From positions 62,001-126,000 of the forward strand of contig NZ_JAIKLE010000012.1 in NCBI RefSeq assembly GCF_022267315.1: a stretch of 64,000 nucleotides of DNA, read 5' to 3'. The position numbers and the translations under genes are program-made. Positions 1 to 64,000 of the stretch are shown here, in pieces (position 1 is the first letter of the stretch; every line of letters starts with the position of its first letter). Below the pieces are notes generated by a model, which did no database searches, was not told the DNA's origin, and worked only from the letters and a program-made list of their open reading frames with translations. Source of the stretch: Maribellus maritimus (GTDB lineage Bacteria; Bacteroidota; Bacteroidia; Bacteroidales; Prolixibacteraceae).

Positions 1-98
1 GATTTTAACGATACACTGGTTTGTGCAGTTACATTCAACGATAAAAAAAGTGCAGTTAGAGTCCCGAAGACAAATTTAATATAAGTTATAAGTTTCAT
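1..98 (-). CDS. N-terminus of a secreted protein (partial, runs off left edge)
   Basis: Reading the minus strand from the ATG at 98 gives 32 open codons to the window edge. The first 25 or so residues look like a Sec signal peptide: MKLITYIK, then a hydrophobic run, then a VTAQ cleavage site typical of Bacteroidota exported proteins, followed by TSVSLK. Too little of the mature protein is visible to name it. The SVSL start could suit a receptor with an STN domain, but that is speculation. The gene has the same direction as the receptor cassette to its right, from which about 430 bp separate it. Confidence 0.5.
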   Translation of the reverse strand, partial: MKLITYIKFVFGTLTALFLSLNVTAQTSVSLK

Positions 99-525
99 AG
101 TTGGTTTTATTCATAAAGACTGTAAAATTAGCAAGATTCAGAAAACCGGCAACTTTCACAGCATTATACAGTTATACGGTCAGACTCTGGCTGAAACTAC
201 ATTTTAAAAGCTGCTTTTTATTTTATTTGGCTGTAATATTTTTGTTTTAACCTTACTCAATTTCGTCAGTTTATAACATAACCGTCTGATTTTTTTGATT
301 TATACCGATCGCGTTTTCCGGCGATAAATCATTTTTGTTCTGCTTATTTGTTCGCTGTAGTAAAACAAACAAAAGTATCTGATTAAGATCGAACACTCGA
401 CATAATGATGAACAGTACACAAATAAAAATCAGATAACCAGAGATGTGTGTTTTCGGGGCTGAAGCCCGGAAATTAATGTTTTTTCCAATAACCTCAGCT
501 TAAGCCTGAGGTTATTGAAAACCAT
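99..525. other. Intergenic spacer, AT-rich
   Basis: About 430 bp without a convincing gene. It holds the upstream region of the leftmost minus-strand gene and, at its right end, a nested inverted repeat described separately. No clear TAnnTTTG promoter with a matching TTG element was found for the gene at 98. Confidence 0.5.
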
Positions 526-546
526 CTAACTCAAGGACTTCAGCCC
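457..546. repeat. Nested inverted repeat, REP-like
   Basis: An inner perfect 12-bp inverted repeat (487-498 CAATAACCTCAG and 506-517 CTGAGGTTATTG) surrounds a 7-nt loop CTTAAGC. An outer pair, GGGCTGAAG near 457-466 and CTTCAGCCC at 538-546, could close a larger cruciform around it. There is no T tract, so it does not look like a simple terminator. The GGGCTGAAGCCC word resembles short palindromic extragenic repeats of Bacteroidota. It lies just downstream of, and partly inside, the broken barrel gene. Confidence 0.6.
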
Positions 547-867
547 AATATTTAAAAATCGAACAGTAAAACAAATACAAATGCGAGCTTCTGTGCGTTC
601 TTTCAACCGAAAACATAGTGGCCGCATACGCAAATCACTGTATGCATAAATTTCAGCATGCAACAATCTATAATTGAGACCAATATCAATATGGGTTCTC
701 TCAAATAATTGATAAGAAAGATAAATTCTGATAGCTGACGAAAATCCCTGTTGTTTGTCACTACTTTCAAATATCCCTTCATTTTTGAGGAAATAATAAC
801 CGGCGTTTGCAGTTGCTCCCCACTCAAAATTCTTTTGTGTATTTGTAATTCCTGCTGTAATGCTCAA
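526..867 (-). pseudogene. Broken copy of the 195-aa beta-barrel protein gene
   Basis: The reading frame of about 113 codons matches the N-terminal third of the intact protein at 5907-6494: both share AGITN/TGITN, QKNFE, GATANAGYYF, SDKQQGFSSAI, YLSYQL and GLNYRLLH. The homology fades after about residue 75 and the frame ends in unrelated residues, so the C-terminal two thirds are lost. The signal-peptide start is missing too: a deletion has fused the gene to the 3' end of the upstream receptor gene. It is the last member of the left copy of the duplicated cassette, 12 bp after the receptor at 880-3240. It is almost certainly non-functional. Confidence 0.8.
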
Positions 868-879
868 AATCAGTAAGAC

Positions 880-3240
880 TTAAAATTCATATTTAAAACC
901 AACCGAAGGAATAATCGGAAATAAGGTAATCTGTTTCATCTGGTCGCCTTTTTTATAGTAATACCAAGGGTTTAAACGGTTGTACACATTGTAAACCGAA
1001 AAATCCCAGATAATGGTTTTATCCGCACTCTGCCGCTCGATACGGTAGGAAAGATTGAGGTTGTGAAAATCGGGCATCCGGTAATTATTTACTGAATTTA
1101 TATAACTCCGAGTAGCAAACCAATCGGCACGGTAGCGGGAACCTTCCATAAGCGGCAACGGAATAGCCTGGTATTCCTGTTCCGCCAATGTAATGTATTT
1201 GCCCGATGCAAAATTGAATGTCCCGGATAAGTTCCTTTTTATAACCATGCCTTTTTTACTTTTTTGCCCCAAAAACCAGTTGACATTCACGTTTAACTTG
1301 TGGCGACGATCGTAAGCATAAGGAAAGATTTTACCAAAGTTAATTTCATCAAACTGCCGTGTACTTTTTGAAAGTGTGTAGGCAATCCAACCTGTAAGGT
1401 TGCCGGTTGTTTTTTCGGCCATCAGTTCCAGTCCGTATGATTCTCCTTTGCCGCTGACTACATAATCTTCCCAGCTGTCGCCGCGTTCTTTTAAAGCTGT
1501 TGTTCCGTCTTTATACCTGATTACATCCTGTAGCGACGTATAAAATGTTTCGGCTGAGAATTGATACTTCCCCTTGAGTTTCCAAAATAGTCCTGCAGAA
1601 AATAAATCAGATGTTCCGGGTTTTATTTTATCGGTGGAAGAAACCCAAAGTTCGGTGGGAATTCCAAGCGTGGTGTTTTGTAACTGGTGCAGGTATTGTT
1701 TCATCCGCGACCAGGATACTTTCCCTGACACCTGTTCTGAAAAAAGATAACTCAAAGCAACCCTCGGGCGCAGGCTCCAATAATTTTTGTTTTGTGTTGC
1801 CAGGTTCCCGCCCCGTAAACCAAAACTCCCTTTCAAATTGCCGGGAAGTTCTACTTCGCTTTCGAGGTAAACTTCAGAAATAATATTCCGTGTAAAAATA
1901 TCATCGTTCAATGTAAACGAAGTAGAATCTGATGTATAGGAAATAATCTCAGGGCTGAATTTTTGATTTGAAAGTTGAAACCCGAATTTAAAGCTGACCC
2001 CTGTTTCCGGCAACCAGTCGAAGTCGCCCTTCAGCGACCAGTCGTTCAGATTATTGTAGCCTTTGTATTCATCTTTTCCGTTTTTGTCAAATTTATTTAA
2101 ATACTCCTGCCTGAAACGGCTGTTATAAGCCGAGAAATTAGCAAAGAGCACAGGCGAAAAAATGCGATTCCAGCGCAATACACTGGTCAGATTTTGCCAG
2201 TTGTAACTAAATTTTGTGTAATCCTGGTACCTGCCGCCTCCGTCTTCGGTAACAAAAGCATCGCGCCCGGTATAAAAACTAAGATAAAGGCGGTTGTTGC
2301 GGTTAATCATCCAGTTGGTTTTGGCATTTATGTCCCAAAATCCATAGGTGAGAAGCTGGCTTTCTTCGTTGTTTTGACCTTCCAGCCGCTGGGCTGCCGA
2401 AAGCAACAGGTTAGCCCAGGTTGTGCGCCCGGAAACCATAAACGAAACCTTGTCTTTTACAATGGGCCCTTCCAGCGTATAACGCCCGGCAATGGGGCTG
2501 ACGGAAAAAGTACCCGTGCGTTTTTTCAGGTTTCCTTCCTTCATCCGTACATCGAGTACCGAGCCCAGCCTGCCGCCAAAACGAGCGGGCAGGCTTCCTT
2601 TATACAGTTTGGTTTCGCTAATGGCATCGTTGTTAAAGGCCGACATAAAACCCCACAAATGGTTTACATTATATACAGGTACACCGTCCAACTGGATTAA
2701 GGTTTGGTCGGGACTGCCGCCGCGAACACTAAACCCTGTTGAACCTTCGGTAGAAAAAGAAACCCCTGGCAGTAACTGGATGGCTTTTAACAAATCGGGC
2801 TCGCCCAGCACAGCCGGAATTTGTTCCACCTGTTTTGCATTGAGGCGGTGCATCCCAAATGCGGGCGACAATAAAAAATCTTCCTTCGAAGTTGCGGTTA
2901 CTTTTACCTCTTCAATCGTATTGTTGGCATTTAACTGAACATTCAGAACCGTGTCTTTCGGAATTTTTAGTTTGAAAACAAAAGGTTCGTAACCCACAAA
3001 TCTGAAAACTACTGTTGTTTGTGCAGATGGAATGGTGAGGCTAAAAAAGCCATATTCATTACAGCTCGCACCTTTCCCGCTTTCGGGAACATAAACCGTT
3101 GCGCCCGAAAGCCGTTCACCGGAAGATGCATCGGAAACATATCCGCTTATGGTACTGTTTTGTTGCGAAAAAGCTGGTTGAAATACAATCAGACTAAAAA
3201 GAACGATTGCTACAAATTTTATCTGGTATTTTATATTCAT
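880..3240 (-). CDS. TonB-dependent receptor with carboxypeptidase-regulatory-like domain (left copy)
   Basis: A 786-aa outer-membrane receptor. Residues 1-25 are a signal peptide ending PAFSQ. Residues about 28-110 form a carboxypeptidase-regulatory-like beta domain (ISGYVSDASSGERLSGATV). A plug domain follows at about 130-240 (SVRGGSPDQ, LDGVPVYNVNH, PARFGGRLGSVLD), then a long beta-barrel ending in GFKYEF with the terminal Phe usual for BAM substrates. It starts 2 bp after the DUF4249 lipoprotein gene and must be co-transcribed with it. The paralogue at 6523-8841 is close along its whole length. Such receptors take up a ligand with TonB energy; the ligand cannot be read from the sequence. 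Confidence 0.9.
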   Translation of the reverse strand: MNIKYQIKFVAIVLFSLIVFQPAFSQQNSTISGYVSDASSGERLSGATVYVPESGKGASCNEYGFFSLTIPSAQTTVVFRFVGYEPFVFKLKIPKDTVLNVQLNANNTIEEVKVTATSKEDFLLSPAFGMHRLNAKQVEQIPAVLGEPDLLKAIQLLPGVSFSTEGSTGFSVRGGSPDQTLIQLDGVPVYNVNHLWGFMSAFNNDAISETKLYKGSLPARFGGRLGSVLDVRMKEGNLKKRTGTFSVSPIAGRYTLEGPIVKDKVSFMVSGRTTWANLLLSAAQRLEGQNNEESQLLTYGFWDINAKTNWMINRNNRLYLSFYTGRDAFVTEDGGGRYQDYTKFSYNWQNLTSVLRWNRIFSPVLFANFSAYNSRFRQEYLNKFDKNGKDEYKGYNNLNDWSLKGDFDWLPETGVSFKFGFQLSNQKFSPEIISYTSDSTSFTLNDDIFTRNIISEVYLESEVELPGNLKGSFGLRGGNLATQNKNYWSLRPRVALSYLFSEQVSGKVSWSRMKQYLHQLQNTTLGIPTELWVSSTDKIKPGTSDLFSAGLFWKLKGKYQFSAETFYTSLQDVIRYKDGTTALKERGDSWEDYVVSGKGESYGLELMAEKTTGNLTGWIAYTLSKSTRQFDEINFGKIFPYAYDRRHKLNVNVNWFLGQKSKKGMVIKRNLSGTFNFASGKYITLAEQEYQAIPLPLMEGSRYRADWFATRSYINSVNNYRMPDFHNLNLSYRIERQSADKTIIWDFSVYNVYNRLNPWYYYKKGDQMKQITLFPIIPSVGFKYEF

Positions 3241-3242
3241 GG

Positions 3243-4124
3243 CTAATCCTTCGAGAATTTTTGTGAAACACCGGTGAAAGACCCAAAAATCCCTGTTCCG
3301 CCATGAACATTGGAATACACAGGCTGAGGAGAATAAATAATGGGTGTATCTTCTGCATATAAATCCATCCGTTCCAGCAACAGGCTCGATTTCATATATT
3401 TATCCAGGTGATAATCGGTTGACAAAAGAAATACCGTGATAGGAGAATTAACACATTCCGGCCTAAATAAAATAGAAGTACTATCAGTCAGTTGATTATC
3501 GGAGAATCTTAAATAATAATCGTACTCAAATTTAAATGTGCCTTCACTTGTGTAGCGGTTAAAATCGTCAGCATATTCAAAATCAGAGGATATAATACAG
3601 GCAATATTTTTGTACTGATGTTCAGAAGCTCCCACATATCCGGTTGCTGTAATCCAATAGAAATTATCGTCATCATCGTTGTCCTCCAAAGAAACCTGAT
3701 AGCCTTCTATTGATGAAGCCCGTTTTTCAAACCTAGCTTCTGTTTCTTTTGGAACAGTTGTTTCTCCCCAAATTTTACCGTCACCTGTTTCTGCTTCCAA
3801 ACGGTATTTCAATCCCGGTTTTGGATTGTATACCAAAAAATAAGCGCCAGAATCTGAATAAGTAAAGTGCCCTAGTTCTTTATCATTCTCAAACAGTACG
3901 ATTTCTGCGTCTCTTACTGCTTCAAACGATTCCGCTGAAGTAATATTCTTTGTTTTTGTGAGCCGGGCCACAACAGTATCCTTACTTGTATCAAGAATAC
4001 TGTTTAAAACAAATTGTTGATTTTCTGAACCTATTTTTAAATCAACATTGCTAATACAGGCAAAAAATAAGAATATGCTCGTGCCGGGAAATAAAAATCG
4101 CCTAAAAATTTTTGCAGAAATCAT
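3243..4124 (-). CDS. DUF4249 lipoprotein (left copy)
   Basis: A 293-aa protein with a lipoprotein signal peptide (FLFFAC, lipidated Cys about residue 23) followed by the DUF4249 pattern: strands with a 'NSILDTSKDTVVARLTKTKN' type start and a C-terminal SNVHGGTGIFGSF segment. DUF4249 proteins are encoded beside receptors with a carboxypeptidase-regulatory-like domain and are thought to be surface partners of them; the exact role is unproven. It lies 9 bp after the 235-aa barrel gene and 2 bp before the receptor gene. The right-hand paralogue is at 8852-9733. Confidence 0.85.
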   Translation of the reverse strand: MISAKIFRRFLFPGTSIFLFFACISNVDLKIGSENQQFVLNSILDTSKDTVVARLTKTKNITSAESFEAVRDAEIVLFENDKELGHFTYSDSGAYFLVYNPKPGLKYRLEAETGDGKIWGETTVPKETEARFEKRASSIEGYQVSLEDNDDDDNFYWITATGYVGASEHQYKNIACIISSDFEYADDFNRYTSEGTFKFEYDYYLRFSDNQLTDSTSILFRPECVNSPITVFLLSTDYHLDKYMKSSLLLERMDLYAEDTPIIYSPQPVYSNVHGGTGIFGSFTGVSQKFSKD

Positions 4125-4133
4125 AACATTTTG

Positions 4134-4841
4134 CTAATTCAATTTAAACAAAGGCACATTTATCTTTAGCTGCAGGTAGTTGTTTCGATGATTTATGCCC
4201 AAAGGGACTGAATAATCGAAAAATGAAAGGTGGTACGTTAATCCATATACATACTCCAGCATAACATCAAAAGCCTTAAAGTCGGCGCCAAATGCAAGAC
4301 TGGTGTGATAAAAAATCTTTTTTAAGTAGCGGTCGGTAATATGAACATATTCCCAATCTTTTGAATAATAGGTTAAAGCATACAAATCGACACTCTCATC
4401 AAGCGATTTTGAGAAACCAAAAGCCGGATAAAAAAACAGCTTCTTATTCAAAAAAAGTTTAGCTCCAAGTGAAAACTGTAAATAATGAAATATTTTGTCG
4501 CCAAAGTTCTCTGCTACTGCAGCTTTATATCCGTACCCGGCTGACTCATTAAAAACCAATCCACTTTCCAAATAAATATTATTTACCGAAGTGGAAAGAT
4601 ATTTTGTCTCAAGTATTGGGTGAAACCGGGAAAACAAATCATATTCATAAAACACTCCGACTGAAAAACCTAACCCATTTCCGACTGAATTATTATTGAT
4701 TGGATTCTCAAAAAATTCGACATGCGGATAAAAACGTGCAACTCCACCAGTAAAACCAATCTCGGTGGTTCGTTGAGCTTTTGCACCCAAATTGCACACT
4801 ACAAGAAGGAATACAAAAATTGTTTGGTTTAAACTTTTCAT
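4134..4841 (-). CDS. Small outer-membrane beta-barrel protein, PorT-like type
   Basis: A 235-aa protein with a signal peptide ending in GAKAQ, followed by alternating beta strands (EIGFTGGVARFYP, GFSVGVFYEY, FSLGAKLFLNKKLFFYPAFGF, VMLEYVYGL). The layout fits an eight- to ten-stranded barrel. It is a tandem paralogue of the neighbour at 4880-5512: both begin QR.TEIG.TGG.ARFYP and share NHRNNYLQLK / THRNTYLQLK near the C-terminus. It belongs to the left receptor operon and has no counterpart in the right cassette. The function is unknown. Confidence 0.7.
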   Translation of the reverse strand: MKSLNQTIFVFLLVVCNLGAKAQRTTEIGFTGGVARFYPHVEFFENPINNNSVGNGLGFSVGVFYEYDLFSRFHPILETKYLSTSVNNIYLESGLVFNESAGYGYKAAVAENFGDKIFHYLQFSLGAKLFLNKKLFFYPAFGFSKSLDESVDLYALTYYSKDWEYVHITDRYLKKIFYHTSLAFGADFKAFDVMLEYVYGLTYHLSFFDYSVPLGINHRNNYLQLKINVPLFKLN

Positions 4842-4879
4842 AATATGGTACTATTTTGATTGTAAGTTTTAGCAAGAAA

Positions 4880-5512
4880 TTATCTCAATCTGTATAAGGG
4901 AATCTGCACTTTCAACTGCAGGTATGTATTCCGGTGGGTGGTAGCAAACGGAACCGTTGGATCGTACACAATACGCTGATATTTTAGTCCGTAGGCATAT
5001 TCAAGCAGAATATCAACTCCTCTGAGATTTACCCCTCCTCCAAGTTTTAAATTGTAAGTAGTTTTGTTGATATCTACATCACTGTTTAATGCCCGGGCAA
5101 ACTCAAAGCCCGGATATACAAATAGCTTTTTATTCAGAAAGTATTTTATACCTCCCGAAATGGCTATTTGACTAAACGATGTGTTGTCGTAATTCCCGTA
5201 AATGGGTTGACGCTCATCACCAATCCCCCAGGGGCCTTCAGGATTTTTTTGCAAAAAAACGTCACTGGATAACTTGTAAAAATTTATTTCCACAATTTGG
5301 TGAATTTTGGGTTTCCAGTGGTCTTCAATAAATACTCCCGCCGACCAACCCCAGTCGTTATCCATGGAATTGTTTCGATTTGCCCCCATGTGCTGAGCCT
5401 CGGGATAAAAACGAGCAGCGCCCCCGGTGAGGCCAATTTCGGTGATACGTTGAGCCAATACCGGGTATACAGATAAAATAAATAATAGATTGAGTAAGAA
5501 AAGCTTTTTCAT
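4880..5512 (-). CDS. Small outer-membrane beta-barrel protein, paralogue of the previous
   Basis: A 210-aa exported protein (signal peptide ending VYPVLAQ) with a predicted beta-barrel. Shared motifs with the 235-aa neighbour, 38 bp downstream, show a local tandem duplication followed by divergence. It is the first gene of the left receptor operon. A -7-like word TACTTTTG (minus strand, 5577-5584) lies about 65 bp upstream of its ATG, without a good -33 element. The function is unknown. Confidence 0.7.
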   Translation of the reverse strand: MKKLFLLNLLFILSVYPVLAQRITEIGLTGGAARFYPEAQHMGANRNNSMDNDWGWSAGVFIEDHWKPKIHQIVEINFYKLSSDVFLQKNPEGPWGIGDERQPIYGNYDNTSFSQIAISGGIKYFLNKKLFVYPGFEFARALNSDVDINKTTYNLKLGGGVNLRGVDILLEYAYGLKYQRIVYDPTVPFATTHRNTYLQLKVQIPLYRLR

Positions 5513-5728
5513 TTTGGGTTTATTTGGGTTTAAATTTCTGTTTGCCAGCTGTGTTTTACATCAAAAAAACTAAGTCCAAAAGTAACAAAGAATCGATATT
5601 GAAAATTTGAAACTATGTTAAAAACTAAATTCTAAAATGTAAAAAACAATAAATTAGTTGTACAGAAAAGTCAATCAGTTAAAGCTAATGTTTGTTATTT
5701 CTATCTGGCTGACAAAACACTTAATATT

Positions 5729-5856
5729 CCAAAATTCTGTCTGAAAAAACTTTTCATCACAATCTCTTTTGTTCTCTGTTTCAGTTTTACTCTTTTAAAA
5801 ATTTTTAAGACGGATACAGATTTTCAGGGGAAAATATTTATCAGCTCCCGGTCTGT
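5729..5856 (+). pseudogene. Decayed copy of the rfaE2 promoter region and first codons
   Basis: This stretch aligns base for base with 10176-10310: shared blocks include CTGAAAAAACTTTTCAT, GTTCTCTGTTT, and GGATACAGAT. At the place of the rfaE2 ATG (10252) it has ACG (5810-5812), and the following codons read TDTDFQGKIF against MDTDIQTKIF. The match stops after about 15 codons, beyond which minus-strand cassette sequence resumes. The -7 word TACTTTTG of the intact copy has decayed here to TACTCTTT. It is a relic of a tandem duplication and marks its breakpoint; nothing here should be expressed as RfaE2. Confidence 0.8.
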
Positions 5857-5906
5857 CTCTACTTAGTTTTTAATTTATCATACGATCCTGCCATCACGAC
5901 AGAACA

Positions 5907-6494
5907 CTAAAAGCTCCACAGCGGGTATTCCAACCTGATATAAATCTCCTGATGTTTGAATGATGCCATTAGATAATTCTGACTGTCTTCTATTTTTGCA
6001 TATTTGGTGACATTATTAAACCCACGTTCAAATTGAACCGATATTCGTCCTTTTTTTAAATCAAATCCTGCCCCAAGTTTCCAGGTCATTTCCGTATTTT
6101 GCCCATTGTTGGGAACTTCCTGTAAACTCGTTAAAACAGAAATTCCGGTTGTTGCAAATATTTTCTTTCCGAAATTTTGACGAATTTCAAACGGAACAGC
6201 CAAATAATGCCACGTTACAGCAGGATGCAAATTGCTGTGTGCATAAACTTCAGTATGCAACAATCTATAATTGAGACCAATATCAACATGGGTTCTTCCG
6301 GACAATTGATAAGAAAGATAGGTCCCGATAGCTGACGAAAATCCCTGTTGTTTGTCACTACTTCCAAATATCCCTTCATTTATGGGGAAATAATAACCGG
6401 CGTTTGCAGTTGCTCCCAACTCGAAATTCTTTTGTGCATTTGTAATTCCTGTTGTAATGCTCAAAATCAAAAGACTTAAAATAATTTTTTTCAT
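5907..6494 (-). CDS. Outer-membrane beta-barrel protein, 195 aa
   Basis: An exported protein with a signal peptide of about 20 residues ending TNAQ and a barrel-like strand pattern (ELGATANAGYYF, IGTYLSYQL, VDIGLNYRLLH, WKLGAGFDL, EIYIRLEYPLWSF) ending in Phe. It closes the right receptor cassette, 28 bp after the receptor gene. The truncated copy at 526-867 is its duplicate. A family name cannot be given with confidence; PorT-like barrel is the best description. Confidence 0.75.
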   Translation of the reverse strand: MKKIILSLLILSITTGITNAQKNFELGATANAGYYFPINEGIFGSSDKQQGFSSAIGTYLSYQLSGRTHVDIGLNYRLLHTEVYAHSNLHPAVTWHYLAVPFEIRQNFGKKIFATTGISVLTSLQEVPNNGQNTEMTWKLGAGFDLKKGRISVQFERGFNNVTKYAKIEDSQNYLMASFKHQEIYIRLEYPLWSF

Positions 6495-6522
6495 GGCTCA
6501 ATTTTTAATATGTTCAAAAGAC

Positions 6523-8841
6523 TTAAAATTCATATTTAAAACCAACTGAGGGGATAATTGGAAACAGTGAAACCTGTTTTACCTTACCTTCGCTTTTGTA
6601 ATAATACCAAGGGTTCATCCGGTTGTACACATTGTAAACCGAGAACGACCAGGTAACACTTTTACTGTCGGTTTTTTGTTTTACAATACTGTAACCAATA
6701 TCGAGATGATGGAATGTGGGCATTTTAAAGTTGTTGGGATTGTCGTAAGTTTGGCGTATAACTTCCCAGTCATAATGATAGTCAGCAAGTTCTCTGCCTG
6801 GAGTTAGCAGGCCTTCATATTCCACATCGGCTACACTTAAATTGTTGCCTGACTGTAATGTGAATCCTATTGAAAAAGAACGGGTTGTTTTCCATGATTC
6901 TTTAAACCTGTATTCTGCCAGAAAAGAAACATCATGACGGCGATCATATTTAAACGGAAACCAGTTTCCGTTGTTTAAACCAACATATTTTCTTTCGGAC
7001 CACGACAAGGTATAGGACAACATGCCGGTTAGCCTGCCACTATTCTTTTGAGTCATAAATTCCATTCCGTAAGCCCTGCCTTCACCTACAAGAACATTTC
7101 TATCCCAGGCAGACTCTTTTGGATTTAAAAAAGCCACACCTTCATCGAACCGCACAACATCATGCATCCGTTTATAGTATCCTTCAATGTTAAACGAAAT
7201 TTCATTGCGAATTTGTTTACTCAACCCCATCGTAAACTGCTGTGCCAACTGAGGCCCAACTTTATCGGTTGAAGCGACCCACAAATCAGTTGGCATTCCG
7301 AATGATGAATTGGTTAGCAAATGAATATTTTGAACCATCTGTGTATAGGATGTGGAAATATTTATGTGGGGAAATAATTCAAAACCGGCAGAAAAACGCG
7401 GCTGAATATGGAAGTAATTTTTCCCTTCCGTAAAATATCCTGATAAACGGCCTCCTGCATTTAGTTTTAATTTCCCCAGATCAAAAGCATTCTCAAAATA
7501 CACATCGGCTCGGGCAGCCTGAGTTCTATTTTGATTATTAAACGAAATGTCCGATTCGGTACTTTTTACCTGGATAATGTTCGGGTTGAACACCAAGTGT
7601 GAAAGTTTTGAACCAAACCGAAACGTATATTGAGGAGAAACATAAAAATCAAAATCAGATTTAAACGATATATCCTGAAGTTCAGACGTTGTTTTAAACA
7701 ACGTTTGTGTGTTTTTATCTTTTGCTTTTCCCAACTCATTATGTCGGAAACGGCTGTAGTAAAGAGAAAAATTCGAAAATAACTTTGAAGAAAACACTTT
7801 ATTCCATCGCAATACAGTGGTTATGTTTCCCCAGTTATAGCGGTACCTCGATTTCCAATCGTTTCCTACCCTCGTATTTGAAAACAGATTATCTTTTCCT
7901 GTATAGAGGCTAAGATAGAGCCGGCTTCCCGGATTAAAAATCCAGTTGGCTTTTGTATTTAAATCATAAAAATAGTAACCGTATACCCCCCCTTCTCCAT
8001 TCAATTTCTGAATAGCCGCCATGGGAATATCGAAAAATGTACGACGTGCTGAAACAATAAATGCGCCTTTATCCTGTTTAATGGGGCCTTCATATGTAAA
8101 ACGTCCCGAAACCGGGCTAATGGAAAACACACCGCTGTTTTTGTTTAAATTTCCTTCTTTCATTGAAATGTCCAGCACCGAAGATAAACGCCCTCCATAG
8201 CGGGCAGGAATACCACCTTTTATAAGTACTACATCCTTAACGGCGTCAGTATTAAAAACGGAGAAAAAGCCCATCAGGTGATTTACGTTATATACGGGAA
8301 CCCCATCCAAAAGAATCAGATTTTGATCTGCGCTGCCTCCGCGCACGTTAAAGCTGGCCGTATTTTCAGCCCCCTGTTTTATCCCAGGCATAAACTGGAG
8401 CGTTTTTAAAATATCATGTTCACCTAAAATAACCGGCGCCGATTCGATCATCTGCATTGTAATTCCGGGTTGGCTCAGTATGGATAACTCGGGATTACTT
8501 CGTTTTATTTCATGGCCTCTTACTTTAATTTCCTCTATCTCAATGCCTCTTTGCAGGCTGACATTTAGAAAAGTATCTTTCTCCAAATATAAAACCAAGG
8601 CCTTCTTTTTAAATCCCACAAATCGAATTTCCAGTTGGCAGTTGCCCTCCATATCGGTTAAACTAAAAAAACCATAATTGTTGCTCACCGTACCTTTTCC
8701 CGTAGTTTTATTAAATATTGTTGCCCCTGTCAACCGTTCATCCGAACTGCCGTCGGTTACATAACCGGAAATTGTATGTTTATTTTGGGCATTGATAAAT
8801 AGTGGTGTAAAAAAGGCAAGAATCAATATAAAATTTTTCAT
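6523..8841 (-). CDS. TonB-dependent receptor with carboxypeptidase-regulatory-like domain (right copy)
   Basis: A 772-aa outer-membrane receptor. I chose the ATG at 8841, which begins a clean signal peptide (MKNFILILAFFTPLFINAQ). An upstream in-frame ATG at 8865 would add eight residues and overlap the DUF4249 gene. The regulatory-like domain (TISGYVTDGSSDERLTGAT) is at about 23-100, the plug (NVRGGSADQ, LDGVPVYNVNH, ARYGGRLSSVLD) at about 130-235, and the barrel ends SVGFKYEF. The last 60 residues are almost identical to the left receptor. The central and extracellular parts diverge more, so ligand specificity may differ. Confidence 0.9.
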   Translation of the reverse strand: MKNFILILAFFTPLFINAQNKHTISGYVTDGSSDERLTGATIFNKTTGKGTVSNNYGFFSLTDMEGNCQLEIRFVGFKKKALVLYLEKDTFLNVSLQRGIEIEEIKVRGHEIKRSNPELSILSQPGITMQMIESAPVILGEHDILKTLQFMPGIKQGAENTASFNVRGGSADQNLILLDGVPVYNVNHLMGFFSVFNTDAVKDVVLIKGGIPARYGGRLSSVLDISMKEGNLNKNSGVFSISPVSGRFTYEGPIKQDKGAFIVSARRTFFDIPMAAIQKLNGEGGVYGYYFYDLNTKANWIFNPGSRLYLSLYTGKDNLFSNTRVGNDWKSRYRYNWGNITTVLRWNKVFSSKLFSNFSLYYSRFRHNELGKAKDKNTQTLFKTTSELQDISFKSDFDFYVSPQYTFRFGSKLSHLVFNPNIIQVKSTESDISFNNQNRTQAARADVYFENAFDLGKLKLNAGGRLSGYFTEGKNYFHIQPRFSAGFELFPHINISTSYTQMVQNIHLLTNSSFGMPTDLWVASTDKVGPQLAQQFTMGLSKQIRNEISFNIEGYYKRMHDVVRFDEGVAFLNPKESAWDRNVLVGEGRAYGMEFMTQKNSGRLTGMLSYTLSWSERKYVGLNNGNWFPFKYDRRHDVSFLAEYRFKESWKTTRSFSIGFTLQSGNNLSVADVEYEGLLTPGRELADYHYDWEVIRQTYDNPNNFKMPTFHHLDIGYSIVKQKTDSKSVTWSFSVYNVYNRMNPWYYYKSEGKVKQVSLFPIIPSVGFKYEF

Positions 8842-8851
8842 GCTGCGGGGT

Positions 8852-9733
8852 TTACAATTTAACACTCGTTATGGCACAGGAACCAAATATCCCGTAACCG
8901 TTTTGAATATTTGAATACATTTGAACCGGCTCAAAAAAAGGCAAATCAGAGGTTTCTTTAATCCGGTTAAGGATTGAAGTTTTTATATACTTGTCATAGT
9001 GCTCATCAGCATTTAAAAAATGAACTGCTTCCGTATAACGGTATTCTGTCGCTTCAATAAAATCAGAAATAACAAAATCCATTGACTGTCCGTCGTACCC
9101 TTCGTCAGACAAACGCACACCCAAAAAAAGTGTAAAGCCGTATTTGACTTCTGTATCAATTTCTTTGTTAAAATCATCTATAAACAGTGTATTAATTTCC
9201 CGACCCCCTCCACCATATTTTACCCCGCTTACTACATTATTCTCATAAATCCAGTAATTATCTTTTCCGGGTTTATCTTTAAGCTGCACATTCAGGTTAT
9301 AAACATCCAAGGTACTGTCATAAGAGGCATGTCCGATAATTTCTTTGGAATATTCAACAACCGGGAAATCAGGAAGGATTGTGGTGGCCGAAATGGTGTT
9401 ATAACTGCCTGCTTCAGCAATAATTTTATATGTTTTCCCTTCTACCGGCCTTTTATTTATCAGGTACCTGCCGTTTCCCTGTGGTTCAAATATGCCGAAT
9501 AACTCATTCCCTTCGTACAACGTAAGATTTCCGTTGTCAACCGTTTCAAATTTCCCTGAATTATCGAGGCGGTGCGACAAGGTTAATTTGGCGCTGACAA
9601 CTGAATCGGGATTAAGAATACAATTCAAACACAATTTGGGTTCGTTGTCAAAATCGAGAGTAACCTCCTCTTCACAGGAGGAAAACAATATCCAAAATCC
9701 TAAAATAATTAAAAAACTCTTTTTTTTCATCAA
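8852..9733 (-). CDS. DUF4249 lipoprotein (right copy)
   Basis: A 293-aa protein with a signal peptide and lipobox (FSSC, Cys at about residue 20), an acidic EEE stretch next, then the DUF4249 pattern (KLCLNCILNPDSVVSAKLTLSH near the start, VQMYSNIQNGYGIFGS near the end). Its length equals that of the left copy. It is the first gene of the right cassette, 10 bp before the receptor start. It probably sits on the outer-membrane surface as the partner of that receptor; this is inferred from the constant gene pairing. Confidence 0.85.
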   Translation of the reverse strand: MMKKKSFLIILGFWILFSSCEEEVTLDFDNEPKLCLNCILNPDSVVSAKLTLSHRLDNSGKFETVDNGNLTLYEGNELFGIFEPQGNGRYLINKRPVEGKTYKIIAEAGSYNTISATTILPDFPVVEYSKEIIGHASYDSTLDVYNLNVQLKDKPGKDNYWIYENNVVSGVKYGGGGREINTLFIDDFNKEIDTEVKYGFTLFLGVRLSDEGYDGQSMDFVISDFIEATEYRYTEAVHFLNADEHYDKYIKTSILNRIKETSDLPFFEPVQMYSNIQNGYGIFGSCAITSVKL

Positions 9734-10210
9734 TCTGTTTCAATAAGAGCAGTGGATAAAACATCTTCTGCTTCCTGATTCTTTTTTAAAGTGTTGGGGT
9801 ACTTTTTGCCCTTGAGACTATTATAAAAAACAAAACATCTGATATTTGTAAAAAACTACAAACATCTTATTTCTCGTTTTTCTTAATGCGTGTTATAAAA
9901 ATATGTGCTACCGGCAGGGGTTCTGTCCTGGAGTAACAAGACGAAAATAACAATTAATCTTTTCTAAACCCGGTTTACTCAAAATAATTTTTTTGGGGGG
10001 GGGATTTAGAACCATTCTAATTTTCAGGAGGGGAAGCAAATTTGCATTTTCTTTCTGCTTGTGAGCGAATAAAAAAAGTAGCATGGAAGCGGGTTATTGC
10101 AGCAGTCCGGGGCCTACTGAATCGATCTCCTTTCAATCCATTCCAACACTCCCGACATTTCCTTTCAGCCAAAATTACGCTCCTGAAAAAACTTTTCATG
10201 ACAATCTTTC
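9734..10210. other. Divergent intergenic region with a long T/G homopolymer
   Basis: About 480 bp between the right cassette (leftward) and rfaE2 (rightward). It includes T7 followed by G9 (9988-10003). An open frame reaches from 10042 into rfaE2, but its codons look non-coding and the rfaE2 promoter lies inside it. No other gene is supported. Confidence 0.5.
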
Positions 10211-10239
10211 TTGTTCTCTGTTTTAGTTTTATACTTTTG
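10211..10239 (+). promoter_or_regulatory. Promoter of rfaE2
   Basis: TTG at 10211-10213, an 18-nt spacer and a perfect TAnnTTTG element (TACTTTTG, 10232-10239) fit the Bacteroidetes primary sigma factor. Transcription would begin a few bases before the ATG at 10252, giving a very short leader. Confidence 0.6.
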
Positions 10240-10251
10240 GGAATTTTTAAA

Positions 10252-10743
10252 ATGGATACAGATATTCAGACAAAGATATTTTCCAGCTTTCAGGATTTTA
10301 AGGCACTTGTAAAAAAGTGGAGAGCAGATAACGAAACCATTGTATTCACCAATGGCTGTTTTGACGTTATTCACCACGGGCATGTTGATTCGCTGGAAAA
10401 ATCGGCTCAACTGGGAACCAAACTGATTGTGGGGTTAAATTCCGATGAATCGGTAAGACTGTTAAAAGGCTTCGATCGCCCTGTAATGGATGAAAAGGCC
10501 CGCGCTATTATCCTTGCTGCTTTTGGTTTTGTTGATGCTGTTATTCTTTTTTCTGAGGAAACTCCTGCAAAATTGGTTGCGCAAATCAATCCCAATGTAC
10601 TGGTAAAAGGGAAACAATACGAAGTTCATGAAATTGCCGGACACGACACGGTTCTAAAAAACGGGGGAAAAGTAATTACACTTGATTTGGTGCCGGGAGT
10701 ATCAACCAGCGATATCATTCAAAAAATAAAAAGTCTGAAATAG
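10252..10743 (+). CDS. rfaE2: D-glycero-beta-D-manno-heptose 1-phosphate adenylyltransferase
   Basis: A 163-aa cytidylyltransferase-fold enzyme that activates heptose 1-phosphate to ADP-heptose for the lipopolysaccharide core. The nucleotide-binding start TNGCFDVIHHGHVDSL (HxGH at about 41-44), the GLNSDESVRLLKG segment and the C-terminal PGVSTSDII signature are all present. It matches the stand-alone C-terminal half of E. coli HldE, as usual in Bacteroidota where kinase and transferase are separate. The frame is open further upstream, but the promoter at 10211-10239 and the domain length both favour the ATG at 10252. Confidence 0.9.
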   Translation: MDTDIQTKIFSSFQDFKALVKKWRADNETIVFTNGCFDVIHHGHVDSLEKSAQLGTKLIVGLNSDESVRLLKGFDRPVMDEKARAIILAAFGFVDAVILFSEETPAKLVAQINPNVLVKGKQYEVHEIAGHDTVLKNGGKVITLDLVPGVSTSDIIQKIKSLK

Positions 10744-10762
10744 ACAACTTAAAGAAAAGAGA

Positions 10763-10770
10763 TACCTTTG
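10763..10770 (+). promoter_or_regulatory. Candidate -7 element for radA
   Basis: TACCTTTG matches TAnnTTTG and lies 40 bp before the radA ATG. No TTG is seen at the expected upstream distance, so the call rests on one element only. Confidence 0.4.
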
Positions 10771-10809
10771 TGCAACTGAACGTTTAGCAACACAAAGAGC
10801 AACAAGGCT

Positions 10810-12168
10810 ATGCCGGCAACAAAATCGATATACACGTGCCAGAACTGTGGTTTTCAATCTCCAAAATGGATGGGGAAATGCACTTCATGTGGCGAGTGGA
10901 ATACTTTTTTGGAAGAAATTATTGAAAAAAAGAAAAGTGCCGCAAAAGTGGCTGCCCGGCACTTGGGAAACCAGCCGATAACATTGGAAAATATTCAAGC
11001 CGCAAAAACACAACGGATTGTTGCCGGAATTAAGGAATTCGACCGTGTACTTGGTGGCGGAATAGTTCCCGGCTCATTGATTCTTTTGGGCGGTGATCCG
11101 GGAATCGGAAAATCGACACTGGCTCTGCAGCTGGCACTTAAATTAAACAAACAAAAAATTTTGTATACATCGGGAGAAGAGAGTCTGCAACAGATAAAAC
11201 TTCGTGCCGAGCGACTAAACATCAGCAACAACAATTGTCTTTTTCTGAGTGAAACTTCACTGGAAAATCTGCTCGCACATTCCGAACAAATTCAACCCGA
11301 TGTTTTGATTATCGATTCCATTCAAACCATTTCAACAGAAAATATTGAATCTTCACCCGGGTCAGTTTCACAGGTTCGTGAGTGTACTTCGGCCATTTTA
11401 AGATTTGCAAAAAAAAGCGGAGTTGCAGTTGTTCTTATCGGTCATATCAATAAGGAAGGAAGTATTGCCGGCCCCAAAGTGCTGGAGCATATTGTAGACA
11501 CCGTTTTGCAATTTGAAGGTGATACCAATTACATGTACCGGATTTTACGTTCGAACAAAAACCGCTTTGGCTCCACCAACGAACTGGGTATTTTTGAAAT
11601 GCGCAGTGACGGATTACGGGAAATTACCAATCCTTCGGAGCAACTGATTTCAAAAGTAAGCGACGATGTGAGCGGCACAGCCATTGCTGCCACAATTGAA
11701 GGAATTCGCCCTATTTTAATCGAAATTCAGGCGCTGGTAAGTTCAGCTGCCTACGGAACACCACAGCGCTCATCCACCGGATTTGATTTACGCCGGCTAA
11801 ATATGTTGCTGGCGGTTCTGGAAAAACGAGCCGGTTTTAAACTCATTCAAAAAGATGTGTTTCTGAATATTGCCGGCGGATTAAAAATAAACGACCCGGC
11901 TACCGATTTGGCTGTCATCTGCTCTATTCTCTCTTCAAATATCGACATTCCCATCGACCATAAAATTTGTTTTGCGGGCGAGGTGGGATTAACAGGCGAA
12001 ATTCGTGCAGTAAACCGAATTGAACAACGAATAGCCGAAGCCGCCAAACTGGGGTTCAAAAAAATCATTATCCCCTCACTAAACAAAGGATTTGATGCAT
12101 CCGGATTTGGAATTGATATTGTAAAAACCAGCCGTGTTGAAGAAGTCTTCAGAAGTATTTTCGGATAA
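10810..12168 (+). CDS. radA: DNA repair protein RadA
   Basis: A 452-aa RecA-like ATPase that promotes branch migration in recombinational repair. Residues 10-27 carry the four-cysteine zinc finger (C10, C13, C24, C27). The Walker A motif GGDPGIGKS is at 94-102, Walker B is at LIIDSIQT, and the RadA-specific KNRFG motif is near residue 250. The C-terminal third is the Lon-like domain (TGFDLRRLNMLLAVLEKR, GEVGLTGEIRAV). Length and domain order are those of the family. It follows rfaE2 by 66 bp. Confidence 0.96.
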   Translation: MPATKSIYTCQNCGFQSPKWMGKCTSCGEWNTFLEEIIEKKKSAAKVAARHLGNQPITLENIQAAKTQRIVAGIKEFDRVLGGGIVPGSLILLGGDPGIGKSTLALQLALKLNKQKILYTSGEESLQQIKLRAERLNISNNNCLFLSETSLENLLAHSEQIQPDVLIIDSIQTISTENIESSPGSVSQVRECTSAILRFAKKSGVAVVLIGHINKEGSIAGPKVLEHIVDTVLQFEGDTNYMYRILRSNKNRFGSTNELGIFEMRSDGLREITNPSEQLISKVSDDVSGTAIAATIEGIRPILIEIQALVSSAAYGTPQRSSTGFDLRRLNMLLAVLEKRAGFKLIQKDVFLNIAGGLKINDPATDLAVICSILSSNIDIPIDHKICFAGEVGLTGEIRAVNRIEQRIAEAAKLGFKKIIIPSLNKGFDASGFGIDIVKTSRVEEVFRSIFG

Positions 12169-12233
12169 AATAGCTTTTTTTAACCATTTGAATATTGAAA
12201 AGTCAAGGAACAATTTATAATTTGGCCCCCTGA

Positions 12234-12620
12234 ATGAAAAAGAACATCATCATAATCATCTTTACAATTTTGGGTTTTGCAGCCTGCGACGAGCCAACGG
12301 TTGAAAAACCCGAGAATTTGGTCAAAGAAAACCAAATGATTGATATGCTTATCGATGTCCACCTTGCTGAAGCAACCTATTACAATCGCAACCGGCAGGA
12401 TTCAACCATTAAAAACACTACATCCGCTGATTTTTACTACGCTATTTTAGATAAATACCAGGTTCCGGATTCTGTTTTTGAAAAATCGCTTATATTCTAT
12501 CTTAGCAAACCCAAGAATTTTGAAAAAATGTACCGGAAAGTACAAAGCCGGTTAAGCGAAATGGAACAGGATTTATCGGGACGTAAAAACGAATTGCTTG
12601 AATTTGAGGATGAAAGATAA
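12234..12620 (+). CDS. DUF4296 lipoprotein
   Basis: A 128-aa protein with a short lipoprotein signal (GFAAC, Cys18) followed by the DUF4296 pattern: an MIDMLIDVHLAEA helix, FYYAILDKYQVPDSVFEKSL, and a basic-acidic C-terminal helix. DUF4296 proteins are small envelope lipoproteins of Bacteroidota without a known function. It ends 6 bp before the amidohydrolase gene and is probably translated from the same message. Confidence 0.8.
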   Translation: MKKNIIIIIFTILGFAACDEPTVEKPENLVKENQMIDMLIDVHLAEATYYNRNRQDSTIKNTTSADFYYAILDKYQVPDSVFEKSLIFYLSKPKNFEKMYRKVQSRLSEMEQDLSGRKNELLEFEDER

Positions 12621-12626
12621 TTCACC

Positions 12627-13820
12627 GTGAGGAAACTTTCTGCTACATATATTTTCCCCGGAAATAGTGCACCTGTAAAAAACGGAATTCTGATTTGCGA
12701 AGACGACGGAACAATTATTGAAATTCAGCAACAAAAAGAGAATCAGCCGGAACAGGCAGGTCTTGAGTTTTACAGTGGTATTTTAGTACCGGGTTTTGTA
12801 AATACCCATTGCCACCTCGAACTTTCGCACATGAAAGATGTAATCCCCGAAAAAACCAGTATCAGCGACTTTGTAAAAGACATCAACCGCTTACGCAATA
12901 ACGAAACAAAAAATCAGGAGGAGATCGTTCGAAAGACCGACCGAAAAATGTGGGCCAACGGAATTGCAGCGGTGGGCGATATTGCCAATTCATCTGTTAC
13001 GATTCCAACAAAGCTAAAAAGTAAAATTCAGTATCATACTTTTGTTGAATCATTTGGATTTCATCCTTCGCGAGCAGAAAAATCATTTTCAATCGCACAA
13101 GAGGTAAAAAATCAGTTTGCAGAAAACGGGCTGTCAGCGTCAATTACTCCTCATTCGTCTTATTCGGTTTCCGAACCACTTTTTAAAAAGATTAGGAAAG
13201 ACGCAGCAACTGAAAAAAGTATGCTGAGTATACACAACCAGGAAAGTAAAGCCGAGGAACAATTCTTTGTCGACGGCACAGGTTCAATTTTACATCATTT
13301 TAAAAATAACCTCGGAATAGATACTTCGTTCTGGAAAGCCACAGGAAAAAGCTCCATTTCCTCTGTATTAAAACATTTGCCGGAGGAAAACCAACTTCTG
13401 CTTGTGCACAACACATTTACAAAAAAGAAAGATATTGAGAACCTGAAAGAGCACCGCTCGCTATCCAATACTTTTTTTGTTCTTTGTCCGCTTTCAAATC
13501 TGTACATCGAAAACCAACTGCCACCGGTAGAATTATTTCAAAACGAAAATCTTCCTATTTGTCTGGGAACCGATAGTCTGGCTTCCAATCATCAGCTTTC
13601 TGTTTTGGCAGAGATGCTTACTATCCAGGAAAATTTCCCGGGAATACATTTGGAAGAAATCATCCGGTGGGGATGTTACAACGGAGCAAGGGCACTTAAA
13701 ATGGAAACACATCTGGGAAGTTTTGAAACAGGAAAGAAACCCGGAATTAATCTGATTACAGGCATCGATTTCAAGCACATGAAACTTACCGGAAGAAGCA
13801 AGTTAAAAAGACTTTCTTAG
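12627..13820 (+). CDS. Amidohydrolase family protein (deaminase-like)
   Basis: A 397-aa metal-dependent hydrolase. The start is a GTG, 6 bp after the previous gene. Residues about 50-65 hold the beta-strand and metal motif PGFVNTHCHLELSH (HxH). A later His (SITPHSSYSVSE), LSIHNQES, and CLGTDSLASNHQLS with the catalytic Asp match the superfamily of cytosine/S-adenosylhomocysteine-type deaminases. The substrate cannot be told from sequence alone. An aminofutalosine-type deaminase is one possibility for a Bacteroidota genome, but nothing nearby supports it. Confidence 0.8.
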   Translation: MRKLSATYIFPGNSAPVKNGILICEDDGTIIEIQQQKENQPEQAGLEFYSGILVPGFVNTHCHLELSHMKDVIPEKTSISDFVKDINRLRNNETKNQEEIVRKTDRKMWANGIAAVGDIANSSVTIPTKLKSKIQYHTFVESFGFHPSRAEKSFSIAQEVKNQFAENGLSASITPHSSYSVSEPLFKKIRKDAATEKSMLSIHNQESKAEEQFFVDGTGSILHHFKNNLGIDTSFWKATGKSSISSVLKHLPEENQLLLVHNTFTKKKDIENLKEHRSLSNTFFVLCPLSNLYIENQLPPVELFQNENLPICLGTDSLASNHQLSVLAEMLTIQENFPGIHLEEIIRWGCYNGARALKMETHLGSFETGKKPGINLITGIDFKHMKLTGRSKLKRLS

Positions 13821-13887
13821 AAAAGTGTGAGTCGCAATCCGCAGGAAAAAATAACTCTTCATATTCGAAAATCGGAATTCTTCAGGC

Positions 13888-13895
13888 TATCTTTG
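13888..13895 (+). promoter_or_regulatory. Candidate -7 element for the radical-SAM gene
   Basis: TATCTTTG fits TAnnTTTG and lies 14 bp before the ATG at 13910, so the leader would be very short. The -33 region has TTCG rather than TTG. Confidence 0.45.
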
Positions 13896-13909
13896 CAAAA
13901 ATTTTTAAG

Positions 13910-14689
13910 ATGGCTACTTTTCTTTTTGATGAGATTATTTTTGGGCCGGTAAAAAGCCGGCGTCTTGGTGTTTCGCTCGGAATCAACCTGATGCCTACCC
14001 ATACAAAAATCTGTTCTTTTGATTGTATTTATTGCGAATGTGGTCGCAATCCCAAAAAACGGGAAGAAAAAGCGAAACTGCCCGCTCGCGAAGAAGTGAA
14101 AAAAAGACTTGCCGAAGTGTTAAAAAAAATGGTAGCTGAAAGCCAGTTGCCCGATGTAATTACATTTGCCGGAAACGGAGAACCAACACTTCATCCTGAG
14201 TTTGCAGAAATAATTAACGACACCATTGAACTACGTAACCAGTTTACACCAAATGCAAGAATTGCAGTTTTATCAAATGCCACCATGCTTCACAAAAAAC
14301 CGGTGTTCGGGGCGCTGAAAAAAATAGAAGACAACATTCAAAAACTCGATTCGGCATTTGAAAAAACCGTTGAACAAATGGATTGTCCACAGGGATATTT
14401 CAATTTGAAAAAAGTAGTGGAACAACTCACTGATTTTAAGGGAAACGTAATTATTCAAACCATGTTTATTCGTGGCTGCTACAAAAGGAAAACCATTGAT
14501 AACACTACTGAAAAAGAGGTTTTGGCCTGGATTGAACTGCTCAAAAAAATAAATCCCAGGCAGGTAATGATATATACCATTGCCCGGGACACACCGATCG
14601 ATACCCTGGAAAAAGTTCCGCTTCCCGACCTGAATCAAATAGCCAAACAAGTGGAACAAGCCGGATTCTCCGTGCAGGTTTCCGGATAG
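13910..14689 (+). CDS. Radical SAM protein, COG0731-like
   Basis: A 259-aa iron-sulfur enzyme. The cluster motif CSFDCIYC (Cys35, Cys39, Cys42) binds the 4Fe-4S cluster, and ITFAGNGEPTLHPEF is the usual GGEP-like SAM contact. The family (often annotated Fe-S oxidoreductase) is related to the tRNA wybutosine enzyme Tyw1, but bacterial members have no settled substrate. It is convergent with the DUF2147 gene. Confidence 0.85.
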   Translation: MATFLFDEIIFGPVKSRRLGVSLGINLMPTHTKICSFDCIYCECGRNPKKREEKAKLPAREEVKKRLAEVLKKMVAESQLPDVITFAGNGEPTLHPEFAEIINDTIELRNQFTPNARIAVLSNATMLHKKPVFGALKKIEDNIQKLDSAFEKTVEQMDCPQGYFNLKKVVEQLTDFKGNVIIQTMFIRGCYKRKTIDNTTEKEVLAWIELLKKINPRQVMIYTIARDTPIDTLEKVPLPDLNQIAKQVEQAGFSVQVSG

Positions 14690-14722
14690 TTCCTACAAAA
14701 TATTTGTAACGAAAAAGACTAT

Positions 14723-15166
14723 CTATAAAGTCGTGCGGTACCACTCCGAGCTGCGGCCCAACCAGCGCATTCCCCCAACAAAACCCTTTAGTTTGAGCAG
14801 ATCTTCGTTTTCCATCCAGCCGTAACAATCATAGGTATTCCCCGATTTTGGATCATAAATTGTTCCTTCTTTCCATTCTTCCTTTTTGGCATTGTATTCA
14901 AAACCGCTTAAAATCTGCAAGCCTACAATCGAACGATCGCGTAATTCCGGTTCCGGATTTTCCTTATCTTTTGGTGGTTGTCCGTTTTCATACTTTTCGG
15001 GAATCATATAAACTATGGTTCCGATATATTTCCCGTCCTTCTTTTCAACTTCAATTTTTGTCGTTTTCTCATCGTTCCACCAAACACCCAGAATTTTATC
15101 GGCATCCTGCGAAAATCCGGCGATAGCATACGTTGCCAGTAAAAAAAGAACAAATAACTTTTTCAT
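14723..15166 (-). CDS. DUF2147 exported protein
   Basis: A 147-aa protein with a signal peptide (ending AGFSQ) and the DUF2147 core: ILGVWWNDEKTTKIEVEK near the start, GKYIGTIVYM, a GLQILSGFEY segment, and GTIYDPKSGNTYDCY near the end. The fold is predicted to be a small lipocalin-like beta barrel in the periplasm. No function is established. It is transcribed on its own, toward the radical-SAM gene. Confidence 0.85.
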   Translation of the reverse strand: MKKLFVLFLLATYAIAGFSQDADKILGVWWNDEKTTKIEVEKKDGKYIGTIVYMIPEKYENGQPPKDKENPEPELRDRSIVGLQILSGFEYNAKKEEWKEGTIYDPKSGNTYDCYGWMENEDLLKLKGFVGGMRWLGRSSEWYRTTL

Positions 15167-15319
15167 ACGTTAAGCTTTTTAGTTTACAATAAATTTCCTC
15201 TATTTTAGAAGTAAAGTCTATAGCTGAAATTGAATATTTTAATGGAATAAATATATAATTATTTGAAATTCAATTGGTAAATTTCCACGTCTTTTTTGAA
15301 TTTCACTAAAAATACCAAA

Positions 15320-17707
15320 ATGCGAACACTAAAACGAATTTTACTGGGTCTGCTGATTTTAATCGTCATTGTTGTTGCAGCCGGATACATTTTGTTAAAG
15401 AGTATGCAAAACGACGCCCTCCCCGACTACAACCGGGATTTAACATTTTCCCGGCTAACTGACAGCGTATCCGTTTTCCGTGATGAAAATGGAATCCCGC
15501 ACATTTTCGCACAGAATGAAAAAGATTTATACCGCGCTGTTGGATTTGTAATGGCACAAGACCGCTTGTGGCAAATGGATTTATTACGCAGGGTCACACA
15601 GGGCCGGTTGTCTGAAATTATGGGGAAAGATCAGATAAACACTGATTTGTTGATGCGTTCGCTCCGCATTCAGGAAAAGTCGGAACAAATACTCCAAACA
15701 TCGTCTCCTGAAATCGTTGCTGCGCTGGAGGCCTTTTCCGAAGGGTTTAACTATTTTATTGAACGAAATCCTCTACCCCCCGAATTTCGTGTTTTAGGGT
15801 ATCATCCGGAATACTGGGAACCTGTTCACTCCATAAACTTAATTGGTTATATGGCCTGGGATTTAAGTTCCGGCTGGGGTTCTGAAATATTTCTGCACAA
15901 CATCAAAAAAGAAATAAATCCCGAACAACTGGCAGAACTTATCCCCGACATGAAAAACCAGCCCACAGAAGTATTTCCGGATTTTACACTCCCGGAAGAA
16001 AAAATTGCTGAAACCTTACTATCTGCCAGTGAAAATCTGGAAAAAATGGGCATTGAAATTTTTCACGGAAGTAACAACTGGGCAATTTCGGGCAAAAAAA
16101 GTAAAACAGGCAAACCGATTCTGGCCAACGACATGCACCTAGGACTTTTTGCACCGGGAATATGGTATCAAATCCACCAAAGTGTACCGGGAAAACTAAA
16201 TGTCACCGGTCTGGCCATCCCGGGCCAACCATTTATCATTGCCGGCCATAACGATTCCATTGCCTGGGGAATGACCAATGTAATGGTTGATGACCTTGAT
16301 TTTTATGCCGAAAAACTGAACGAAGATTCAACAAAATATTTATTTGACGGCGAGTGGAAAGACCTTATCATTCAGGAAGAAATTATAAAAACCAAGGAAG
16401 GCGACGAAATTCATGAGACCTTAAAATTTACACACCGCGGGCCATTGGTAAACCGTTTTAAACACGAAAAAGAAACTCCGCTTTCCGTTCGTTGGCTTGG
16501 AAATGAAATGAGCAATGAAATACGGACTGTTTTCCTGTTAAACCGGGCAAATAACTGGAGCGACTTCCGCGATGCTGTAAAGACTTTTATTTCGGTGAGC
16601 CAGAATATTGTTTATGCCGATGTAGAAGGAAATATTGGTTTACAATGCAGTGCCGGAATTCCCGTTCGGGAAGGAAACGGCATTCAGATTTACCCCGGCG
16701 ACAGCAGCAAATACGACTGGAAAGGTATTGTACCTTTTGAAGAACTTCCTTATGAATTAAATCCTGGGCGGGGTTATGTTTCTTCGGCAAATAACAAAAC
16801 GGTTCCGGATGACTATCCCTATTACGTCAGTCACTGGTTTGCCGTGCCCAACCGGATAAACCGAATCAGGGAAATGTTGCAGGAAAAGGAAAAGCTGGGA
16901 ATTGAAGATTTTAAAAAAATGCATGCCGATTACAAATCAAAAAAAGCGGAAAAATTTACTCCCGTTTTTCTTGAGGCATTGGCTGCTGCACCGGATCTGA
17001 ATGAAACAGAAAAAGAGGCTCAGAAAAAACTCGCAACCTGGAATTTTGTGCTGACACGGGAAAGCCAGGCAACATCGGTTTTTGAAATATTGTACCGGAA
17101 AGTATGTGAAAATCTGGTGAAAGACGAACTGTCAGAAGAAAGTTTTAAAGCAATAAAAAGCCAGCGTTCAATGCTTGAAAACCTGATGTTAAGCATTTTA
17201 TCAGGCAAAAAATCGGACTGGATTGACGATAAAAACACCACAGAAACCGAAACCTTTAATGATATAATCGTCCGCTCTTTTAAGGAAACGGTGGCAGATC
17301 TGACTGCTCAGCTTGGAAACAACGTGGAAGACTGGAACTGGAGCAAAATTCACACGTTTACCATGAGTCATCCTTTAGGAGTGGTAAATGCTCTGGATAA
17401 AGCATTTAAACTCAATCGCGGACCATACGGAGTTCCCGGAAGTTTTCATACGGTAAGCCCTTTTTCCTATTCCTATAATAACCTGTACACAGTAAATCAC
17501 GGGGCTTCTCACCGCCATATTTTTGATGCAGGGAACTGGGATGCTTCCAAAACCATTATCCCGACGGGAACCAGCGGAATTCCTTCCAGTGACTTTTACC
17601 TCGACCAATTGGAAAGATATTTAAATAATGAATACCACGCAGATCCATTCTCAAAAACCGAAGTTAAAAAAGCAGCAACTTATAAAATGAGTCTAAAACC
17701 GGAATAA
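15320..17707 (+). CDS. Penicillin acylase family protein
   Basis: A 795-aa Ntn hydrolase anchored by one N-terminal transmembrane helix (about residues 7-27). The precursor has an alpha-chain region (GIPHIFAQNEKDLYRAVGFVMAQDRLWQMDLLRR), then the autocleavage site G-Ser251 in HGSNNWAISG, where the new N-terminal Ser becomes the nucleophile. The beta chain follows (GHNDSIAWGMTNVMVDD). Family members cut amides such as beta-lactam side chains or acyl-homoserine lactones; the substrate here is unknown. I chose the ATG at 15320 over an upstream TTG at 15296. It ends in a good terminator at 17737. Confidence 0.88.
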   Translation: MRTLKRILLGLLILIVIVVAAGYILLKSMQNDALPDYNRDLTFSRLTDSVSVFRDENGIPHIFAQNEKDLYRAVGFVMAQDRLWQMDLLRRVTQGRLSEIMGKDQINTDLLMRSLRIQEKSEQILQTSSPEIVAALEAFSEGFNYFIERNPLPPEFRVLGYHPEYWEPVHSINLIGYMAWDLSSGWGSEIFLHNIKKEINPEQLAELIPDMKNQPTEVFPDFTLPEEKIAETLLSASENLEKMGIEIFHGSNNWAISGKKSKTGKPILANDMHLGLFAPGIWYQIHQSVPGKLNVTGLAIPGQPFIIAGHNDSIAWGMTNVMVDDLDFYAEKLNEDSTKYLFDGEWKDLIIQEEIIKTKEGDEIHETLKFTHRGPLVNRFKHEKETPLSVRWLGNEMSNEIRTVFLLNRANNWSDFRDAVKTFISVSQNIVYADVEGNIGLQCSAGIPVREGNGIQIYPGDSSKYDWKGIVPFEELPYELNPGRGYVSSANNKTVPDDYPYYVSHWFAVPNRINRIREMLQEKEKLGIEDFKKMHADYKSKKAEKFTPVFLEALAAAPDLNETEKEAQKKLATWNFVLTRESQATSVFEILYRKVCENLVKDELSEESFKAIKSQRSMLENLMLSILSGKKSDWIDDKNTTETETFNDIIVRSFKETVADLTAQLGNNVEDWNWSKIHTFTMSHPLGVVNALDKAFKLNRGPYGVPGSFHTVSPFSYSYNNLYTVNHGASHRHIFDAGNWDASKTIIPTGTSGIPSSDFYLDQLERYLNNEYHADPFSKTEVKKAATYKMSLKPE

Positions 17708-17736
17708 TACACAACACGATATTATAAAAAGATTTT

Positions 17737-17769
17737 GAGCCTGTCGAAACCCGGCGGGCTCTTTTTTTG
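17737..17769 (+). terminator. Intrinsic terminator of the penicillin acylase gene
   Basis: GAGCC (17737-17741) pairs with GGCTC (17757-17761) and is followed directly by seven T. It lies 29 bp after the stop codon. Confidence 0.75.
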
Positions 17770-17790
17770 TTCAAGAATAAAAGACAGCTT

Positions 17791-18669
17791 ATGAACATTC
17801 AAAAAAGTATATTACCTCCCCCAATATACGTCGTTTCAGGAGGGCGCGGACTTGCCGGAAACAATATGGTGCAATCATTACTTATCCAATATCCGGAGAA
17901 TGACATCCCGGTGGTTATTGTTCCACATGTTTCTGACGAAGACCAGATTTTTGATGTGGTAATGCAGGCCAAAACCGACGGAGGTTTGATCACGCATACC
18001 ATGGTAAACCCTGAACTCCGGTCTAAAATAAATGAACTTTGTAAAGAATTTAAAGTCAGAGTCGTCGATTTTATGGGAGATTTAGCCAACTATCTCGATT
18101 CGTCTCTGGAAGTGGAACCACTAAAACATCCCGGCCTGTACCGCGAAATCAACCAGCAGTATTTTGACAGAATCGATTCGATTGAATATACACTTTCACA
18201 CGACGACGGTATGAGTCCCGAGCGCCTTAAGTCAGCAGAAATTATTCTGACCGGTGTTTCACGTGCGGGAAAAACACCGCTAAGTATTTACCTGGCTATG
18301 TATGGCTGGAAGGTTGCAAATGTTCCGCTTGTTAATGGCATTCAACCACCTCACGAATTATTTAAAGTGGATCCGCAACGCGTTTTTGGATTACACATCG
18401 GGGTTCATCAGCTCATCGCCCACCGAAAAAAGCGTCTCCTTAGCTGGAATAATCACCAGGATGAAAAGTACATCGATGAAAAATCAGTAAGAGAGGAAAT
18501 ACGAAATGCCATGTTTGTTTTTGACAAAGGTAATTTTACGGTTTTAAATGTAACAAACAAACCCATCGAAAATACGGCAAATGAAATTTTGAATATCATG
18601 TCGAAAAGGTTTTCCTACCGGGGCAGAAAGTTGGAATCGCCCTACCATGATCAGGACAAAACGCACTAA
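17791..18669 (+). CDS. Pyruvate, water dikinase / PPDK regulatory protein (DUF299)
   Basis: A 292-aa bifunctional kinase/pyrophosphorylase of the PpsR family, which switches PEP synthase or pyruvate phosphate dikinase by phosphorylating and dephosphorylating a Thr. The P-loop-like GVSRAGKTPLS is at 155-165, with VPLVNGIQPP and FGLHIGVHQLIAHRKKR after it. Kinase-pyrophosphorylase length is usual (about 270-290 aa). The ATG at 17791 is preferred to a TTG at 17767 that lies in the terminator T tract. The target dikinase is not in the window. Confidence 0.9.
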   Translation: MNIQKSILPPPIYVVSGGRGLAGNNMVQSLLIQYPENDIPVVIVPHVSDEDQIFDVVMQAKTDGGLITHTMVNPELRSKINELCKEFKVRVVDFMGDLANYLDSSLEVEPLKHPGLYREINQQYFDRIDSIEYTLSHDDGMSPERLKSAEIILTGVSRAGKTPLSIYLAMYGWKVANVPLVNGIQPPHELFKVDPQRVFGLHIGVHQLIAHRKKRLLSWNNHQDEKYIDEKSVREEIRNAMFVFDKGNFTVLNVTNKPIENTANEILNIMSKRFSYRGRKLESPYHDQDKTH

Positions 18670-18758
18670 ATTTTCACAAAAATATTTACCCTCCGCAAGT
18701 TTTGTTTTGTTGTTGTGTCTTACCTCAAAATAAAGAACAATTGTAAAAAAAGACACAA

Positions 18759-19577
18759 ATGAAAAACAAATTTAGCTGGCGGGCATTTATTAGTTTCGGA
18801 CTAAGTTATTCGTTTATTGTAATCATCGTTTCCGGAATTATTTTATACGTGGCTCCTCCCGGGAGGTATGCCCACTGGGTAAACTGGGAAATAGCAGGAC
18901 TAACAAAAGAAGGCTGGCAGGCTTTACACACTGTTTTCTCTTTCAGTTTTGTTATTTTATCCGTCTTTCATCTTTTTACCATCAACTGGAAAGCATTTCT
19001 TTCCTACATAAAATCAAAAGCAACAAGCGGGCTGAATAAAAAACGGGAGTTTATTTTCTCCTCAGCTCTGTTTGTCATTTTCCTCTTTGGAATTCTTTTT
19101 TCGCTTCCCCCGTTCCAGTCTGTAATGGATGCAAGCGAATATTTTACAGACTCGTGGGAGAAAGCAGAAGAAGAACCACCCATTCCACATGCAGAATTAC
19201 TTACTTTAGCCGAACTTGACGGACAACTAACGAATATTACGCTGGAAGAAATAACCAACAATTTATCGCGACATCAGATTAGCTTTAGCAATACGAACCA
19301 GCAAACATTAAGTGAAATTGCAAAAATTAACGGCACTACTCCACTGGAAATTTACAGACAAATTACCCGAAAACCGGAATCGCAAAGACAAGGATCGGGC
19401 ATTGGAAGAAAAACCATCGAGGATTTTGCACTGGAGTTAAACAAAGACGCTGACGATGTTTTAAAGCTGCTGAAAGAAAACCGGATAAAAGCAGAAAAAG
19501 GTCAAACATTGCGCGATATTGGCGATAACAACAATATTCCACCTCGGGATATTTATGACCTGATTTCAAAAGAATAA
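18759..19577 (+). CDS. DUF4405 membrane protein with C-terminal helical repeats
   Basis: A 272-aa protein. Residues 10-30, 55-75 and 98-118 are transmembrane segments of the DUF4405 cytochrome b-like domain. His57 and His71 lie 14 residues apart in one helix region, a spacing compatible with b-heme ligation. The soluble C-terminal half (140-272) contains a repeated 22-residue unit starting at about 181, 217 and 248 (QTLSEIAKINGTTP, KTIEDFALELNKDA, QTLRDIGDNNNIPP). It stands directly upstream of the ECF sigma gene, 57 bp apart, and may belong to the same stress locus. Confidence 0.75.
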   Translation: MKNKFSWRAFISFGLSYSFIVIIVSGIILYVAPPGRYAHWVNWEIAGLTKEGWQALHTVFSFSFVILSVFHLFTINWKAFLSYIKSKATSGLNKKREFIFSSALFVIFLFGILFSLPPFQSVMDASEYFTDSWEKAEEEPPIPHAELLTLAELDGQLTNITLEEITNNLSRHQISFSNTNQQTLSEIAKINGTTPLEIYRQITRKPESQRQGSGIGRKTIEDFALELNKDADDVLKLLKENRIKAEKGQTLRDIGDNNNIPPRDIYDLISKE

Positions 19578-19634
19578 AATCCCGAAGTTTTTTATTCAGC
19601 AAAATTAAGCTAATTTAAAAGATGTTTTTTCTGA

Positions 19635-20216
19635 ATGACAGAAGCCGAAATCATAGAAAAACTTCAAAACGGTAGCGAACAAGCGTTTAAAGAGCTGGTT
19701 GACAAATACCAAAAATTGGTTGTAAATACCTGTTTTGGAATGCTGCATGATAAAGACGATGCCGAAGATGTGGCGCAGGATGTTTTTATCGAAGTTTTTC
19801 GTTCTGTTCAGAGTTTTAGGGCCGATTCAAAAATTTCGACCTGGTTGTACCGAATTGCTGTAAACCGCTCGCTGAATTTTATCCGCGACAATAAAAAACG
19901 CAAGTGGTTTCAATCGCTTGACGATACAGTGAAATCAAAAAATGCCATTTTTGAAAAATTTACTTCGGGAGACAGTGATGATGCTGATTTTAATCTTGAA
20001 AATAATCAGAGGGCAAATGTGTTGCATGAAGCTATTAACTCGTTACCGGAAAATCAGAAGGTAGCTTTTTCACTCAATAAATATGAAGACCTGTCGTATA
20101 AGGAAATTTCAGAAGTGATGGACCTTTCAGTTTCATCCATCGAATCGTTAATTCACAGGGCTAAAAAAAACCTACAAAAAAAATTATATACCTGCTACAA
20201 AAAAAAGTGTATTTAG
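19635..20216 (+). CDS. ECF RNA polymerase sigma factor
   Basis: A 193-aa sigma-70 family factor. Region 2 is clear (DKDDAEDVAQDVFIEVF, STWLYRIAVNRSLNFIRD), and region 4 carries the helix-turn-helix (LSYKEISEVMDLSVSSIESL). There is no region 1 or 3. It is followed 47 bp later by a zinc-finger anti-sigma factor, then a metal-sensor-like protein, so the set looks like a self-contained envelope-stress regulon. The C-terminus is Lys-rich. Confidence 0.93.
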   Translation: MTEAEIIEKLQNGSEQAFKELVDKYQKLVVNTCFGMLHDKDDAEDVAQDVFIEVFRSVQSFRADSKISTWLYRIAVNRSLNFIRDNKKRKWFQSLDDTVKSKNAIFEKFTSGDSDDADFNLENNQRANVLHEAINSLPENQKVAFSLNKYEDLSYKEISEVMDLSVSSIESLIHRAKKNLQKKLYTCYKKKCI

Positions 20217-20263
20217 GTGCAAGTTATAACTCAGAATTGTGTCATATAAACAACAAGCAAAAA

Positions 20264-20701
20264 ATGAAATGCAAGACAATACATAAAAATTTAATTTTCT
20301 TTCTCGAAGGAGACTTACCGGAAAAAGAAGAAAAGCAAATTGAAGCACATATTTCAAGCTGTAACGAGTGTTCAGCGTTTGCACAAGACTTGAAAAAAAC
20401 GCTTGGGATTATAGAAAAAGAAAAAACGACAGAAACAAATCCGTTCTTTTACACCCGGTTAAAAGCTCGTTTGGAATCTCAGGCTGAACCTGCAAAAGTT
20501 CCGTTCTGGAAACCGGTTTTGGTTAACATTATTCAACCGGTATTTTTCTCGATATTACTGATCGCCGGGATCTATACTGGTTTTAAAATTGCTACTCCTG
20601 TGCAGGTAAATACTGCTTCTGTACATTATACATCCGAAGAAATTTTTCCATATTTGAATGAAATGCAGTCGGAACCGATTGAAGGATTTTTAATGGAGTA
20701 A
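20264..20701 (+). CDS. Zinc-binding anti-sigma factor (ZAS, zf-HC2)
   Basis: A 145-aa membrane protein. The HxxxCxxC motif of ZAS domains is at His29, Cys33 and Cys36 (EAHISSCNECS), followed by one transmembrane helix at about 79-104 and a short periplasmic tail. It should hold the upstream ECF factor inactive at the membrane. I chose the ATG at 20264; a longer frame begins at a GTG overlapping the sigma gene but adds residues with no homology. It ends 3 bp before the next gene. Confidence 0.85.
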   Translation: MKCKTIHKNLIFFLEGDLPEKEEKQIEAHISSCNECSAFAQDLKKTLGIIEKEKTTETNPFFYTRLKARLESQAEPAKVPFWKPVLVNIIQPVFFSILLIAGIYTGFKIATPVQVNTASVHYTSEEIFPYLNEMQSEPIEGFLME

Positions 20702-20704
20702 GCA

Positions 20705-21232
20705 ATGGTAAAATCAAATAAATACAGGATTCTGATTTGGGCAATTGCCATTCTGCTGGCAACCAATATCTCCATGGGCTTTTCATTTTTTTATCACAAA
20801 ATGCAGGATAAAAAAACGATGGAACAAACCGAAGAGGTAGCTATTGAAGTTCCGGCAGAGCGACGCACGCGTTTTTTTAGAGAACAATTAGACCTGCGTT
20901 TTGATCAGATGGATACTTTTCGTGAGTTGAACAGAAGTTTTAATCAGAAAGCCTGGAAAATTAACCACGACCTGGAAGCGCTGAGACATGAAATGGTTGA
21001 AGAAATGGGGAAAGAAAGTCCGGTTCAGACAAAACTCGATTCCATTTCAGTACAAATAGGAGAATTGCATACCGAACTAAAAAAAGAAACTATTGCCTAT
21101 TATCTGGCGATGAAAAACGAATGCGATGAGCAACAGCGCGAAAAACTGAATGAAATTTTTATGTCGGTACTGCAAAAAAACGAAGATGTTAAATTACCAA
21201 AATACGGTAGAAACAGATTAAATAGAAGGTAA
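20705..21232 (+). CDS. Periplasmic heavy-metal sensor-like protein (CnrX/ZraP type)
   Basis: A 175-aa protein with an N-terminal membrane anchor (about 8-28) and an all-helical periplasmic part: FFREQLDLRFDQMDTFRELNRSF, a long charged helix, and AYYLAMKNECDEQQREKLNEIF. This antiparallel helix hook is typical of CnrX, ZraP and CpxP relatives, which sense metals or misfolded proteins. Sitting 3 bp after the anti-sigma factor, it is a likely co-sensor of the sigma system. The metal, if any, cannot be told. Confidence 0.75.
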   Translation: MVKSNKYRILIWAIAILLATNISMGFSFFYHKMQDKKTMEQTEEVAIEVPAERRTRFFREQLDLRFDQMDTFRELNRSFNQKAWKINHDLEALRHEMVEEMGKESPVQTKLDSISVQIGELHTELKKETIAYYLAMKNECDEQQREKLNEIFMSVLQKNEDVKLPKYGRNRLNRR

Positions 21233-21263
21233 AAACAAAAATTCAATTTAAAATTTTAAAATC

Positions 21264-21782
21264 ATGAAAATTAGCAAGTTAAAAAAATTTGCCGGGGTAT
21301 TTTTTGCCCTCGCATTAGGAACAAGCACTCTTTTCGCTCAAGGGTGGAGAAACGGAAACAGAGCATTTGCTCAGAACAATGAAAGAGTTACCTGTGTAAA
21401 CTATCTTCCCGATTTAACAGATGATCAGGTTGAATCCATCACAGCACTGGAGAACAAACACCAGGAACAAATGGATGTATTACGAGACAAAAGACGTGCA
21501 ACAGCAAACTGGGATGAGAAAGATATCATCAGGGAAGAAATGTTGGAGAATGTAGTTGCACATCGAATGGAAGTAAAAAAATTACTCACTGAAGATCAAC
21601 AAAAAGAGTACGAACTTCTTCAGTTACGTGGAAATAATTATAGAAATCAACGAATGGCTTATCAGCGCGGAAATGGGGCCGGATACGGAAACCAGCAGGG
21701 TTTCGCGAGAGGAAACAGAGGAGGATCCAGAGGGGCCGGATATGGCAGAGGATATTACAGAAATTGTCCACGGTTCAATTAA
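21264..21782 (+). CDS. Spy/CpxP-like exported protein with Gly/Arg-rich tail
   Basis: A 172-aa exported protein (signal peptide ending LFAQ). Two LTxxQ motifs at 51-55 (LTDDQ) and 108-112 (LTEDQ) frame a helical hook, as in Spy and CpxP chaperones. Residues about 122-170 are a low-complexity tail rich in Gly, Arg, Asn and Tyr, ending NCPRFN. Spy-like proteins protect periplasmic proteins and are typical outputs of envelope-stress sigma factors, so it is probably both in the operon and a target of the sigma factor upstream. Confidence 0.75.
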   Translation: MKISKLKKFAGVFFALALGTSTLFAQGWRNGNRAFAQNNERVTCVNYLPDLTDDQVESITALENKHQEQMDVLRDKRRATANWDEKDIIREEMLENVVAHRMEVKKLLTEDQQKEYELLQLRGNNYRNQRMAYQRGNGAGYGNQQGFARGNRGGSRGAGYGRGYYRNCPRFN

Positions 21783-21846
21783 ACAAACAACAGATTAATG
21801 TTATCCCCCAAGGTAACTTAACAATATTCAAACAAAAATTAATGTT

Positions 21847-22596
21847 ATGAAAATCAGAAAACTATTATTCAACGCCTTTTTGGCCATCGGTTCAGTTCTA
21901 ATGGTATCGTGTTCCGAAACAATCAGTCAGGTAGAAGAAACGCTGGCGACAGCCGATGAAGAAAAAAGTAGTGAAATAGCACTTGCTCCAGGCGATAGTT
22001 GTACTTTTTCAGGGAGTCTGACAGATGCAGAAGTTGCAGGACTGATGGAGATGCGCGAAGAAGAAAAACTGGCACACGATGTTTATTCTTCGTTTTTTGA
22101 AACCTACAACTATGTAATTTTCGACAACATTTCAAAGAGTGAAAGTGCACACACCAGTGCCGTTTTATACCTGATGTCAGGTTACGGACTCGAAGATCCG
22201 GCAACGGATGAAGCAGGTGTTTTTTCAAATCCGATGTTTAGTGAATTGTTCGCATCATTAACTGAAGATGGATCTGCAGGTCTTGTTGAAGCTTTAAAAG
22301 TGGGTGCATTTATTGAAGAGTTTGATATCAACGATTTACAAAACCACTTGGAGGAAACTCAAAATGAAGATGTAATTCGGGTTTACTCAAACTTACTACG
22401 TGGCTCTAAAAACCATTTGAAAGCCTTTACTTTTGCCTTGTCGCGCCAGGGCGAAACCTACACTCCTACTGTAATTACTGAAGAAGAGTACCACAAAATT
22501 CTTGACGATTCAAATACTTCAGAATGGACTCCGGGATATTACTATTACAATTCCAATGATTCTACTACTTGCGATGGAACCGGACCCAATTTTTAG
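21847..22596 (+). CDS. DUF2202 ferritin-like lipoprotein
   Basis: A 249-aa protein with a lipobox (LMVSC, Cys22) and a DUF2202 domain. MREEEKLAHDVY (Glu71-73, His77) and SESAHTSAV (Glu99, His102) look like the metal-ligand pairs of a ferritin-like four-helix bundle, with DINDLQ and GSKNHLKAF providing the second pair of helices. DUF2202 proteins are envelope proteins without a proven activity; a di-metal site is inferred. It ends the sigma-factor locus and is followed by a strong terminator. Confidence 0.82.
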   Translation: MKIRKLLFNAFLAIGSVLMVSCSETISQVEETLATADEEKSSEIALAPGDSCTFSGSLTDAEVAGLMEMREEEKLAHDVYSSFFETYNYVIFDNISKSESAHTSAVLYLMSGYGLEDPATDEAGVFSNPMFSELFASLTEDGSAGLVEALKVGAFIEEFDINDLQNHLEETQNEDVIRVYSNLLRGSKNHLKAFTFALSRQGETYTPTVITEEEYHKILDDSNTSEWTPGYYYYNSNDSTTCDGTGPNF

Positions 22597-22623
22597 TTCA
22601 TATAAAAAACAGAAAACCAGAAG

Positions 22624-22652
22624 ATCCCGGATTTACATCCGGGATTTTTTTA
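22624..22652 (+). terminator. Intrinsic terminator of the sigma-factor locus
   Basis: A perfect 8-bp stem, ATCCCGGA (22624-22631) and TCCGGGAT (22638-22645), is followed by a T-rich tail. Confidence 0.88.
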
Positions 22653-22861
22653 TCCTATTTTTTATAACTTGTGAAAGATTTCCACAATTAATCTCACAAA
22701 ATCTGTCCGTATAATACACACAACACTTTCAGTCAAAGAATGAAATAATCATTTTAGTATCAGGCATGTAACCCAAAAAAACCATTATTCAACTCTCTCT
22801 GGCATAATCTTTTATTAATTCTGTTTACTGAAAATTTTTTATAAACTGAAAATTAAAGAGT

Positions 22862-23800
22862 ATGGGAAATATTTTTACTCCCGAGTTCTGGGAAACATTT
22901 GCAAAAAGCTTAACCAGTTGGATTGTGTCGGAATTACCTTCACTTGTAATTCTGGTCATACTACTAATTATTTCGCTGCGCGTCGGATTTTTTATGGTTC
23001 GAAAACTAAAATCTGTGCTCGCAAAAAAAACTGTCAACCGAAAAGAAGAGCCCAATCTGGAAGTAGAAAAACGTTTAAATACACTTATGGGAATTGTAAA
23101 AAAAGGAATTTCCATCGTCATTTGGGCTGTTTTTATTATGATTTTCCTCAAAAAAATAAATATTGACATTGCTCCCATATTGGCTGGTGCCGGAATTATT
23201 GGTTTGGCTGTTGGGTTTGGAGCACAGGAATTGGTTCGCGATTTTATCACCGGCTTCTTTATTTTGCTTGAAAACCAAATCAGAACCGGCGACGTGGCAA
23301 TAATAAACGGGACTGGTGGATTGGTTGAAAAAATTGAACTCAGAACAATTACTTTACGCGACCTCTCGGGTGTGGTTCATATTTTTCAAAACGGAAAAAT
23401 CAATACGGTTTCCAACATGACTAAAGATTGGTCGGCTATGGTTTTTGATATCGGCGTGGCTTATAAAGAAGATTTAAATAAAGTGATGAAACTGATGAAA
23501 CAGGTCGCCGACGGAATGATGGAAGAAGACGCATACAAAAACAATATTCTTGAACCAATGGAGATTTTTGGATTGGACAGTTTTGGAGACAGCGCCCTTG
23601 TTGTAAAAGGTCGAATTAAAACAAAACCCATTCAACAATGGACAATTGGTCGTGAATACCGGAAACGCTTAAAAGAAACATTTGATGAACACCGGATTGA
23701 AATACCATTCCCACATCAAACGATTTACTGGGGCGAAGAAATTGAACCGTTAAAACTCACTATGGAAAAAGCAGAAGATAAGGCAAAAGAAAAAAAATAA
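22862..23800 (+). CDS. Mechanosensitive ion channel, MscS family
   Basis: A 312-aa channel. Residues about 25-45 and 85-105 are transmembrane helices, and the pore helix TM3 is ILAGAGIIGLAVGFGAQELVRDFITGFFI, with the Gly/Ala packing typical of MscS. The beta domain with GDVAIINGTGGLVEKIELRTITLRD follows, then the alpha/beta C-terminal domain and a Lys/Glu-rich end. It opens on membrane tension to release osmolytes. A region of 265 bp separates it from the previous gene, so it has its own promoter. Confidence 0.92.
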   Translation: MGNIFTPEFWETFAKSLTSWIVSELPSLVILVILLIISLRVGFFMVRKLKSVLAKKTVNRKEEPNLEVEKRLNTLMGIVKKGISIVIWAVFIMIFLKKINIDIAPILAGAGIIGLAVGFGAQELVRDFITGFFILLENQIRTGDVAIINGTGGLVEKIELRTITLRDLSGVVHIFQNGKINTVSNMTKDWSAMVFDIGVAYKEDLNKVMKLMKQVADGMMEEDAYKNNILEPMEIFGLDSFGDSALVVKGRIKTKPIQQWTIGREYRKRLKETFDEHRIEIPFPHQTIYWGEEIEPLKLTMEKAEDKAKEKK

Positions 23801-23891
23801 TAACGCAATAATATATAATATTGGAAGAACCGTAGATTTTAAAAAATTGCCGTTTTTTCCTATGGTTGCCGCTTATGATTGTGTTATTTAT

Positions 23892-24515
23892 TTACTTTAT
23901 CAATGTCAAACCTTCGGTAGCCGACTCATCGTTTGGATTATACAAATGAACTTTATGAAACAAGACTTTTGCCTGGTTGTAATTCCCTAAAAAATAGGAA
24001 GTCCAGCCGAGCATTAACAGCCCGTCGTAGCCAAACGGATATAAATCGACTACCTTTTTAAAGAGCGGATAAGCCCTGGAATAATCTTTACGACCATAGT
24101 AAACCAAACCTAAACGGTACATGGCAACGGTATTGTTTGGATTAATTTCCAGGATTTTATCGTAAAGTTCTATTACTTCGTCCCAACACCCAAGCGCAGC
24201 TTTTGGTAAAATCAATCCAAAGCGGGCTTCCTCGGAATATGGTTTTAATTCCCGCGCTTTGTTATAAAAAATGGTAGATTCGTCAAATAAACCGGCATTA
24301 TAATTTAACCAACCCAGCCGCAGGTTAATTTCGTACGATGACTCATCGTATACTTTTTTTAACGGATCCATTGCAGCTTTAAAATCTCCGTTTTTCTCCG
24401 ATGTGTAACTTTTTGCAAACGCGTCTTCCAAAAGTTCCTGGTTATTCTGTGCCCACGCTGAAAAAGAAAGTAGCACGAGTAGAACCAAAATGCTGTTTTT
24501 TCTCAAAAATTCCAT
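23892..24515 (-). CDS. TPR protein, exported
   Basis: A 207-aa protein with a signal peptide (ending SAWAQ) and about five tetratricopeptide repeats: YEINLRLGWLNYNAGLFDES, PYSEEARFGLILPKAALG, NPNNTVAMYRLGLVYYGRKDYSRAYPLF, YDGLLMLGWTSYFLGNYNQA. It overlaps the TPR-barrel gene by 13 bp and is the last gene of the six-gene operon. It is likely a periplasmic scaffold for the barrel protein encoded before it; this is inference from linkage. Confidence 0.8.
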   Translation of the reverse strand: MEFLRKNSILVLLVLLSFSAWAQNNQELLEDAFAKSYTSEKNGDFKAAMDPLKKVYDESSYEINLRLGWLNYNAGLFDESTIFYNKARELKPYSEEARFGLILPKAALGCWDEVIELYDKILEINPNNTVAMYRLGLVYYGRKDYSRAYPLFKKVVDLYPFGYDGLLMLGWTSYFLGNYNQAKVLFHKVHLYNPNDESATEGLTLIK

Positions 24516-25825
24516 GATATTCCTGCGGTTAAAGTGTGTTTTACGTAATTATATTCCAACGAGTTGCTTTTAACACCGCTGGTATAAACCTGATAATTTT
24601 CTTTAATATTTTGATTAATATATCTAAAAACAAGCTGGTATTTTTTCCCTACCGGAAAATACAAACTGCCCATAATCTTCTGGTCCGAGCTCCCGGGAAA
24701 ATTAGAAACTACATAACCGGCCGATTCAACAAAATTGCGCATATCACCGTTTAAATATTTCCCTGATAAATGAACCGGTCCCAACTGAACACCACCAGAG
24801 ATTTCAAAAGTGTTATATCCAAGACTTTCCGCCTTATCATTCCGAAAATACACCCGCGGAGTGATGTAAAAATTTGGTTTCGAAAAAGGATAATAGGTTA
24901 TCCATGCCGACATTTGGGTAAAACTTACATCAGAAATATTGGCCAAGTTTATTTCTGCTCCCGGTGAAAAATTTCCAAAATGCGACCATGTAGATGTTGA
25001 AAATATAAAATCGGAATATTTTAAGTTATACAGATAAAAGGTATTCGGATCATAATTCCCTAAAATCAATTCACTATTTCCCCAAACAATACTGGCTGAC
25101 GGAGAAACATACCATTTATTCCCCAACACAAAAAGAGGATTTATAAAATATTGAAATTGATTGACTTTTATTGGAAATTCATTTTTCGCCCCCCAGTAAA
25201 CCTGCTCCTCTTTGTTCATTCCTAAATACGTAAAATTATGACTCAGACTAACACCCGGGGCCAGCTGATGACTCAAATCAAACGACTCAAAATGATAATT
25301 TTCCAGAAAATATGCTTCTCCGTAATCATCATCAGCAATTAACTGCTCTTGATAGGAAACTTCACGTATTTTGTCGAAATCAGGATTAAAACTGTAGCCC
25401 CCTTCAAAGGCAATCCTTGAAATTTTTGCAGGAGCATAATTTATTTTCTGCTGAAGTGCCGGCGTAAAGTCTTTGGCATATTTTAGTGCCTCCGCCGTTC
25501 TTCCACCAAAAACCAAACTGTAGTATAAATACTCCTGCAGCCAATCAAACGACTGGTCATTTTCGTACGCTTTTAAAAACCATTTTGTTGATTTCCGATA
25601 CAGTTTTAAATTGTAGTAGGCAATTCCCGTACGTGCCTGTAAATAGAAAAAATCAATTCCATGATTCCGCGCTTCTTTTGAATATTTAATGATTTCAGCC
25701 CAGTTTTTTTGCTGATATAATTCATACGATTTTTTATCAACTTCAACATAGTTCCAGGTTTCCTGTGCAGAAACAGCCAGAAATAGCAGCCCAAAAACTA
25801 TTATTAATCCAACTCGTTTTGACAT
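24503..25825 (-). CDS. TPR plus outer-membrane beta-barrel protein
   Basis: A 440-aa exported protein (signal peptide ending LAVSAQ). Residues about 30-125 form helical TPR-like repeats. From about 145 the sequence turns into alternating strands typical of a YaiO-like outer-membrane barrel (EGGYSFNPDFDK, VSLSHNFTYLGM, NFYITPRVYF, TLTAGISWNF), ending in Phe. It overlaps the transporter/peptidase gene by 22 bp. In this operon it could form the outer-membrane exit or anchor of the pathway. Confidence 0.75.
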   Translation of the reverse strand: MSKRVGLIIVFGLLFLAVSAQETWNYVEVDKKSYELYQQKNWAEIIKYSKEARNHGIDFFYLQARTGIAYYNLKLYRKSTKWFLKAYENDQSFDWLQEYLYYSLVFGGRTAEALKYAKDFTPALQQKINYAPAKISRIAFEGGYSFNPDFDKIREVSYQEQLIADDDYGEAYFLENYHFESFDLSHQLAPGVSLSHNFTYLGMNKEEQVYWGAKNEFPIKVNQFQYFINPLFVLGNKWYVSPSASIVWGNSELILGNYDPNTFYLYNLKYSDFIFSTSTWSHFGNFSPGAEINLANISDVSFTQMSAWITYYPFSKPNFYITPRVYFRNDKAESLGYNTFEISGGVQLGPVHLSGKYLNGDMRNFVESAGYVVSNFPGSSDQKIMGSLYFPVGKKYQLVFRYINQNIKENYQVYTSGVKSNSLEYNYVKHTLTAGISWNF

Positions 25826-28029
25826 ATTAGTTTAATTTTATCTTCATTGAATTCTATATTAATTTCAATTTTTCCCTCCTGCCCTATTTTTATTTCAGCC
25901 AAAATTTTACCGGCTTCGCGGCCAAATATTTTTTTAGTTATTTCTGCGGTCATTTCAATATCTCCGGAAGACAAAATATCCCCGGATTCTTTCATTGTCA
26001 GCGCATAGTCCACTTTCAGAAAGAGAAAAACAGGCGCAATAAAATCCTGCAAAAATTTCAAAATCCCTCCAAACATCATGTTTAACGGAATACTGTCATT
26101 AATTTTGCTATTGGGCAGAAAACCCAGCGGCACTTTAAAAAGCGAAATAAAAAACCAGTAAAGTGCGGTGTTTTTAGATCCGGTGAAATTGGTAAAATAG
26201 TGCAAATCTTCATCGTTGTATAAATAAGCTTTTGCAGCATTTTGAGGGCATTGAATATAAGTCGTATTAAAAACATCGGTCTCAACTTCTAATTCGAAAT
26301 TACCAGCCAGTTTTTGCCATTTTTGTTTTTTTGAATCTACTTCAACATCAATTTTTAAGCGCTGCCCCGGAATAAAATGAAATGTTTCTGAAAGAATTTC
26401 ATTTTTTGAAGGATTTACAACCACCTGGTTATTCTTTGGGAAATCAAAATTTTTCTGAGTAAAACCATTTTCTTCTTTCAGCAAATAATGACCAAAAGGA
26501 TAATCGAGTGTCACAGAACCAATGTATGGAGTTGTTTGAAACTGAAAATGCAAATGCGGATATGGCGAACGCCCAGAATTTCCACATCGTCCAATAATTT
26601 GGCCCTTTTTAACCTGGTCGCCGGGTTTTACTTCCACTGAATGAAATTTCAGATGGCTGAGTTTGGCAAACAGATAATCGTTGTGTTTTATTATCACCGT
26701 GTTCCCCCAATTGGCCTTTGTATTAATGTCGCCAATCGTATTATCTTCAACATTATTTACTGCCTCAACAACTGTCCCGTCGAAAGGCGCAAGTACTGCT
26801 TTCCCAAAACAAAAATAGTCTTCATGAAAATCGCCTGAGCCTTTAAATTGTGCCCCGTTTTTATCAGTAATCACAAAATCCCATGCATGACGCCAGGCTC
26901 CTTTGTGCGTATGTTCGCCATTGTGTCCCTGATTAATAGTCCACTCGCCATAAAACGGTAACGAAGCTGAAACCGGGTAAGCAGAAGGAAAACGTTTTAG
27001 GTTACCGGAATACAAATACAGATTTTTCTCTGGTTTCCCCAACTGAACAGGCGTTTCAACCAGTTTCTTGGGCCGCACCTCACGCAGTTTTAATGCATAC
27101 AAAAACATCAAAACAATTACGTTGAACGGCAACGAATAGGGTGAAATTTTAAATGTTAAAAATATTTGCTGTGTGCTGGTTGTAATCAAAACCACTGCAG
27201 GAAGCAACAAAATTATCCAACCGTAACTCACTCTTCCAGGAACGAGGTAATATCCGCCAAGAGCAATTGCTGTTAAAATGTAGTTGAAGCCAATAAATGT
27301 GTATCCCAGCGAATTAAATTCGATTCCTACAAGGTGATAAAAAAGATACGCGATGGAATAACCTAAAATCGACAACACGAAAGTTATCCGAGAATAAATA
27401 AGTAAACCAATGGCAATGATAATTCCGGCCAGCAAATGGGTTTGAAAGAAAATTGCACCCAGTGAATGAAAATAAATCCGAATAAACGAAGACCGAATAT
27501 GAGTTTCAAGAAAATCGTAAAAATTTACAAATGCCTGCCCGCCCAAAGCATAAAGTTCGTTGTAGGTGTAAATTCCTCGTTCACTTATATTTAAAGCCGA
27601 AAGGTCGCCCGCAGAAAGCGCGACAACCCAAATGGCTAACAAAAAAGGAACACTTAAATAGGGCAATCCGTATTTCCCCAAAACACCCTGAAAAACAACG
27701 GTTAAAAAGAACGTAAGTATGGCCGCAACCGCAATTAAAATATACAACGGCACCGATGGCTGGTAAAATAAACCAACACCCAGCCCAACCAGCAGCGCAT
27801 TAAATCCATACAAGCCGGAATTCAGAAAATATTTATTGTACCCCAGAAAACGAGCCAGTGTATTTGCAATAAAAACGGAAATCAGTCCACCAATTCCCGC
27901 ACCGTAATCAAAAAAACTGATTACAATTAAAAATGCGGCAAGTAGTTTTGATTTTGAAAAAAATACCTGCGCGTAACTGTTTAAAACCGAATCAACAATA
28001 TCTTTCCCGTTCAAGGTGTTGTTTTTCAT
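25804..28029 (-). CDS. Urea transporter domain fused to an M23-type peptidase domain
   Basis: A 741-aa fusion. Residues 25-315 are about ten transmembrane helices of a urea transporter, with the two repeated UT signatures GFNALLVGLGVG (75-86) and GFNYILTAIALG (247-258). Residues about 360-505 are a LytM/M23 metallopeptidase-like domain: HAWDF (381-385), an APFDGTV segment, LSHLK (458-461), GxxxxxGxxIGRCGNSG, and HLHFQF (492-497). The rest to 741 is a beta-rich domain of unknown kind. The first metal motif is HxxD rather than the common HxxxD, so catalysis should be tested. It starts 8 bp after the decarboxylase gene. Confidence 0.85.
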   Translation of the reverse strand: MKNNTLNGKDIVDSVLNSYAQVFFSKSKLLAAFLIVISFFDYGAGIGGLISVFIANTLARFLGYNKYFLNSGLYGFNALLVGLGVGLFYQPSVPLYILIAVAAILTFFLTVVFQGVLGKYGLPYLSVPFLLAIWVVALSAGDLSALNISERGIYTYNELYALGGQAFVNFYDFLETHIRSSFIRIYFHSLGAIFFQTHLLAGIIIAIGLLIYSRITFVLSILGYSIAYLFYHLVGIEFNSLGYTFIGFNYILTAIALGGYYLVPGRVSYGWIILLLPAVVLITTSTQQIFLTFKISPYSLPFNVIVLMFLYALKLREVRPKKLVETPVQLGKPEKNLYLYSGNLKRFPSAYPVSASLPFYGEWTINQGHNGEHTHKGAWRHAWDFVITDKNGAQFKGSGDFHEDYFCFGKAVLAPFDGTVVEAVNNVEDNTIGDINTKANWGNTVIIKHNDYLFAKLSHLKFHSVEVKPGDQVKKGQIIGRCGNSGRSPYPHLHFQFQTTPYIGSVTLDYPFGHYLLKEENGFTQKNFDFPKNNQVVVNPSKNEILSETFHFIPGQRLKIDVEVDSKKQKWQKLAGNFELEVETDVFNTTYIQCPQNAAKAYLYNDEDLHYFTNFTGSKNTALYWFFISLFKVPLGFLPNSKINDSIPLNMMFGGILKFLQDFIAPVFLFLKVDYALTMKESGDILSSGDIEMTAEITKKIFGREAGKILAEIKIGQEGKIEINIEFNEDKIKLICQNELD

Positions 28030-28037
28030 CCAAATTG

Positions 28038-29378
28038 CTATTTTTTAGGATTCATTTCGAAGCTGGTTATGGTTTCCAGTTTTTCTTTATTCCGAATAAT
28101 ATGCGTTTTACCCTCCGTGTCAATCAAAATAATATTTGGCCGGAATGTAATAAACTGCATCCACTGGGTCATATTATATGCGCCAACCCGTTCAATAACA
28201 AGCTGATCTCCAACTTTTACTGATGGAAAATTTATGGCATCGCGAATAATATCGATATTCATACAAAGCGGACCATAAATAGTAGTTTCTTCCAAAAAAT
28301 CAGAAGTTTCCTTGGTCGGAAAAACACCCAGATTATACCAGAACGTTGTAAAAAGAATGTTTACTCCGGCATCAATTACCATCAAGCGGCGGCCAATAGA
28401 CGAACGTTTGTTGGCTAAAACTGTAGTGAGTAAATAACCGGCATCGTCAATCAGTGCCCTGCCGGTTTCAAGGAAAAGAACGGGTAGATTTTCATGCGGA
28501 ATTTCCGAAGAAATCAAAGCATTTGAAATGGCTTCTGCATATTCGTCAAACGACGGACAAGTTTCCGAACCCGGCATATAAGCGCCTTTTAGCGTATTTT
28601 TTGAAGCAAAACCACCGCCCAGATCAATATACTTTAACCAGTGATCAAATTTCCGGTGAGTAGCCATATAAAGATTTGCCAGTTTTGACGCAGCAACAGC
28701 GTAAGCAGAAGCGGACATAATATACGTTCCGATGTGTGTGTGCAGCCCGATTAAATCAAGACTTTCTGCCAACATTATCCGGTTAATGGCATTCCAGGCT
28801 TCTCCGTTTTCATAATTAAAGCCAAAACGGTCCCACATCGGATAAATACCAGTGTCCATATTTACCCGGATGGCAACCCGCGCTTTCTTATTTAGTTTCC
28901 GGGAAGTTTCAATCAGTAAATACAGTTCATCAAAATGATCGATGTGAATGCAAGCATTGTGGTTTATTGCTAAGGTCAAATCTTCTTCAGACTTTTCAGG
29001 ACCATTAAACAGAATTTGTGAACCATTTACGCCCAGCGAGAGCGCCTTTTCAAATTCAAATCCTGAAACCACTTCAGCCCAAGATCCCTCATCATGAAAA
29101 ATACTGCACACAGCATCCAGATAGTTGGTTTTGTACGACCAAGCAAACTGTACTTTCGGATAGCGGGTTTCAAATGCTTGTTTTGCCTCAGCATACGTTT
29201 CCCGAATAGTTTTTTCTGAAATCACAAATACCGGTGAACCATATTGTTCCATTAATTTTGACACCGGAATTCCATCAATTTCAGAAACTGTTTTTATTTT
29301 TGAAGGCAACCCGAATTTATTGGGCATCCCTGCCGTAATTTTACTGATAAGCGGCTTTTCATATTTTAACTTTTCCAT
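28038..29378 (-). CDS. Type III PLP-dependent decarboxylase (diaminopimelate decarboxylase-like)
   Basis: A 446-aa enzyme of the alanine-racemase fold (DapDC/ornithine decarboxylase family). Lys83 in SYKTN is the PLP lysine, HTHIGT is at 213-218, the phosphate-binding GGG at 254-256, ETGR at 304-307 and the partner-subunit Cys in GPLC at 369-372. Key specificity motifs differ from true LysA: EPGR is ETGR, the residue after Cys372 is Met rather than Glu (CMNID), and the end is GAYNMTQW. It therefore probably acts on another amino acid or a carrier-bound one. It lies 11 bp after the ATP-grasp gene. Confidence 0.85.
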   Translation of the reverse strand: MEKLKYEKPLISKITAGMPNKFGLPSKIKTVSEIDGIPVSKLMEQYGSPVFVISEKTIRETYAEAKQAFETRYPKVQFAWSYKTNYLDAVCSIFHDEGSWAEVVSGFEFEKALSLGVNGSQILFNGPEKSEEDLTLAINHNACIHIDHFDELYLLIETSRKLNKKARVAIRVNMDTGIYPMWDRFGFNYENGEAWNAINRIMLAESLDLIGLHTHIGTYIMSASAYAVAASKLANLYMATHRKFDHWLKYIDLGGGFASKNTLKGAYMPGSETCPSFDEYAEAISNALISSEIPHENLPVLFLETGRALIDDAGYLLTTVLANKRSSIGRRLMVIDAGVNILFTTFWYNLGVFPTKETSDFLEETTIYGPLCMNIDIIRDAINFPSVKVGDQLVIERVGAYNMTQWMQFITFRPNIILIDTEGKTHIIRNKEKLETITSFEMNPKK

Positions 29379-29389
29379 TTTCTGTTGTT

Positions 29390-30436
29390 TTAAATTTCCT
29401 TGTTCATTGAAATTGCTGCAAATTTTTCGAGGTCAACAATCATATCGTACGAATAGCGAACAAACATTTTCCCAATTTTATAGGACGTCATTGGCTGAAC
29501 TTCCTGCCCGAGTGCTAATTTTATTAAAGCTTCCGGAATATTTTGCCCGGCCCCAACGGCCAGATAGACCCAGGCAGGGATTCTCGGATTTATCTCAATC
29601 AAATAATACTCTCCTTTGCTGGTTTTAATCATTTCCAGTTCCATGCCGCCTTTCCATTTTGTTTTCTGAATAATAGAGCGAGTGAGTTCCATCATCTTTT
29701 CGTCAGCCAGAGTGATTCCCCCCCAGGCTTTTCCTTTGTCGGTAATATATTGTTTTCGCATCGGAACTGCCGCAATTGTATTCCCTTTTCCATCGCCCAA
29801 TGCAACTACATTCACTTCAATCCCTTTTACAAATTCCTGCGCAATTACAGGGAGTCCCCATTTCGATGAAATCTTGTAAAAAGCCTGCTTTACCTGTTCT
29901 TTATTACTGGCTTCGTAAGCATCATAAAACTGGCCTTTTATCATGACAGGATAATCAAATTTGTCTTCCATGTCGGAAATCTGATTTGTACTTCCCAGGT
30001 TGATGCTTCCCGGAACTTTCACATCGTACTTTTTACCAAACTCAGGTAACTTTTCTTTTTCTCTTTCCTGAAATTGTTTCAGGTTGGGCAAAAAGGTGTG
30101 GATTCCTTTATCAAGCAACCGCTGCTCATTTTTCATAAACGAAAAAAGTTCGGCGTCGAAATTCGGAATCAGCACATCGATTTTTTCCTGTTGATGAATT
30201 TTTTCAATCCGCTCAATCAATTCGTTCGAGCCTGAAGAAGGATAAGGAATCTGAAAAATCCGGTCGCACAAACCCTCCATATAAATTCCGGGTTCAAGGT
30301 TTTCGTAAACCAACCCAATTACCCGAACATCCAACTCTTCCGATTCTTTCGCTGCGCGAATCACTGGTACTCCCGGCCCCGGATTATCTGTATTATTCAA
30401 CCCGGTAACGGCCAATGTAATTTTTGTTTTTGCCAT
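29390..30436 (-). CDS. ATP-grasp ligase
   Basis: A 348-aa enzyme with the carbamoyl-phosphate-synthase-like ATP-grasp fold. An N-terminal Rossmann-like part (TGLNNTDNPGPGVPVIRA) leads into the ATP-grasp domain (DYPVMIKGQFYDAYEASN, VIAQEFVKGIEVNVVALGD, KGGMELEMIKT, and the metal-binding YYLIEINPRIPAW). Such enzymes join a carboxylate to an amine through an acyl-phosphate. The substrates are unknown. I place the start at 30436, 7 bp after the PqqD-like gene; an in-frame upstream codon would overlap it. Confidence 0.85.
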   Translation of the reverse strand: MAKTKITLAVTGLNNTDNPGPGVPVIRAAKESEELDVRVIGLVYENLEPGIYMEGLCDRIFQIPYPSSGSNELIERIEKIHQQEKIDVLIPNFDAELFSFMKNEQRLLDKGIHTFLPNLKQFQEREKEKLPEFGKKYDVKVPGSINLGSTNQISDMEDKFDYPVMIKGQFYDAYEASNKEQVKQAFYKISSKWGLPVIAQEFVKGIEVNVVALGDGKGNTIAAVPMRKQYITDKGKAWGGITLADEKMMELTRSIIQKTKWKGGMELEMIKTSKGEYYLIEINPRIPAWVYLAVGAGQNIPEALIKLALGQEVQPMTSYKIGKMFVRYSYDMIVDLEKFAAISMNKEI

Positions 30437-30443
30437 TTTGCGA

Positions 30444-30707
30444 TTAATTAAAATCGAGCGGATCGCCCTGTTCAAGAATTTGGTGATGTTTCAGCAACGC
30501 GCAGAATTCATAAAAATCCTTCTCAAAAGTAAGGTCATCAACATCATACTTTTCAAGCATTTCCTTTTTTATAAAATCAAAATCTTTTCCTGCCTGGATA
30601 TTTTTAATCAGTTCCAGGCCAAAAGGATTCAGATTAAATGAATCGCCGGTTTTTGAATTAAAAACAAACCCGTTATTACTAATCTTTACTTCTACAGCTA
30701 TTTTCAT
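30444..30707 (-). CDS. PqqD-like (RRE-fold) small protein
   Basis: An 87-aa protein that matches the PqqD pattern: GFVFNSKTGDSFNLNPFGLELIKNIQ, then DFIKKEMLEKYDV and a C-terminal helix EKDFYEFCALLKHHQIL. PqqD-like domains form a winged helix that binds leader peptides in ribosomal-peptide pathways and hands them to modifying enzymes. I use the ATG at 30707; a longer frame extends upstream but only adds basic, unrelated residues. It is the first gene of the six-gene operon. No precursor peptide was found next to it. Confidence 0.75.
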   Translation of the reverse strand: MKIAVEVKISNNGFVFNSKTGDSFNLNPFGLELIKNIQAGKDFDFIKKEMLEKYDVDDLTFEKDFYEFCALLKHHQILEQGDPLDFN

Positions 30708-30806
30708 TTTAATGAATTTTGAACTTTTGACACCAACTCTTCTTAAAACTTGCACGTTCAGAAAACTTTTTAAGGGGATAAAAAAAATACATCTCCTGAA
30801 GTTGAT

Positions 30807-30814
30807 TACATTTG
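30807..30814 (+). promoter_or_regulatory. Candidate -7 element for the collagen-like lipoprotein
   Basis: TACATTTG fits TAnnTTTG and lies 54 bp before the ATG. It is in the divergent region shared with the PqqD operon. No good -33 element is visible. Confidence 0.4.
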
Positions 30815-30867
30815 GCATTAATATTGTTTAACACTTTTCATAATTAACCATTTTTAATTTTTTAGTC

Positions 30868-31416
30868 ATGAAAACAATAGCAAGTTTATTTTTAGTTTTA
30901 GCGTTTATCATTACAACATCGTGTGAAGGACCAGTTGGCCCTCCCGGCCCTCCCGGAGAACCAGGATTTGATGGAATAGATGCAGAAATCGGAACTGTTT
31001 TTGAAACCGATCCGATTAACTTTACTGCCGGAAATGAATATTCAGTTCTTTTCGATTTCCCAAGTAATTTTACAGTCTATAATGAGGATGTTGTTCTGGT
31101 TTATATTTTATGGGATGTTTGGGATGGCAAAGATATCTGGAGATTACTCCCTCAAACAGTTGTTATAGAAAACGACGGTGTTGTTCAGTACAATTTTGAT
31201 TATACAGTTGAGAATGTACAAATCTTTCTGGAATGGACAACATCAGAATTGCTCCCGGCAGAAACAGATAATCAAATATTCAGAATTGCAGTTCTTCCGG
31301 CGGCATCTATGCAAGACAAGTCATTTGATATAGGCAATTTTGATTCAGTAATGAAATCAATGAATAAAAATCTGAAATCGATTAAAAAAATTGATTCTTC
31401 AATACAAATGAATTGA
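30868..31416 (+). CDS. Lipoprotein with a short collagen-like stretch
   Basis: A 182-aa protein. The lipobox TTSC gives Cys19, and directly behind it come five or so Gly-X-Y triplets rich in Pro (GPVGPPGPPGEPGFDG), like bacterial collagen-like stalks. The remaining 140 residues are beta-rich (NEYSVLFDFP, VVLVYILWDVWDG, VQIFLEWTTSELLP) and end in a Lys/Ser-rich helix. The Gly-X-Y run is short, so it may be only a rigid spacer between the lipid anchor and the domain. The gene ends in a strong terminator shared with the Crp-type gene. Confidence 0.8.
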   Translation: MKTIASLFLVLAFIITTSCEGPVGPPGPPGEPGFDGIDAEIGTVFETDPINFTAGNEYSVLFDFPSNFTVYNEDVVLVYILWDVWDGKDIWRLLPQTVVIENDGVVQYNFDYTVENVQIFLEWTTSELLPAETDNQIFRIAVLPAASMQDKSFDIGNFDSVMKSMNKNLKSIKKIDSSIQMN

Positions 31417-31440
31417 TTAACAGATTAAACAATAATTCTA

Positions 31441-31474
31441 AGCCGCCCTTTCTAAAAAAGAGCGGCTTTTTATT
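31441..31474. terminator. Bidirectional intrinsic terminator
   Basis: AGCCGC (31441-31446) and GCGGCT (31462-31467) with flanking CTTT/AAAG form a stem with a T tail on the plus strand and an A-rich loop. It lies between convergent genes. Confidence 0.8.
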
Positions 31475-32165
31475 AACCTTTATGTTTTATCTCCAAAAGC
31501 CGGTTTTCATCTAAAATGGTAATTTTATTTTTTTCCATTTTAATTATACCTGCTTGCTGAAACTCCTTTAATAACCTTGAAACGCTTTCACGCGATGTTC
31601 CAATCAACGAAGCAAGTTCGGTTTGATTGATATTCAAATTAAACTCTTTTTGATTATAAACTTCGTTCCGAAAATAATAGAGTGTATTTGCCAGTCGACC
31701 GGGCAGCTGTTGTTGTACATTATTTACCAGCCGGTCGAAATAGTTCATTTCATCTTCAAAAATATACGAGATAACTTCAGTTGCAAAGGAACCATTACTT
31801 TCAAGCAGTCTGCCAAAAACATCAAGTTCGATAAAACAAACCTGAACATCGGTTATTGCAATGGCTGAAAAATAACAGTTTCCCTGTTTGTGGCTTAAAT
31901 GCTGAACACCCAGATAAGCTCCGCTTTTCGAGATATTTAAGATAAAGTCCTTTTTACCAAGACCTTTCTTCACCAGCTTTACAAAACCACTTCGTATGTA
32001 ACAAATGGAATGAGCCGGTGTATTTTCTTTAAAAAGCAATTCTCCTTTTTTAAACTCGTGCTGAGAACATCCGTCTTCTAAAACAGACAATTCATTTTGA
32101 TTCAAAATAGAAACAGCAGTCGATTTTATTGTACAACCCAAACATTTTTTTGTTCCCCGCTCCAT
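31473..32165 (-). CDS. Crp/Fnr family transcriptional regulator
   Basis: A 230-aa regulator. Residues about 30-145 are the cyclic-nucleotide-binding beta roll (FKKGELLFKENTPAHSICYIRSGFVKLV), then the long dimer helix and a C-terminal winged helix with QTELASLIGTSRESVSRLLKEFQ as the recognition motif. An N-terminal CxxC (Cys8, Cys11, in KKCLGCT) recalls Fnr-type iron-sulfur regulators, although only two clustered Cys are seen. Two direct repeats lie just upstream and suggest autoregulation. The gene is convergent with the collagen-like lipoprotein. Confidence 0.9.
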   Translation of the reverse strand: MERGTKKCLGCTIKSTAVSILNQNELSVLEDGCSQHEFKKGELLFKENTPAHSICYIRSGFVKLVKKGLGKKDFILNISKSGAYLGVQHLSHKQGNCYFSAIAITDVQVCFIELDVFGRLLESNGSFATEVISYIFEDEMNYFDRLVNNVQQQLPGRLANTLYYFRNEVYNQKEFNLNINQTELASLIGTSRESVSRLLKEFQQAGIIKMEKNKITILDENRLLEIKHKG

Positions 32166-32186
32166 TTATCTCCTTTTTTAATATGT

Positions 32187-32221
32187 AACAAATATCACAA
32201 TAAATAAGAACAAATATCACA
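32187..32221. promoter_or_regulatory. Two 13-bp direct repeats upstream of the Crp/Fnr gene
   Basis: AACAAATATCACA occurs at 32187-32199 and 32209-32221, exactly 22 bp apart. Read on the minus strand (direction of the regulator gene) each copy is TGTGATATTTGTT, starting with TGTGA like a Crp half-site. The first copy begins 22 bp before the ATG at 32165. Two helical turns of spacing put both on the same face of the DNA. They are likely operators, perhaps for the regulator itself. Confidence 0.6.
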
Positions 32222-32342
32222 CAACATTATGGACAAATGACCAGAATTAAATTTATTTTTACATTATGAAACAAGCATAAGTATTGGAGTTTGAAAATTT
32301 TGTCAAAGAATATACAATGCAAAATTCATAAAAAATTATAAA

Positions 32343-32552
32343 ATGAAAAAAGAACTGTTCTTAATTGGATATAATTTAGGCATATGGGGAATTCTGGGAT
32401 TCCTGGCCACTTTACTTTTTGGTTTTTTGACATGTTGTGCAAATTTACCATCAAAATATTTCTATGGTTCTCTTATCGCTTTTGCAATAATGGGAATTTC
32501 GATTACAACAGTTTGTGTAACTAGAGGTTGTAAAAAAATGAAAAAAAAATAG
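32343..32552 (+). CDS. Small membrane protein, 69 aa
   Basis: Two transmembrane segments (about residues 8-32 and 40-60) with a Cys pair (TCC) between them and a KKMKKK basic tail, so the C-terminus is probably cytoplasmic. There is no homology I recognise. It is divergent from the Crp/Fnr-type regulator, whose direct-repeat operators lie between the two genes, so it may be a target of that regulator. Function unknown. Confidence 0.65.
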   Translation: MKKELFLIGYNLGIWGILGFLATLLFGFLTCCANLPSKYFYGSLIAFAIMGISITTVCVTRGCKKMKKK

Positions 32553-32606
32553 TTTCCTCGATATTAACTCCTTAAACATTTTTTACGTAATTAAGATTTT
32601 AAGGTT

Positions 32607-32642
32607 AAAGAAGGCCGCATGATAATATCCTGCGGCTTTCTT
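32607..32642. terminator. Hairpin between convergent genes
   Basis: AAGAAGGCCGCA (32608-32619) pairs with TGCGGCTTTCTT (32631-32642) except for one G/T pair. The T tail is only moderate, but the position between convergent genes suits a bidirectional terminator. Confidence 0.6.
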
Positions 32643-32666
32643 GTACCTGTATCATTTTTCCGGTAT

Positions 32667-33395
32667 TTATTTTAGCTCTCTTATCCGGACCTCGATCTCT
32701 TTCTCTGTATTTAACAGCTCAACAAGTTCCCTCGTATCGGTTTCGCCAAAATGATACGGATACAAAATCTTTGGCATAAACATCCTGGCGGCATCGGCTG
32801 CCATATCCGGAGTCATTGTATAAGGCAGGTTCATTGGCAGGAATGCGATATTAATCTCCTTTAAATCTGCCATTTCAGGGATATTTTCAGTATCGCCTGC
32901 AACATAAACGTTTATATCGCCAAAATGCAAAACATATCCGTTCCCTTCTCCCTTAGGATGAAAAGGATTTCCTTCGCTTCGCACATGTTTAATGTTATAT
33001 GCGGGAACAGCATCAACGTCGATGTCAAAGTAATTTACCGAATCGCCATTTTTTAGCACTAAGCCATCCGGGTATGTCTCTTTGCACGACTCGGTCATTA
33101 CAACAACTGTGGCTTCCTTTTTTAACAGCTTAATCACGTTTACATCCAAATGGTCGCCGTGCGAATGGGTTACCAAAATCATATCAGCTTTTGGTAATGC
33201 GGAGTAATCGGCAAACATCCCCACCGGATCAATATGAATAACTTTCTCGTTAAATTCCATCATTAATGTTCCGTGGCCAATAAATGTTATCACTAAATCG
33301 CCATCCGAAGTTTTAATTGTGTCTTTATCAAACGTGGCTGCTTTTAACGAAATTCCCGCCACCAGAAGACAGATTCCAATTATTATTTTTTTCAT
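32667..33395 (-). CDS. MBL-fold metal-dependent hydrolase, exported
   Basis: A 242-aa metallo-beta-lactamase-fold protein (UlaG-like). A signal peptide precedes the domain; the metal motif THSHGDH is at 76-82, GDTENIPEM holds the Asp ligand and the final His is in YPYHFGET. The catalytic set is complete. I use the ATG at 33395, which starts the signal peptide; an upstream ATG at 33452 would add 19 unrelated residues. The substrate is unknown. Confidence 0.85.
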   Translation of the reverse strand: MKKIIIGICLLVAGISLKAATFDKDTIKTSDGDLVITFIGHGTLMMEFNEKVIHIDPVGMFADYSALPKADMILVTHSHGDHLDVNVIKLLKKEATVVVMTESCKETYPDGLVLKNGDSVNYFDIDVDAVPAYNIKHVRSEGNPFHPKGEGNGYVLHFGDINVYVAGDTENIPEMADLKEINIAFLPMNLPYTMTPDMAADAARMFMPKILYPYHFGETDTRELVELLNTEKEIEVRIRELK

Positions 33396-33515
33396 TTTTT
33401 CAGAATTAAGTTTCATTAAAGTTATAAATTTCATGGCTTCATTTGCAAGCATTTTACACCTTTACTTTTCTCTGGTTAAAAAAAGCCATATATTGTAATC
33501 CTTAAACGACTAAAA

Positions 33516-34295
33516 ATGAAAACATTAATTTTACTTTTACCAATCCTTTTCCTAGGAAATACATTTCAAACTGTGCCAGAGAAAAAACTTTCAACAAAAG
33601 TTTATGACTGGAATGCGTTGAAAATAGAAAAAACAAATTCCGGGGAGCGAAGACAGATCTTGGAAGGAAAAACAAATGCGTTGGATTACCTTGAAATTCA
33701 CGTAACTACTTTAGATCCGGGAAATGCACCTCATGCAAGCCATGTTCATACCGACATAGAAGAATTGATAATTGTAAAAGAGGGAAAGATTGAACAAAAC
33801 ATTAAGGGAGTAAAAAAGATTTTGGGACCCGGTAGTGTAATCCTGGCTTTACCAGGTGATGATCACGGGATTCAGAATGCAGGAGATACTCAGGCATCCT
33901 ATTATATCATCCGTTGGAAAGCCAACTCACAGGTTGATAAAAACGGCACAAAACAAAATGGAGGATCTGCCTTTTATGACTGGGAGAAAATTGCGTTTCA
34001 AACAACCAGCAAAGGAGGAAAACGGCAGATCATGGATCGTGAAACTTCACTGCTTTCGAATCTGGAAATGCATGTTACCACATTAAATGAGGGAGTTACC
34101 AGTCATGCTGAACATGTTCATTCCAATGAAGAAATTATTCTGATAATAAAAGGTGAGGCTGAAGAATCCATAGCCGGAACTCCTCACCGAATGGGGCCAG
34201 GTTCACTGGTTTTACTTACAGATGAAGTTCCGCACGGAATACGAAATGCAGGAAAAGGACAATGCGAATATTTTGCTTTTAAATGGGTAAAATAA
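33516..34295 (+). CDS. Bicupin, exported
   Basis: A 259-aa protein with a signal peptide and two cupin domains that are clearly internal duplicates: VYDWNALKIEKTNSGERRQI, EIHVTTLDPG, HASHVHTDIEELIIVKEG and HGIQNAG in the first; FYDWEKIAFQTTSKGGKRQI, EMHVTTLNEG, HAEHVHSNEEIILIIKG and HGIRNAG in the second. Both halves keep the His/Glu/His metal ligands. Bicupins include sugar- and ureide-acting enzymes; the substrate here is unknown. It is divergent from the MBL gene and precedes GH97. Confidence 0.85.
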   Translation: MKTLILLLPILFLGNTFQTVPEKKLSTKVYDWNALKIEKTNSGERRQILEGKTNALDYLEIHVTTLDPGNAPHASHVHTDIEELIIVKEGKIEQNIKGVKKILGPGSVILALPGDDHGIQNAGDTQASYYIIRWKANSQVDKNGTKQNGGSAFYDWEKIAFQTTSKGGKRQIMDRETSLLSNLEMHVTTLNEGVTSHAEHVHSNEEIILIIKGEAEESIAGTPHRMGPGSLVLLTDEVPHGIRNAGKGQCEYFAFKWVK

Positions 34296-34411
34296 TCTAT
34301 ATCTTTTTTTGTGAAGTTTTTCTTCGAAAGTAATTTTCGAAAGATAAAAATTCCCAAAAAATTGAATTATTAAGTAACTTGCCGACCTAAAACCAAAAAA
34401 ACTTAATAACA

Positions 34412-36358
34412 ATGAAAAAATATTTATTTATTACTCTGTTTAGTTTCCTGATTTTAAATCTAAACGCAAAAGAATACACGGTTTCTTCTCCCTCCGGAGA
34501 ATTGAAGGTTACTGTTTCTGTAGATGAAAACATTACTTACGCTGTTTCACTTAATGGAAAAGAAATCATCACGCCTTCCGCAATTTCGATGAAGTTGGAT
34601 GACGGTTTGGTTTTGGGTGAAAACGCAAGAGTCAGAAAAACAAAAACAACGGAAGTAAACCAGGAAATTATTCCGGTAGTGAACAGAAAACACGCTCAAA
34701 TTGAAGATCATTACAATTTGCTCACACTATCTTTCAAAAATTACTCGCTTGAATTCAAAGCTTATAACGACGGAGTAGCTTATCGTTGGGGAGTTGAGAA
34801 GAAAGAACCGTTTAAAGTTGTGAGTGAGCAGGCTACTTTTGCATTTCCGGCAAACCATGAAATTTGGTTCCCCGAAGAAGAGAGTATGTTTACTCATCAG
34901 GAGCGGATTTATGAAAGAGTAAAACTTTCAGATGTAACTCCTAACCGTTTCTGTTCTACGGGAATGCTGGTTGACTGCGGAAACAACACTAAAGTATATA
35001 TATCTGAATCGGATTTAATGGATTATCCCGGAATGTTTTTAAAAGGAAGCACCGAGAATTCAAATGCTTTAGTTGGAAAATACCCAAGCGTAGTTTTGGA
35101 AACCAAACAAAACGGCGACCGTAACGTGGCTCCTACAAAATATGCCGATTATATTGCCGAATGTAAGGGAACAAGAACATTTCCGTGGAGAGCGATGATT
35201 ATTACCGATGATGCCGGATTGGTAGAATCGGAAATGATTTACAAACTGGCTCCTGAAAATGTACTGGAAAATACGGATTGGATAAAACCGGGAAAAGTTG
35301 CCTGGGACTGGTGGAATGCAAACAATATTTACGGTGTTGATTTTGAATCGGGGGTGAATAACAATACATACAAGTATTACATCGATTTTGCGTCGAAATA
35401 CGGATTGGAATACATTATTTTGGATGAAGGCTGGTATCACCTCGAAGACATTATGGATGTGGTTGACGACATCGATATTCAGGAGCTGGTTGATTACGGA
35501 AAACAAAAAAATGTTGGCGTAATTCTTTGGGTAGTATGGAAAGCTCTTGACGATAAACTTATCGAAGCACTTGATCAATTTCAGGAATGGGGTGTAAAAG
35601 GGATTAAAATCGACTTTATGCAGCGCGACGACCAGTGGATGGTTAATTTCTATGAAAAAATAGCGCGTGAATGTGCCAAACGCGAGTTGCTTGTAGACTA
35701 CCACGGGGCCTATAAACCATCAGGTCTCGACAGAAAATACCCCAATGTAATTTCGTATGAAGGTGTAAAAGGCCTGGAAAATGCAAAATGGTCAAATCAA
35801 CCAGACCCGGAACACAATGTTACTTTACCTTTTACAAGAATGGTAGCCGGGCCAATGGATTTTACACCGGGCGCAATGTTAAATGCCAACAAAACCAATT
35901 TTAACGCAGTTTTTACAGAGCCGATGAGTCCGGGAACTCGTTGTCACCAGTTGGGTATGTATGTGGTTTTTGAAAGTCCGCTGCAAATGCTTGCCGACAA
36001 CCCTTCCAATTACTACCGCGAACCGGAATGTATGGAATTTCTGAAAGCTGTTCCGGCTGTTTGGGACGATACCAAAGTTTTGGAAGCAAAAGTAAGCGAC
36101 TACATAGCAGTGGCCCGTAAATCAGGCGATAAATGGTTTGTTGGTGCAATGACCGACTGGGATCCGCGTACACTAAATTTGGATCTAAGTTTCCTTGGAG
36201 ATGGAAATTATACAATGGAAATTTGGAAAGACGGTGTAAATGCCGATAAACATGCTGCCGATTTTTCACAGGAAAAAATAACCGTAAGCAGTTCATCAAA
36301 AGTAAAAGTAGAAATGGCACCCGGCGGTGGTTGGGTAGCAGTTATTACAAAAAAGTAA
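34412..36358 (+). CDS. Glycoside hydrolase family 97 protein
   Basis: A 648-aa exported glycosidase. The N-terminal beta-sandwich (about 25-270) leads into a TIM barrel (GKVAWDWWNANNIYGVDF, LEYIILDEGWYHLED) and a C-terminal beta domain. GH97 has an inverting alpha-glucosidase branch (SusB) and a retaining alpha-galactosidase branch. GIKIDFMQ with Asp401 and ISYEG with Glu450 look like the nucleophile and acid/base of the retaining type, so I favour alpha-galactosidase-like activity. A calcium site is likely. A strong terminator follows. No SusC/SusD pair is next to it. Confidence 0.9.
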   Translation: MKKYLFITLFSFLILNLNAKEYTVSSPSGELKVTVSVDENITYAVSLNGKEIITPSAISMKLDDGLVLGENARVRKTKTTEVNQEIIPVVNRKHAQIEDHYNLLTLSFKNYSLEFKAYNDGVAYRWGVEKKEPFKVVSEQATFAFPANHEIWFPEEESMFTHQERIYERVKLSDVTPNRFCSTGMLVDCGNNTKVYISESDLMDYPGMFLKGSTENSNALVGKYPSVVLETKQNGDRNVAPTKYADYIAECKGTRTFPWRAMIITDDAGLVESEMIYKLAPENVLENTDWIKPGKVAWDWWNANNIYGVDFESGVNNNTYKYYIDFASKYGLEYIILDEGWYHLEDIMDVVDDIDIQELVDYGKQKNVGVILWVVWKALDDKLIEALDQFQEWGVKGIKIDFMQRDDQWMVNFYEKIARECAKRELLVDYHGAYKPSGLDRKYPNVISYEGVKGLENAKWSNQPDPEHNVTLPFTRMVAGPMDFTPGAMLNANKTNFNAVFTEPMSPGTRCHQLGMYVVFESPLQMLADNPSNYYREPECMEFLKAVPAVWDDTKVLEAKVSDYIAVARKSGDKWFVGAMTDWDPRTLNLDLSFLGDGNYTMEIWKDGVNADKHAADFSQEKITVSSSSKVKVEMAPGGGWVAVITKK

Positions 36359-36395
36359 AATGTGAGATTTTAGTACCAGGATAAAAATATAATGT

Positions 36396-36430
36396 AAAAA
36401 AGGTTGAGTTTTCCGAACTCAACCTTTTTT
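36396..36430. terminator. Bidirectional intrinsic terminator
   Basis: A 15-bp perfect stem (36396-36410 and 36416-36430) with a TTCCG loop, A6 before and T6 after. It serves GH97 and the convergent response-regulator gene. Confidence 0.92.
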
Positions 36431-36464
36431 ATTCTGTACTCCGTATTATTAATCTCACTTTTAT

Positions 36465-37214
36465 TCATCTGTCCATCCAAAGCTTAAACTCCCCTGCTTT
36501 GTCGCGGCTAACAATTAGTCCTTCCGAAGAAAAATTATGAAGTTTCAATTTTAGCCGGCTTGTTGAATAACTTAATATTTCAGAGATAGAATTGATATTG
36601 ACCAAAAAATTACGGTTTATCCGAAAAAACAATTCCGGGGCCACTAACTTTTGTATCTGGTCAAGTGAATAATCCAGATCGTAATTCTTACCGGTTTTCG
36701 TCTTTAGAAATGTTGAACGTTCTTCAACAAAAAAACAGGAAATATTTTCAACCGGCACTGATTGAAAGTGAGTTCCTATTTTCACCAGGAACCTCGATTT
36801 ATAAGTCTTTGCCATGTGCTCAAACACTTTCGAAATATTTATTTCTGTTTGTTTTGCAGTATAAATATTCCTGTATTTACGCAGCGAATTTTCAAGGGCA
36901 GCTTTCTCAACCGGTTTTAAAAGATAATCCACACTGTTTACTTTAAACGCCCGAATGGCATATTCGTCAAATGCAGTGGTAAAAATAACCGGGACTTCAA
37001 TTTTTAAGGTGTCAAAAATTTCGAAGGATATGCCGTCATCAAGTTGAATGTCCATAAAAACAAGATTGGGCGAAACATTTGCAGAAAACCAGTTTACCGA
37101 TTCCTCAACCGACTCCAGTACTTTTAAAACTTCAATGCCGGAATCGACCTGTTTTAAAAGCCGCTGTAGTTTTTCAGCAGCCAAACGTTCATCTTCTACA
37201 ATTACTACTTTCAT
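36465..37214 (-). CDS. LytTR-type response regulator
   Basis: A 249-aa regulator. The receiver domain (1-120) has the phospho-acceptor Asp55 in FMDIQLDDG, acidic EDE at 7-9 and the Lys of LKPVEK. The C-terminal LytTR DNA-binding domain follows (FFVEERSTFLKTKTGKNYDLDYSLDQIQ, FFRINRNFLVNINSISEI). Its start overlaps the end of the kinase gene by 4 bp, so the pair is translationally coupled. Confidence 0.93.
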   Translation of the reverse strand: MKVVIVEDERLAAEKLQRLLKQVDSGIEVLKVLESVEESVNWFSANVSPNLVFMDIQLDDGISFEIFDTLKIEVPVIFTTAFDEYAIRAFKVNSVDYLLKPVEKAALENSLRKYRNIYTAKQTEINISKVFEHMAKTYKSRFLVKIGTHFQSVPVENISCFFVEERSTFLKTKTGKNYDLDYSLDQIQKLVAPELFFRINRNFLVNINSISEILSYSTSRLKLKLHNFSSEGLIVSRDKAGEFKLWMDR

Positions 37215-38245
37215 ATGGATTCAATCTTAACAGGAATTTTTACAACAAACTCACTTTCAGTTTCACGAATTTCCACCTCCTGGTTTAGTATTAATTTACA
37301 CCGTTCATTTAAATTTTTCAGCCCTATTTTAGAGGATTCTTCCCATCTTGTTTTCTTTTGTAAATTATTTCGAATAACCAACTTGTCCAATCCATCAGTG
37401 CGAATGATAATTTCCAACGGATTGTTGCGCGTTGCAGAGTTATGTTTTAAGGCATTTTCAACCAGAAGTTGTAAAGAAACCGGTAGCACTTTGGCTCCCG
37501 GCATTTCACTGATTTCAATTTTCAAATCAATCTTTTCTTCGTCTCTTATTTTCCGCAGGTAAAAATAGTCTCTTACAAAATCAATTTCTTCAGAAAGCGG
37601 CACCAGCTCTTTTTCTTTATCACGAAGAACATAACGATAAATATGTGACAGCTTTTGAATAAATTCTTCTGAAAGATCAGGATTTTCGCGAACCAACGAT
37701 GAAAGTGTGTTCAAACTGTTAAAAAGAAAATGCGGGTTCACCTGGTTTTTTAAAGTTTCGTACTGAAAAACGAGCTTTTCCCGTGTGAGCTTTTGCTCGC
37801 GTTGCAAAGCTTCTGCCCATTGGACGTAAAAAAAGAAAAGCGCACCCAACGAAAAACCAATAAGTGCGGCCGTTAAAAAACCTTTCATCTCTATTTCTCT
37901 CAACCCGATAAAATAGTAACTAAAGTCAGCGCCGTTTAACACAAAATTTGCGGTGTAAACCGTCATAAAAATTACAAACGCAATAGCCAAAACGGCAAGG
38001 TAAAACTTTAACAAACGCGAAACCATTTTACGTTTGTAGTTAACTGATTCTCTTTTTATATCTCTGAAAAAACGATTTCCCAACCACAGAAATATTTCAA
38101 GCTGAATATAGGTCAAAACCAACATGTTCCATAAACCAGAGCCGAACAACTTTCCGCGAAGAACCAAACTAAAAAAAAGCGAGATACCCAAAGCTCCGCC
38201 AAAAACTTTTAACCGGGTAAAAAATATCTTCTTTGAAACTTTCAC
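37211..38245 (-). CDS. LytS-type sensor histidine kinase
   Basis: A 344-aa membrane kinase. Four hydrophobic segments in the first 145 residues form the sensor; the His_kinase domain carries QVNPHFLFNSLNTL with His172 as phosphorylation site, and a compact HATPase domain follows (LLVENALKHN, GLKNLNERCKLI). Such short kinases pair with LytTR regulators, here the overlapping downstream gene. The signal is unknown. Confidence 0.92.
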   Translation of the reverse strand: MKVSKKIFFTRLKVFGGALGISLFFSLVLRGKLFGSGLWNMLVLTYIQLEIFLWLGNRFFRDIKRESVNYKRKMVSRLLKFYLAVLAIAFVIFMTVYTANFVLNGADFSYYFIGLREIEMKGFLTAALIGFSLGALFFFYVQWAEALQREQKLTREKLVFQYETLKNQVNPHFLFNSLNTLSSLVRENPDLSEEFIQKLSHIYRYVLRDKEKELVPLSEEIDFVRDYFYLRKIRDEEKIDLKIEISEMPGAKVLPVSLQLLVENALKHNSATRNNPLEIIIRTDGLDKLVIRNNLQKKTRWEESSKIGLKNLNERCKLILNQEVEIRETESEFVVKIPVKIESI

Positions 38246-38427
38246 ATGTTCGTTTTTTGGTGTTTTAACTCAATATTACCGGAAATAAAATTCAGCAGAA
38301 AAACCGGCATTTGAAAATAAATCTTGCTGAATCGTAAATTTTAGACGCTTATTCGTAAAATGAGAGGACTTTCCGCTTGCTAAAATCAAAACAGGCAATT
38401 AGTTTTATAACACAAAATTAGTTTAGA

Positions 38428-39654
38428 ATGAAAACTTTACACCTCATTTTTTTAATTTTTCTTTTTAGCGGAAAAGGATTTAGTCAGCCTCCCATCCCTG
38501 AGACTGAATGGAAACATTATTCTTCGGAAAACGGAGATCTGGAGGTTCCCAACGGCAGCGAACAACAAACAAGTTGCGCTGTTTTTGACATCGACAAAGA
38601 CGGAATAAATGATTTTATTGTCGCTGAGCGAGTGCAGGCGCCGGCAGTAGTTTGGTACAAAAAAAACGGAGAAAAGTGGGACAGATACATTTTAGATGCC
38701 GGGCTTTTGCGAATTGAAGCAGGTGCAGCAGTTTGGGATATTGATAACGATGGTGACCTGGATCCCGTTTTTGGTGGCGAATCCCGCTCCAGCGAAGTAT
38801 GGTGGTGGGAAAATCCATATCCCGATTACAGTCCGGAAATACCCTGGAAACGCCATACCATAAAAAAATCGGGCGCCACCAAACACCACGACCAGCTTTT
38901 TGGGGATTTTGACGGAGATGGTTCAATGGAGCTGGCATTCTGGAACCAGAATGCAAATACGCTATTCCTGGCTGAAATTCCGAAAAACCCGCGAGAAAGT
39001 GAAGAGTGGGAAATGATTCCGATTTATTCCTACGCAAACGACAGCGAAATGCAACCTCCGGGTGAAATGCCAGGCTGGAAACGTGTAAATGAACACGAAG
39101 GGCTGGCCAAAGCCGACATTGACGGAGATGGTATTACCGATATTATCGGCGGAGGCCGGTGGTTTAAAAAAATAGGAGACAAAAAATTGCAGGAAAATAT
39201 TGTAGATGCCTCTTACTCTTTCTCTCGTTCTGCAGCAGCACAACTTATTGAAGGTGGACGACCGGAAATTGTACTTGTGGTTGGCGATGGAATTGCTCCC
39301 ATGTTTTTGTATGAATGGCAAAACGGAACATGGAAACGAAAAACTTTAATTACTGAAATTGACAACGGTCATTCGATAGAAATTATTGATTTTAACGGCG
39401 ATGGACACCTCGATATTTTTAATGCAGAAATGCGGTTTAGCGAACAGCACAATCCTGACGCAAAACTTCGGATTCTACTTGGCGACGGAAAGGGAAATTT
39501 TACCGACTATATAATTAACGAAGGTTTTAGCCACCACGAAGCTAAAATTGCCGACCTTGATGGCGACGGAGACTATGATATTCTTTCAAAACCCTACGCT
39601 TTCCGGGCCCCGGGAATCGATATCTGGCTGCAAAATGGCACAAACAAAAAATAA
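38428..39654 (+). CDS. FG-GAP/VCBS repeat protein, exported
   Basis: A 408-aa protein with a signal peptide (ending KGFSQ) and a seven-bladed-propeller-like set of calcium loops: FDIDKDGIND, WDIDNDGDLD, GDFDGDGSME, ADIDGDGITD, IDFNGDGHLD, ADLDGDGDYD. Each repeat has the DxDxDG form seen in integrin-like FG-GAP domains. It may bind polysaccharide or act as a lyase-like propeller; no catalytic signature is recognised. It ends 9 bp before the TfoX-like gene. Confidence 0.85.
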   Translation: MKTLHLIFLIFLFSGKGFSQPPIPETEWKHYSSENGDLEVPNGSEQQTSCAVFDIDKDGINDFIVAERVQAPAVVWYKKNGEKWDRYILDAGLLRIEAGAAVWDIDNDGDLDPVFGGESRSSEVWWWENPYPDYSPEIPWKRHTIKKSGATKHHDQLFGDFDGDGSMELAFWNQNANTLFLAEIPKNPRESEEWEMIPIYSYANDSEMQPPGEMPGWKRVNEHEGLAKADIDGDGITDIIGGGRWFKKIGDKKLQENIVDASYSFSRSAAAQLIEGGRPEIVLVVGDGIAPMFLYEWQNGTWKRKTLITEIDNGHSIEIIDFNGDGHLDIFNAEMRFSEQHNPDAKLRILLGDGKGNFTDYIINEGFSHHEAKIADLDGDGDYDILSKPYAFRAPGIDIWLQNGTNKK

Positions 39655-39663
39655 CAGAGAAAA

Positions 39664-40014
39664 ATGGCTTACTGCGAATATCTGGCCGACCGTGTCCGCA
39701 ATTCATTAAAAGGAAACAAAATAGGATTTGAAGAGAAAAAAATGTTTGGTACCCTTAGTTTTTTTGTGGATGAAAAATTGTGTGTTGGAGTGTCCGGAGA
39801 AGAGTTATTGGTTCGTATTCCTCCGGAGGATCAAGATAAATATTTGCAAAATAAAGATTGCCGTTTGCTCGATGATTCCGGCAAGTCGATGAAAGGGTTC
39901 CTGTTAATTAACGCTGAAGCAGTAGATATGGATGAGGATTTGGATAAATGGGTAAAACGTTGTCTGGAGTTTAACCCAAAAGCAAAATCGGGCAAAAAGA
40001 AAAGAAGTATGTAG
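39664..40014 (+). CDS. TfoX/Sxy N-terminal domain protein
   Basis: A 116-aa protein of the TfoX_N type: KKMFGTLSFFVDEKLCVGVSGEELLVRIPPED is the signature, with a Lys/Arg-rich tail. In gamma-proteobacteria TfoX activates competence genes; stand-alone N-terminal domains in Bacteroidota have no assigned role. It is closely spaced (9 bp) behind the FG-GAP gene. Confidence 0.85.
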   Translation: MAYCEYLADRVRNSLKGNKIGFEEKKMFGTLSFFVDEKLCVGVSGEELLVRIPPEDQDKYLQNKDCRLLDDSGKSMKGFLLINAEAVDMDEDLDKWVKRCLEFNPKAKSGKKKRSM

Positions 40015-40076
40015 ATTGTTGGTTTTTACCAAATTACTTATCTTTATAACTGCCAAAATCTTTTAAACCAAATAAA

Positions 40077-41072
40077 ATGAAACGCCTTCTTCACCTTCTG
40101 TTTTTGTTTTCAATGTTTATTTCCTGCAATGAAAAAAATGATCAGTTAATCAATACAGAACCAGAACCAGAGTTGGAGGCTGAAGTTGTTGATTCTTCTT
40201 ATGTAGGATTCAATATGTATTTTTTGAAAGATGAAAGTTTAACAGGGGCCGATGTTTCCAATGCAGACATAAATAAACTGGAATTACTAAAACCACCATT
40301 TGTAGCTCAGGGGAATATTGAATTGTACGACACTTCTGTTCATGCCATTTATTTGAACAAATCCGTAGATTTTCCAGAGTTAGGAATATCAGTTTATGGA
40401 AGACCTTTCGTGGTCGCAATTGATTCAGTTCGACATTATACTGGCGTAATTTGGCCCGGGTATTCTTCGACAAGCTACAAAGGACCCGTTATTGATGTTA
40501 TGCCAAGACTTTATCCACACGATATTATAAAAATCTCAACAGGTAGAATTCCGATGGAACATGATTTTCGCATGAACGATACGATTATTCAGACTTTAAG
40601 AAATTATGAGATTTTCCATGCCGGTATTGATTGTTCTATCGATTCTGTAAAAATTATCGAAAACGATTCAATAAACAATCGTTGCAAGCTGCGGTATACT
40701 TTCACCATTAAAAATAACGACGAATTAAATCTTTATGTTTTTGATCCTCTGATTATGGGAGAAGCACATTTCCATTACTACCATAATGGAGTGTTTTTAA
40801 GAACTACAGAAAAAATTTATCAGAGCACAAGCGGTTCACAGGCTCCTGCGGAAAGTGACAACCCACTGGATTGGATGATAAGATTAAACAGTGGTGAAAC
40901 AATAACCCGAACTGTTCAAAAATCGGGATACCCTTTTATTCCCAAAGGGACTTACGAATGTGGATTCCGCTTTTCGGGAATATTCTCCCTTAAAAAGCCG
41001 GACAGGGAAAAGCCGGATGGCAGAGTTTGGATGGGAGACAGACTGGCAAAAAGTTCAGCAATAATTAACTGA
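40077..41072 (+). CDS. Hypothetical lipoprotein, 331 aa
   Basis: A lipoprotein (FISC, Cys about 17) with an acidic Glu/Pro stretch (TEPEPELEAEV) after the anchor. The rest is beta-rich and of no family I recognise. LYVFDPLIMGEAHFHYYHNGV and the late SGETITRTVQKSGYPF recall immunoglobulin-like or intracellular-proteinase-inhibitor-type (BsuPI) folds, but this is a weak impression. It is followed by a terminator. Confidence 0.7.
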   Translation: MKRLLHLLFLFSMFISCNEKNDQLINTEPEPELEAEVVDSSYVGFNMYFLKDESLTGADVSNADINKLELLKPPFVAQGNIELYDTSVHAIYLNKSVDFPELGISVYGRPFVVAIDSVRHYTGVIWPGYSSTSYKGPVIDVMPRLYPHDIIKISTGRIPMEHDFRMNDTIIQTLRNYEIFHAGIDCSIDSVKIIENDSINNRCKLRYTFTIKNNDELNLYVFDPLIMGEAHFHYYHNGVFLRTTEKIYQSTSGSQAPAESDNPLDWMIRLNSGETITRTVQKSGYPFIPKGTYECGFRFSGIFSLKKPDREKPDGRVWMGDRLAKSSAIIN

Positions 41073-41085
41073 TTCTTTAAATAAA

Positions 41086-41117
41086 AAAAGCTGCCCAAAT
41101 CAAATCGAACAGCTTTT
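41086..41117. terminator. Intrinsic terminator between convergent genes
   Basis: AAAAGCTG (41086-41093) pairs with CAGCTTTT (41110-41117) around a 16-nt loop. Confidence 0.7.
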
Positions 41118-41139
41118 CAAGTCATATTTTTACATCTTT

Positions 41140-42822
41140 CTATTTCCCTTTTGCAATATCAATTCCGATGCGCTGACCTTTGTATTTAGCATTTTTAAAT
41201 GATTTCAATACCTCTTTTTCGAAACGTTTATCAACTTCAAAAAACGAAAAACTTTTCAGCACCTCTATATTTCCAATCTCAACGCTTTTATTGGGCAAAT
41301 TCTGGTTCACTAAATCGATAATGGTCCGTTTACTGACACCGTTCTTTTTCCCCAAATTAAAAAAGAATCGGGAAAACTCATAACCGCCTCTCCTCCTGTC
41401 ATTGCGGTCGCTTCGATCATTTCGGTCACCTCTTTTTTTACGGTCGCGTTTTCTGCTCCGCCGCCCTTCCGGGTAATCATCGTTTTGTTTGGATTCATCC
41501 ACATTAATATCGGGTGCATTTTTATAATAATCGAGGAATCGATTAAATTCAACCGAAACAAAACGTTTGATCAGTTCTTCACGATCGAGCCAGGCCAGTT
41601 TTTTGTAGATTACCGGCATAAATTCGCCAATTTGTGATTCGTTTACTTCAATCCTCTCCACCTTGTCGATAAGACTAAAGAGCTGCTTTTCACAAATTTC
41701 CTTTCCGGAGGGAACCTCTTTTTTAACAAACTTTTTATTTACAATTTTTTCAACCTGGCGTAATTTACCTTTTTCACGCAGGTGAATCAAAGTAACAGAA
41801 ATACCTTTTTTCCCTGCACGTCCTGTTCTGCCACTACGATGAATATAAACTTCCGGATCATCCGGCAAATTATAATTTATAACGTGTGTCAGGTCGTTCA
41901 CATCCAACCCACGCGCTGCCACATCGGTAGCCACCAACATTTGTAGATGTTTTCCCCGGAAACGAGCCATTACATGATCGCGCTGTGCCTGCGATAAATC
42001 ACCATGCAGTGCGTCGGCATTGTATCCATCCTGCATCAATTTATCAGCAACTTCTTTGGTTTCCATTCGGGTACGACAAAATATAATTCCGTAAATATTC
42101 GGATTGACGTCGGCAACTCGTTTTAACGCCAGGTACCTGTCTTTTGCATGAACCACATAATAATTGTGTTCCACATTCTCAGCACCGGTATTTTTCTTCC
42201 CAACTGAAATTTCAAATGGATTGCTCATGTATTTGTTTGCAATACCTACAATTTCTTTAGGCATTGTAGCCGAAAACAGCAAAGTTTGTTTTCCTTCCGG
42301 CGAATTTTCCAAGATTGCATCCAAATCGTCTTTAAAACCCATGGAAAGCATCTCGTCAGCCTCATCTAACACAAGCCACTGAATATCGTTTACTTTCAGC
42401 TTTTTACGTTTGATTAAATCGAGTGTTCTTCCGGGTGTTCCGACTACAATCTGTGCGCCTCGCTCCAAATCTTTAATTTGCTTTTTTATATCGGCGCCAC
42501 CATAAAGAACGGCTACATTAATTTTGGGAAGATGTTTTGAAAATGTATTGATATCATTGGCAATCTGAAGTGCCAGTTCCCGGGTTGGGCTTAATATCAA
42601 AGCCTGAGAATCTTTGTTTGATGTATCAATCTGCTGAATAATTGGCAACCCAAAAGCGGCAGTTTTCCCCGTTCCGGTTTGCGCCAGGGCAACCATATCC
42701 TGTTTTTCTTCCAATAAAAATGGAATTGTTTTTTCCTGAACTGGTGTGGGCTGCTCAAAACCAAGTTCTTCAATTGCCAACTGAATTTCGGAGCTTAGCC
42801 CCATTTCATTAAATAATGTCAT
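41140..42822 (-). CDS. deaD: DEAD-box ATP-dependent RNA helicase
   Basis: A 560-aa helicase. The Q motif (FEQPTPVQEKTIPF), motif I AQTGTGKT (47-54), motif II DEAD (153-156), motif III SAT and motif VI HRSGRTGRAGK are intact. After a linker rich in Arg, Asp and Lys (about 455-480) comes the DbpA/CsdA RNA-binding domain (FFNLGKKNGVSKRTIIDLVN, EVLKSFSFFEVDKRFE). It probably acts in ribosome assembly and cold adaptation. It has a short leader from its own promoter. Confidence 0.92.
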   Translation of the reverse strand: MTLFNEMGLSSEIQLAIEELGFEQPTPVQEKTIPFLLEEKQDMVALAQTGTGKTAAFGLPIIQQIDTSNKDSQALILSPTRELALQIANDINTFSKHLPKINVAVLYGGADIKKQIKDLERGAQIVVGTPGRTLDLIKRKKLKVNDIQWLVLDEADEMLSMGFKDDLDAILENSPEGKQTLLFSATMPKEIVGIANKYMSNPFEISVGKKNTGAENVEHNYYVVHAKDRYLALKRVADVNPNIYGIIFCRTRMETKEVADKLMQDGYNADALHGDLSQAQRDHVMARFRGKHLQMLVATDVAARGLDVNDLTHVINYNLPDDPEVYIHRSGRTGRAGKKGISVTLIHLREKGKLRQVEKIVNKKFVKKEVPSGKEICEKQLFSLIDKVERIEVNESQIGEFMPVIYKKLAWLDREELIKRFVSVEFNRFLDYYKNAPDINVDESKQNDDYPEGRRSRKRDRKKRGDRNDRSDRNDRRRGGYEFSRFFFNLGKKNGVSKRTIIDLVNQNLPNKSVEIGNIEVLKSFSFFEVDKRFEKEVLKSFKNAKYKGQRIGIDIAKGK

Positions 42823-42849
42823 TCAAATACTTCTATAAAATAATGCGCG

Positions 42850-42857
42850 CAAAGGTA
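42850..42857 (-). promoter_or_regulatory. Candidate -7 element for deaD
   Basis: On the minus strand TACCTTTG fits TAnnTTTG and lies 28 bp before the ATG at 42822. The -33 region lacks a clear TTG. Confidence 0.45.
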
Positions 42858-42971
42858 TTCTTTTAAAATGAAATACAGGCATTTATAGCTTTTTCTTTTT
42901 GATTGTAAACAAATCGTATCTACTGGAAACTATAAAACAGTAGTTCTAATCTTCCAGGTAAACAATCAAAT

Positions 42972-43613
42972 TTACTTTGGAACGAATATTTTATTTTTTA
43001 TTGCATATATCACAAGCCCCGTGCGGTTTCGCAAATTTAATTTTTCAAACAAAGCATCTCTGTATCCTTCTATTGTTTTCGGGCTTAAATACATTTCTCC
43101 GGCAATCTCCTTGTATGTTTTTTCACTGCAGGCGTGCCGAATAAATTCAATTTCCCGTTCTTTCAGGGAAAAGGCGCTGTCTCCTCTGTTTTCCAGTGAA
43201 TGAATTAAAACCTGTGAAACGGTATTCGTATAATAATAGCCCTGTTTCAAAACCTCAAGCAAGGCATTTTTAAGTTCAGTTTTTTTTACATCTTTTAATA
43301 AATATCCTTTCGCACCTGCACGTAGCATTTTTATAATGGTTGTTTCATCTTCTTCCACGGAAAGCGCCAGTACTTTTACTTCAGGAAAGTATTCTTTTAA
43401 ATGAGCAGTAGTTTCAATTCCGTTTAGAATTGGCATATTCACATCCATCAAAACAACATCAGGAATGTTTTTAGGATCTTTGAATTTTGTGAGCAATTCC
43501 TGTCCGTTTTTACAAACATAAAGTACAGAAAAATGATCAAAATTGTCGACCAGGTCACCTATCGCCTGTGACAGAAGGGTATGATCATCTACTACAACTA
43601 CAGTATAATTCAT
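42972..43613 (-). CDS. NarL/FixJ-type response regulator
   Basis: A 213-aa regulator: receiver domain with Asp57 in VLMDVNMP, then a LuxR-type helix-turn-helix (LKEREIEFIRHACSEKTYKEIAGEMYLSPKTIEGY). It overlaps the kinase gene by 4 bp. It is the last gene of the four-gene operon beginning at 45735. Confidence 0.93.
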   Translation of the reverse strand: MNYTVVVVDDHTLLSQAIGDLVDNFDHFSVLYVCKNGQELLTKFKDPKNIPDVVLMDVNMPILNGIETTAHLKEYFPEVKVLALSVEEDETTIIKMLRAGAKGYLLKDVKKTELKNALLEVLKQGYYYTNTVSQVLIHSLENRGDSAFSLKEREIEFIRHACSEKTYKEIAGEMYLSPKTIEGYRDALFEKLNLRNRTGLVIYAIKNKIFVPK

Positions 43614-44374
43614 ATTTGTTCAATTTTATAAGTTAGCGAAAGTTGGGTTCCACAATCTTTTGCGGATAAAATTTCCAGATCTGCATTAATCATTTTTGCC
43701 CTGCTTTTAATATTGTTTAAACCAATTCCTTTACCGGGACCAAAATGGGTGGAATCAAATCCAATACCATTATCAACAGCATTAATTGTTAATGTTTTGT
43801 CGTTATAGCTTATTTCCACATTAAGTTCTGATGCTTTTGAATGCTTGATTGTATTTGTGAAAAACTCTTGCAATATCCTGAAAATGATAATTTCAACTTT
43901 ATTATCTATAGAAAAAATAGTCCCGGAACATTGGATTGTAGCTACCAGGTATTTTAAACGATTATATCGTTCTATTTCAAGTTGAATTGCTTCCACTAAT
44001 GAAAGACTTCTCAATGTGTCGGGATTAATAAGTTTAGACAAACTTCTTAATTCTTTTAAACTTGTTCCGATTGTATTAATGGCCTCGGTAATAGCTTGTG
44101 AATCGTCGTTTGCATTTTGTAACTGAATTTTTGCCAAAGTAAGCAGTTGCCCGATATTATCGTGAAGTTCCCAGCTGATATTGCGTAAAGTTTCTTCCCT
44201 GATCTCTATCTGTGTATCGGTCAGTTCTTTTTCAAAGGCTTCCTTTACCTTCTCCTGCTCTTTTAAAAGTCTGTTCTTCCGGGTCACGAAAACAGAAAAT
44301 AACGTTATAATTATTATTACAAGAACAACTAAAATAATTACAGAGACTAGCGTGGCAATTTCTTTTTCATCCAT
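43610..44374 (-). CDS. Sensor histidine kinase, NarL-partner type
   Basis: A 254-aa kinase with one transmembrane helix (about 8-30), a coiled linker, His71 in ISWELHDNIGQLL and an HATPase domain (LQEFFTNTIKHS, NAVDNGIGFD, GKGIGLNNIKSRA). It has no periplasmic sensor of its own. The membrane protein encoded just before it, overlapping by 28 bp, probably provides signal input. Its partner is the downstream LuxR-type regulator. Confidence 0.9.
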   Translation of the reverse strand: MDEKEIATLVSVIILVVLVIIIITLFSVFVTRKNRLLKEQEKVKEAFEKELTDTQIEIREETLRNISWELHDNIGQLLTLAKIQLQNANDDSQAITEAINTIGTSLKELRSLSKLINPDTLRSLSLVEAIQLEIERYNRLKYLVATIQCSGTIFSIDNKVEIIIFRILQEFFTNTIKHSKASELNVEISYNDKTLTINAVDNGIGFDSTHFGPGKGIGLNNIKSRAKMINADLEILSAKDCGTQLSLTYKIEQI

Positions 44375-45006
44375 AAAAATCCAATAATAAAACAGCCGTT
44401 TAAAATCAATATCAGTATTCTATGCACTATTCTTAAAGCTAAGTATACATTATCCTGATACTCAAAAAATACTCTTGTTAGTTTTATCGGGATATAACCA
44501 ACATAGAAAAGCAATAATCCAACACTTATCCAAAACAAAAGATCCCGCCTGATTAACAAGACTTTGGATGTGGATAAAATTTCGATGTAATACAAAATAA
44601 TACAAAACAAAAGAGCGCATGCCCCAACTACATAAGCCAGTAACTGAGATTCTGTTATAAAATTCTGAAAAAAAGGATTGACGACGCTGGCTAAAACAAA
44701 GATACCTACACAAACAACAATCCAGTTTCTATACTTTTCCTTTGTTATTGAATACCAAAAAGCATTGTAAAAAAACAGAAAATATATAACATTGTATATA
44801 TTGTAAATCAATACATTATTGTTATTTGAATAAATATTGAGGCTACCAATTATTTCATTAACCGCAGTGTAAATTAAAATGATAGATATGTATTTTAGTG
44901 GCGTACTTTTATACGCCTGGTATTTAACCACTGCAATAACAGCAACGGCTACCTGAATAACTAAAACGAAATAACCTAAAACAATATCTAAAAATTCAAC
45001 TTTCAT
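44347..45006 (-). CDS. Seven-helix membrane protein in the two-component operon
   Basis: A 219-aa integral membrane protein with about seven predicted helices (near residues 8-28, 38-55, 65-85, 94-112, 118-142, 152-172, 185-210) and almost no loops. It has no family I can name with confidence; the topology recalls seven-transmembrane sensory (7TM) domains. It overlaps the kinase gene by 28 bp, so the two proteins are presumably made in equal amounts. Confidence 0.75.
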   Translation of the reverse strand: MKVEFLDIVLGYFVLVIQVAVAVIAVVKYQAYKSTPLKYISIILIYTAVNEIIGSLNIYSNNNNVLIYNIYNVIYFLFFYNAFWYSITKEKYRNWIVVCVGIFVLASVVNPFFQNFITESQLLAYVVGACALLFCIILYYIEILSTSKVLLIRRDLLFWISVGLLLFYVGYIPIKLTRVFFEYQDNVYLALRIVHRILILILNGCFIIGFLWMKKKLPR

Positions 45007-45027
45007 AAATTGGTCTTATGTATCAAC

Positions 45028-45735
45028 TCAATCAAAATCAGTTTGATTTGGTGGCGGGACTAAATTTGATTCATTCAAAATTAAACTTCGTTGACCAGAC
45101 GATGCATTGGCAGCGGAGAAACCTGAGCCACTACTAAAACCAACATAACTAAAAAAACTGTTAACCTGTCCTGTCTTATTGGCAATTGATCCGCTTTTGT
45201 TGTGTTTATCAATTTTTTGCAACCTATCAGTCATAATCTTAGCCCTTTCATTTATCAACACTGCCTGTCTCTCTCCATCTTCCGATTCAGCGGTAAAGAA
45301 CCCATAGTCTTTCCCTTCAACCTTTAATGTTGGTACAATAAAAAATGAATTCTTTCTTGGATAGGTTACCGTTGTTCCGTCTTCAAACTTTGTCCTGTCC
45401 GGATAATTGGCAAAATAAAATTGTAATCCTGAAATCTCAACACCAGCTGCTTCCGCTTCCTGTTCAATAAAAGTGATGTACTGTTTAATCGTTCGAAAAT
45501 CATACCAACCGGAACGCGTGGGATTAAACTCCTCATCATTATTGTTTTGCTCTTTCTCATATGCCCTGATAACGGGAACCCTACGTTTGGAATAGGTTTC
45601 ATACATCTCCCGGGCAGTTTCTAAAGATATAATTTGCTCAGGAGCTTTTACCGGATCAGGCTTTGGAATTGTTTGTTTGCAGGCGCTGAAAAAAAGTGTT
45701 ATTAACAATAAAAACAACAATCCTGTTACTTTCAT
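45028..45735 (-). CDS. Hypothetical lipoprotein, first gene of two-component operon
   Basis: A 235-aa lipoprotein (LFFSAC) read from the ATG at 45735; a start five codons earlier is possible. The middle (ETAREMYETYSKRRVPVIRAYEKE, FDYRTIKQYITFIEQEAEAAGVEISGLQFYFANYP) is helical and may be a ligand-binding domain; the C-terminal 45 residues are rich in Ser, Gly and Asn and probably disordered. No known family is recognised. The gap to the seven-helix gene is 21 bp. Confidence 0.7.
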   Translation of the reverse strand: MKVTGLLFLLLITLFFSACKQTIPKPDPVKAPEQIISLETAREMYETYSKRRVPVIRAYEKEQNNNDEEFNPTRSGWYDFRTIKQYITFIEQEAEAAGVEISGLQFYFANYPDRTKFEDGTTVTYPRKNSFFIVPTLKVEGKDYGFFTAESEDGERQAVLINERAKIMTDRLQKIDKHNKSGSIANKTGQVNSFFSYVGFSSGSGFSAANASSGQRSLILNESNLVPPPNQTDFD

Positions 45736-45775
45736 CTTGATAATTCTCATGATATTAAAAATTTAATGGTTTAAA

Positions 45776-45805
45776 CAAAGTTACGGGCATTTCTACGTAA
45801 TGCAA
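45776..45805 (-). promoter_or_regulatory. Promoter of the lipoprotein/7TM/two-component operon
   Basis: On the minus strand TTG (45803-45805), 19 nt, then TAACTTTG (45776-45783): a perfect Bacteroidetes promoter. Transcription would begin near 45769, giving a leader of about 35 nt. Confidence 0.75.
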
Positions 45806-45898
45806 TATATATTCTACATCAAATAAAAACAAGAAAGCGGTATCGCTCTCACTACTTGAATATTACAAACATCATTTCCTGTCACAATGGGTCAAAAT

Positions 45899-45951
45899 CC
45901 TTTGCAAAGGGGGGATTTACCCCGTTCAGCCTGAAGGGTTTTCACCCTCAG
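45899..45951. repeat. Cluster of three small palindromes
   Basis: A perfect 12-bp palindrome CCTTTGCAAAGG (45899-45910), then GGGGATTTACCCC (45911-45923), then CTGAAGGGTTTTCACCCTCAG (45931-45951, one bulged A). No T tract follows. It lies in the 400-bp region between divergent genes, which otherwise holds only their promoters. It could be REP-like or an operator. Confidence 0.5.
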
Positions 45952-46014
45952 AATCAAGAGCTTTTACCTCGAAACATAAGGGGCACATATGAATGTATAT
46001 CAGCGGTTTAACTC

Positions 46015-46045
46015 TTGACTCATGCCTCCACTGATACTAATTTTG
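46015..46045 (+). promoter_or_regulatory. Promoter of the 694-aa protein gene
   Basis: TTG at 46015-46017, a 20-nt spacer and TAATTTTG at 46038-46045 make a complete Bacteroidetes promoter. The leader is about 87 nt. Confidence 0.7.
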
Positions 46046-46138
46046 TGTTATGCAGATATTGAAAAAACAATTTTCCCAATGGGCGCAATCCGAAAAGCCA
46101 ATTGTAAACAGAGTAGGAAATATTAAACATTAATAATC

Positions 46139-48223
46139 ATGTCAGAATTAAACGAAAAACAATTGTTAATAGCCCGGAAAGAGTTTAACTTCTTTATGGC
46201 TGTAGGAGAAAAAGATTTCCCAAAATTGAAGCTGAACACACCTCTGGATTTTTTTAAAACAAAAATGAATAAATTTTATGAGGAGTTAGGATGCGTTGGC
46301 TTTAATCCGGCTTTTAATGAATTAACTGCCGTAATAAAAATAAAAAAAGAAACGGGCTATTCAGGTAGTTTGTGCACCAAGGGCTCATTCGAATATGTGC
46401 GGTTCTATTTGGATTATAACGATGGTTCAGGGTGGAATGACATGGGATTTACTGCTTTTAACGCCCACGATATTCCTACTCAAAAAGACTGCGATAGTAA
46501 ACCCGAAAAACCAATTGATTATGTAGTTCGGTTAAAAATTAAGCCAAAACAGGATTTGTGTGTAAAAGCAAACTTGCCAAAGGTTAAAGCTGTGTTATCA
46601 TGGAATTCTGTTCCTGCGCCGAATGACCCCAACTTAACTACAGGGAGCTACATTTGGGGAGATGTAAAAGAAGAATATATTCAAATTAGCCCCATAAAAT
46701 TCTTTATCCCTAATTTACCTTTACTTGAAGTTGGCAGCTTATTTGAAAAGGCATTACTGAATCCGGAAGTTTCGTTAAACGATATCGCTACAACAATTCC
46801 CGAAGGCGATGTCTCTTTAAAAAAAGCAAAAAAGGAAATGCTATCCGGCAAGGTTGATTTTCAGGAATTAGCCAATACTTACAGAAAGAAAAAAATAGAA
46901 CCATACCGCTTTGGATATAAACTTTTAGAAGAAGCAGGAAGTTCTCCCGATTACACAATTTCAAACAATGTATATAAGTTGTTTGAATCCAATAAATTAT
47001 CGTTTGTTGAAAGTTTAGGAAAATTAAATAAGTTAAAATGCAATACGACTTATGAAGAGTTACTTTGTGTGGGAGCAGATTACAATCAGGAAGCTTTAAT
47101 CGGAACTCTGAAAGTGAAGAAACCAGCCGGTTATAACGGAGATTTATGCAAAGACGGAAGCAGAGAGTATGTTTCTTTTTGGATACAGGAAGAGGATAAT
47201 TGCAGCTGGGAACATGCAGGTACAACCTCTGTAAATGTTCACGACATAGCAAGTATTCCCAGGGGAGGATTGTCATATTCAGTTATCCTGCCTTACGATT
47301 TCTCAAAATTTAAACGTAAATGCAATAGGCCAAGGGTGTTGAAAGTCAGGGCAATCTTGTCATGGAATGTTCCGCCGTCCGGAATGGAATGTTCTCACTG
47401 GGGTAATATTGTTGAATCTTATATCCAAATAAAACCAGGAATGGTGTGGACTGCAAATTCACCTAAAATAATTACCCTAGGCGGAGTTTCTACAGATAAT
47501 ATTGACAATTTTACCGGACTTACTTTACCGGGAGCAAAAATAGAATTTAACCAAACAAACACCTTTAATGGAAGTCCATTCGGTGGAATTATCGTGGTAC
47601 AAGGCGTATCAACCTCATTTGCCGGAATGAAATACAAGGTTAAAATTACAAACCTCACGACGGGTGGAAGCTACTACCTGAACAATAAACTTGCTTTGTT
47701 AGGCTATAACCCGGCCACAGGGATAGTCACACATCCGGTAGAAGTTCCGGTTAGCGATGAATATACGTATCAGCCATATTATAACAATATCGATAGTGTG
47801 TTAGCGAGGTTTTCACCCGGCACCAACGATAAACTGCTAGTTACCATAGAAAATCAAAACGGAACTTCTGATAGCCAGGTTATACAAATGGATAATACAT
47901 TTCCGGCAGTTAGTTTAACGATCGATGATCAGGGAAACTGCTCTCATTATGCAAAAGGAGATACAATACACGGTGAATTTACAGTTGATGACAATTATTT
48001 AGAGAAGTATTCGATAACAACAAACACCGGAACATACACCAAGGTAGGAACCGGTCTGGGACAAAGTGGCACAACCACAGGTTCAGGTCAATTTAATATC
48101 GTAACATTTACAAATAGAAACTGTGGTTCCATCTACTTAAAAGCTATCCAAAAAACCATATGGAATAGCGTAAAAACAGGAACTTACAGTGATACTCAAA
48201 GAATAATATGTCTTTCTGAATAA
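46139..48223 (+). CDS. Hypothetical protein with a duplicated domain, 694 aa
   Basis: There is no signal peptide. Two homologous units, about residues 46-184 and 305-432, share YEEL-CVG, GYxGxLCxxGSxEYVxF, HDI, a Lys/Arg-rich LxVRAILSWN strand and WGxxVEEYIQI. Between them is a helical linker (about 195-300). Beyond 440 comes a different beta-rich region (ITLGGVSTDNIDNFTGLTLPGAKIEF, then Ig-like strands with VSLTIDDQGNCSHYAKGD and SDTQRIICLSE at the end). I do not recognise the family. It faces the kinase operon across a shared promoter region. Confidence 0.7.
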   Translation: MSELNEKQLLIARKEFNFFMAVGEKDFPKLKLNTPLDFFKTKMNKFYEELGCVGFNPAFNELTAVIKIKKETGYSGSLCTKGSFEYVRFYLDYNDGSGWNDMGFTAFNAHDIPTQKDCDSKPEKPIDYVVRLKIKPKQDLCVKANLPKVKAVLSWNSVPAPNDPNLTTGSYIWGDVKEEYIQISPIKFFIPNLPLLEVGSLFEKALLNPEVSLNDIATTIPEGDVSLKKAKKEMLSGKVDFQELANTYRKKKIEPYRFGYKLLEEAGSSPDYTISNNVYKLFESNKLSFVESLGKLNKLKCNTTYEELLCVGADYNQEALIGTLKVKKPAGYNGDLCKDGSREYVSFWIQEEDNCSWEHAGTTSVNVHDIASIPRGGLSYSVILPYDFSKFKRKCNRPRVLKVRAILSWNVPPSGMECSHWGNIVESYIQIKPGMVWTANSPKIITLGGVSTDNIDNFTGLTLPGAKIEFNQTNTFNGSPFGGIIVVQGVSTSFAGMKYKVKITNLTTGGSYYLNNKLALLGYNPATGIVTHPVEVPVSDEYTYQPYYNNIDSVLARFSPGTNDKLLVTIENQNGTSDSQVIQMDNTFPAVSLTIDDQGNCSHYAKGDTIHGEFTVDDNYLEKYSITTNTGTYTKVGTGLGQSGTTTGSGQFNIVTFTNRNCGSIYLKAIQKTIWNSVKTGTYSDTQRIICLSE

Positions 48224-48266
48224 AACCATCCTTTAAATAATCCCCAAATCCATCCCTCAAACAAAG

Positions 48267-48298
48267 AGCGGGTTCTGTAATCGGACCTGCTTTTTTTT
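48267..48298 (+). terminator. Intrinsic terminator of the 694-aa protein gene
   Basis: AGCGGGTTC (48267-48275) pairs with GGACCTGCT (48283-48291), with two wobble pairs, followed by eight T. Confidence 0.75.
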
Positions 48299-48491
48299 CC
48301 TAAAAAAGAGTGTTATTCACCTGTTTCTGGAAAAAAATAAACAAAATTCTGTTAATGCATTTCAGCAGATTATAAAACTTTCTTTACATAAACTCCTCAA
48401 TGTTAACTAAACCTGAGGTAAATACTAAACTTAGTTTAAAACTGAAATTGACGAACGTTTAGGATTTGTAGTTTTATAAACATGAAACCAT

Positions 48492-48499
48492 TACCTTTG
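48492..48499 (+). promoter_or_regulatory. Candidate -7 element for the barrel protein gene
   Basis: TACCTTTG fits TAnnTTTG; a TTTG at 48465-48468 is 23 nt upstream, slightly far. It implies a start codon no earlier than 48536 for the next gene. Confidence 0.45.
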
Positions 48500-48535
48500 T
48501 TGTCTTATAATATTCATTTCAAAAACAAAAAAGGT

Positions 48536-49360
48536 ATGAATATTAATTTGCCAATGAAAACATTACTCTTCCAAATTACAATCTTGTTTGTGCTTTTGGG
48601 AGCCGTAAAAAAAATACAGGCTCAGGAAACAGATTCAATTATTCCTATTCAGGAAGATCCTGAGAAAATCCTTCGGAAAATTGATATTCGTGAAATTACA
48701 CAACATGGTTTTAATTTCTGGCAAGATAACTTTATCGGTCATTGGGCGGGTGTTGATTTTGGGTTCAACTCATTTCTGAATAAAGATTACTCGGGTTATG
48801 AAACCGAATTTATGAATAACGATGTATTCCGTTCAAATTCTACTTACATCAATTTTATTCAGCAAAGTATTGGTTTACAGCACAACAGAAATACAATTGG
48901 ATTGGTCACGGGTTTGGGTCTTCACCTACAGAGCTACCGCCTTGACCAAAATACAACAATTTTAAGGGGTGACAATGATAAAATTGAATCGGAAACCCTG
49001 TATTTCGACCAAAATCAGAAATCAAAACTTTCTATTGTTTCTGTTCTTTTACCTCTACTTGCCGAGTTCCAAATTCCTATTAATCATTACGAAAACAGGC
49101 TTTATTTATCGACAGGATTATACACCAGTTACCGAATTAACAGTCATACAAAAATAAAATACCGGATTGAGGGGAAAAAAGAAAAATTGAAAGTGCCCGG
49201 GCATTATCATTTACAAAACTTTAAATACGGATTCATGGCTCGGATCGGTTATCGAAGAATCAATCTTTTTGCCACTTATGAACTGCTTCCGCTTTTTAAA
49301 GAACACAAAGGCCCGGAATTAACGCCTTTTACTTTTGGCTTTACCATAGTAAGTTTTTAA
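48536..49360 (+). CDS. Outer-membrane beta-barrel protein
   Basis: A 274-aa exported protein. The signal peptide ends IQAQ; the mature part has a helical segment (EKILRKIDIREITQHGFNFW) and then regular strands (WAGVDFGFNSFL, SIGLQHNRNTIGLVTGLGLHLQSY, LYLSTGLYTSYRIN, TPFTFGFTIVSF), ending in Phe: a small outer-membrane barrel (DUF-type outer membrane protein beta-barrel). The ATG at 48536 has AAAAAAGGT before it; 48554 is a possible alternative. An earlier ATG at 48482 overlaps the candidate promoter. The creatininase gene follows after 10 bp. Confidence 0.7.
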   Translation: MNINLPMKTLLFQITILFVLLGAVKKIQAQETDSIIPIQEDPEKILRKIDIREITQHGFNFWQDNFIGHWAGVDFGFNSFLNKDYSGYETEFMNNDVFRSNSTYINFIQQSIGLQHNRNTIGLVTGLGLHLQSYRLDQNTTILRGDNDKIESETLYFDQNQKSKLSIVSVLLPLLAEFQIPINHYENRLYLSTGLYTSYRINSHTKIKYRIEGKKEKLKVPGHYHLQNFKYGFMARIGYRRINLFATYELLPLFKEHKGPELTPFTFGFTIVSF

Positions 49361-49370
49361 AATTGATAAT

Positions 49371-50135
49371 ATGAAACCATACATTTTAGAACAAACCAAC
49401 TGGAAACAAATAAAAAGTCAAAGATACGAGGTTGCCGTTTTACCCTGGGGAGCAACCGAACCACATAATTATCATCTTCCGTATGGAACTGATTCGCTGG
49501 AAACAGCTAAGATTGCAGAAGAAGCGGCAGAAAAAGCATGGGAGAAAAGCGCAAAAGTAATGGTTTTACCCACCATTCCCCTGGGTATTCAAAACATGGG
49601 GCAAATTGAATTGCCATTTTGCCTTCACACCTCGATTTCTACTCAGCAAATGATTCTTCGCGATATTCTGAAAGCCTTGTACAACCAGGGAATCAAAAAA
49701 TTCGTGTTGATGAACGGACATGGAGGAAATGACTTTAAACAGTTGATTAGAGACCTGCAGCCCGAATTCCCGGAAATGTTCCTTTCTATTGTAGAATGGT
49801 TCAAATTGTTTGACAATAAGGACTATTTTGAAGAGGATGGTGACCACGCCAATGAAATGGAAACCAGTATTATCATGCATTATTTCCCTCAATTGGTAAG
49901 ACCTCTTGAAGAAGCGGGTGAAGGAGTAGAAAAATCTTTCAAATTAAAAAGTTTAAAAGAAAAAACAGCCTGGACACCCCGGCGCTGGGATAAGGTATCG
50001 GAAGATACCGGAGTTGGTAATCCTAAAAAATCCACTCCCGAAAAGGGAGTCCGTTTTCTAAATGATGTAACAGACAGAATTGCTGCCTATTTTATCGAAC
50101 TGGCCAATAGCGATATCAACTCTTTGTACGATTAA
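49371..50135 (+). CDS. Creatininase family protein
   Basis: A 254-aa metal-dependent amidohydrolase. The motif WGATEPHNYHLPYGTD (about 26-41) supplies the Glu, His and Asp ligands, LMNGHGGND the next His, and DHANEMETS the final Glu. The family includes creatininase and formamidopyrimidine-type deformylases; the substrate here is unknown. It is 10 bp from the barrel gene and probably co-transcribed with it. Confidence 0.88.
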   Translation: MKPYILEQTNWKQIKSQRYEVAVLPWGATEPHNYHLPYGTDSLETAKIAEEAAEKAWEKSAKVMVLPTIPLGIQNMGQIELPFCLHTSISTQQMILRDILKALYNQGIKKFVLMNGHGGNDFKQLIRDLQPEFPEMFLSIVEWFKLFDNKDYFEEDGDHANEMETSIIMHYFPQLVRPLEEAGEGVEKSFKLKSLKEKTAWTPRRWDKVSEDTGVGNPKKSTPEKGVRFLNDVTDRIAAYFIELANSDINSLYD

Positions 50136-50324
50136 CGATTTGTTAACTTATAAATTGTCAAGGTTTTAGAAAGAAAACGTGAAGACTATTTGCAAAACTA
50201 TTTTTATAATTACAAATCTTTACTTTTTTCAACAATAAACGGAATAAAAAATTTGACCAACATTTTAGTTCAAATAATATCAGGGTTTTATATAATTTCG
50301 CCGTCCAATTTCAACCATTAAATT

Positions 50325-51032
50325 ATGAAACTTCTTTTAATCAGCAATTCAACAATGCCCGGAGAACCTTATCTGGATTATCCGAAATACGAAATTCAAA
50401 AATTTTTTGGAGAAAAACCTGTAACAGCAGTTTTTATCCCCTACGCTGCGGTAACTTTTTCCTTTGACGCATATTGTAAAAAAGTAGAAGAACGTTTTGC
50501 AGAAATTGGCCACCACATAAGAGGAATTCATACTTTTGACAATCACGCTGAAGCAATTAAAAATGCAGAAGCAATTGTAGTTGGAGGAGGAAACACCTGG
50601 CAATTGGCCCGGATGCTAAACGATGAAAAATTAATGGAAGCCATAGCTCAAAAAGTAAAATCAGGAACGCCGTATATTGGTTGGAGTGCTGGTTCAAACG
50701 TTACTTGTCCTACGCTCCGCACAACCAACGATATGCCGGTTATCGACCCGAAAGGTTTTGATTGTATGAATTTAATTCCTTTTCAAATTAACCCACACTA
50801 CTTAGATGAAAACCCTGAGGGACATGGCGGAGAAACACGTGAACAGAGAATCTCGGAATTTATCGAAATAAATCCTTCTGTTTATGTCGCCGGACTGCGC
50901 GAAGGGACAATGCTTTTGCTTGAAAATAATCAGCTCGAATTAATCGGAGACAAAACGTGCCGTATATTCAAAAAAGGAGAGCAAGCAATCGAACTTTCAG
51001 AAGGGGATGATTTTAATTTTCTTCTCGAATAG
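50325..51032 (+). CDS. pepE: Dipeptidase E, peptidase family S51
   Basis: A 235-aa cytosolic dipeptidase that cleaves Asp-X dipeptides. The nucleophile elbow is GWSAGSNV with Ser121; EAIVVGGGNTWQLARML and FQINPHYLDENPEGHGGETREQRI are family signatures and hold the other active-site residues. The length equals that of Salmonella PepE. It has its own 190-bp upstream region. Confidence 0.92.
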   Translation: MKLLLISNSTMPGEPYLDYPKYEIQKFFGEKPVTAVFIPYAAVTFSFDAYCKKVEERFAEIGHHIRGIHTFDNHAEAIKNAEAIVVGGGNTWQLARMLNDEKLMEAIAQKVKSGTPYIGWSAGSNVTCPTLRTTNDMPVIDPKGFDCMNLIPFQINPHYLDENPEGHGGETREQRISEFIEINPSVYVAGLREGTMLLLENNQLELIGDKTCRIFKKGEQAIELSEGDDFNFLLE

Positions 51033-51132
51033 TTTGAATTTCTGATCCGCTTTTTTCTCAAATCGTTTCTTTAATTCTTTGTTACAAATAAAGGGTAGAA
51101 ATAAGAATTCTATCGTAAATTCAGCAATTCCT

Positions 51133-51140
51133 TACCTTTG
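51133..51140 (+). promoter_or_regulatory. Candidate -7 element for the AAE transporter
   Basis: TACCTTTG fits TAnnTTTG, 22 bp before the ATG at 51162. The -33 region has no clear TTG. Its last three bases would be a TTG start codon in frame with the next gene, which is therefore unlikely to be used. Confidence 0.45.
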
Positions 51141-51161
51141 CAACGAAAATTGGAATGGAAA

Positions 51162-52748
51162 ATGGAACTTTTGTCAAACAGTTATTTTGCTCTGTTTTTA
51201 ATAGTCGCGCTTGGGTTTATCCTGGGCAGAATTAAGATTTTTGGGCTTTCGCTTGATGTTTCTGCGGTTATATTTATCGCGCTTATCTTTGGCCATTATG
51301 GAATTGTTATCCCAAAAGATTTCCAAAACCTCGGATTGGTTCTTTTTATTTTCACCATTGGAATACAGGCCGGACCAGGATTCTTCGAATCATTTAAAAA
51401 GGAAGGTCGCCAACTGGCCTCATTTGCTACAGTGTTGATTGTAATAGCGGCGGCTTTTACTGTCTTGATTGTTTCTGTTTTCAAAATTGACAAAAATATT
51501 GCCATCGGACTTCTAACGGGTGCTTTGACAAGTACTCCCGGATTGGCTGCGGCAATTGATTATACAAATTCTCCTCTTGCATCGATCGGCTATGGAGTCG
51601 GATATCCTTTTGGAGTAATTGGAGTAATTCTTTTTATTCGTTTTTTACCAAAAATTCTAAATATTTCACTTAAGAAATCGGAGGAAGAATTCAATTCAAA
51701 AATAAAAGAAGAGTTCCCGGAAATAAATCGACGGAATTTTTTTGTTGAAAATGAAAACATTGTTGGAAAAACGATTGGAGAACTTCGCATTCGTTTTATG
51801 ACCAAAGCAGTAGTATCGCGTGTTGTACATGAAGGAATTGCGGTAACACCGACACCTGAAACCATTCTACATAAAGGAGATTTAATAAAGGCAGTAGGAA
51901 CAGAAGAAGCGTTAAAAAATGTAGAATTACTTATTGGGCAGCCGACAGAGGAGGAAATTCCACTTGACCCTAAATATGATGTACGTGGGGTTTTAGTTAC
52001 AAACAAAGAAGTTGTAAATAAAACCATCGGACAAATAAACCTGCTTTACACTTACAATGCAACGATTACCCGGATTCGTCGCTCAGGAATCAATATCTCA
52101 CCTTCGCCTGGTTCTAAATTACAATTTGGCGATAAACTAATTATTGCCAGTAGCAAAGCAAATATGGAAATGGTTGCCAAAATCTTTGGTGACGATCAAA
52201 AAAGGCTTTCCGATACAGATATTCTACCCGTTGCACTTGGAATAATCCTGGGAGTTCTTGTTGGAAAAATCGGGTTAAATATGGGAAGTTTTTCTTTTAG
52301 TCTAGGACTTACAGGCGGTGTTTTAGTAATTGCACTTGCATTAAGCAGGATTGGAAAAACCGGTCCAGTGATATGGACAATGAGTGGCGCTGCAAATCAG
52401 TTGCTGCGCCAATTCGGGCTTATTTTATTTCTTGCTGCAGTAGGCTCTGATGCAGGGGCTGAAATAGTGAAGACCTTTAACGAATACGGCATTCAGCTTT
52501 TCTTATTTGGAGGAATAATAACACTTTTCCCAATGATAATTGCTGCACTTGTTGGAAAATGGTTTTTCAAAATGAATGTTTTAAGTCTTCTCGGTGCAAT
52601 TAGTGGCAGCATGACAAGCACACCGGGTCTTGCCGCTGCCGATTCTATGACAGAGACCAACGCGCATTCTATTGCTTACGCAACTGTTTACCCAGTGGCA
52701 ATGGTGCTTTTGATTGTCGTAGTTCAGCTTATTTCACTTCTCCTGTAA
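51162..52748 (+). CDS. AAE-family transporter (aspartate-alanine exchanger type)
   Basis: A 528-aa membrane protein. Two halves of five or six helices (about 1-165 and 365-528) each contain the repeat ALTSTPGLAAAIDY / SMTSTPGLAAADSM. Between them are two TrkA-C (RCK_C) domains (NIVGKTIGELRIRFMTKAVVSRVVHEG, VVNKTIGQINLLYTYNATITRIRRSG). Relatives include AspT, YidE and YbjL; some exchange amino acids, most are uncharacterised. Start at 51162, just after the candidate promoter. Confidence 0.88.
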   Translation: MELLSNSYFALFLIVALGFILGRIKIFGLSLDVSAVIFIALIFGHYGIVIPKDFQNLGLVLFIFTIGIQAGPGFFESFKKEGRQLASFATVLIVIAAAFTVLIVSVFKIDKNIAIGLLTGALTSTPGLAAAIDYTNSPLASIGYGVGYPFGVIGVILFIRFLPKILNISLKKSEEEFNSKIKEEFPEINRRNFFVENENIVGKTIGELRIRFMTKAVVSRVVHEGIAVTPTPETILHKGDLIKAVGTEEALKNVELLIGQPTEEEIPLDPKYDVRGVLVTNKEVVNKTIGQINLLYTYNATITRIRRSGINISPSPGSKLQFGDKLIIASSKANMEMVAKIFGDDQKRLSDTDILPVALGIILGVLVGKIGLNMGSFSFSLGLTGGVLVIALALSRIGKTGPVIWTMSGAANQLLRQFGLILFLAAVGSDAGAEIVKTFNEYGIQLFLFGGIITLFPMIIAALVGKWFFKMNVLSLLGAISGSMTSTPGLAAADSMTETNAHSIAYATVYPVAMVLLIVVVQLISLLL

Positions 52749-52758
52749 AACAAAACTA

Positions 52759-53241
52759 TCATTTGTAATTTTCCGGTTCTAAGGCTGACGGAGCCCAATT
52801 CTTAAAAAACCTTAAAACCTTATTTCGATCATATCCATCATCTTTTTCAAGAAAGGCAGAATTTTGTGTGTGAATCCGATTTCCTTCTCCGTCAAGAATG
52901 ACAAATACCGGAAATCCGAAACGTTGTGGGAATTCGAGTCCGGCAAGTACTTCTTTGTTTTTATTCTTTGGGTCATAATTCACCCGGACAATTTCAAAAT
53001 TTTCCTCAACAAAAATTTTAATCTCGGAATCTGCATCAACAAAACGATGAAACTTTATACACCAGGGACACCAATTTCCTCCAACCTGAATAAAAACATG
53101 TTTATTCTCCATTGATGCTTTTTTAACCGCATCAGCCAACTCCTCTTTAGCATTGGCTTCCGGGTCATAAATTTTAATTTCCTGAGCGTATATGGAATTT
53201 ACAGTAAATAGTATTATAATTCCTGCAAATAAATTTTTCAT
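52759..53241 (-). CDS. Thioredoxin-fold exported protein
   Basis: A 160-aa protein with a signal peptide (ending SIYAQ) and a thioredoxin-like domain with active-site CPWC (Cys58, Cys61) in GGNWCPWCIKF. GFPVFVILDGEGN provides the cis-Pro of the fold. It should act as a periplasmic thiol reductase. It sits 15 bp after GH32 and likely shares its message. Confidence 0.85.
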   Translation of the reverse strand: MKNLFAGIIILFTVNSIYAQEIKIYDPEANAKEELADAVKKASMENKHVFIQVGGNWCPWCIKFHRFVDADSEIKIFVEENFEIVRVNYDPKNKNKEVLAGLEFPQRFGFPVFVILDGEGNRIHTQNSAFLEKDDGYDRNKVLRFFKNWAPSALEPENYK

Positions 53242-53256
53242 TGTTGTTTACTATTT

Positions 53257-54711
53257 TTACTTCTCTTCTGACCAAACTGACTCCATTTTATAAGCATCCA
53301 TTTTTATAACTTCAAGTTCTCCTCCATTGGTAAAAAGAACGAAGTCATCAGCCTTTTCTGAAGGCGTAAAGCAATTTGAAACCACTGCTTGCCCGTCATT
53401 GGCATAGATCTCAACAGAAGCGCGATCAACCAGGATTTCCAATTTTATTTTATTATCAATGATCGGCAGCGGAACAGTCGCTCCCAATACAGAGAGTGTC
53501 TCACGCTTTACGTTGTATAAAACCTCGGTGCCGGCATCCTTTTTCCCATGACGAAGCATAAAACCAAAATTATCCGAAGTTTTTATATCAAACTCTGCAA
53601 TAATATGATAACAATCTCCACTTATTTTCTTTAAAATATTGTCGTTTATTCCGGGAATAATATTTTCATTTTTCCAGCTGGTATGTTTTCCATGCAGCGT
53701 TTCAACTTCTCTAATTGGCTTCCGAATCAACTTATAACCAAAACTAAATTTTTCAATCGAAAGTTCACTGGGGAAAGTCATCTGCCCGTTAAACGGCATA
53801 TCGGGAAATTTTCCCCCACGCATCCATGCTATCTGTATTGTCCTGCCGTCATCTTCAGGAATATTACTCCATGTTTGAGTTGCGTAATAATTTTTCCCAA
53901 AATCACTTTTCATCTTTCCGGTTTCAGGCGAAAAACTTTCACCGTCAAAGTCACCTATAATATAACTTCCATCTCCGTCAAACAACACCCATTTCTTTTC
54001 TTCGGGGCGGTTGGTTACCGGCAATTGAACCAGATCCGGACATTCAAAAAAACCGACGATGTGACTTTTCCATTCCCAGTCAACCAGATTTTCAGACACA
54101 TAAAAAGAAACACCTCTCGTTATATCATCATCTTCTGTTTTTCGATATAACGCCATTACCCAATTCTGGGTGGGTTCATGCCAGAAAACCTTCGGATCCC
54201 TTGCATCATCTTTTTCGTCAAATGGAATAATTGGATTTCCTTCATACTTTTCCCATGTTCTTCCTTTATTTGTACTATAAGCAATACGCTGCCCACAGTG
54301 TTGACTTGTATAAAGAGCAACCAGCGTTTTTTCGTCTCCCTCTTGTTTTCCCAACAAATTATCCTCATCAACTATTGCCGAGCCCGAAAAAGCGGTACAA
54401 AAAACACTATCTTTTGAATTTTCATCAGGATAAAGTGCAATGGGAAGATGCTCCCAATGAACCAAATCGCTACTTACAGTATGCCCCCAATGCATATAAC
54501 CCCATTCATTCCCATAAGGATTGTACTGATAAAACATATGATACTCCCCCTCATAATATACCAACCCATTGGGATCATTATGCCAGTTTTTTTCCGGTGT
54601 AAAATGAAACTGGGGTCTGTATAATTCTGAATAATAGCCCTTTTCAGGTGCTGACGAAGTAAAAATCAATAGGGCAAACACCCCGGCAATAGTTGTTGAT
54701 AAAAATTTCAT
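53257..54711 (-). CDS. Glycoside hydrolase family 32 protein (fructan beta-fructosidase-like)
   Basis: A 484-aa exported glycosidase. The nucleophile Asp46 is in WHNDPNG, the transition-state Asp in RDPK (171-174) and the acid/base Glu223 in FECPDL, so the catalytic triad is complete. A five-bladed propeller is followed by a C-terminal beta-sandwich (EILVDRASVEIYANDG). It hydrolyses terminal fructose of sucrose, inulin or levan. No transporter or regulator for fructan is adjacent in this window. Confidence 0.9.
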   Translation of the reverse strand: MKFLSTTIAGVFALLIFTSSAPEKGYYSELYRPQFHFTPEKNWHNDPNGLVYYEGEYHMFYQYNPYGNEWGYMHWGHTVSSDLVHWEHLPIALYPDENSKDSVFCTAFSGSAIVDEDNLLGKQEGDEKTLVALYTSQHCGQRIAYSTNKGRTWEKYEGNPIIPFDEKDDARDPKVFWHEPTQNWVMALYRKTEDDDITRGVSFYVSENLVDWEWKSHIVGFFECPDLVQLPVTNRPEEKKWVLFDGDGSYIIGDFDGESFSPETGKMKSDFGKNYYATQTWSNIPEDDGRTIQIAWMRGGKFPDMPFNGQMTFPSELSIEKFSFGYKLIRKPIREVETLHGKHTSWKNENIIPGINDNILKKISGDCYHIIAEFDIKTSDNFGFMLRHGKKDAGTEVLYNVKRETLSVLGATVPLPIIDNKIKLEILVDRASVEIYANDGQAVVSNCFTPSEKADDFVLFTNGGELEVIKMDAYKMESVWSEEK

Positions 54712-54804
54712 AAAAATTATTCTGCTTTTTTGGTTGCTTAAATTTTAGGCGCATCTAAACTATAAAAATTACTTGGAATAATAAATATTATTCATATATT
54801 TACC

Positions 54805-54905
54805 CTTGCAAACCCATAAAATAGAAACTGTCATGAGACGGACGCTTTCGGTCGTCCTCTACATTGTTACCTTTTGCAATGCTAGGGCGATTAAAAAATT
54901 GTCTT
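54805..54905 (+). pseudogene. Duplicated 5' fragment of the secreted protease gene
   Basis: The upstream region and first 20 codons of the gene at 55119 occur here a second time: AACCCATAAA(A)TAGAAACTG, the ATG at 54833, GAGACGGACGCTTT and TGTTACCTTTTGCAATG are shared. Residues read MRRTLSVVLYIVTFCNARA against MRRTLLIVLTIVTFCNVKA. After about residue 20 the homology ends and the frame runs into unrelated sequence through the promoter of the real gene. It is a broken duplicate and probably makes no protein of note. Confidence 0.75.
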
Positions 54906-55118
54906 CTGTCAGAAGATCAGTAGGCAATAATTTGAAGATGTATATTAATACTATCTCAGCTTCATCAGCCCCATTAAATCAGGGAATTTTCCCATTGTTG
55001 AAAAAATGCTTATCCCATTTTCAGCATTCATTACTCATTAAATCAGCGCTTTATTTTTCGAAACCCGTCTCAAGGTTTGTTATTTTTGAATATTACAAAC
55101 CCATAAATAGAAACTGTC

Positions 55119-57584
55119 ATGAGACGGACGCTTTTAATCGTCCTTACCATTGTTACCTTTTGCAATGTTAAGGCCCAAAAGCAACTGTTGACGCAAACCA
55201 TTAAAGGCGAAAGCCAGATCAACATTGCTTTGGATGACATAAAAAATGAATTTACGCCCCCACCTACCAATGAGAGACAATTGAAGTCTGGCAGCAACGC
55301 CGGAAACTTCTTAGTGACCTACGAAAACGTGCCTACTCAGGCTAAAGCTGCTTTTCAGTATGCAGTTTCAATCTGGGAAGGTTTTGTTTCTTCTTCTGTT
55401 CCTGTAAGAATCATCGTAAAATGGGAAGAATTGGGAACAAACATGCTGGCTCAAAGCCGACCTTCGCAATTTTACAAAAATTTTGATGGTGCTATGTTTT
55501 CCAATGTATACTACCCGGTGGCTCTGGCCGAAAAACTTGCGGGAAAAGATATAAACGGAGAAAGTGAAGCCGACATTGTTTGCAGTTTTAATTCGAATAT
55601 CCCCTGGTATTATAAAACCGACGGAGATACTCCGTCAACAAAGTATGATTTTGTTACTGCGGCTTTGCACGAAATCACCCACGGACTTGGATTCTCCGGA
55701 TTTTTAAAAGCAGAGGATGGAAATGGTTATTTAAACAATACAAACAATTTGCCTAGCATCTATGATTATTATATATATAATTTCAATGGTCAAAGAATAG
55801 CCGATAACGATAACTTTAAGAGCCCTTCAAGTTCATTGTTTCAACAACTAACTTCTGAAAAGCTAAAATTTAACAAGGAAACGGTAGCCGAAAAATCAGC
55901 AACACCGGCACCAAATTTATATGCGCCTGAGAATTGGATAGCAGGCTCAAGTTTATATCACCTTGACCATGAGGATTTAAACTCAAATGACGACAACAAC
56001 CTGATGACAGCATATAAATACAAAGGCCAGGCAATTCACACACCAGGAGATTTGACGGTACAAATGCTGGCTGAAATGGGATGGAAATCTGTTTCGTTTG
56101 ATTTTGAAGTTATTAAGGATTTTGAAGAAACCTGCCTGGAACTCCCGCTCCAAATAGGCATAAACAGCGAAATTCCGTTTGACCCAACAAACGTAAAAAT
56201 AGTCTTTTCAAAAGACTATTTTACCACAAAAGACTCTGTTCGTTTATCTTTCGATACTTCGTTGCAAAAGTATACCGGCAACCTTCCTGTAAACAATTTT
56301 TTGGGTAACATTCAATACTATTTTGTTGCTCAATCCACTAATAATATATATAAATTACCAAGCACTGCACCGAACAAAAAATTAACTTTTAGAATTGGAC
56401 CGGATTATTCTGCGCCGGTTGTTTTTCATAACCCTGTAAAACTTGTTTCAAGCTTATTGAACTCGGTTCAACTAACAGGCAAAGCAGAAGATAACCTGGG
56501 AATTAAATCTGTTAAAGTTGAATACAAAGTTGATGGAATTGACCAGAAACCTGTTTTACTAACAGTTAATGAAGAGAACTTCTCGGGGACCGTTGAACTT
56601 CCGGGGAACCTTCAAAGTGACGACAAAGTTGAATATCGTATAATAGCGAACGATAATTCAAAAAACAATAACAAAATAGTCGTTCCGTCAAACGGATACT
56701 ATTCGGTCAATATTTTTGAACCCGGTGAAGCTATTTCTTCATACGAAACTGACTTTAATGATTTCTCAGAAGACTTTATCGGGACTGATTTTGATATTTC
56801 AACAGTTGAAGGATTCTCAACCGGTGTTTTACACAGTAATCATCCTTACCAACAATCAAATATCGAAAATGAAAAACTTGATCAGATTACTCAATTAAAA
56901 TACCCGATTATTATTAAAAATAATGGACTGATGTCCTTCAAAGAAGTTGTTTTGGTTGAACCAGGAGAACCTGAAACCAAATATACAGAATTACTCTTCT
57001 GGGATTATGTAATAGTTGAGGCAAGTAATGATTATGGGAGAACCTGGATACCGTTGACTGAAGGATACGATTCAAACAATGACGACCGTTGGTATTCAAG
57101 CTTTGTAAATTCATTAAAAAGTAACGCTTCAAGTACTTCATCAGGCGATGAAAGTTTATTCGCGACTCGCACTATAAATCTAACTGAAAACACTGGCCTT
57201 AAGGCTGGAGATGAAACACTTATTCGTTTCAGGTTGTCGTCTGACAAATCAGTAAATGGCTGGGGTTGGGCTATCGATGATTTAACAATTCAAAGTAACT
57301 CATTGGACACAGAAGAAATAGCTTCAAACGAAAACATTGAGGTTTATCCTAATCCGTTTGCCGACAACTTTTATGTTGACTGCTCCAACTATAATGACAT
57401 CTCAGCTTTAGATATTTTAGTTACAGATTTGACCGGGAAAACTGTATACCGCGAAACCTGGAACGACCCGCAATATTCTTCAAAAAAACAAGTAAATCTC
57501 AATAGTATAGAACCTGGCATCTACCTTGTAAATATGGTAACTGATGCGTCACAAGTAATTACAAAAAAAATTGTCAAATATTAA
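55119..57584 (+). CDS. Secreted zinc-metalloprotease-like protein with type IX sorting domain
   Basis: An 821-aa protein: signal peptide (ending NVKAQ), a protease-like domain (to about 335) with HEITHGLGFSG at 184-194, a region of immunoglobulin-like strands, a jellyroll-like segment near 550-720 (SFKEVVLVEPGEPE, GWGWAIDDLTIQ), and a C-terminal type IX sorting domain of the 'YPNPF' kind (about 745-821, ending KKIVKY). The HExxH motif suggests a zinc peptidase. A second copy in tandem is at 57876. It would be exported by the Por/T9SS system and attached to the surface. Confidence 0.85.
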   Translation: MRRTLLIVLTIVTFCNVKAQKQLLTQTIKGESQINIALDDIKNEFTPPPTNERQLKSGSNAGNFLVTYENVPTQAKAAFQYAVSIWEGFVSSSVPVRIIVKWEELGTNMLAQSRPSQFYKNFDGAMFSNVYYPVALAEKLAGKDINGESEADIVCSFNSNIPWYYKTDGDTPSTKYDFVTAALHEITHGLGFSGFLKAEDGNGYLNNTNNLPSIYDYYIYNFNGQRIADNDNFKSPSSSLFQQLTSEKLKFNKETVAEKSATPAPNLYAPENWIAGSSLYHLDHEDLNSNDDNNLMTAYKYKGQAIHTPGDLTVQMLAEMGWKSVSFDFEVIKDFEETCLELPLQIGINSEIPFDPTNVKIVFSKDYFTTKDSVRLSFDTSLQKYTGNLPVNNFLGNIQYYFVAQSTNNIYKLPSTAPNKKLTFRIGPDYSAPVVFHNPVKLVSSLLNSVQLTGKAEDNLGIKSVKVEYKVDGIDQKPVLLTVNEENFSGTVELPGNLQSDDKVEYRIIANDNSKNNNKIVVPSNGYYSVNIFEPGEAISSYETDFNDFSEDFIGTDFDISTVEGFSTGVLHSNHPYQQSNIENEKLDQITQLKYPIIIKNNGLMSFKEVVLVEPGEPETKYTELLFWDYVIVEASNDYGRTWIPLTEGYDSNNDDRWYSSFVNSLKSNASSTSSGDESLFATRTINLTENTGLKAGDETLIRFRLSSDKSVNGWGWAIDDLTIQSNSLDTEEIASNENIEVYPNPFADNFYVDCSNYNDISALDILVTDLTGKTVYRETWNDPQYSSKKQVNLNSIEPGIYLVNMVTDASQVITKKIVKY

Positions 57585-57596
57585 AATTTACCTATT

Positions 57597-57704
57597 ATGA
57601 AAACATTACTTCTTATTGCGTTAATTGCAGCATTTATCGGACTAGTAACTTCTATGGTTGTTTTTTACAAACTCGTTTTTGTTAAAAAAACCAAGTCGTT
57701 GTAA
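57597..57704 (+). CDS. Small membrane protein, 35 aa
   Basis: An ATG 12 bp after the stop of the protease gene opens a 35-codon frame: a Lys-flanked hydrophobic helix (LLLIALIAAFIGLVTSMVVF) with a basic tail (VKKTKSL). It is a single-span small membrane protein by prediction. It sits inside the operon, before two terminator-like hairpins, which argues that it is translated. No family is known to me. Confidence 0.55.
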   Translation: MKTLLLIALIAAFIGLVTSMVVFYKLVFVKKTKSL

Positions 57705-57718
57705 AAATTTTATGGGTT

Positions 57719-57743
57719 ACATGAATTTTATTCATGTTTTTTT
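57719..57743 (+). terminator. First of two tandem terminators
   Basis: ACATGAAT (57719-57726) pairs perfectly with ATTCATGT (57730-57737) around TTT and is followed by T6. Confidence 0.7.
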
Positions 57744-57762
57744 AAACAAAAGGTAGGAAAGT

Positions 57763-57790
57763 GCCGGGTGTTAGCATCCGGCCTTTTTTT
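57763..57790 (+). terminator. Second of two tandem terminators
   Basis: GCCGGGTG (57763-57770) pairs with CATCCGGC (57775-57782), one G/T pair, followed by a CT7 tail. Confidence 0.85.
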
Positions 57791-57875
57791 AAATTGTTTT
57801 GCGAGAATGAACTAAATTAGGGATTATTCCTTCATATTTGTATCCGGTTTATGACGGTGCTAAAACGACAAATGA

Positions 57876-60359
57876 ATGAAAAGATTTTTTTTAATAGACT
57901 TAATCCTGTTTATTGGAGTAATCAATATCTCAGCTCAACAAGATTGGAAAAGAAATAGCGTCAAAGTTTTACCTCCCGTGTGTTATGCATCTGGAAAAAT
58001 CGAAAAAGCTGCTATTCCTCCATCAAATGGCTTGTTAAACAGCTTAAAATCGGGAGAAAAAAAATCTGAAATTATAGTTAACTACCGGCTTTTCCCGCAA
58101 AACGCAAAAGATGCCTTTGAATATGCTGTTAGTTTGTGGGAGGGTATTATCGAATCACCTGTCCCCATTTATATCCAGGCAACCTGGTCATCACTGGGCA
58201 CAAATGTACTGGGCAGCTGTGGCCCATCGGAATATTATCAAAACTTTGAACACACTCCTCACCAAAACCGGTTTTATCCAGTTGCTGTTGTAGAAAAAAT
58301 TACAAAAACTGAAATTACAGGCTCTGAAAATCCAGACATGATCGCTGAATTTAACAAATCAATAGACTGGTATTTTGGAACAGACTTAAATACTCCTGAT
58401 TCACTATACGACTTTGTTACTGTCGTAATGCATGAATTGGCACACGGGCTTGGATTTACAGGTTTCTTTTTTGTAAGTGGCAACGAAGGTGCTTATGGTT
58501 ATAATGATTTTGGCGATGCCGCAGCTTTTGATTTGCTGGTAATAAAAAATACGGGAGAACAGCTAACGGATACATCCTATTACCCCAATCAATCAACAAA
58601 ATTAAAAGATGCGCTTACATCATCAAGTTTGTATGCAAACAGTCCGGTAGCAATAGCTGATGGGAACGGATTCCATCCACGGCTTTATGCCCCTTCTGAA
58701 TGGAACGATGGCTCAAGTATCTATCACTTAAATGACGCACACTACCCGTCAAACAATCCCAATTCACTTATGACTCACGCCATTGGAAAGGCAGAGGCCA
58801 TTCACGATCCCGGTCCATTAACAAAAGGAATAATGGCCGATATTGGCTGGAAACATATGTATCTCGACTTTGAACCTTTGAAAGACATAGAGGAAGCCAA
58901 CCCCCTCATTTTTAATGTTACTATTGAAAGCGATTATCAAATAGATACAACATCTCTTATGATTATCTATTCAACTGATTCCTTTCAATCTCAAATTGAC
59001 TCTGCTTCTTTATTCCCGACAGAAACAACAGGGCTATTCTCAACTGAGATAACTCCAGGCAACCAAACAGATATTATTCAATATTATATAAATGCCGGCG
59101 ATATAAAAAACCGAACATTCCGCTTACCAACAGAAGCTCCCAACATCTTTTATGAAATTAAAATTGGACCTGATACTGAGAGTCCGGTAATAGAACATGA
59201 ACCGATTGCTTATTATTTGCCTGGTAATGAAAATTTAGAAATTTCAGCAGAGGTAAATGATAATTTAGGAATCGACACTGTTTATGTCGGTTACGATATC
59301 AATGGTGTAAATCAAGGATTTTTTGGGTTAGAACGGGAAAATGAAACCACATTTTCCGGGTATTTCAACTTTGATCGAAATCTTCTAAATGATGGAGATA
59401 TTGTTCATTACCAAATTTTTGCTGAAGACAGTTCAAGTGCAAAAAATATTGCAGTCTCCCCGGAAGACAGTGCCTTCTCTTTCCGAATTGAAGAAATTTA
59501 CTACCCCGTTGTCAACTATGTGAATAATTTTAACAACCTGACATCCGATTTTATTATTTCTGACTTTGACATTTATACGGAAGATGGCTTTGAAAATGGT
59601 GCGCTCCACAGTCCACACCCCTATCCGAGCCCGAATGACAATAACAAGGAATTAAACTTCTCGACCATTCTAAAACACCCAATTATTATTCAGGAAAATG
59701 GATCGATGACATTTGACGAAATAGTGCTGATTGAGCCTGGTGAAAACAATACAAATTTTGGCGATACGGAATTTTGGGATTATGTGGTTGTTGAAGGAAG
59801 TAAAGATTTAGGAAAAAACTGGCTACCACTATCCGATGGTTATGATTCAAGAAAAAGTACCATCTGGCTTACAACCTACAATGAAGATATAACCGACCAG
59901 GTTTCGAATGCTGTTGGTGAACCCGATTTATATATCTCCAACGGTATAAATCTGCTCGAAAACGGAAACTTCATGGCGGGAGATACAATTTTAATACGGT
60001 TCCGTTTGTACTCCGACCCATTCGCCCACGGATGGGGTTGGGCAATTGATAACCTGAGGATTCAACAACCCGTTTCTTCTCCGTTAACTGAACTTTCACC
60101 CGGTAACATTTCTATTTTCCCCAATCCAGCCGAAAGCCAGGTGAACTTAACCTTTGAAATCTCAAATAATAAAATTAACGATATACAAATTGTATTTTAC
60201 AATACATTTGGACAAAATGTAAAGTCAATTCAATTTGAAAATAATTACGGGACTACCACAAAAACAATCAATATAAGTGGATTCACTAAAGGGATGTATC
60301 TGGTAAATATTCTGGAAAACGGACAAAAAGTAACTTCGAGGAAACTGATAAAAAGATAA
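57876..60359 (+). CDS. Secreted zinc-metalloprotease-like protein with type IX sorting domain (paralogue)
   Basis: An 827-aa paralogue of the previous protease: signal peptide (ending INISAQ), HELAHGLGFTG at 186-196, similar Ig-like and jellyroll segments (NLGIDTVYVGYDINGVNQ, GWGWAIDNLRIQ), and a C-terminal sorting domain (IFPNPAESQ, ending RKLIKR). It shares domain order with its neighbour but the sequences have diverged well, so the duplication is old. Its Ig-like and jellyroll parts probably help fold or display the enzyme. Confidence 0.85.
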   Translation: MKRFFLIDLILFIGVINISAQQDWKRNSVKVLPPVCYASGKIEKAAIPPSNGLLNSLKSGEKKSEIIVNYRLFPQNAKDAFEYAVSLWEGIIESPVPIYIQATWSSLGTNVLGSCGPSEYYQNFEHTPHQNRFYPVAVVEKITKTEITGSENPDMIAEFNKSIDWYFGTDLNTPDSLYDFVTVVMHELAHGLGFTGFFFVSGNEGAYGYNDFGDAAAFDLLVIKNTGEQLTDTSYYPNQSTKLKDALTSSSLYANSPVAIADGNGFHPRLYAPSEWNDGSSIYHLNDAHYPSNNPNSLMTHAIGKAEAIHDPGPLTKGIMADIGWKHMYLDFEPLKDIEEANPLIFNVTIESDYQIDTTSLMIIYSTDSFQSQIDSASLFPTETTGLFSTEITPGNQTDIIQYYINAGDIKNRTFRLPTEAPNIFYEIKIGPDTESPVIEHEPIAYYLPGNENLEISAEVNDNLGIDTVYVGYDINGVNQGFFGLERENETTFSGYFNFDRNLLNDGDIVHYQIFAEDSSSAKNIAVSPEDSAFSFRIEEIYYPVVNYVNNFNNLTSDFIISDFDIYTEDGFENGALHSPHPYPSPNDNNKELNFSTILKHPIIIQENGSMTFDEIVLIEPGENNTNFGDTEFWDYVVVEGSKDLGKNWLPLSDGYDSRKSTIWLTTYNEDITDQVSNAVGEPDLYISNGINLLENGNFMAGDTILIRFRLYSDPFAHGWGWAIDNLRIQQPVSSPLTELSPGNISIFPNPAESQVNLTFEISNNKINDIQIVFYNTFGQNVKSIQFENNYGTTTKTINISGFTKGMYLVNILENGQKVTSRKLIKR

Positions 60360-60415
60360 ATTTAACGTTAAAACTCGATTTCAAATTCAGATAAAATTTA
60401 TTCAAAAACAATTTA

Positions 60416-60448
60416 TTGTTTCATTTTTAAAATATATACCTATCTTTG
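60416..60448 (+). promoter_or_regulatory. Promoter of the aromatic amino acid operon
   Basis: TTG at 60416-60418 and TATCTTTG at 60441-60448 are 22 nt apart, slightly longer than the common spacing. The expected start is near 60454, about 15 nt before the leader-peptide ATG. Confidence 0.6.
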
Positions 60449-60467
60449 TTTCCACATTATAAGAAAA

Positions 60468-60542
60468 ATGAATATAACAATTAGCAATACCTATTTTTAC
60501 TATTACTTTTATTTTGGTTCTAAAATCGGGATCAGGAAGTAA
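60468..60542 (+). CDS. Tyr/Phe-rich leader peptide of the attenuator
   Basis: A 24-codon frame from the ATG at 60468 to TAA at 60540-60542. Residues 9-16 are eight consecutive aromatic residues, TYR and PHE: Y F Y Y Y F Y F. The peptide lies between the promoter and an intrinsic terminator in front of tyrA and the DAHP synthase gene, so ribosome stalling at scarce Tyr- or Phe-tRNA should control read-through. Such a layout is the classic leader-peptide attenuator. The peptide itself has no other known role. Confidence 0.85.
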   Translation: MNITISNTYFYYYFYFGSKIGIRK

Positions 60543-60570
60543 GGTATTGTTTAATGTGAAGATATGTTAC

Positions 60571-60608
60571 AGAAAGGTCTCGAAAATTCGAGGCCTTTTC
60601 TTTTTTTA
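60571..60608 (+). terminator. Attenuator terminator of the aromatic operon
   Basis: AAAGG-T-CTCGAA (60573-60584) pairs with TTCGAG-G-CCTTT (60587-60598) with one G/T pair, and is followed by TTC-T7. It lies 28 nt after the leader stop codon and 15 nt before tyrA. A clear antiterminator stem was not found by eye. Confidence 0.85.
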
Positions 60609-60622
60609 TAAACATTAAAAAA

Positions 60623-61519
60623 ATGAAAATAACATTTATTGGGCTTGGTTTAATCGGTGGTTCGTTAGCTAAAGATCTAAGAAAAAAGAAATTTGCCACA
60701 GAACTGATTGGTATTGAAAATAACCAGAAGAATGCTAAAAAAGCAGTTGAGATTGGTCTGGTTGACCGGACTGAAACACTTGTAAAAGGAATTGAAGGTG
60801 CCGACCTCGTAATAATTGCAATTCCTGTTGATAAGGAACTTGAAGTACTACCTGAAGTTCTGGATAAAATCTCAGCCAACACAACGGTAATCGACATGGG
60901 ATCTACAAAAAAAGTGATTACTGATAAGGTTGCAAACCATCCCAACAGAAAAAATTTTGTTGCGGCTCACCCCATGTCCGGAACAGAAAATTCAGGACCT
61001 ACCGCTGCCATAGATAATCTTTTTCGAGGAAAAATTACTATCCTTTGCGACCAGGAAGATTCAGGTCCCCAGCACGTTGCGCTTGCTGAAAAAATGTTTC
61101 AAGCGCTTGGAATGGATGTTGCCTATATGTCATCTGACGAACAAGACCACAGCACGGCTTTTGTTTCACATCTTCCGCACGCCGCAGCTTATGCTCTTGC
61201 AAATGCTGTTCAGGCAAAAGAAGACAGAAGTATAATTTTTGATTTGGCGAGTGGAGGTTTTCGGTCAACCGTCCGTTTAGCAAAAAGTTCACATAGTATG
61301 TGGCATCCTATATTTCAACAAAACTGCAAGTATGTTGTTGAATCGCTGGATGTCTATATCAAACATTTACAAGAACTTCGCGACAGTATGAAGGATAACG
61401 ATTTTGACAAATTAAAAGACCTGATAATAAACGCTAACAAAATCAGAGGAATCCTTGATGGAGAAAATCCTCATTTTGTAAAGAATGAAGAAAAATTTAC
61501 AAAACTTTATACAAAATAA
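60623..61519 (+). CDS. tyrA: Prephenate dehydrogenase
   Basis: A 298-aa NAD(P)-dependent enzyme that makes 4-hydroxyphenylpyruvate for tyrosine. The Rossmann motif GLGLIGGSLA is at 7-16, and AAHPMSGTENSG, the His-containing substrate motif, lies near 113-124. DHSTAFVSHLPHAAAYALA and ASGGFRSTVRLA complete the signature. It is 2 bp ahead of the DAHP synthase/chorismate mutase gene, forming a tight operon under the attenuator. Confidence 0.93.
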   Translation: MKITFIGLGLIGGSLAKDLRKKKFATELIGIENNQKNAKKAVEIGLVDRTETLVKGIEGADLVIIAIPVDKELEVLPEVLDKISANTTVIDMGSTKKVITDKVANHPNRKNFVAAHPMSGTENSGPTAAIDNLFRGKITILCDQEDSGPQHVALAEKMFQALGMDVAYMSSDEQDHSTAFVSHLPHAAAYALANAVQAKEDRSIIFDLASGGFRSTVRLAKSSHSMWHPIFQQNCKYVVESLDVYIKHLQELRDSMKDNDFDKLKDLIINANKIRGILDGENPHFVKNEEKFTKLYTK

Positions 61520-61521
61520 AA

Positions 61522-62613
61522 ATGACTTTAAAGCTTGAAATTAATCCAATAAAAGAGTGGTTACCACACATTGATAATCCTCTTTTAATTTCCGGACCTT
61601 GCAGTTTGGAAAGTGAAGAACAGGCGCTGGACACAGCAAAACTACTGGCTCAGGATAAACGCGTATTTATTTACCGTGGAGGCGTATGGAAACCAAGAAC
61701 AAGACCTGGTTCTTTCGAAGGAGTAGGTTCCGTTGGATTAAAATGGTTACAAACGGTAAAAAAAGAAACCGGATTACCTGTGGGAACCGAAGTAGCAAAT
61801 GCCCAGCACACCGAGGAGGCGCTAAACGCAGGATTAGATGTATTGTGGATTGGAGCACGCTCAACTGCCAGCCCGTTTGTGGTGCAGGAAATTGCCGACG
61901 TTGTAAAAGGAACAGATGCTGTGATTATGATCAAAAACCCGGTAAATCCGGATGTACAGCTCTGGATGGGTGCTGTTGAACGGATAAATCAGGCAGGGAT
62001 AAAAAATATCGTTGCCATTCACCGCGGTTTTACTCCTTTCAGAGAAACAAAATACCGCAACTACCCCAACTGGAAAACAGTTATCGAACTCAAACGAATT
62101 CTTCCCAATCTGCCAATTATTTGCGACCCCAGCCATATTGCCGGAAAACGCGAATATTTATACGAAATTTCACAAAAAGCATTTGATATGGGAATGGAGG
62201 GACTGATGCTGGAATCGCACCGGGATCCTTCGTGTGCCATGAGCGATGCCGCTCAACAACTTACTCCGGATGACCTCGGAAAATTACTGGATAAACTGGT
62301 TATCCGTCACGAAAATGCAAATAACCCTAATTTTGAAAGCCAATTGGATGTTCTGCGTAATCGCATTGATGCACTCGACTCTGAACTTCTTGAAATTCTT
62401 GCATCAAGGGTTGCCATTGTAAAACAAATCGGGCAGTACAAAAGAGAAAACAACGTTACTGCACTGCAGATGAATCGCTGGACTCAGTTGATGGATAACA
62501 GGGTAAACCTGGGAAAGCGCCTGGATATCAACGAAACATTTGTAAAAATACTTTTTCAGCTCATCCACGAAGACTCCGTAAGAATGCAGACTGAAATTAT
62601 GGATGAAGAATAA
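61522..62613 (+). CDS. Bifunctional DAHP synthase / chorismate mutase
   Basis: A 363-aa fusion. Residues about 15-265 are a type I-beta DAHP synthase (SGPCSLESEEQ, YRGGVWKPRTRPGSFEG, ICDPSHIAGKREY, HRDPSCAMSDAAQQLTPDD), the first step of aromatic synthesis. Residues about 272-363 are an AroQ-type chorismate mutase (LDVLRNRIDALDSELLEILASRVAIVKQIGQYKRENN). In this fused form the mutase domain serves as a feedback sensor and activity module. With tyrA it leads from the entry of the pathway to tyrosine. Prephenate dehydratase is not in the window. Confidence 0.94.
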   Translation: MTLKLEINPIKEWLPHIDNPLLISGPCSLESEEQALDTAKLLAQDKRVFIYRGGVWKPRTRPGSFEGVGSVGLKWLQTVKKETGLPVGTEVANAQHTEEALNAGLDVLWIGARSTASPFVVQEIADVVKGTDAVIMIKNPVNPDVQLWMGAVERINQAGIKNIVAIHRGFTPFRETKYRNYPNWKTVIELKRILPNLPIICDPSHIAGKREYLYEISQKAFDMGMEGLMLESHRDPSCAMSDAAQQLTPDDLGKLLDKLVIRHENANNPNFESQLDVLRNRIDALDSELLEILASRVAIVKQIGQYKRENNVTALQMNRWTQLMDNRVNLGKRLDINETFVKILFQLIHEDSVRMQTEIMDEE

Positions 62614-62633
62614 GCGCATTAAATATCACCGAT

Positions 62634-62667
62634 AACCCCGGGGAAAATTTTCCGGGGTTTTTATTTG
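62634..62667. terminator. Intrinsic terminator of the aromatic operon
   Basis: A self-complementary hairpin (62634-62659) with the GC-rich core AACCCCGG / CCGGGGTT and a T-rich tail. It overlaps the stop codon of the convergent aldehyde dehydrogenase gene. Confidence 0.85.
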
Positions 62668-64000
62668 AATAATAATCTCAGAACCTTAAAAACCCACTTT
62701 TTATACGGAGGATATCGCAGAGGCAAATCAATTTTCGAAGATGTTTTCATGACTGAACGTTCATGCGAAAAAACATCAAAACTGTGCTTACCGTGATATG
62801 AACCCATTCCGCTATCGCCAACCCCGCCAAAAGGCAATAAAGGATTTGTAAAATGGAGAACAACATCATTTATCATCGCATCTCCCGAAGTAGTTCTATT
62901 CAAAAATTCTTTTTGCTTTTTTCGGCTTTCAGAAAAATAATACGTTGCCAGTGATTTCTCTTCTTTTTTCAGGAAAGAAAATACATCATCCATACGTTGA
63001 AAACTTAACACGGGCAAAACCGGACCAAAAATCTCATCTTTCATTACCGGTGAGTCCGGTAAAACATCAGTTAAAATTGTTGGTGAAAAATAATTTGTTT
63101 TTTCATCGTAATCACCGCCGTAATAGACAGTAGAACCTTTCAATAATTCTAATATCCGCCGTACAGCAGAAGAATTAACGATTCTTGTGAAATCACCATT
63201 TTCTTTAGGAGCTTCTGAATACATTGATTTGATTGCCGCTACCATCAATTCCAAAAATCTATTTTTTACTGATTCATGTACAAATAAATAATCGGGTGCT
63301 ACGCATGATTGTCCGCCGTTTAACAATTTCCCCCAAACAATACGTCGGGCTGCAATTTTAAGATTTGCATCTTTATCTACAATCACAGGATTTTTTCCGC
63401 CCAGTTCGAGTACAACCGGTGTGATGTATTTTGCAGCTGCCTGTAAAACAATTTTTCCAACACGCGAACTTCCGGTAAAGAAAATTTTATCCCAACGATA
63501 AGAGAGCAGTTCCTGGCTTATTAATGCATCACCTTTTACAACGTAAACATACTGTTTGTCAAAAACTTCACTGATTATTTTTTCAATAGTATCCGTAACG
63601 CTTGTAACTGCCTCTGAAGGTTTTAGAACAGCAACATTCCCTGCTGACAAAGCTCCAACCAACGGAGCAATTGTTAGCATAAAAGGATAATTAAACGGAC
63701 TGATAATCAACACTCTACCTAAAGGTTGTTTGTGAACAAAACTCTTCGAAGGAAACGCATGCAAAGGAGTCCCGGCTCTTTTTGGTCTGGCCCATTTTTT
63801 TAAATGCTTTATGTGCTGTGTTAGTTCATTTTGCACCAAGCCAATCTCGGAACTTATTACTTCAAATCCACCTTTCCCCAGATCTTTTCGAAAACCTGTA
63901 ATTAATTCCTCCTCGTACTTTTTTATCGCCGATTTTAATTCCTTTAACTTTTTAATCCGAAAATTAACGTCAAGGGTAATGTTTGAATAAAAAAAATCAT
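62661..64000 (-). CDS. Aldehyde dehydrogenase family protein (5' end beyond right edge)
   Basis: An NAD(P)-dependent aldehyde dehydrogenase of the class-3/fatty-aldehyde type. The frame is open to the window edge; the first visible residues (FFYSNITLDVNFRIKKLKELK) match the start of the fold, so only a few codons are missing. NYPFMLTIAPLVGALSAGN and the oxyanion GGKNP are clear, and the catalytic Cys lies in GGQSCVAPDY; GDSGMGSYHGKHSF is near the end. The visible part is 446 aa. It probably oxidises medium-chain or aromatic aldehydes; the substrate is unknown. Confidence 0.9.
   Translation of the reverse strand, partial: DFFYSNITLDVNFRIKKLKELKSAIKKYEEELITGFRKDLGKGGFEVISSEIGLVQNELTQHIKHLKKWARPKRAGTPLHAFPSKSFVHKQPLGRVLIISPFNYPFMLTIAPLVGALSAGNVAVLKPSEAVTSVTDTIEKIISEVFDKQYVYVVKGDALISQELLSYRWDKIFFTGSSRVGKIVLQAAAKYITPVVLELGGKNPVIVDKDANLKIAARRIVWGKLLNGGQSCVAPDYLFVHESVKNRFLELMVAAIKSMYSEAPKENGDFTRIVNSSAVRRILELLKGSTVYYGGDYDEKTNYFSPTILTDVLPDSPVMKDEIFGPVLPVLSFQRMDDVFSFLKKEEKSLATYYFSESRKKQKEFLNRTTSGDAMINDVVLHFTNPLLPFGGVGDSGMGSYHGKHSFDVFSHERSVMKTSSKIDLPLRYPPYKKWVFKVLRLLFK

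Follow-up and report, generated by a model that had tools for sequence, protein, structure and literature searches.

A conserved six-gene unit of Bacteroidota with a possible role in the synthesis and passage of an amine-ended conjugate

What might a small PqqD-like protein, two biosynthetic enzymes, a urea transporter (UT) fused to an M23 metallopeptidase, a putative outer-membrane barrel and a TPR protein do together? Genes for these six proteins follow one another, in this order, on the minus strand of the window, by which we mean the whole 64,000-nucleotide stretch of Maribellus maritimus DNA analysed here. The open reading frame listing bears out the layout described in a sequence-only reading of this DNA: all six genes run in one direction, the first four separated in turn by 7, 11 and 8 bp, and the fourth, fifth and sixth overlapping by 22 and 13 bp. 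The features considered below are:

30444..30707, minus strand: PqqD-like small protein, 87 aa from an inner ATG; Pfam PqqD 25.3 bits against a cut-off of 23.4
29390..30436, minus strand: ATP-grasp enzyme, 348 aa from an inner ATG; Pfam ATPgrasp_Ter 43.5 against 29.1
28038..29378, minus strand: alanine-racemase-fold (type III) PLP decarboxylase, 446 aa; Pfam Orn_Arg_deC_N 106.7 against 23.4
25804..28029, minus strand: UT/M23 fusion protein, 741 aa, comprising a urea-transporter channel, an M23 domain and a C-terminal beta-rich region at about aa 512-741
27091..27996, minus strand: UT channel domain of the fusion protein, aa 12-313; Pfam UT 195.3 bits against 25
26536..26805, minus strand: M23 metallopeptidase domain, predicted cytosolic; Pfam Peptidase_M23 match at aa 409-498, 64.1 against 28.7
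24503..25825, minus strand: putative outer-membrane beta-barrel, 440 aa, with an N-terminal TPR-like region and a putative signal peptide
23892..24515, minus strand: TPR protein, probably periplasmic, 207 aa; several Pfam TPR models, putative signal peptide
21847..22596, plus strand: DUF2202 putative lipoprotein, Pfam DUF2202 168 bits; a recurrent neighbour outside the core set

The PqqD-like frame also has a longer reading of 124 aa from a start at 30818, and the start given by the ORF program for the ATP-grasp frame is a TTG at 30475.

The unit falls into two modules that can be separated, the triad in the cytosol (PqqD-like protein, ATP-grasp enzyme and decarboxylase) and the envelope module (UT/M23 protein, barrel and TPR protein). 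A survey with the UT/M23 protein as bait yielded 80 named loci, and all six genes occurred in the same order in 34 of the 39 named loci that had sufficient sequence to either side. Where the upstream flank exceeded 4.5 kb, the decarboxylase and ATP-grasp genes were each present in 44 of 48 loci and the PqqD-like gene in 43 of 48; where the downstream flank exceeded 4.5 kb, the barrel gene was present in 56 of 56 loci and the TPR gene in 54 of 56. The 13-bp overlap of the barrel and TPR frames was exact in 59 of 64 loci. Among 395 genomes of the window's class, we found UT/M23 in 84, the ATP-grasp enzyme in 76, the decarboxylase in 75 and all three in 73. The two enzymes occurred together in 75 of 76 genomes, and 73 of the 75 decarboxylase-bearing genomes also encoded UT/M23, the exceptions being two assemblies of 390 and 250 contigs (G261 and G268). 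Outside the class, 28 genomes were found, and the ATP-grasp, decarboxylase and UT/M23 genes are grouped in all 18 of the 18 loci fetched. Judged by the decarboxylase, roughly a fifth of the sampled genomes of the class (75 of 395) carry the unit, as do some genomes of other classes. The carriers include Draconibacterium, Mariniphaga, Prolixibacter and Maribellus (loci L036, L039, L042, L043, L071 and L103).

The triad nevertheless lies apart from UT/M23 in some genomes. At four named loci that have a long upstream flank and no triad (L048, L069, L100 and L108), the decarboxylase is encoded elsewhere in the same genomes, whereas seven near-complete genomes (96-100% complete; G041, G100, G115, G164, G220, G314 and G374) have UT/M23 and no triad; the barrel and TPR genes are also present in five of these seven, namely the five whose loci were fetched. 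Such genomes are easier to reconcile with uptake, or with an independent role of the envelope module, than with an export route for the triad product. In a few loci, genes are inserted between the decarboxylase and UT/M23, encoding an acyltransferase family (L051, L068), an IF-2B-like protein (four loci) or a DUF302 protein (L089), and these are too scarce for inference. Taken together, linkage and co-occurrence support the view of the six genes as one unit: the same-order search across other Bacteroidota found them together in most relatives, and no published description of the set emerged from titles and abstract openings, a search covering few subscription journals and no bioRxiv preprints. 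The earlier statement that the genes must work together agrees with their linkage in most loci but is slightly too strong, given the genomes in which the triad and UT/M23 are separate or the triad is missing.

Across 32 aligned sequences of the decarboxylase (mean column identity 71%), K83, H215, E304, R307, C372 and M373 are invariant, so that the PLP lysine (K83) and the catalytic cysteine (C372) with an adjacent methionine form a FigC-like arrangement in 32 of 32. The best match of the enzyme, in both NCBIfam and PDB sequences, is FslC/FigC, although the score against the NCBIfam model (242 bits) falls below the curated value of 500. According to the FigC study, a methionine in this enzyme replaces the aspartate that binds a free side-chain amine, and His357 and Arg387 are citryl contacts in a model (PMC7857480). 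The methionine beside the catalytic cysteine, as in FigC/FslC, indicates that the side-chain amine of the substrate is probably already blocked when decarboxylation occurs. The citryl contacts, by contrast, are replaced in 32 of 32 sequences (FigC H357 by I375, R387 by Q405), and the residues may be compatible with a citrulline-type substrate.

Two familiar activities were set aside. A diaminopimelate decarboxylase was rejected: the enzyme scores 228 bits against an NCBIfam LysA cut-off of 297.9, whereas the genome's own separate LysA (L140) scores 306.9. In place of the RPAMY and C-E of that LysA, the window enzyme has Thr344, Trp347, Tyr348 and C-M, and thus lacks both RPxxY, the specificity-helix motif of LysA whose arginine binds the distal carboxylate, and the acidic residue beside the catalytic cysteine. 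A decarboxylase of ornithine, arginine or another basic amino acid was likewise rejected, Met373 being present in 32 of 32 sequences and no acidic residue being available for a free amine. The genome encodes both LysA and ADC-like paralogues separately from the window decarboxylase, and the paralogue at L142 has a C-D pair.

In the ATP-grasp enzyme, the catalytic residues K166, E265, E267, E280, N282 and R284 are conserved in 33 of 33 sequences (mean column identity 73%). A fold search with a model of the enzyme placed 2pn1 first (Z 28.4), level with biotin carboxylases (Z 27.7-28.0); GAR synthetase (26.7), PylC (25.9) and then an L-amino-acid ligase (25.7) came next. The fold alone does not select a substrate. 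The ATP-grasp enzyme and the decarboxylase are fused in a 758-aa protein on a plasmid of Streptomyces zaomyceticus, which keeps the C-M pair (RSCMEND). This is the one example, and a remote one (23-30% identity; 1 of 72,556 plasmid records), and the ATP-grasp part of the fusion lies under the Pfam cut-off (24.2 against 29.1). Ligation probably precedes decarboxylation. The small amidated or decarboxylated molecule that had been proposed as the product is supported to the extent that, given the residues and the fusion, the product of a ligase plus a decarboxylase is the best reading of the triad enzymes.

The PqqD-like protein shares the core S-x-x-G-[FY]-x-F...G-[DE]-S-x-x-x-N with most homologues in an alignment of 62 sequences, across which we found no conserved C-terminal tail; a role as a LysW-like carrier was rejected for want of a conserved C-terminal glutamate. 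A search for a precursor peptide took in 639 ATG-started frames of 20-110 aa lying within 1 kb upstream of the PqqD-like gene or 0.8 kb downstream of the TPR gene. None of these 639 frames beside the operon was widely conserved, the largest family spanning five loci, and on visual inspection the clusters that we looked at seemed to represent other frames or the ends of adjacent genes. This agrees with the remark that no precursor is visible in the operon.

The fusion protein contains a complete UT domain, with a TM-score of 0.84 to 3k3g when normalised by that chain; the protein scores 128 bits against the NCBIfam urea transporter model, under its cut-off of 274.6. The filter residues Q21, L80, S126 and F195 are kept, whereas the position of the dvUT filter residue Glu187 is Ala192 in 34 of 34 sequences. 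Gln24 of dvUT is a filter position as well. The filter positions of dvUT, including Glu187, are described in PMC4357013, which gives a glutamine at the matching position of UT-A2. At its constriction, a pore of the UT type measures 2-3 angstrom (PMC10541013). Such a narrow channel suits small neutral molecules and not amines, which counts against passage of the amine-ended conjugate proposed below.

The metal ligands and catalytic residues of the M23 domain (H375, D384, H459, H492 and H494) are invariant in 34 of 34 sequences. Because the UT domain is complete, the M23 domain and the N-terminus should share one side of the membrane, and lysine and arginine are in excess on this side in 34 of 34 rows, on average 11.9 against 2.7 opposite with loops assigned by hand; under the positive-inside rule, that side would be the cytosol. 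The M23 domain is therefore predicted to be cytosolic, a prediction based on UT homology, hand-assigned loops and charge bias. No hydrophobic stretch that could provide an extra membrane crossing was found in residues 314-371. Two further observations proved uninformative. Cysteine content is higher in the soluble part of UT/M23 (0.0099 per residue) than in the barrel and TPR proteins (0.0016), but the cytosolic ATP-grasp enzyme (0.0012) is as cysteine-poor as these exported proteins, and the measure was rejected as a marker of the cytosol. In genome G406 (L143), UT and M23 looked like naturally separate genes, but the split seems to stem from a frameshift within a run of A and is uninformative on topology. 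Relatives of the M23 part that are not fused occur in the window's class, and the five inspected of 92 matching records place others on plasmids from Thermus, Thermomicrobium and three haloarchaea.

The barrel protein had no match in Pfam or NCBIfam, and membership in the YaiO family was rejected for lack of such a match; TPR_1 matches 13 of 26 aligned members of its family. The barrel and signal-peptide assignments were made by eye, from a hydrophobic start and an aromatic C-terminus. In 11 of the 18 loci from other classes, a protein of 274-317 aa, barrel-like by eye and TPR-less, is encoded nearby instead. DUF2202 homologues are found in 22 loci including the window, in five of them 12-50 bp from the PqqD-like gene, and an AraC-type regulator whose N-terminus carries Cys-Cys recurs as a neighbour in 21 loci.

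These observations can be assembled into a two-module system, conserved in Bacteroidota, for cytosolic synthesis of an amine-ended conjugate and its passage through a UT channel and a barrel, a reading that we favour tentatively and at somewhat less than an even chance. In the cytosol, the ATP-grasp enzyme would join the side chain of an amino acid to another group, which is probably held by the PqqD-like protein and is perhaps a peptide; once ligated, the amino acid would lose its alpha-carboxylate to the decarboxylase, so that the conjugate ends in an amine. Either this product or a fragment freed by the cytosol-facing M23 hydrolase domain would cross the inner membrane through the UT-type channel and then the outer membrane through the barrel, the TPR protein serving as a periplasmic partner. 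Computation shows that the genes are linked and co-occur, that catalytic residues are intact, that the decarboxylase has lost the acid that would bind an amine, that the UT fold is present and that charge bias points to M23 lying inside; from these we infer the order of reactions, the role of the PqqD-like protein and the direction of flow. A more specific version is possible, if on the unlikely side: UT/M23 might be a channel-coupled hydrolase, whose M23 domain, at the cytosolic mouth of the pore, would cut the triad product so that a fragment exits through pore and barrel, or would process incoming material.

Several alternatives compete with this proposal. The sequence-only reading had suggested that the UT/M23 protein and the barrel move or attach the product across the envelope, perhaps to peptidoglycan; on this view the M23 domain would be periplasmic. 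The intact zinc and catalytic residues suit such a role, M23 domains being mostly murein hydrolases, as do the putative signal peptides on the barrel and TPR proteins and a cysteine pair, C407 and C482, that could be a periplasmic disulfide (both present in 25 of 34 rows of alignment A4 and in 12 of 16 of alignment A1, where three rows have neither). However, the complete UT fold and the charge bias point to an M23 domain inside the cell, residues 314-371 offer no additional crossing, and members of this M23 subfamily are found in haloarchaea, which are not known to have murein. The predicted cytosolic location makes attachment to peptidoglycan by UT/M23 unlikely, and envelope decoration as a whole appears rather improbable. 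A cytosolic M23 domain would instead fit leader removal in a ribosomal peptide pathway, in which the PqqD-like protein, above its Pfam cut-off, would recognise a precursor encoded elsewhere that the two enzymes modify. Given that no widely conserved short frame accompanies the operon, that the ATP-grasp fold is closest to CPS-like and biotin-carboxylase enzymes and that the MvdC graspetide model gives only 13 bits, we regard this pathway as improbable.

The likeness of the decarboxylase to FslC/FigC raises the prospect of a rhizoferrin-type metallophore, made by ligation of a carboxylate to a diamino acid and subsequent decarboxylation; two related enzymes, SbnH and AcsE, have citryl compounds from siderophores as substrates (PMC7857480), and the recurrent AraC-type and DUF2202 neighbours would be in keeping with it. 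Against this, the citryl contacts are replaced, none of the six operon proteins is an NIS synthetase or a TonB receptor, and a siderophore would not pass a UT pore; a metallophore is rather improbable. Finally, the operon could hold two independent units, an envelope module for entry of small molecules of the urea or ammonia type and a triad making an unrelated metabolite. The modules do occur apart in some genomes, and most UT filter residues are kept; yet the gene order recurs across the phylum, the two enzymes and UT/M23 stay together in every fetched locus of other classes, triad genomes nearly always have UT/M23, and the Glu187 position of dvUT is invariably alanine, so that independence seems quite improbable. 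If the preferred two-module reading holds, Bacteroidota would widely make a metabolite that has yet to be described, decarboxylases of conjugated amino acids would gain a new specificity, and one member of the M23 family would act away from the cell wall. A channel-coupled hydrolase, if real, would couple synthesis, hydrolysis and passage across two membranes in a new way, and UT/M23 would then be an M23 enzyme whose substrate is not murein.

Several parts of the unit have known counterparts. The ATP-grasp enzyme resembles those of ter operons (PF15632) in sequence family and the PRK12767-type protein 2pn1 in fold; no ter genes were found by Pfam among the six operon proteins and the three flanking proteins scanned. 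In butirosin synthesis, ATP-grasp ligation by BtrJ is followed by a decarboxylase of the same fold, BtrK, which is among the PDB matches of the window enzyme. There the amino acid is bound to the acyl carrier protein BtrI, whereas the window operon has a PqqD-like small protein and, by Pfam, no acyl carrier protein among its six products; we know of no channel or barrel in the butirosin system. The decarboxylase role of BtrK in side-chain synthesis is given in PMC8503589.

Like FigC/FslC, the N-citrylornithine decarboxylase of rhizoferrin synthesis, the window enzyme has the alanine-racemase fold, a methionine beside the catalytic cysteine and a proposed place after a ligase that blocks the side-chain amine, but the citryl-contacting histidine and arginine have no counterpart in it. 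The ligase FigA/FslA is an NIS synthetase, not an ATP-grasp enzyme, and, to our knowledge, that system has no PqqD, UT, M23 or barrel partner. With the urea transporters dvUT, UT-A and UT-B, the UT/M23 protein shares the complete fold and most filter residues, and it differs in its fusion to M23 and a C-terminal region and in the invariant alanine at the Glu187 position of dvUT. With LytM-type M23 metallopeptidases it shares the fold and the metal and catalytic residues; in contrast to the usual motif, in which three residues separate the metal-ligand histidine from the aspartate, eight lie between H375 and D384, and the domain is predicted to work in the cytosol.

All six minus-strand frames that the sequence-only reading had described at 23892-30707 of the window were found there with the same gaps and overlaps, in a host genome (G000) of 7.3 Mb. 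Pfam and NCBIfam identify PqqD-like, ATP-grasp, alanine-racemase-fold PLP decarboxylase, fused urea-transporter and M23 metallopeptidase (UT/M23) and TPR proteins; the fifth operon protein, barrel-like in look, is assigned no family by either collection. A UT/M23 alignment served as the bait against a species-genome collection, so that all gene-order counts are conditional on UT/M23. At least 531 stretches encode a relative, and the best 80 were used; the named loci nearest to the window come from Prolixibacteraceae, Mariniphaga, Draconibacterium and Maribellus among them. A gene was scored as present if it lay no more than 7 kb away on the same strand, and flanks had to exceed 4.5 kb. Among these best 80 loci of at least 531, the decarboxylase and ATP-grasp genes were each present in 44 and the PqqD gene in 43 of the 48 with a long upstream flank, and the barrel and TPR genes in 56 and 54 of the 56 with a long downstream flank. 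The gene order recurs in other Bacteroidota, with all six genes present in 34 of the 39 loci flanked on both sides (exceptions: L048, L068, L069, L100 and L106). In 32 of the 43 loci of the best 80 with the whole triad (PqqD-like, ATP-grasp and decarboxylase genes), the decarboxylase match starts at most 1560 bp from the UT/M23 match, so that no further gene fits between them, and the 13-bp overlap of the barrel and TPR frames recurs in 59 of 64 loci. With the window left aside, the best class-wide matches (L003-L031, 29 in number, flanks of about 1.5 kb) show an adjoining decarboxylase in 26 cases and a barrel and/or TPR gene in 27. The six-gene operon is a real, widespread unit. In four loci (L060, L066, L104 and L111), an IF-2B-like gene lies between the decarboxylase and UT/M23 (one member scanned, 99 bits), and in the single-contig genome G406 the UT/M23 gene (L143:9944-12198) appears to be broken by a frameshift in a stretch of A.

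Co-occurrence was also counted without bait, in one set of 395 genomes of the window's class, Bacteroidia, for all three proteins. UT/M23 was found in 84 (including copies cut at contig ends and leaving out five genomes with the M23 part only), the ATP-grasp enzyme in 76, the decarboxylase in 75 and all three in 73. The two enzymes disagree solely in G253, where the decarboxylase gene runs past the contig end, and two genomes in 390 and 250 contigs (G261 and G268) carry both enzymes with no UT/M23 match. At the thresholds used, ten class genomes carry UT/M23 but lack the triad. Three of these were set aside: the G209 genome has a completeness of 68%, in G168 the copy lies on a contig of 5 kb, and in G307 the contig stops inside a decarboxylase fragment. 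The remaining seven, 96-100% complete, contain no ATP-grasp orthologue, G164 showing weak partial matches only (27 and 33%); in all five of the seven that were fetched, the barrel and TPR genes lie beside UT/M23. In three such triad-less loci (L125, L126 and L129, from G100, G164 and G220), an additional TPR gene lies between UT/M23 and the barrel gene. For eight genomes no decarboxylase was seen at the named UT locus. Six of these encode it elsewhere, including every one of the four in which the upstream flank is long (L048, L069, L100 and L108); at the other four loci the flank is below 2 kb. Hence the triad and the envelope module (UT/M23, barrel and TPR genes) are two modules, which in most cases stand in one operon but are apart in some genomes.

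In a phylum-wide draw (n=395), the ATP-grasp enzyme was present in 34 genomes, 28 of them outside the class. In all 18 outside-class loci fetched of these 28, the decarboxylase and UT/M23 genes adjoin it; 15 of the 18 have a recognizable PqqD gene, and in 11 a nearby protein of 274-317 aa, barrel-like by eye, replaces the TPR-barrel. In G496:C1, equal-score copies of one ATP-grasp match (3928-4959 and 3735344-3736375) lie near both contig ends, probably reflecting assembly end redundancy.

Several neighbors recur, part of which in Prolixibacteraceae may reflect shared ancestry of the region. An AraC-type regulator lies near the operon in 21 loci, on the same strand in 18 and no more than 270 bp away from the first gene of the triad in 15; DUF2202 is found in 22 loci, including the window, and a 264-aa-type protein in 18, one member carrying a T9SS sorting domain. 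The window itself contains:

19635-22596, plus strand: putative Sigma-70-like regulator, anti-sigma-like protein, two Spy-like-looking small proteins and DUF2202 (Pfam)
30868-31416, divergent from the operon: putatively secreted small protein that includes a short GPPGPPG stretch and has a weak, below-cut-off Pfam collagen match

Relatives of the first set (clusters c10, c13, c12, c14 and c5) occur near the operon in several loci, mostly of Prolixibacteraceae, and those of the second protein (c11) 0.2-1.4 kb from PqqD in seven further loci.

Most of 62 aligned PqqD-like sequences share the core G-[FY]-x-F...G-[DE]-S, with no conserved C-terminal tail among them. The operon had been read as containing no precursor peptide; in agreement, no widely conserved short ATG-started frame was found immediately upstream or downstream of it, and the precursor, if any, would therefore be encoded elsewhere.

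The UT/M23 model (pLDDT 85.5, pTM 0.76) contains a complete urea-transporter fold. Urea transporters are described as having ten transmembrane helices (PMC10541013), with the T5a-Pb loop placed outside (PMC4357013). With loop sides set by hand from this topology, and charges counted in UT/M23 rows only, the side holding the N-terminus and the M23 domain averages 11.9 K/R and 4.1 D/E and the opposite side 2.7 and 7.6, a bias consistent in 34 of 34 rows. Because the M23 side is K/R-rich, this domain is predicted to face the cytosol. The filter residues are kept (Q21 in 33 of 34 rows; L80, S126 and F195 in all), whereas the position of dvUT Glu187 is Ala192 in 34 of 34. Cysteines per residue amount to 0.0099 in the soluble part versus 0.0016 in the barrel and TPR proteins; the decarboxylase has 0.0071 and the ATP-grasp enzyme 0.0012. 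C407 and C482 are both present in 25 of 34 rows of alignment A4 (one only in nine) and in 12 of 16 rows of A1 (neither in three, one in one).

Unfused relatives of the M23 part are present within the class and, in the five records examined out of 92 matching ones, on plasmids of Haloplanus, Haladaptatus, Haloferax, Thermus and Thermomicrobium. These plasmid proteins, three from haloarchaea (L163, L164 and L166), one from Thermus (L165) and one from Thermomicrobium (L167), are of the same M23 subfamily, and some have hydrophobic N-terminal stretches. Haloarchaea are not known to have murein, and the substrate of their M23 relatives must therefore be something else.

All 33 ATP-grasp sequences compared keep the same catalytic residues. 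The predicted model (pLDDT 88.9) best matches 2pn1, an ATP-grasp-fold structure (Z 28.4, rmsd 2.6, 288 aligned), with biotin carboxylases level and PylC and L-amino-acid ligases slightly behind, so that the fold by itself does not point to one substrate. Among plasmid records, a single one, from Streptomyces zaomyceticus (NZ_CP108525.1, L161:11998-14274), encodes a 758-aa ATP-grasp/decarboxylase fusion, annotated as hypothetical and 30% and 23% identical to the operon enzymes in the respective domains. This gives one independent indication of joint action by the two enzymes. Downstream follow genes for a 195-aa uncharacterized protein and a fatty-acid-desaturase-family protein, which with the fusion form a possible small natural-product cluster.

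By sequence, the nearest solved structure to the operon decarboxylase is the N-citrylornithine decarboxylase FigC (7kh2). FigC is described as having Met beside the catalytic Cys in place of the Asp with which decarboxylases of ornithine/lysine, arginine and diaminopimelate hold the side-chain amine of the substrate; docking places its His357 and Arg387 near the citryl group (PMC7857480). In a manual mapping on the alignment with FigC, all 32 operon homologues share this Met, as does the decarboxylase domain of the Streptomyces fusion; unlike FigC, all 32 have Ile375 and Gln405 at the His357 and Arg387 positions. Residues of their specificity helix include Thr344, Trp347 and Tyr348. The window's genome also encodes a separate LysA, which exceeds its cut-off and has a C-E pair, and a paralogue resembling arginine decarboxylase, which stays below its cut-offs and has a C-D pair. 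Because Met is kept while the citryl-contacting residues are replaced, we infer from these sequences that the substrate would have a side chain already blocked by a group other than citrate.

No description of this gene system was found: in the literature searched, no paper joins a ligase and decarboxylase with an outer-membrane barrel, a channel-hydrolase and a PqqD-like protein. The logic of ligation followed by decarboxylation is already known in other pathways, and the chemistry of the operon may be a variant of known pathways.
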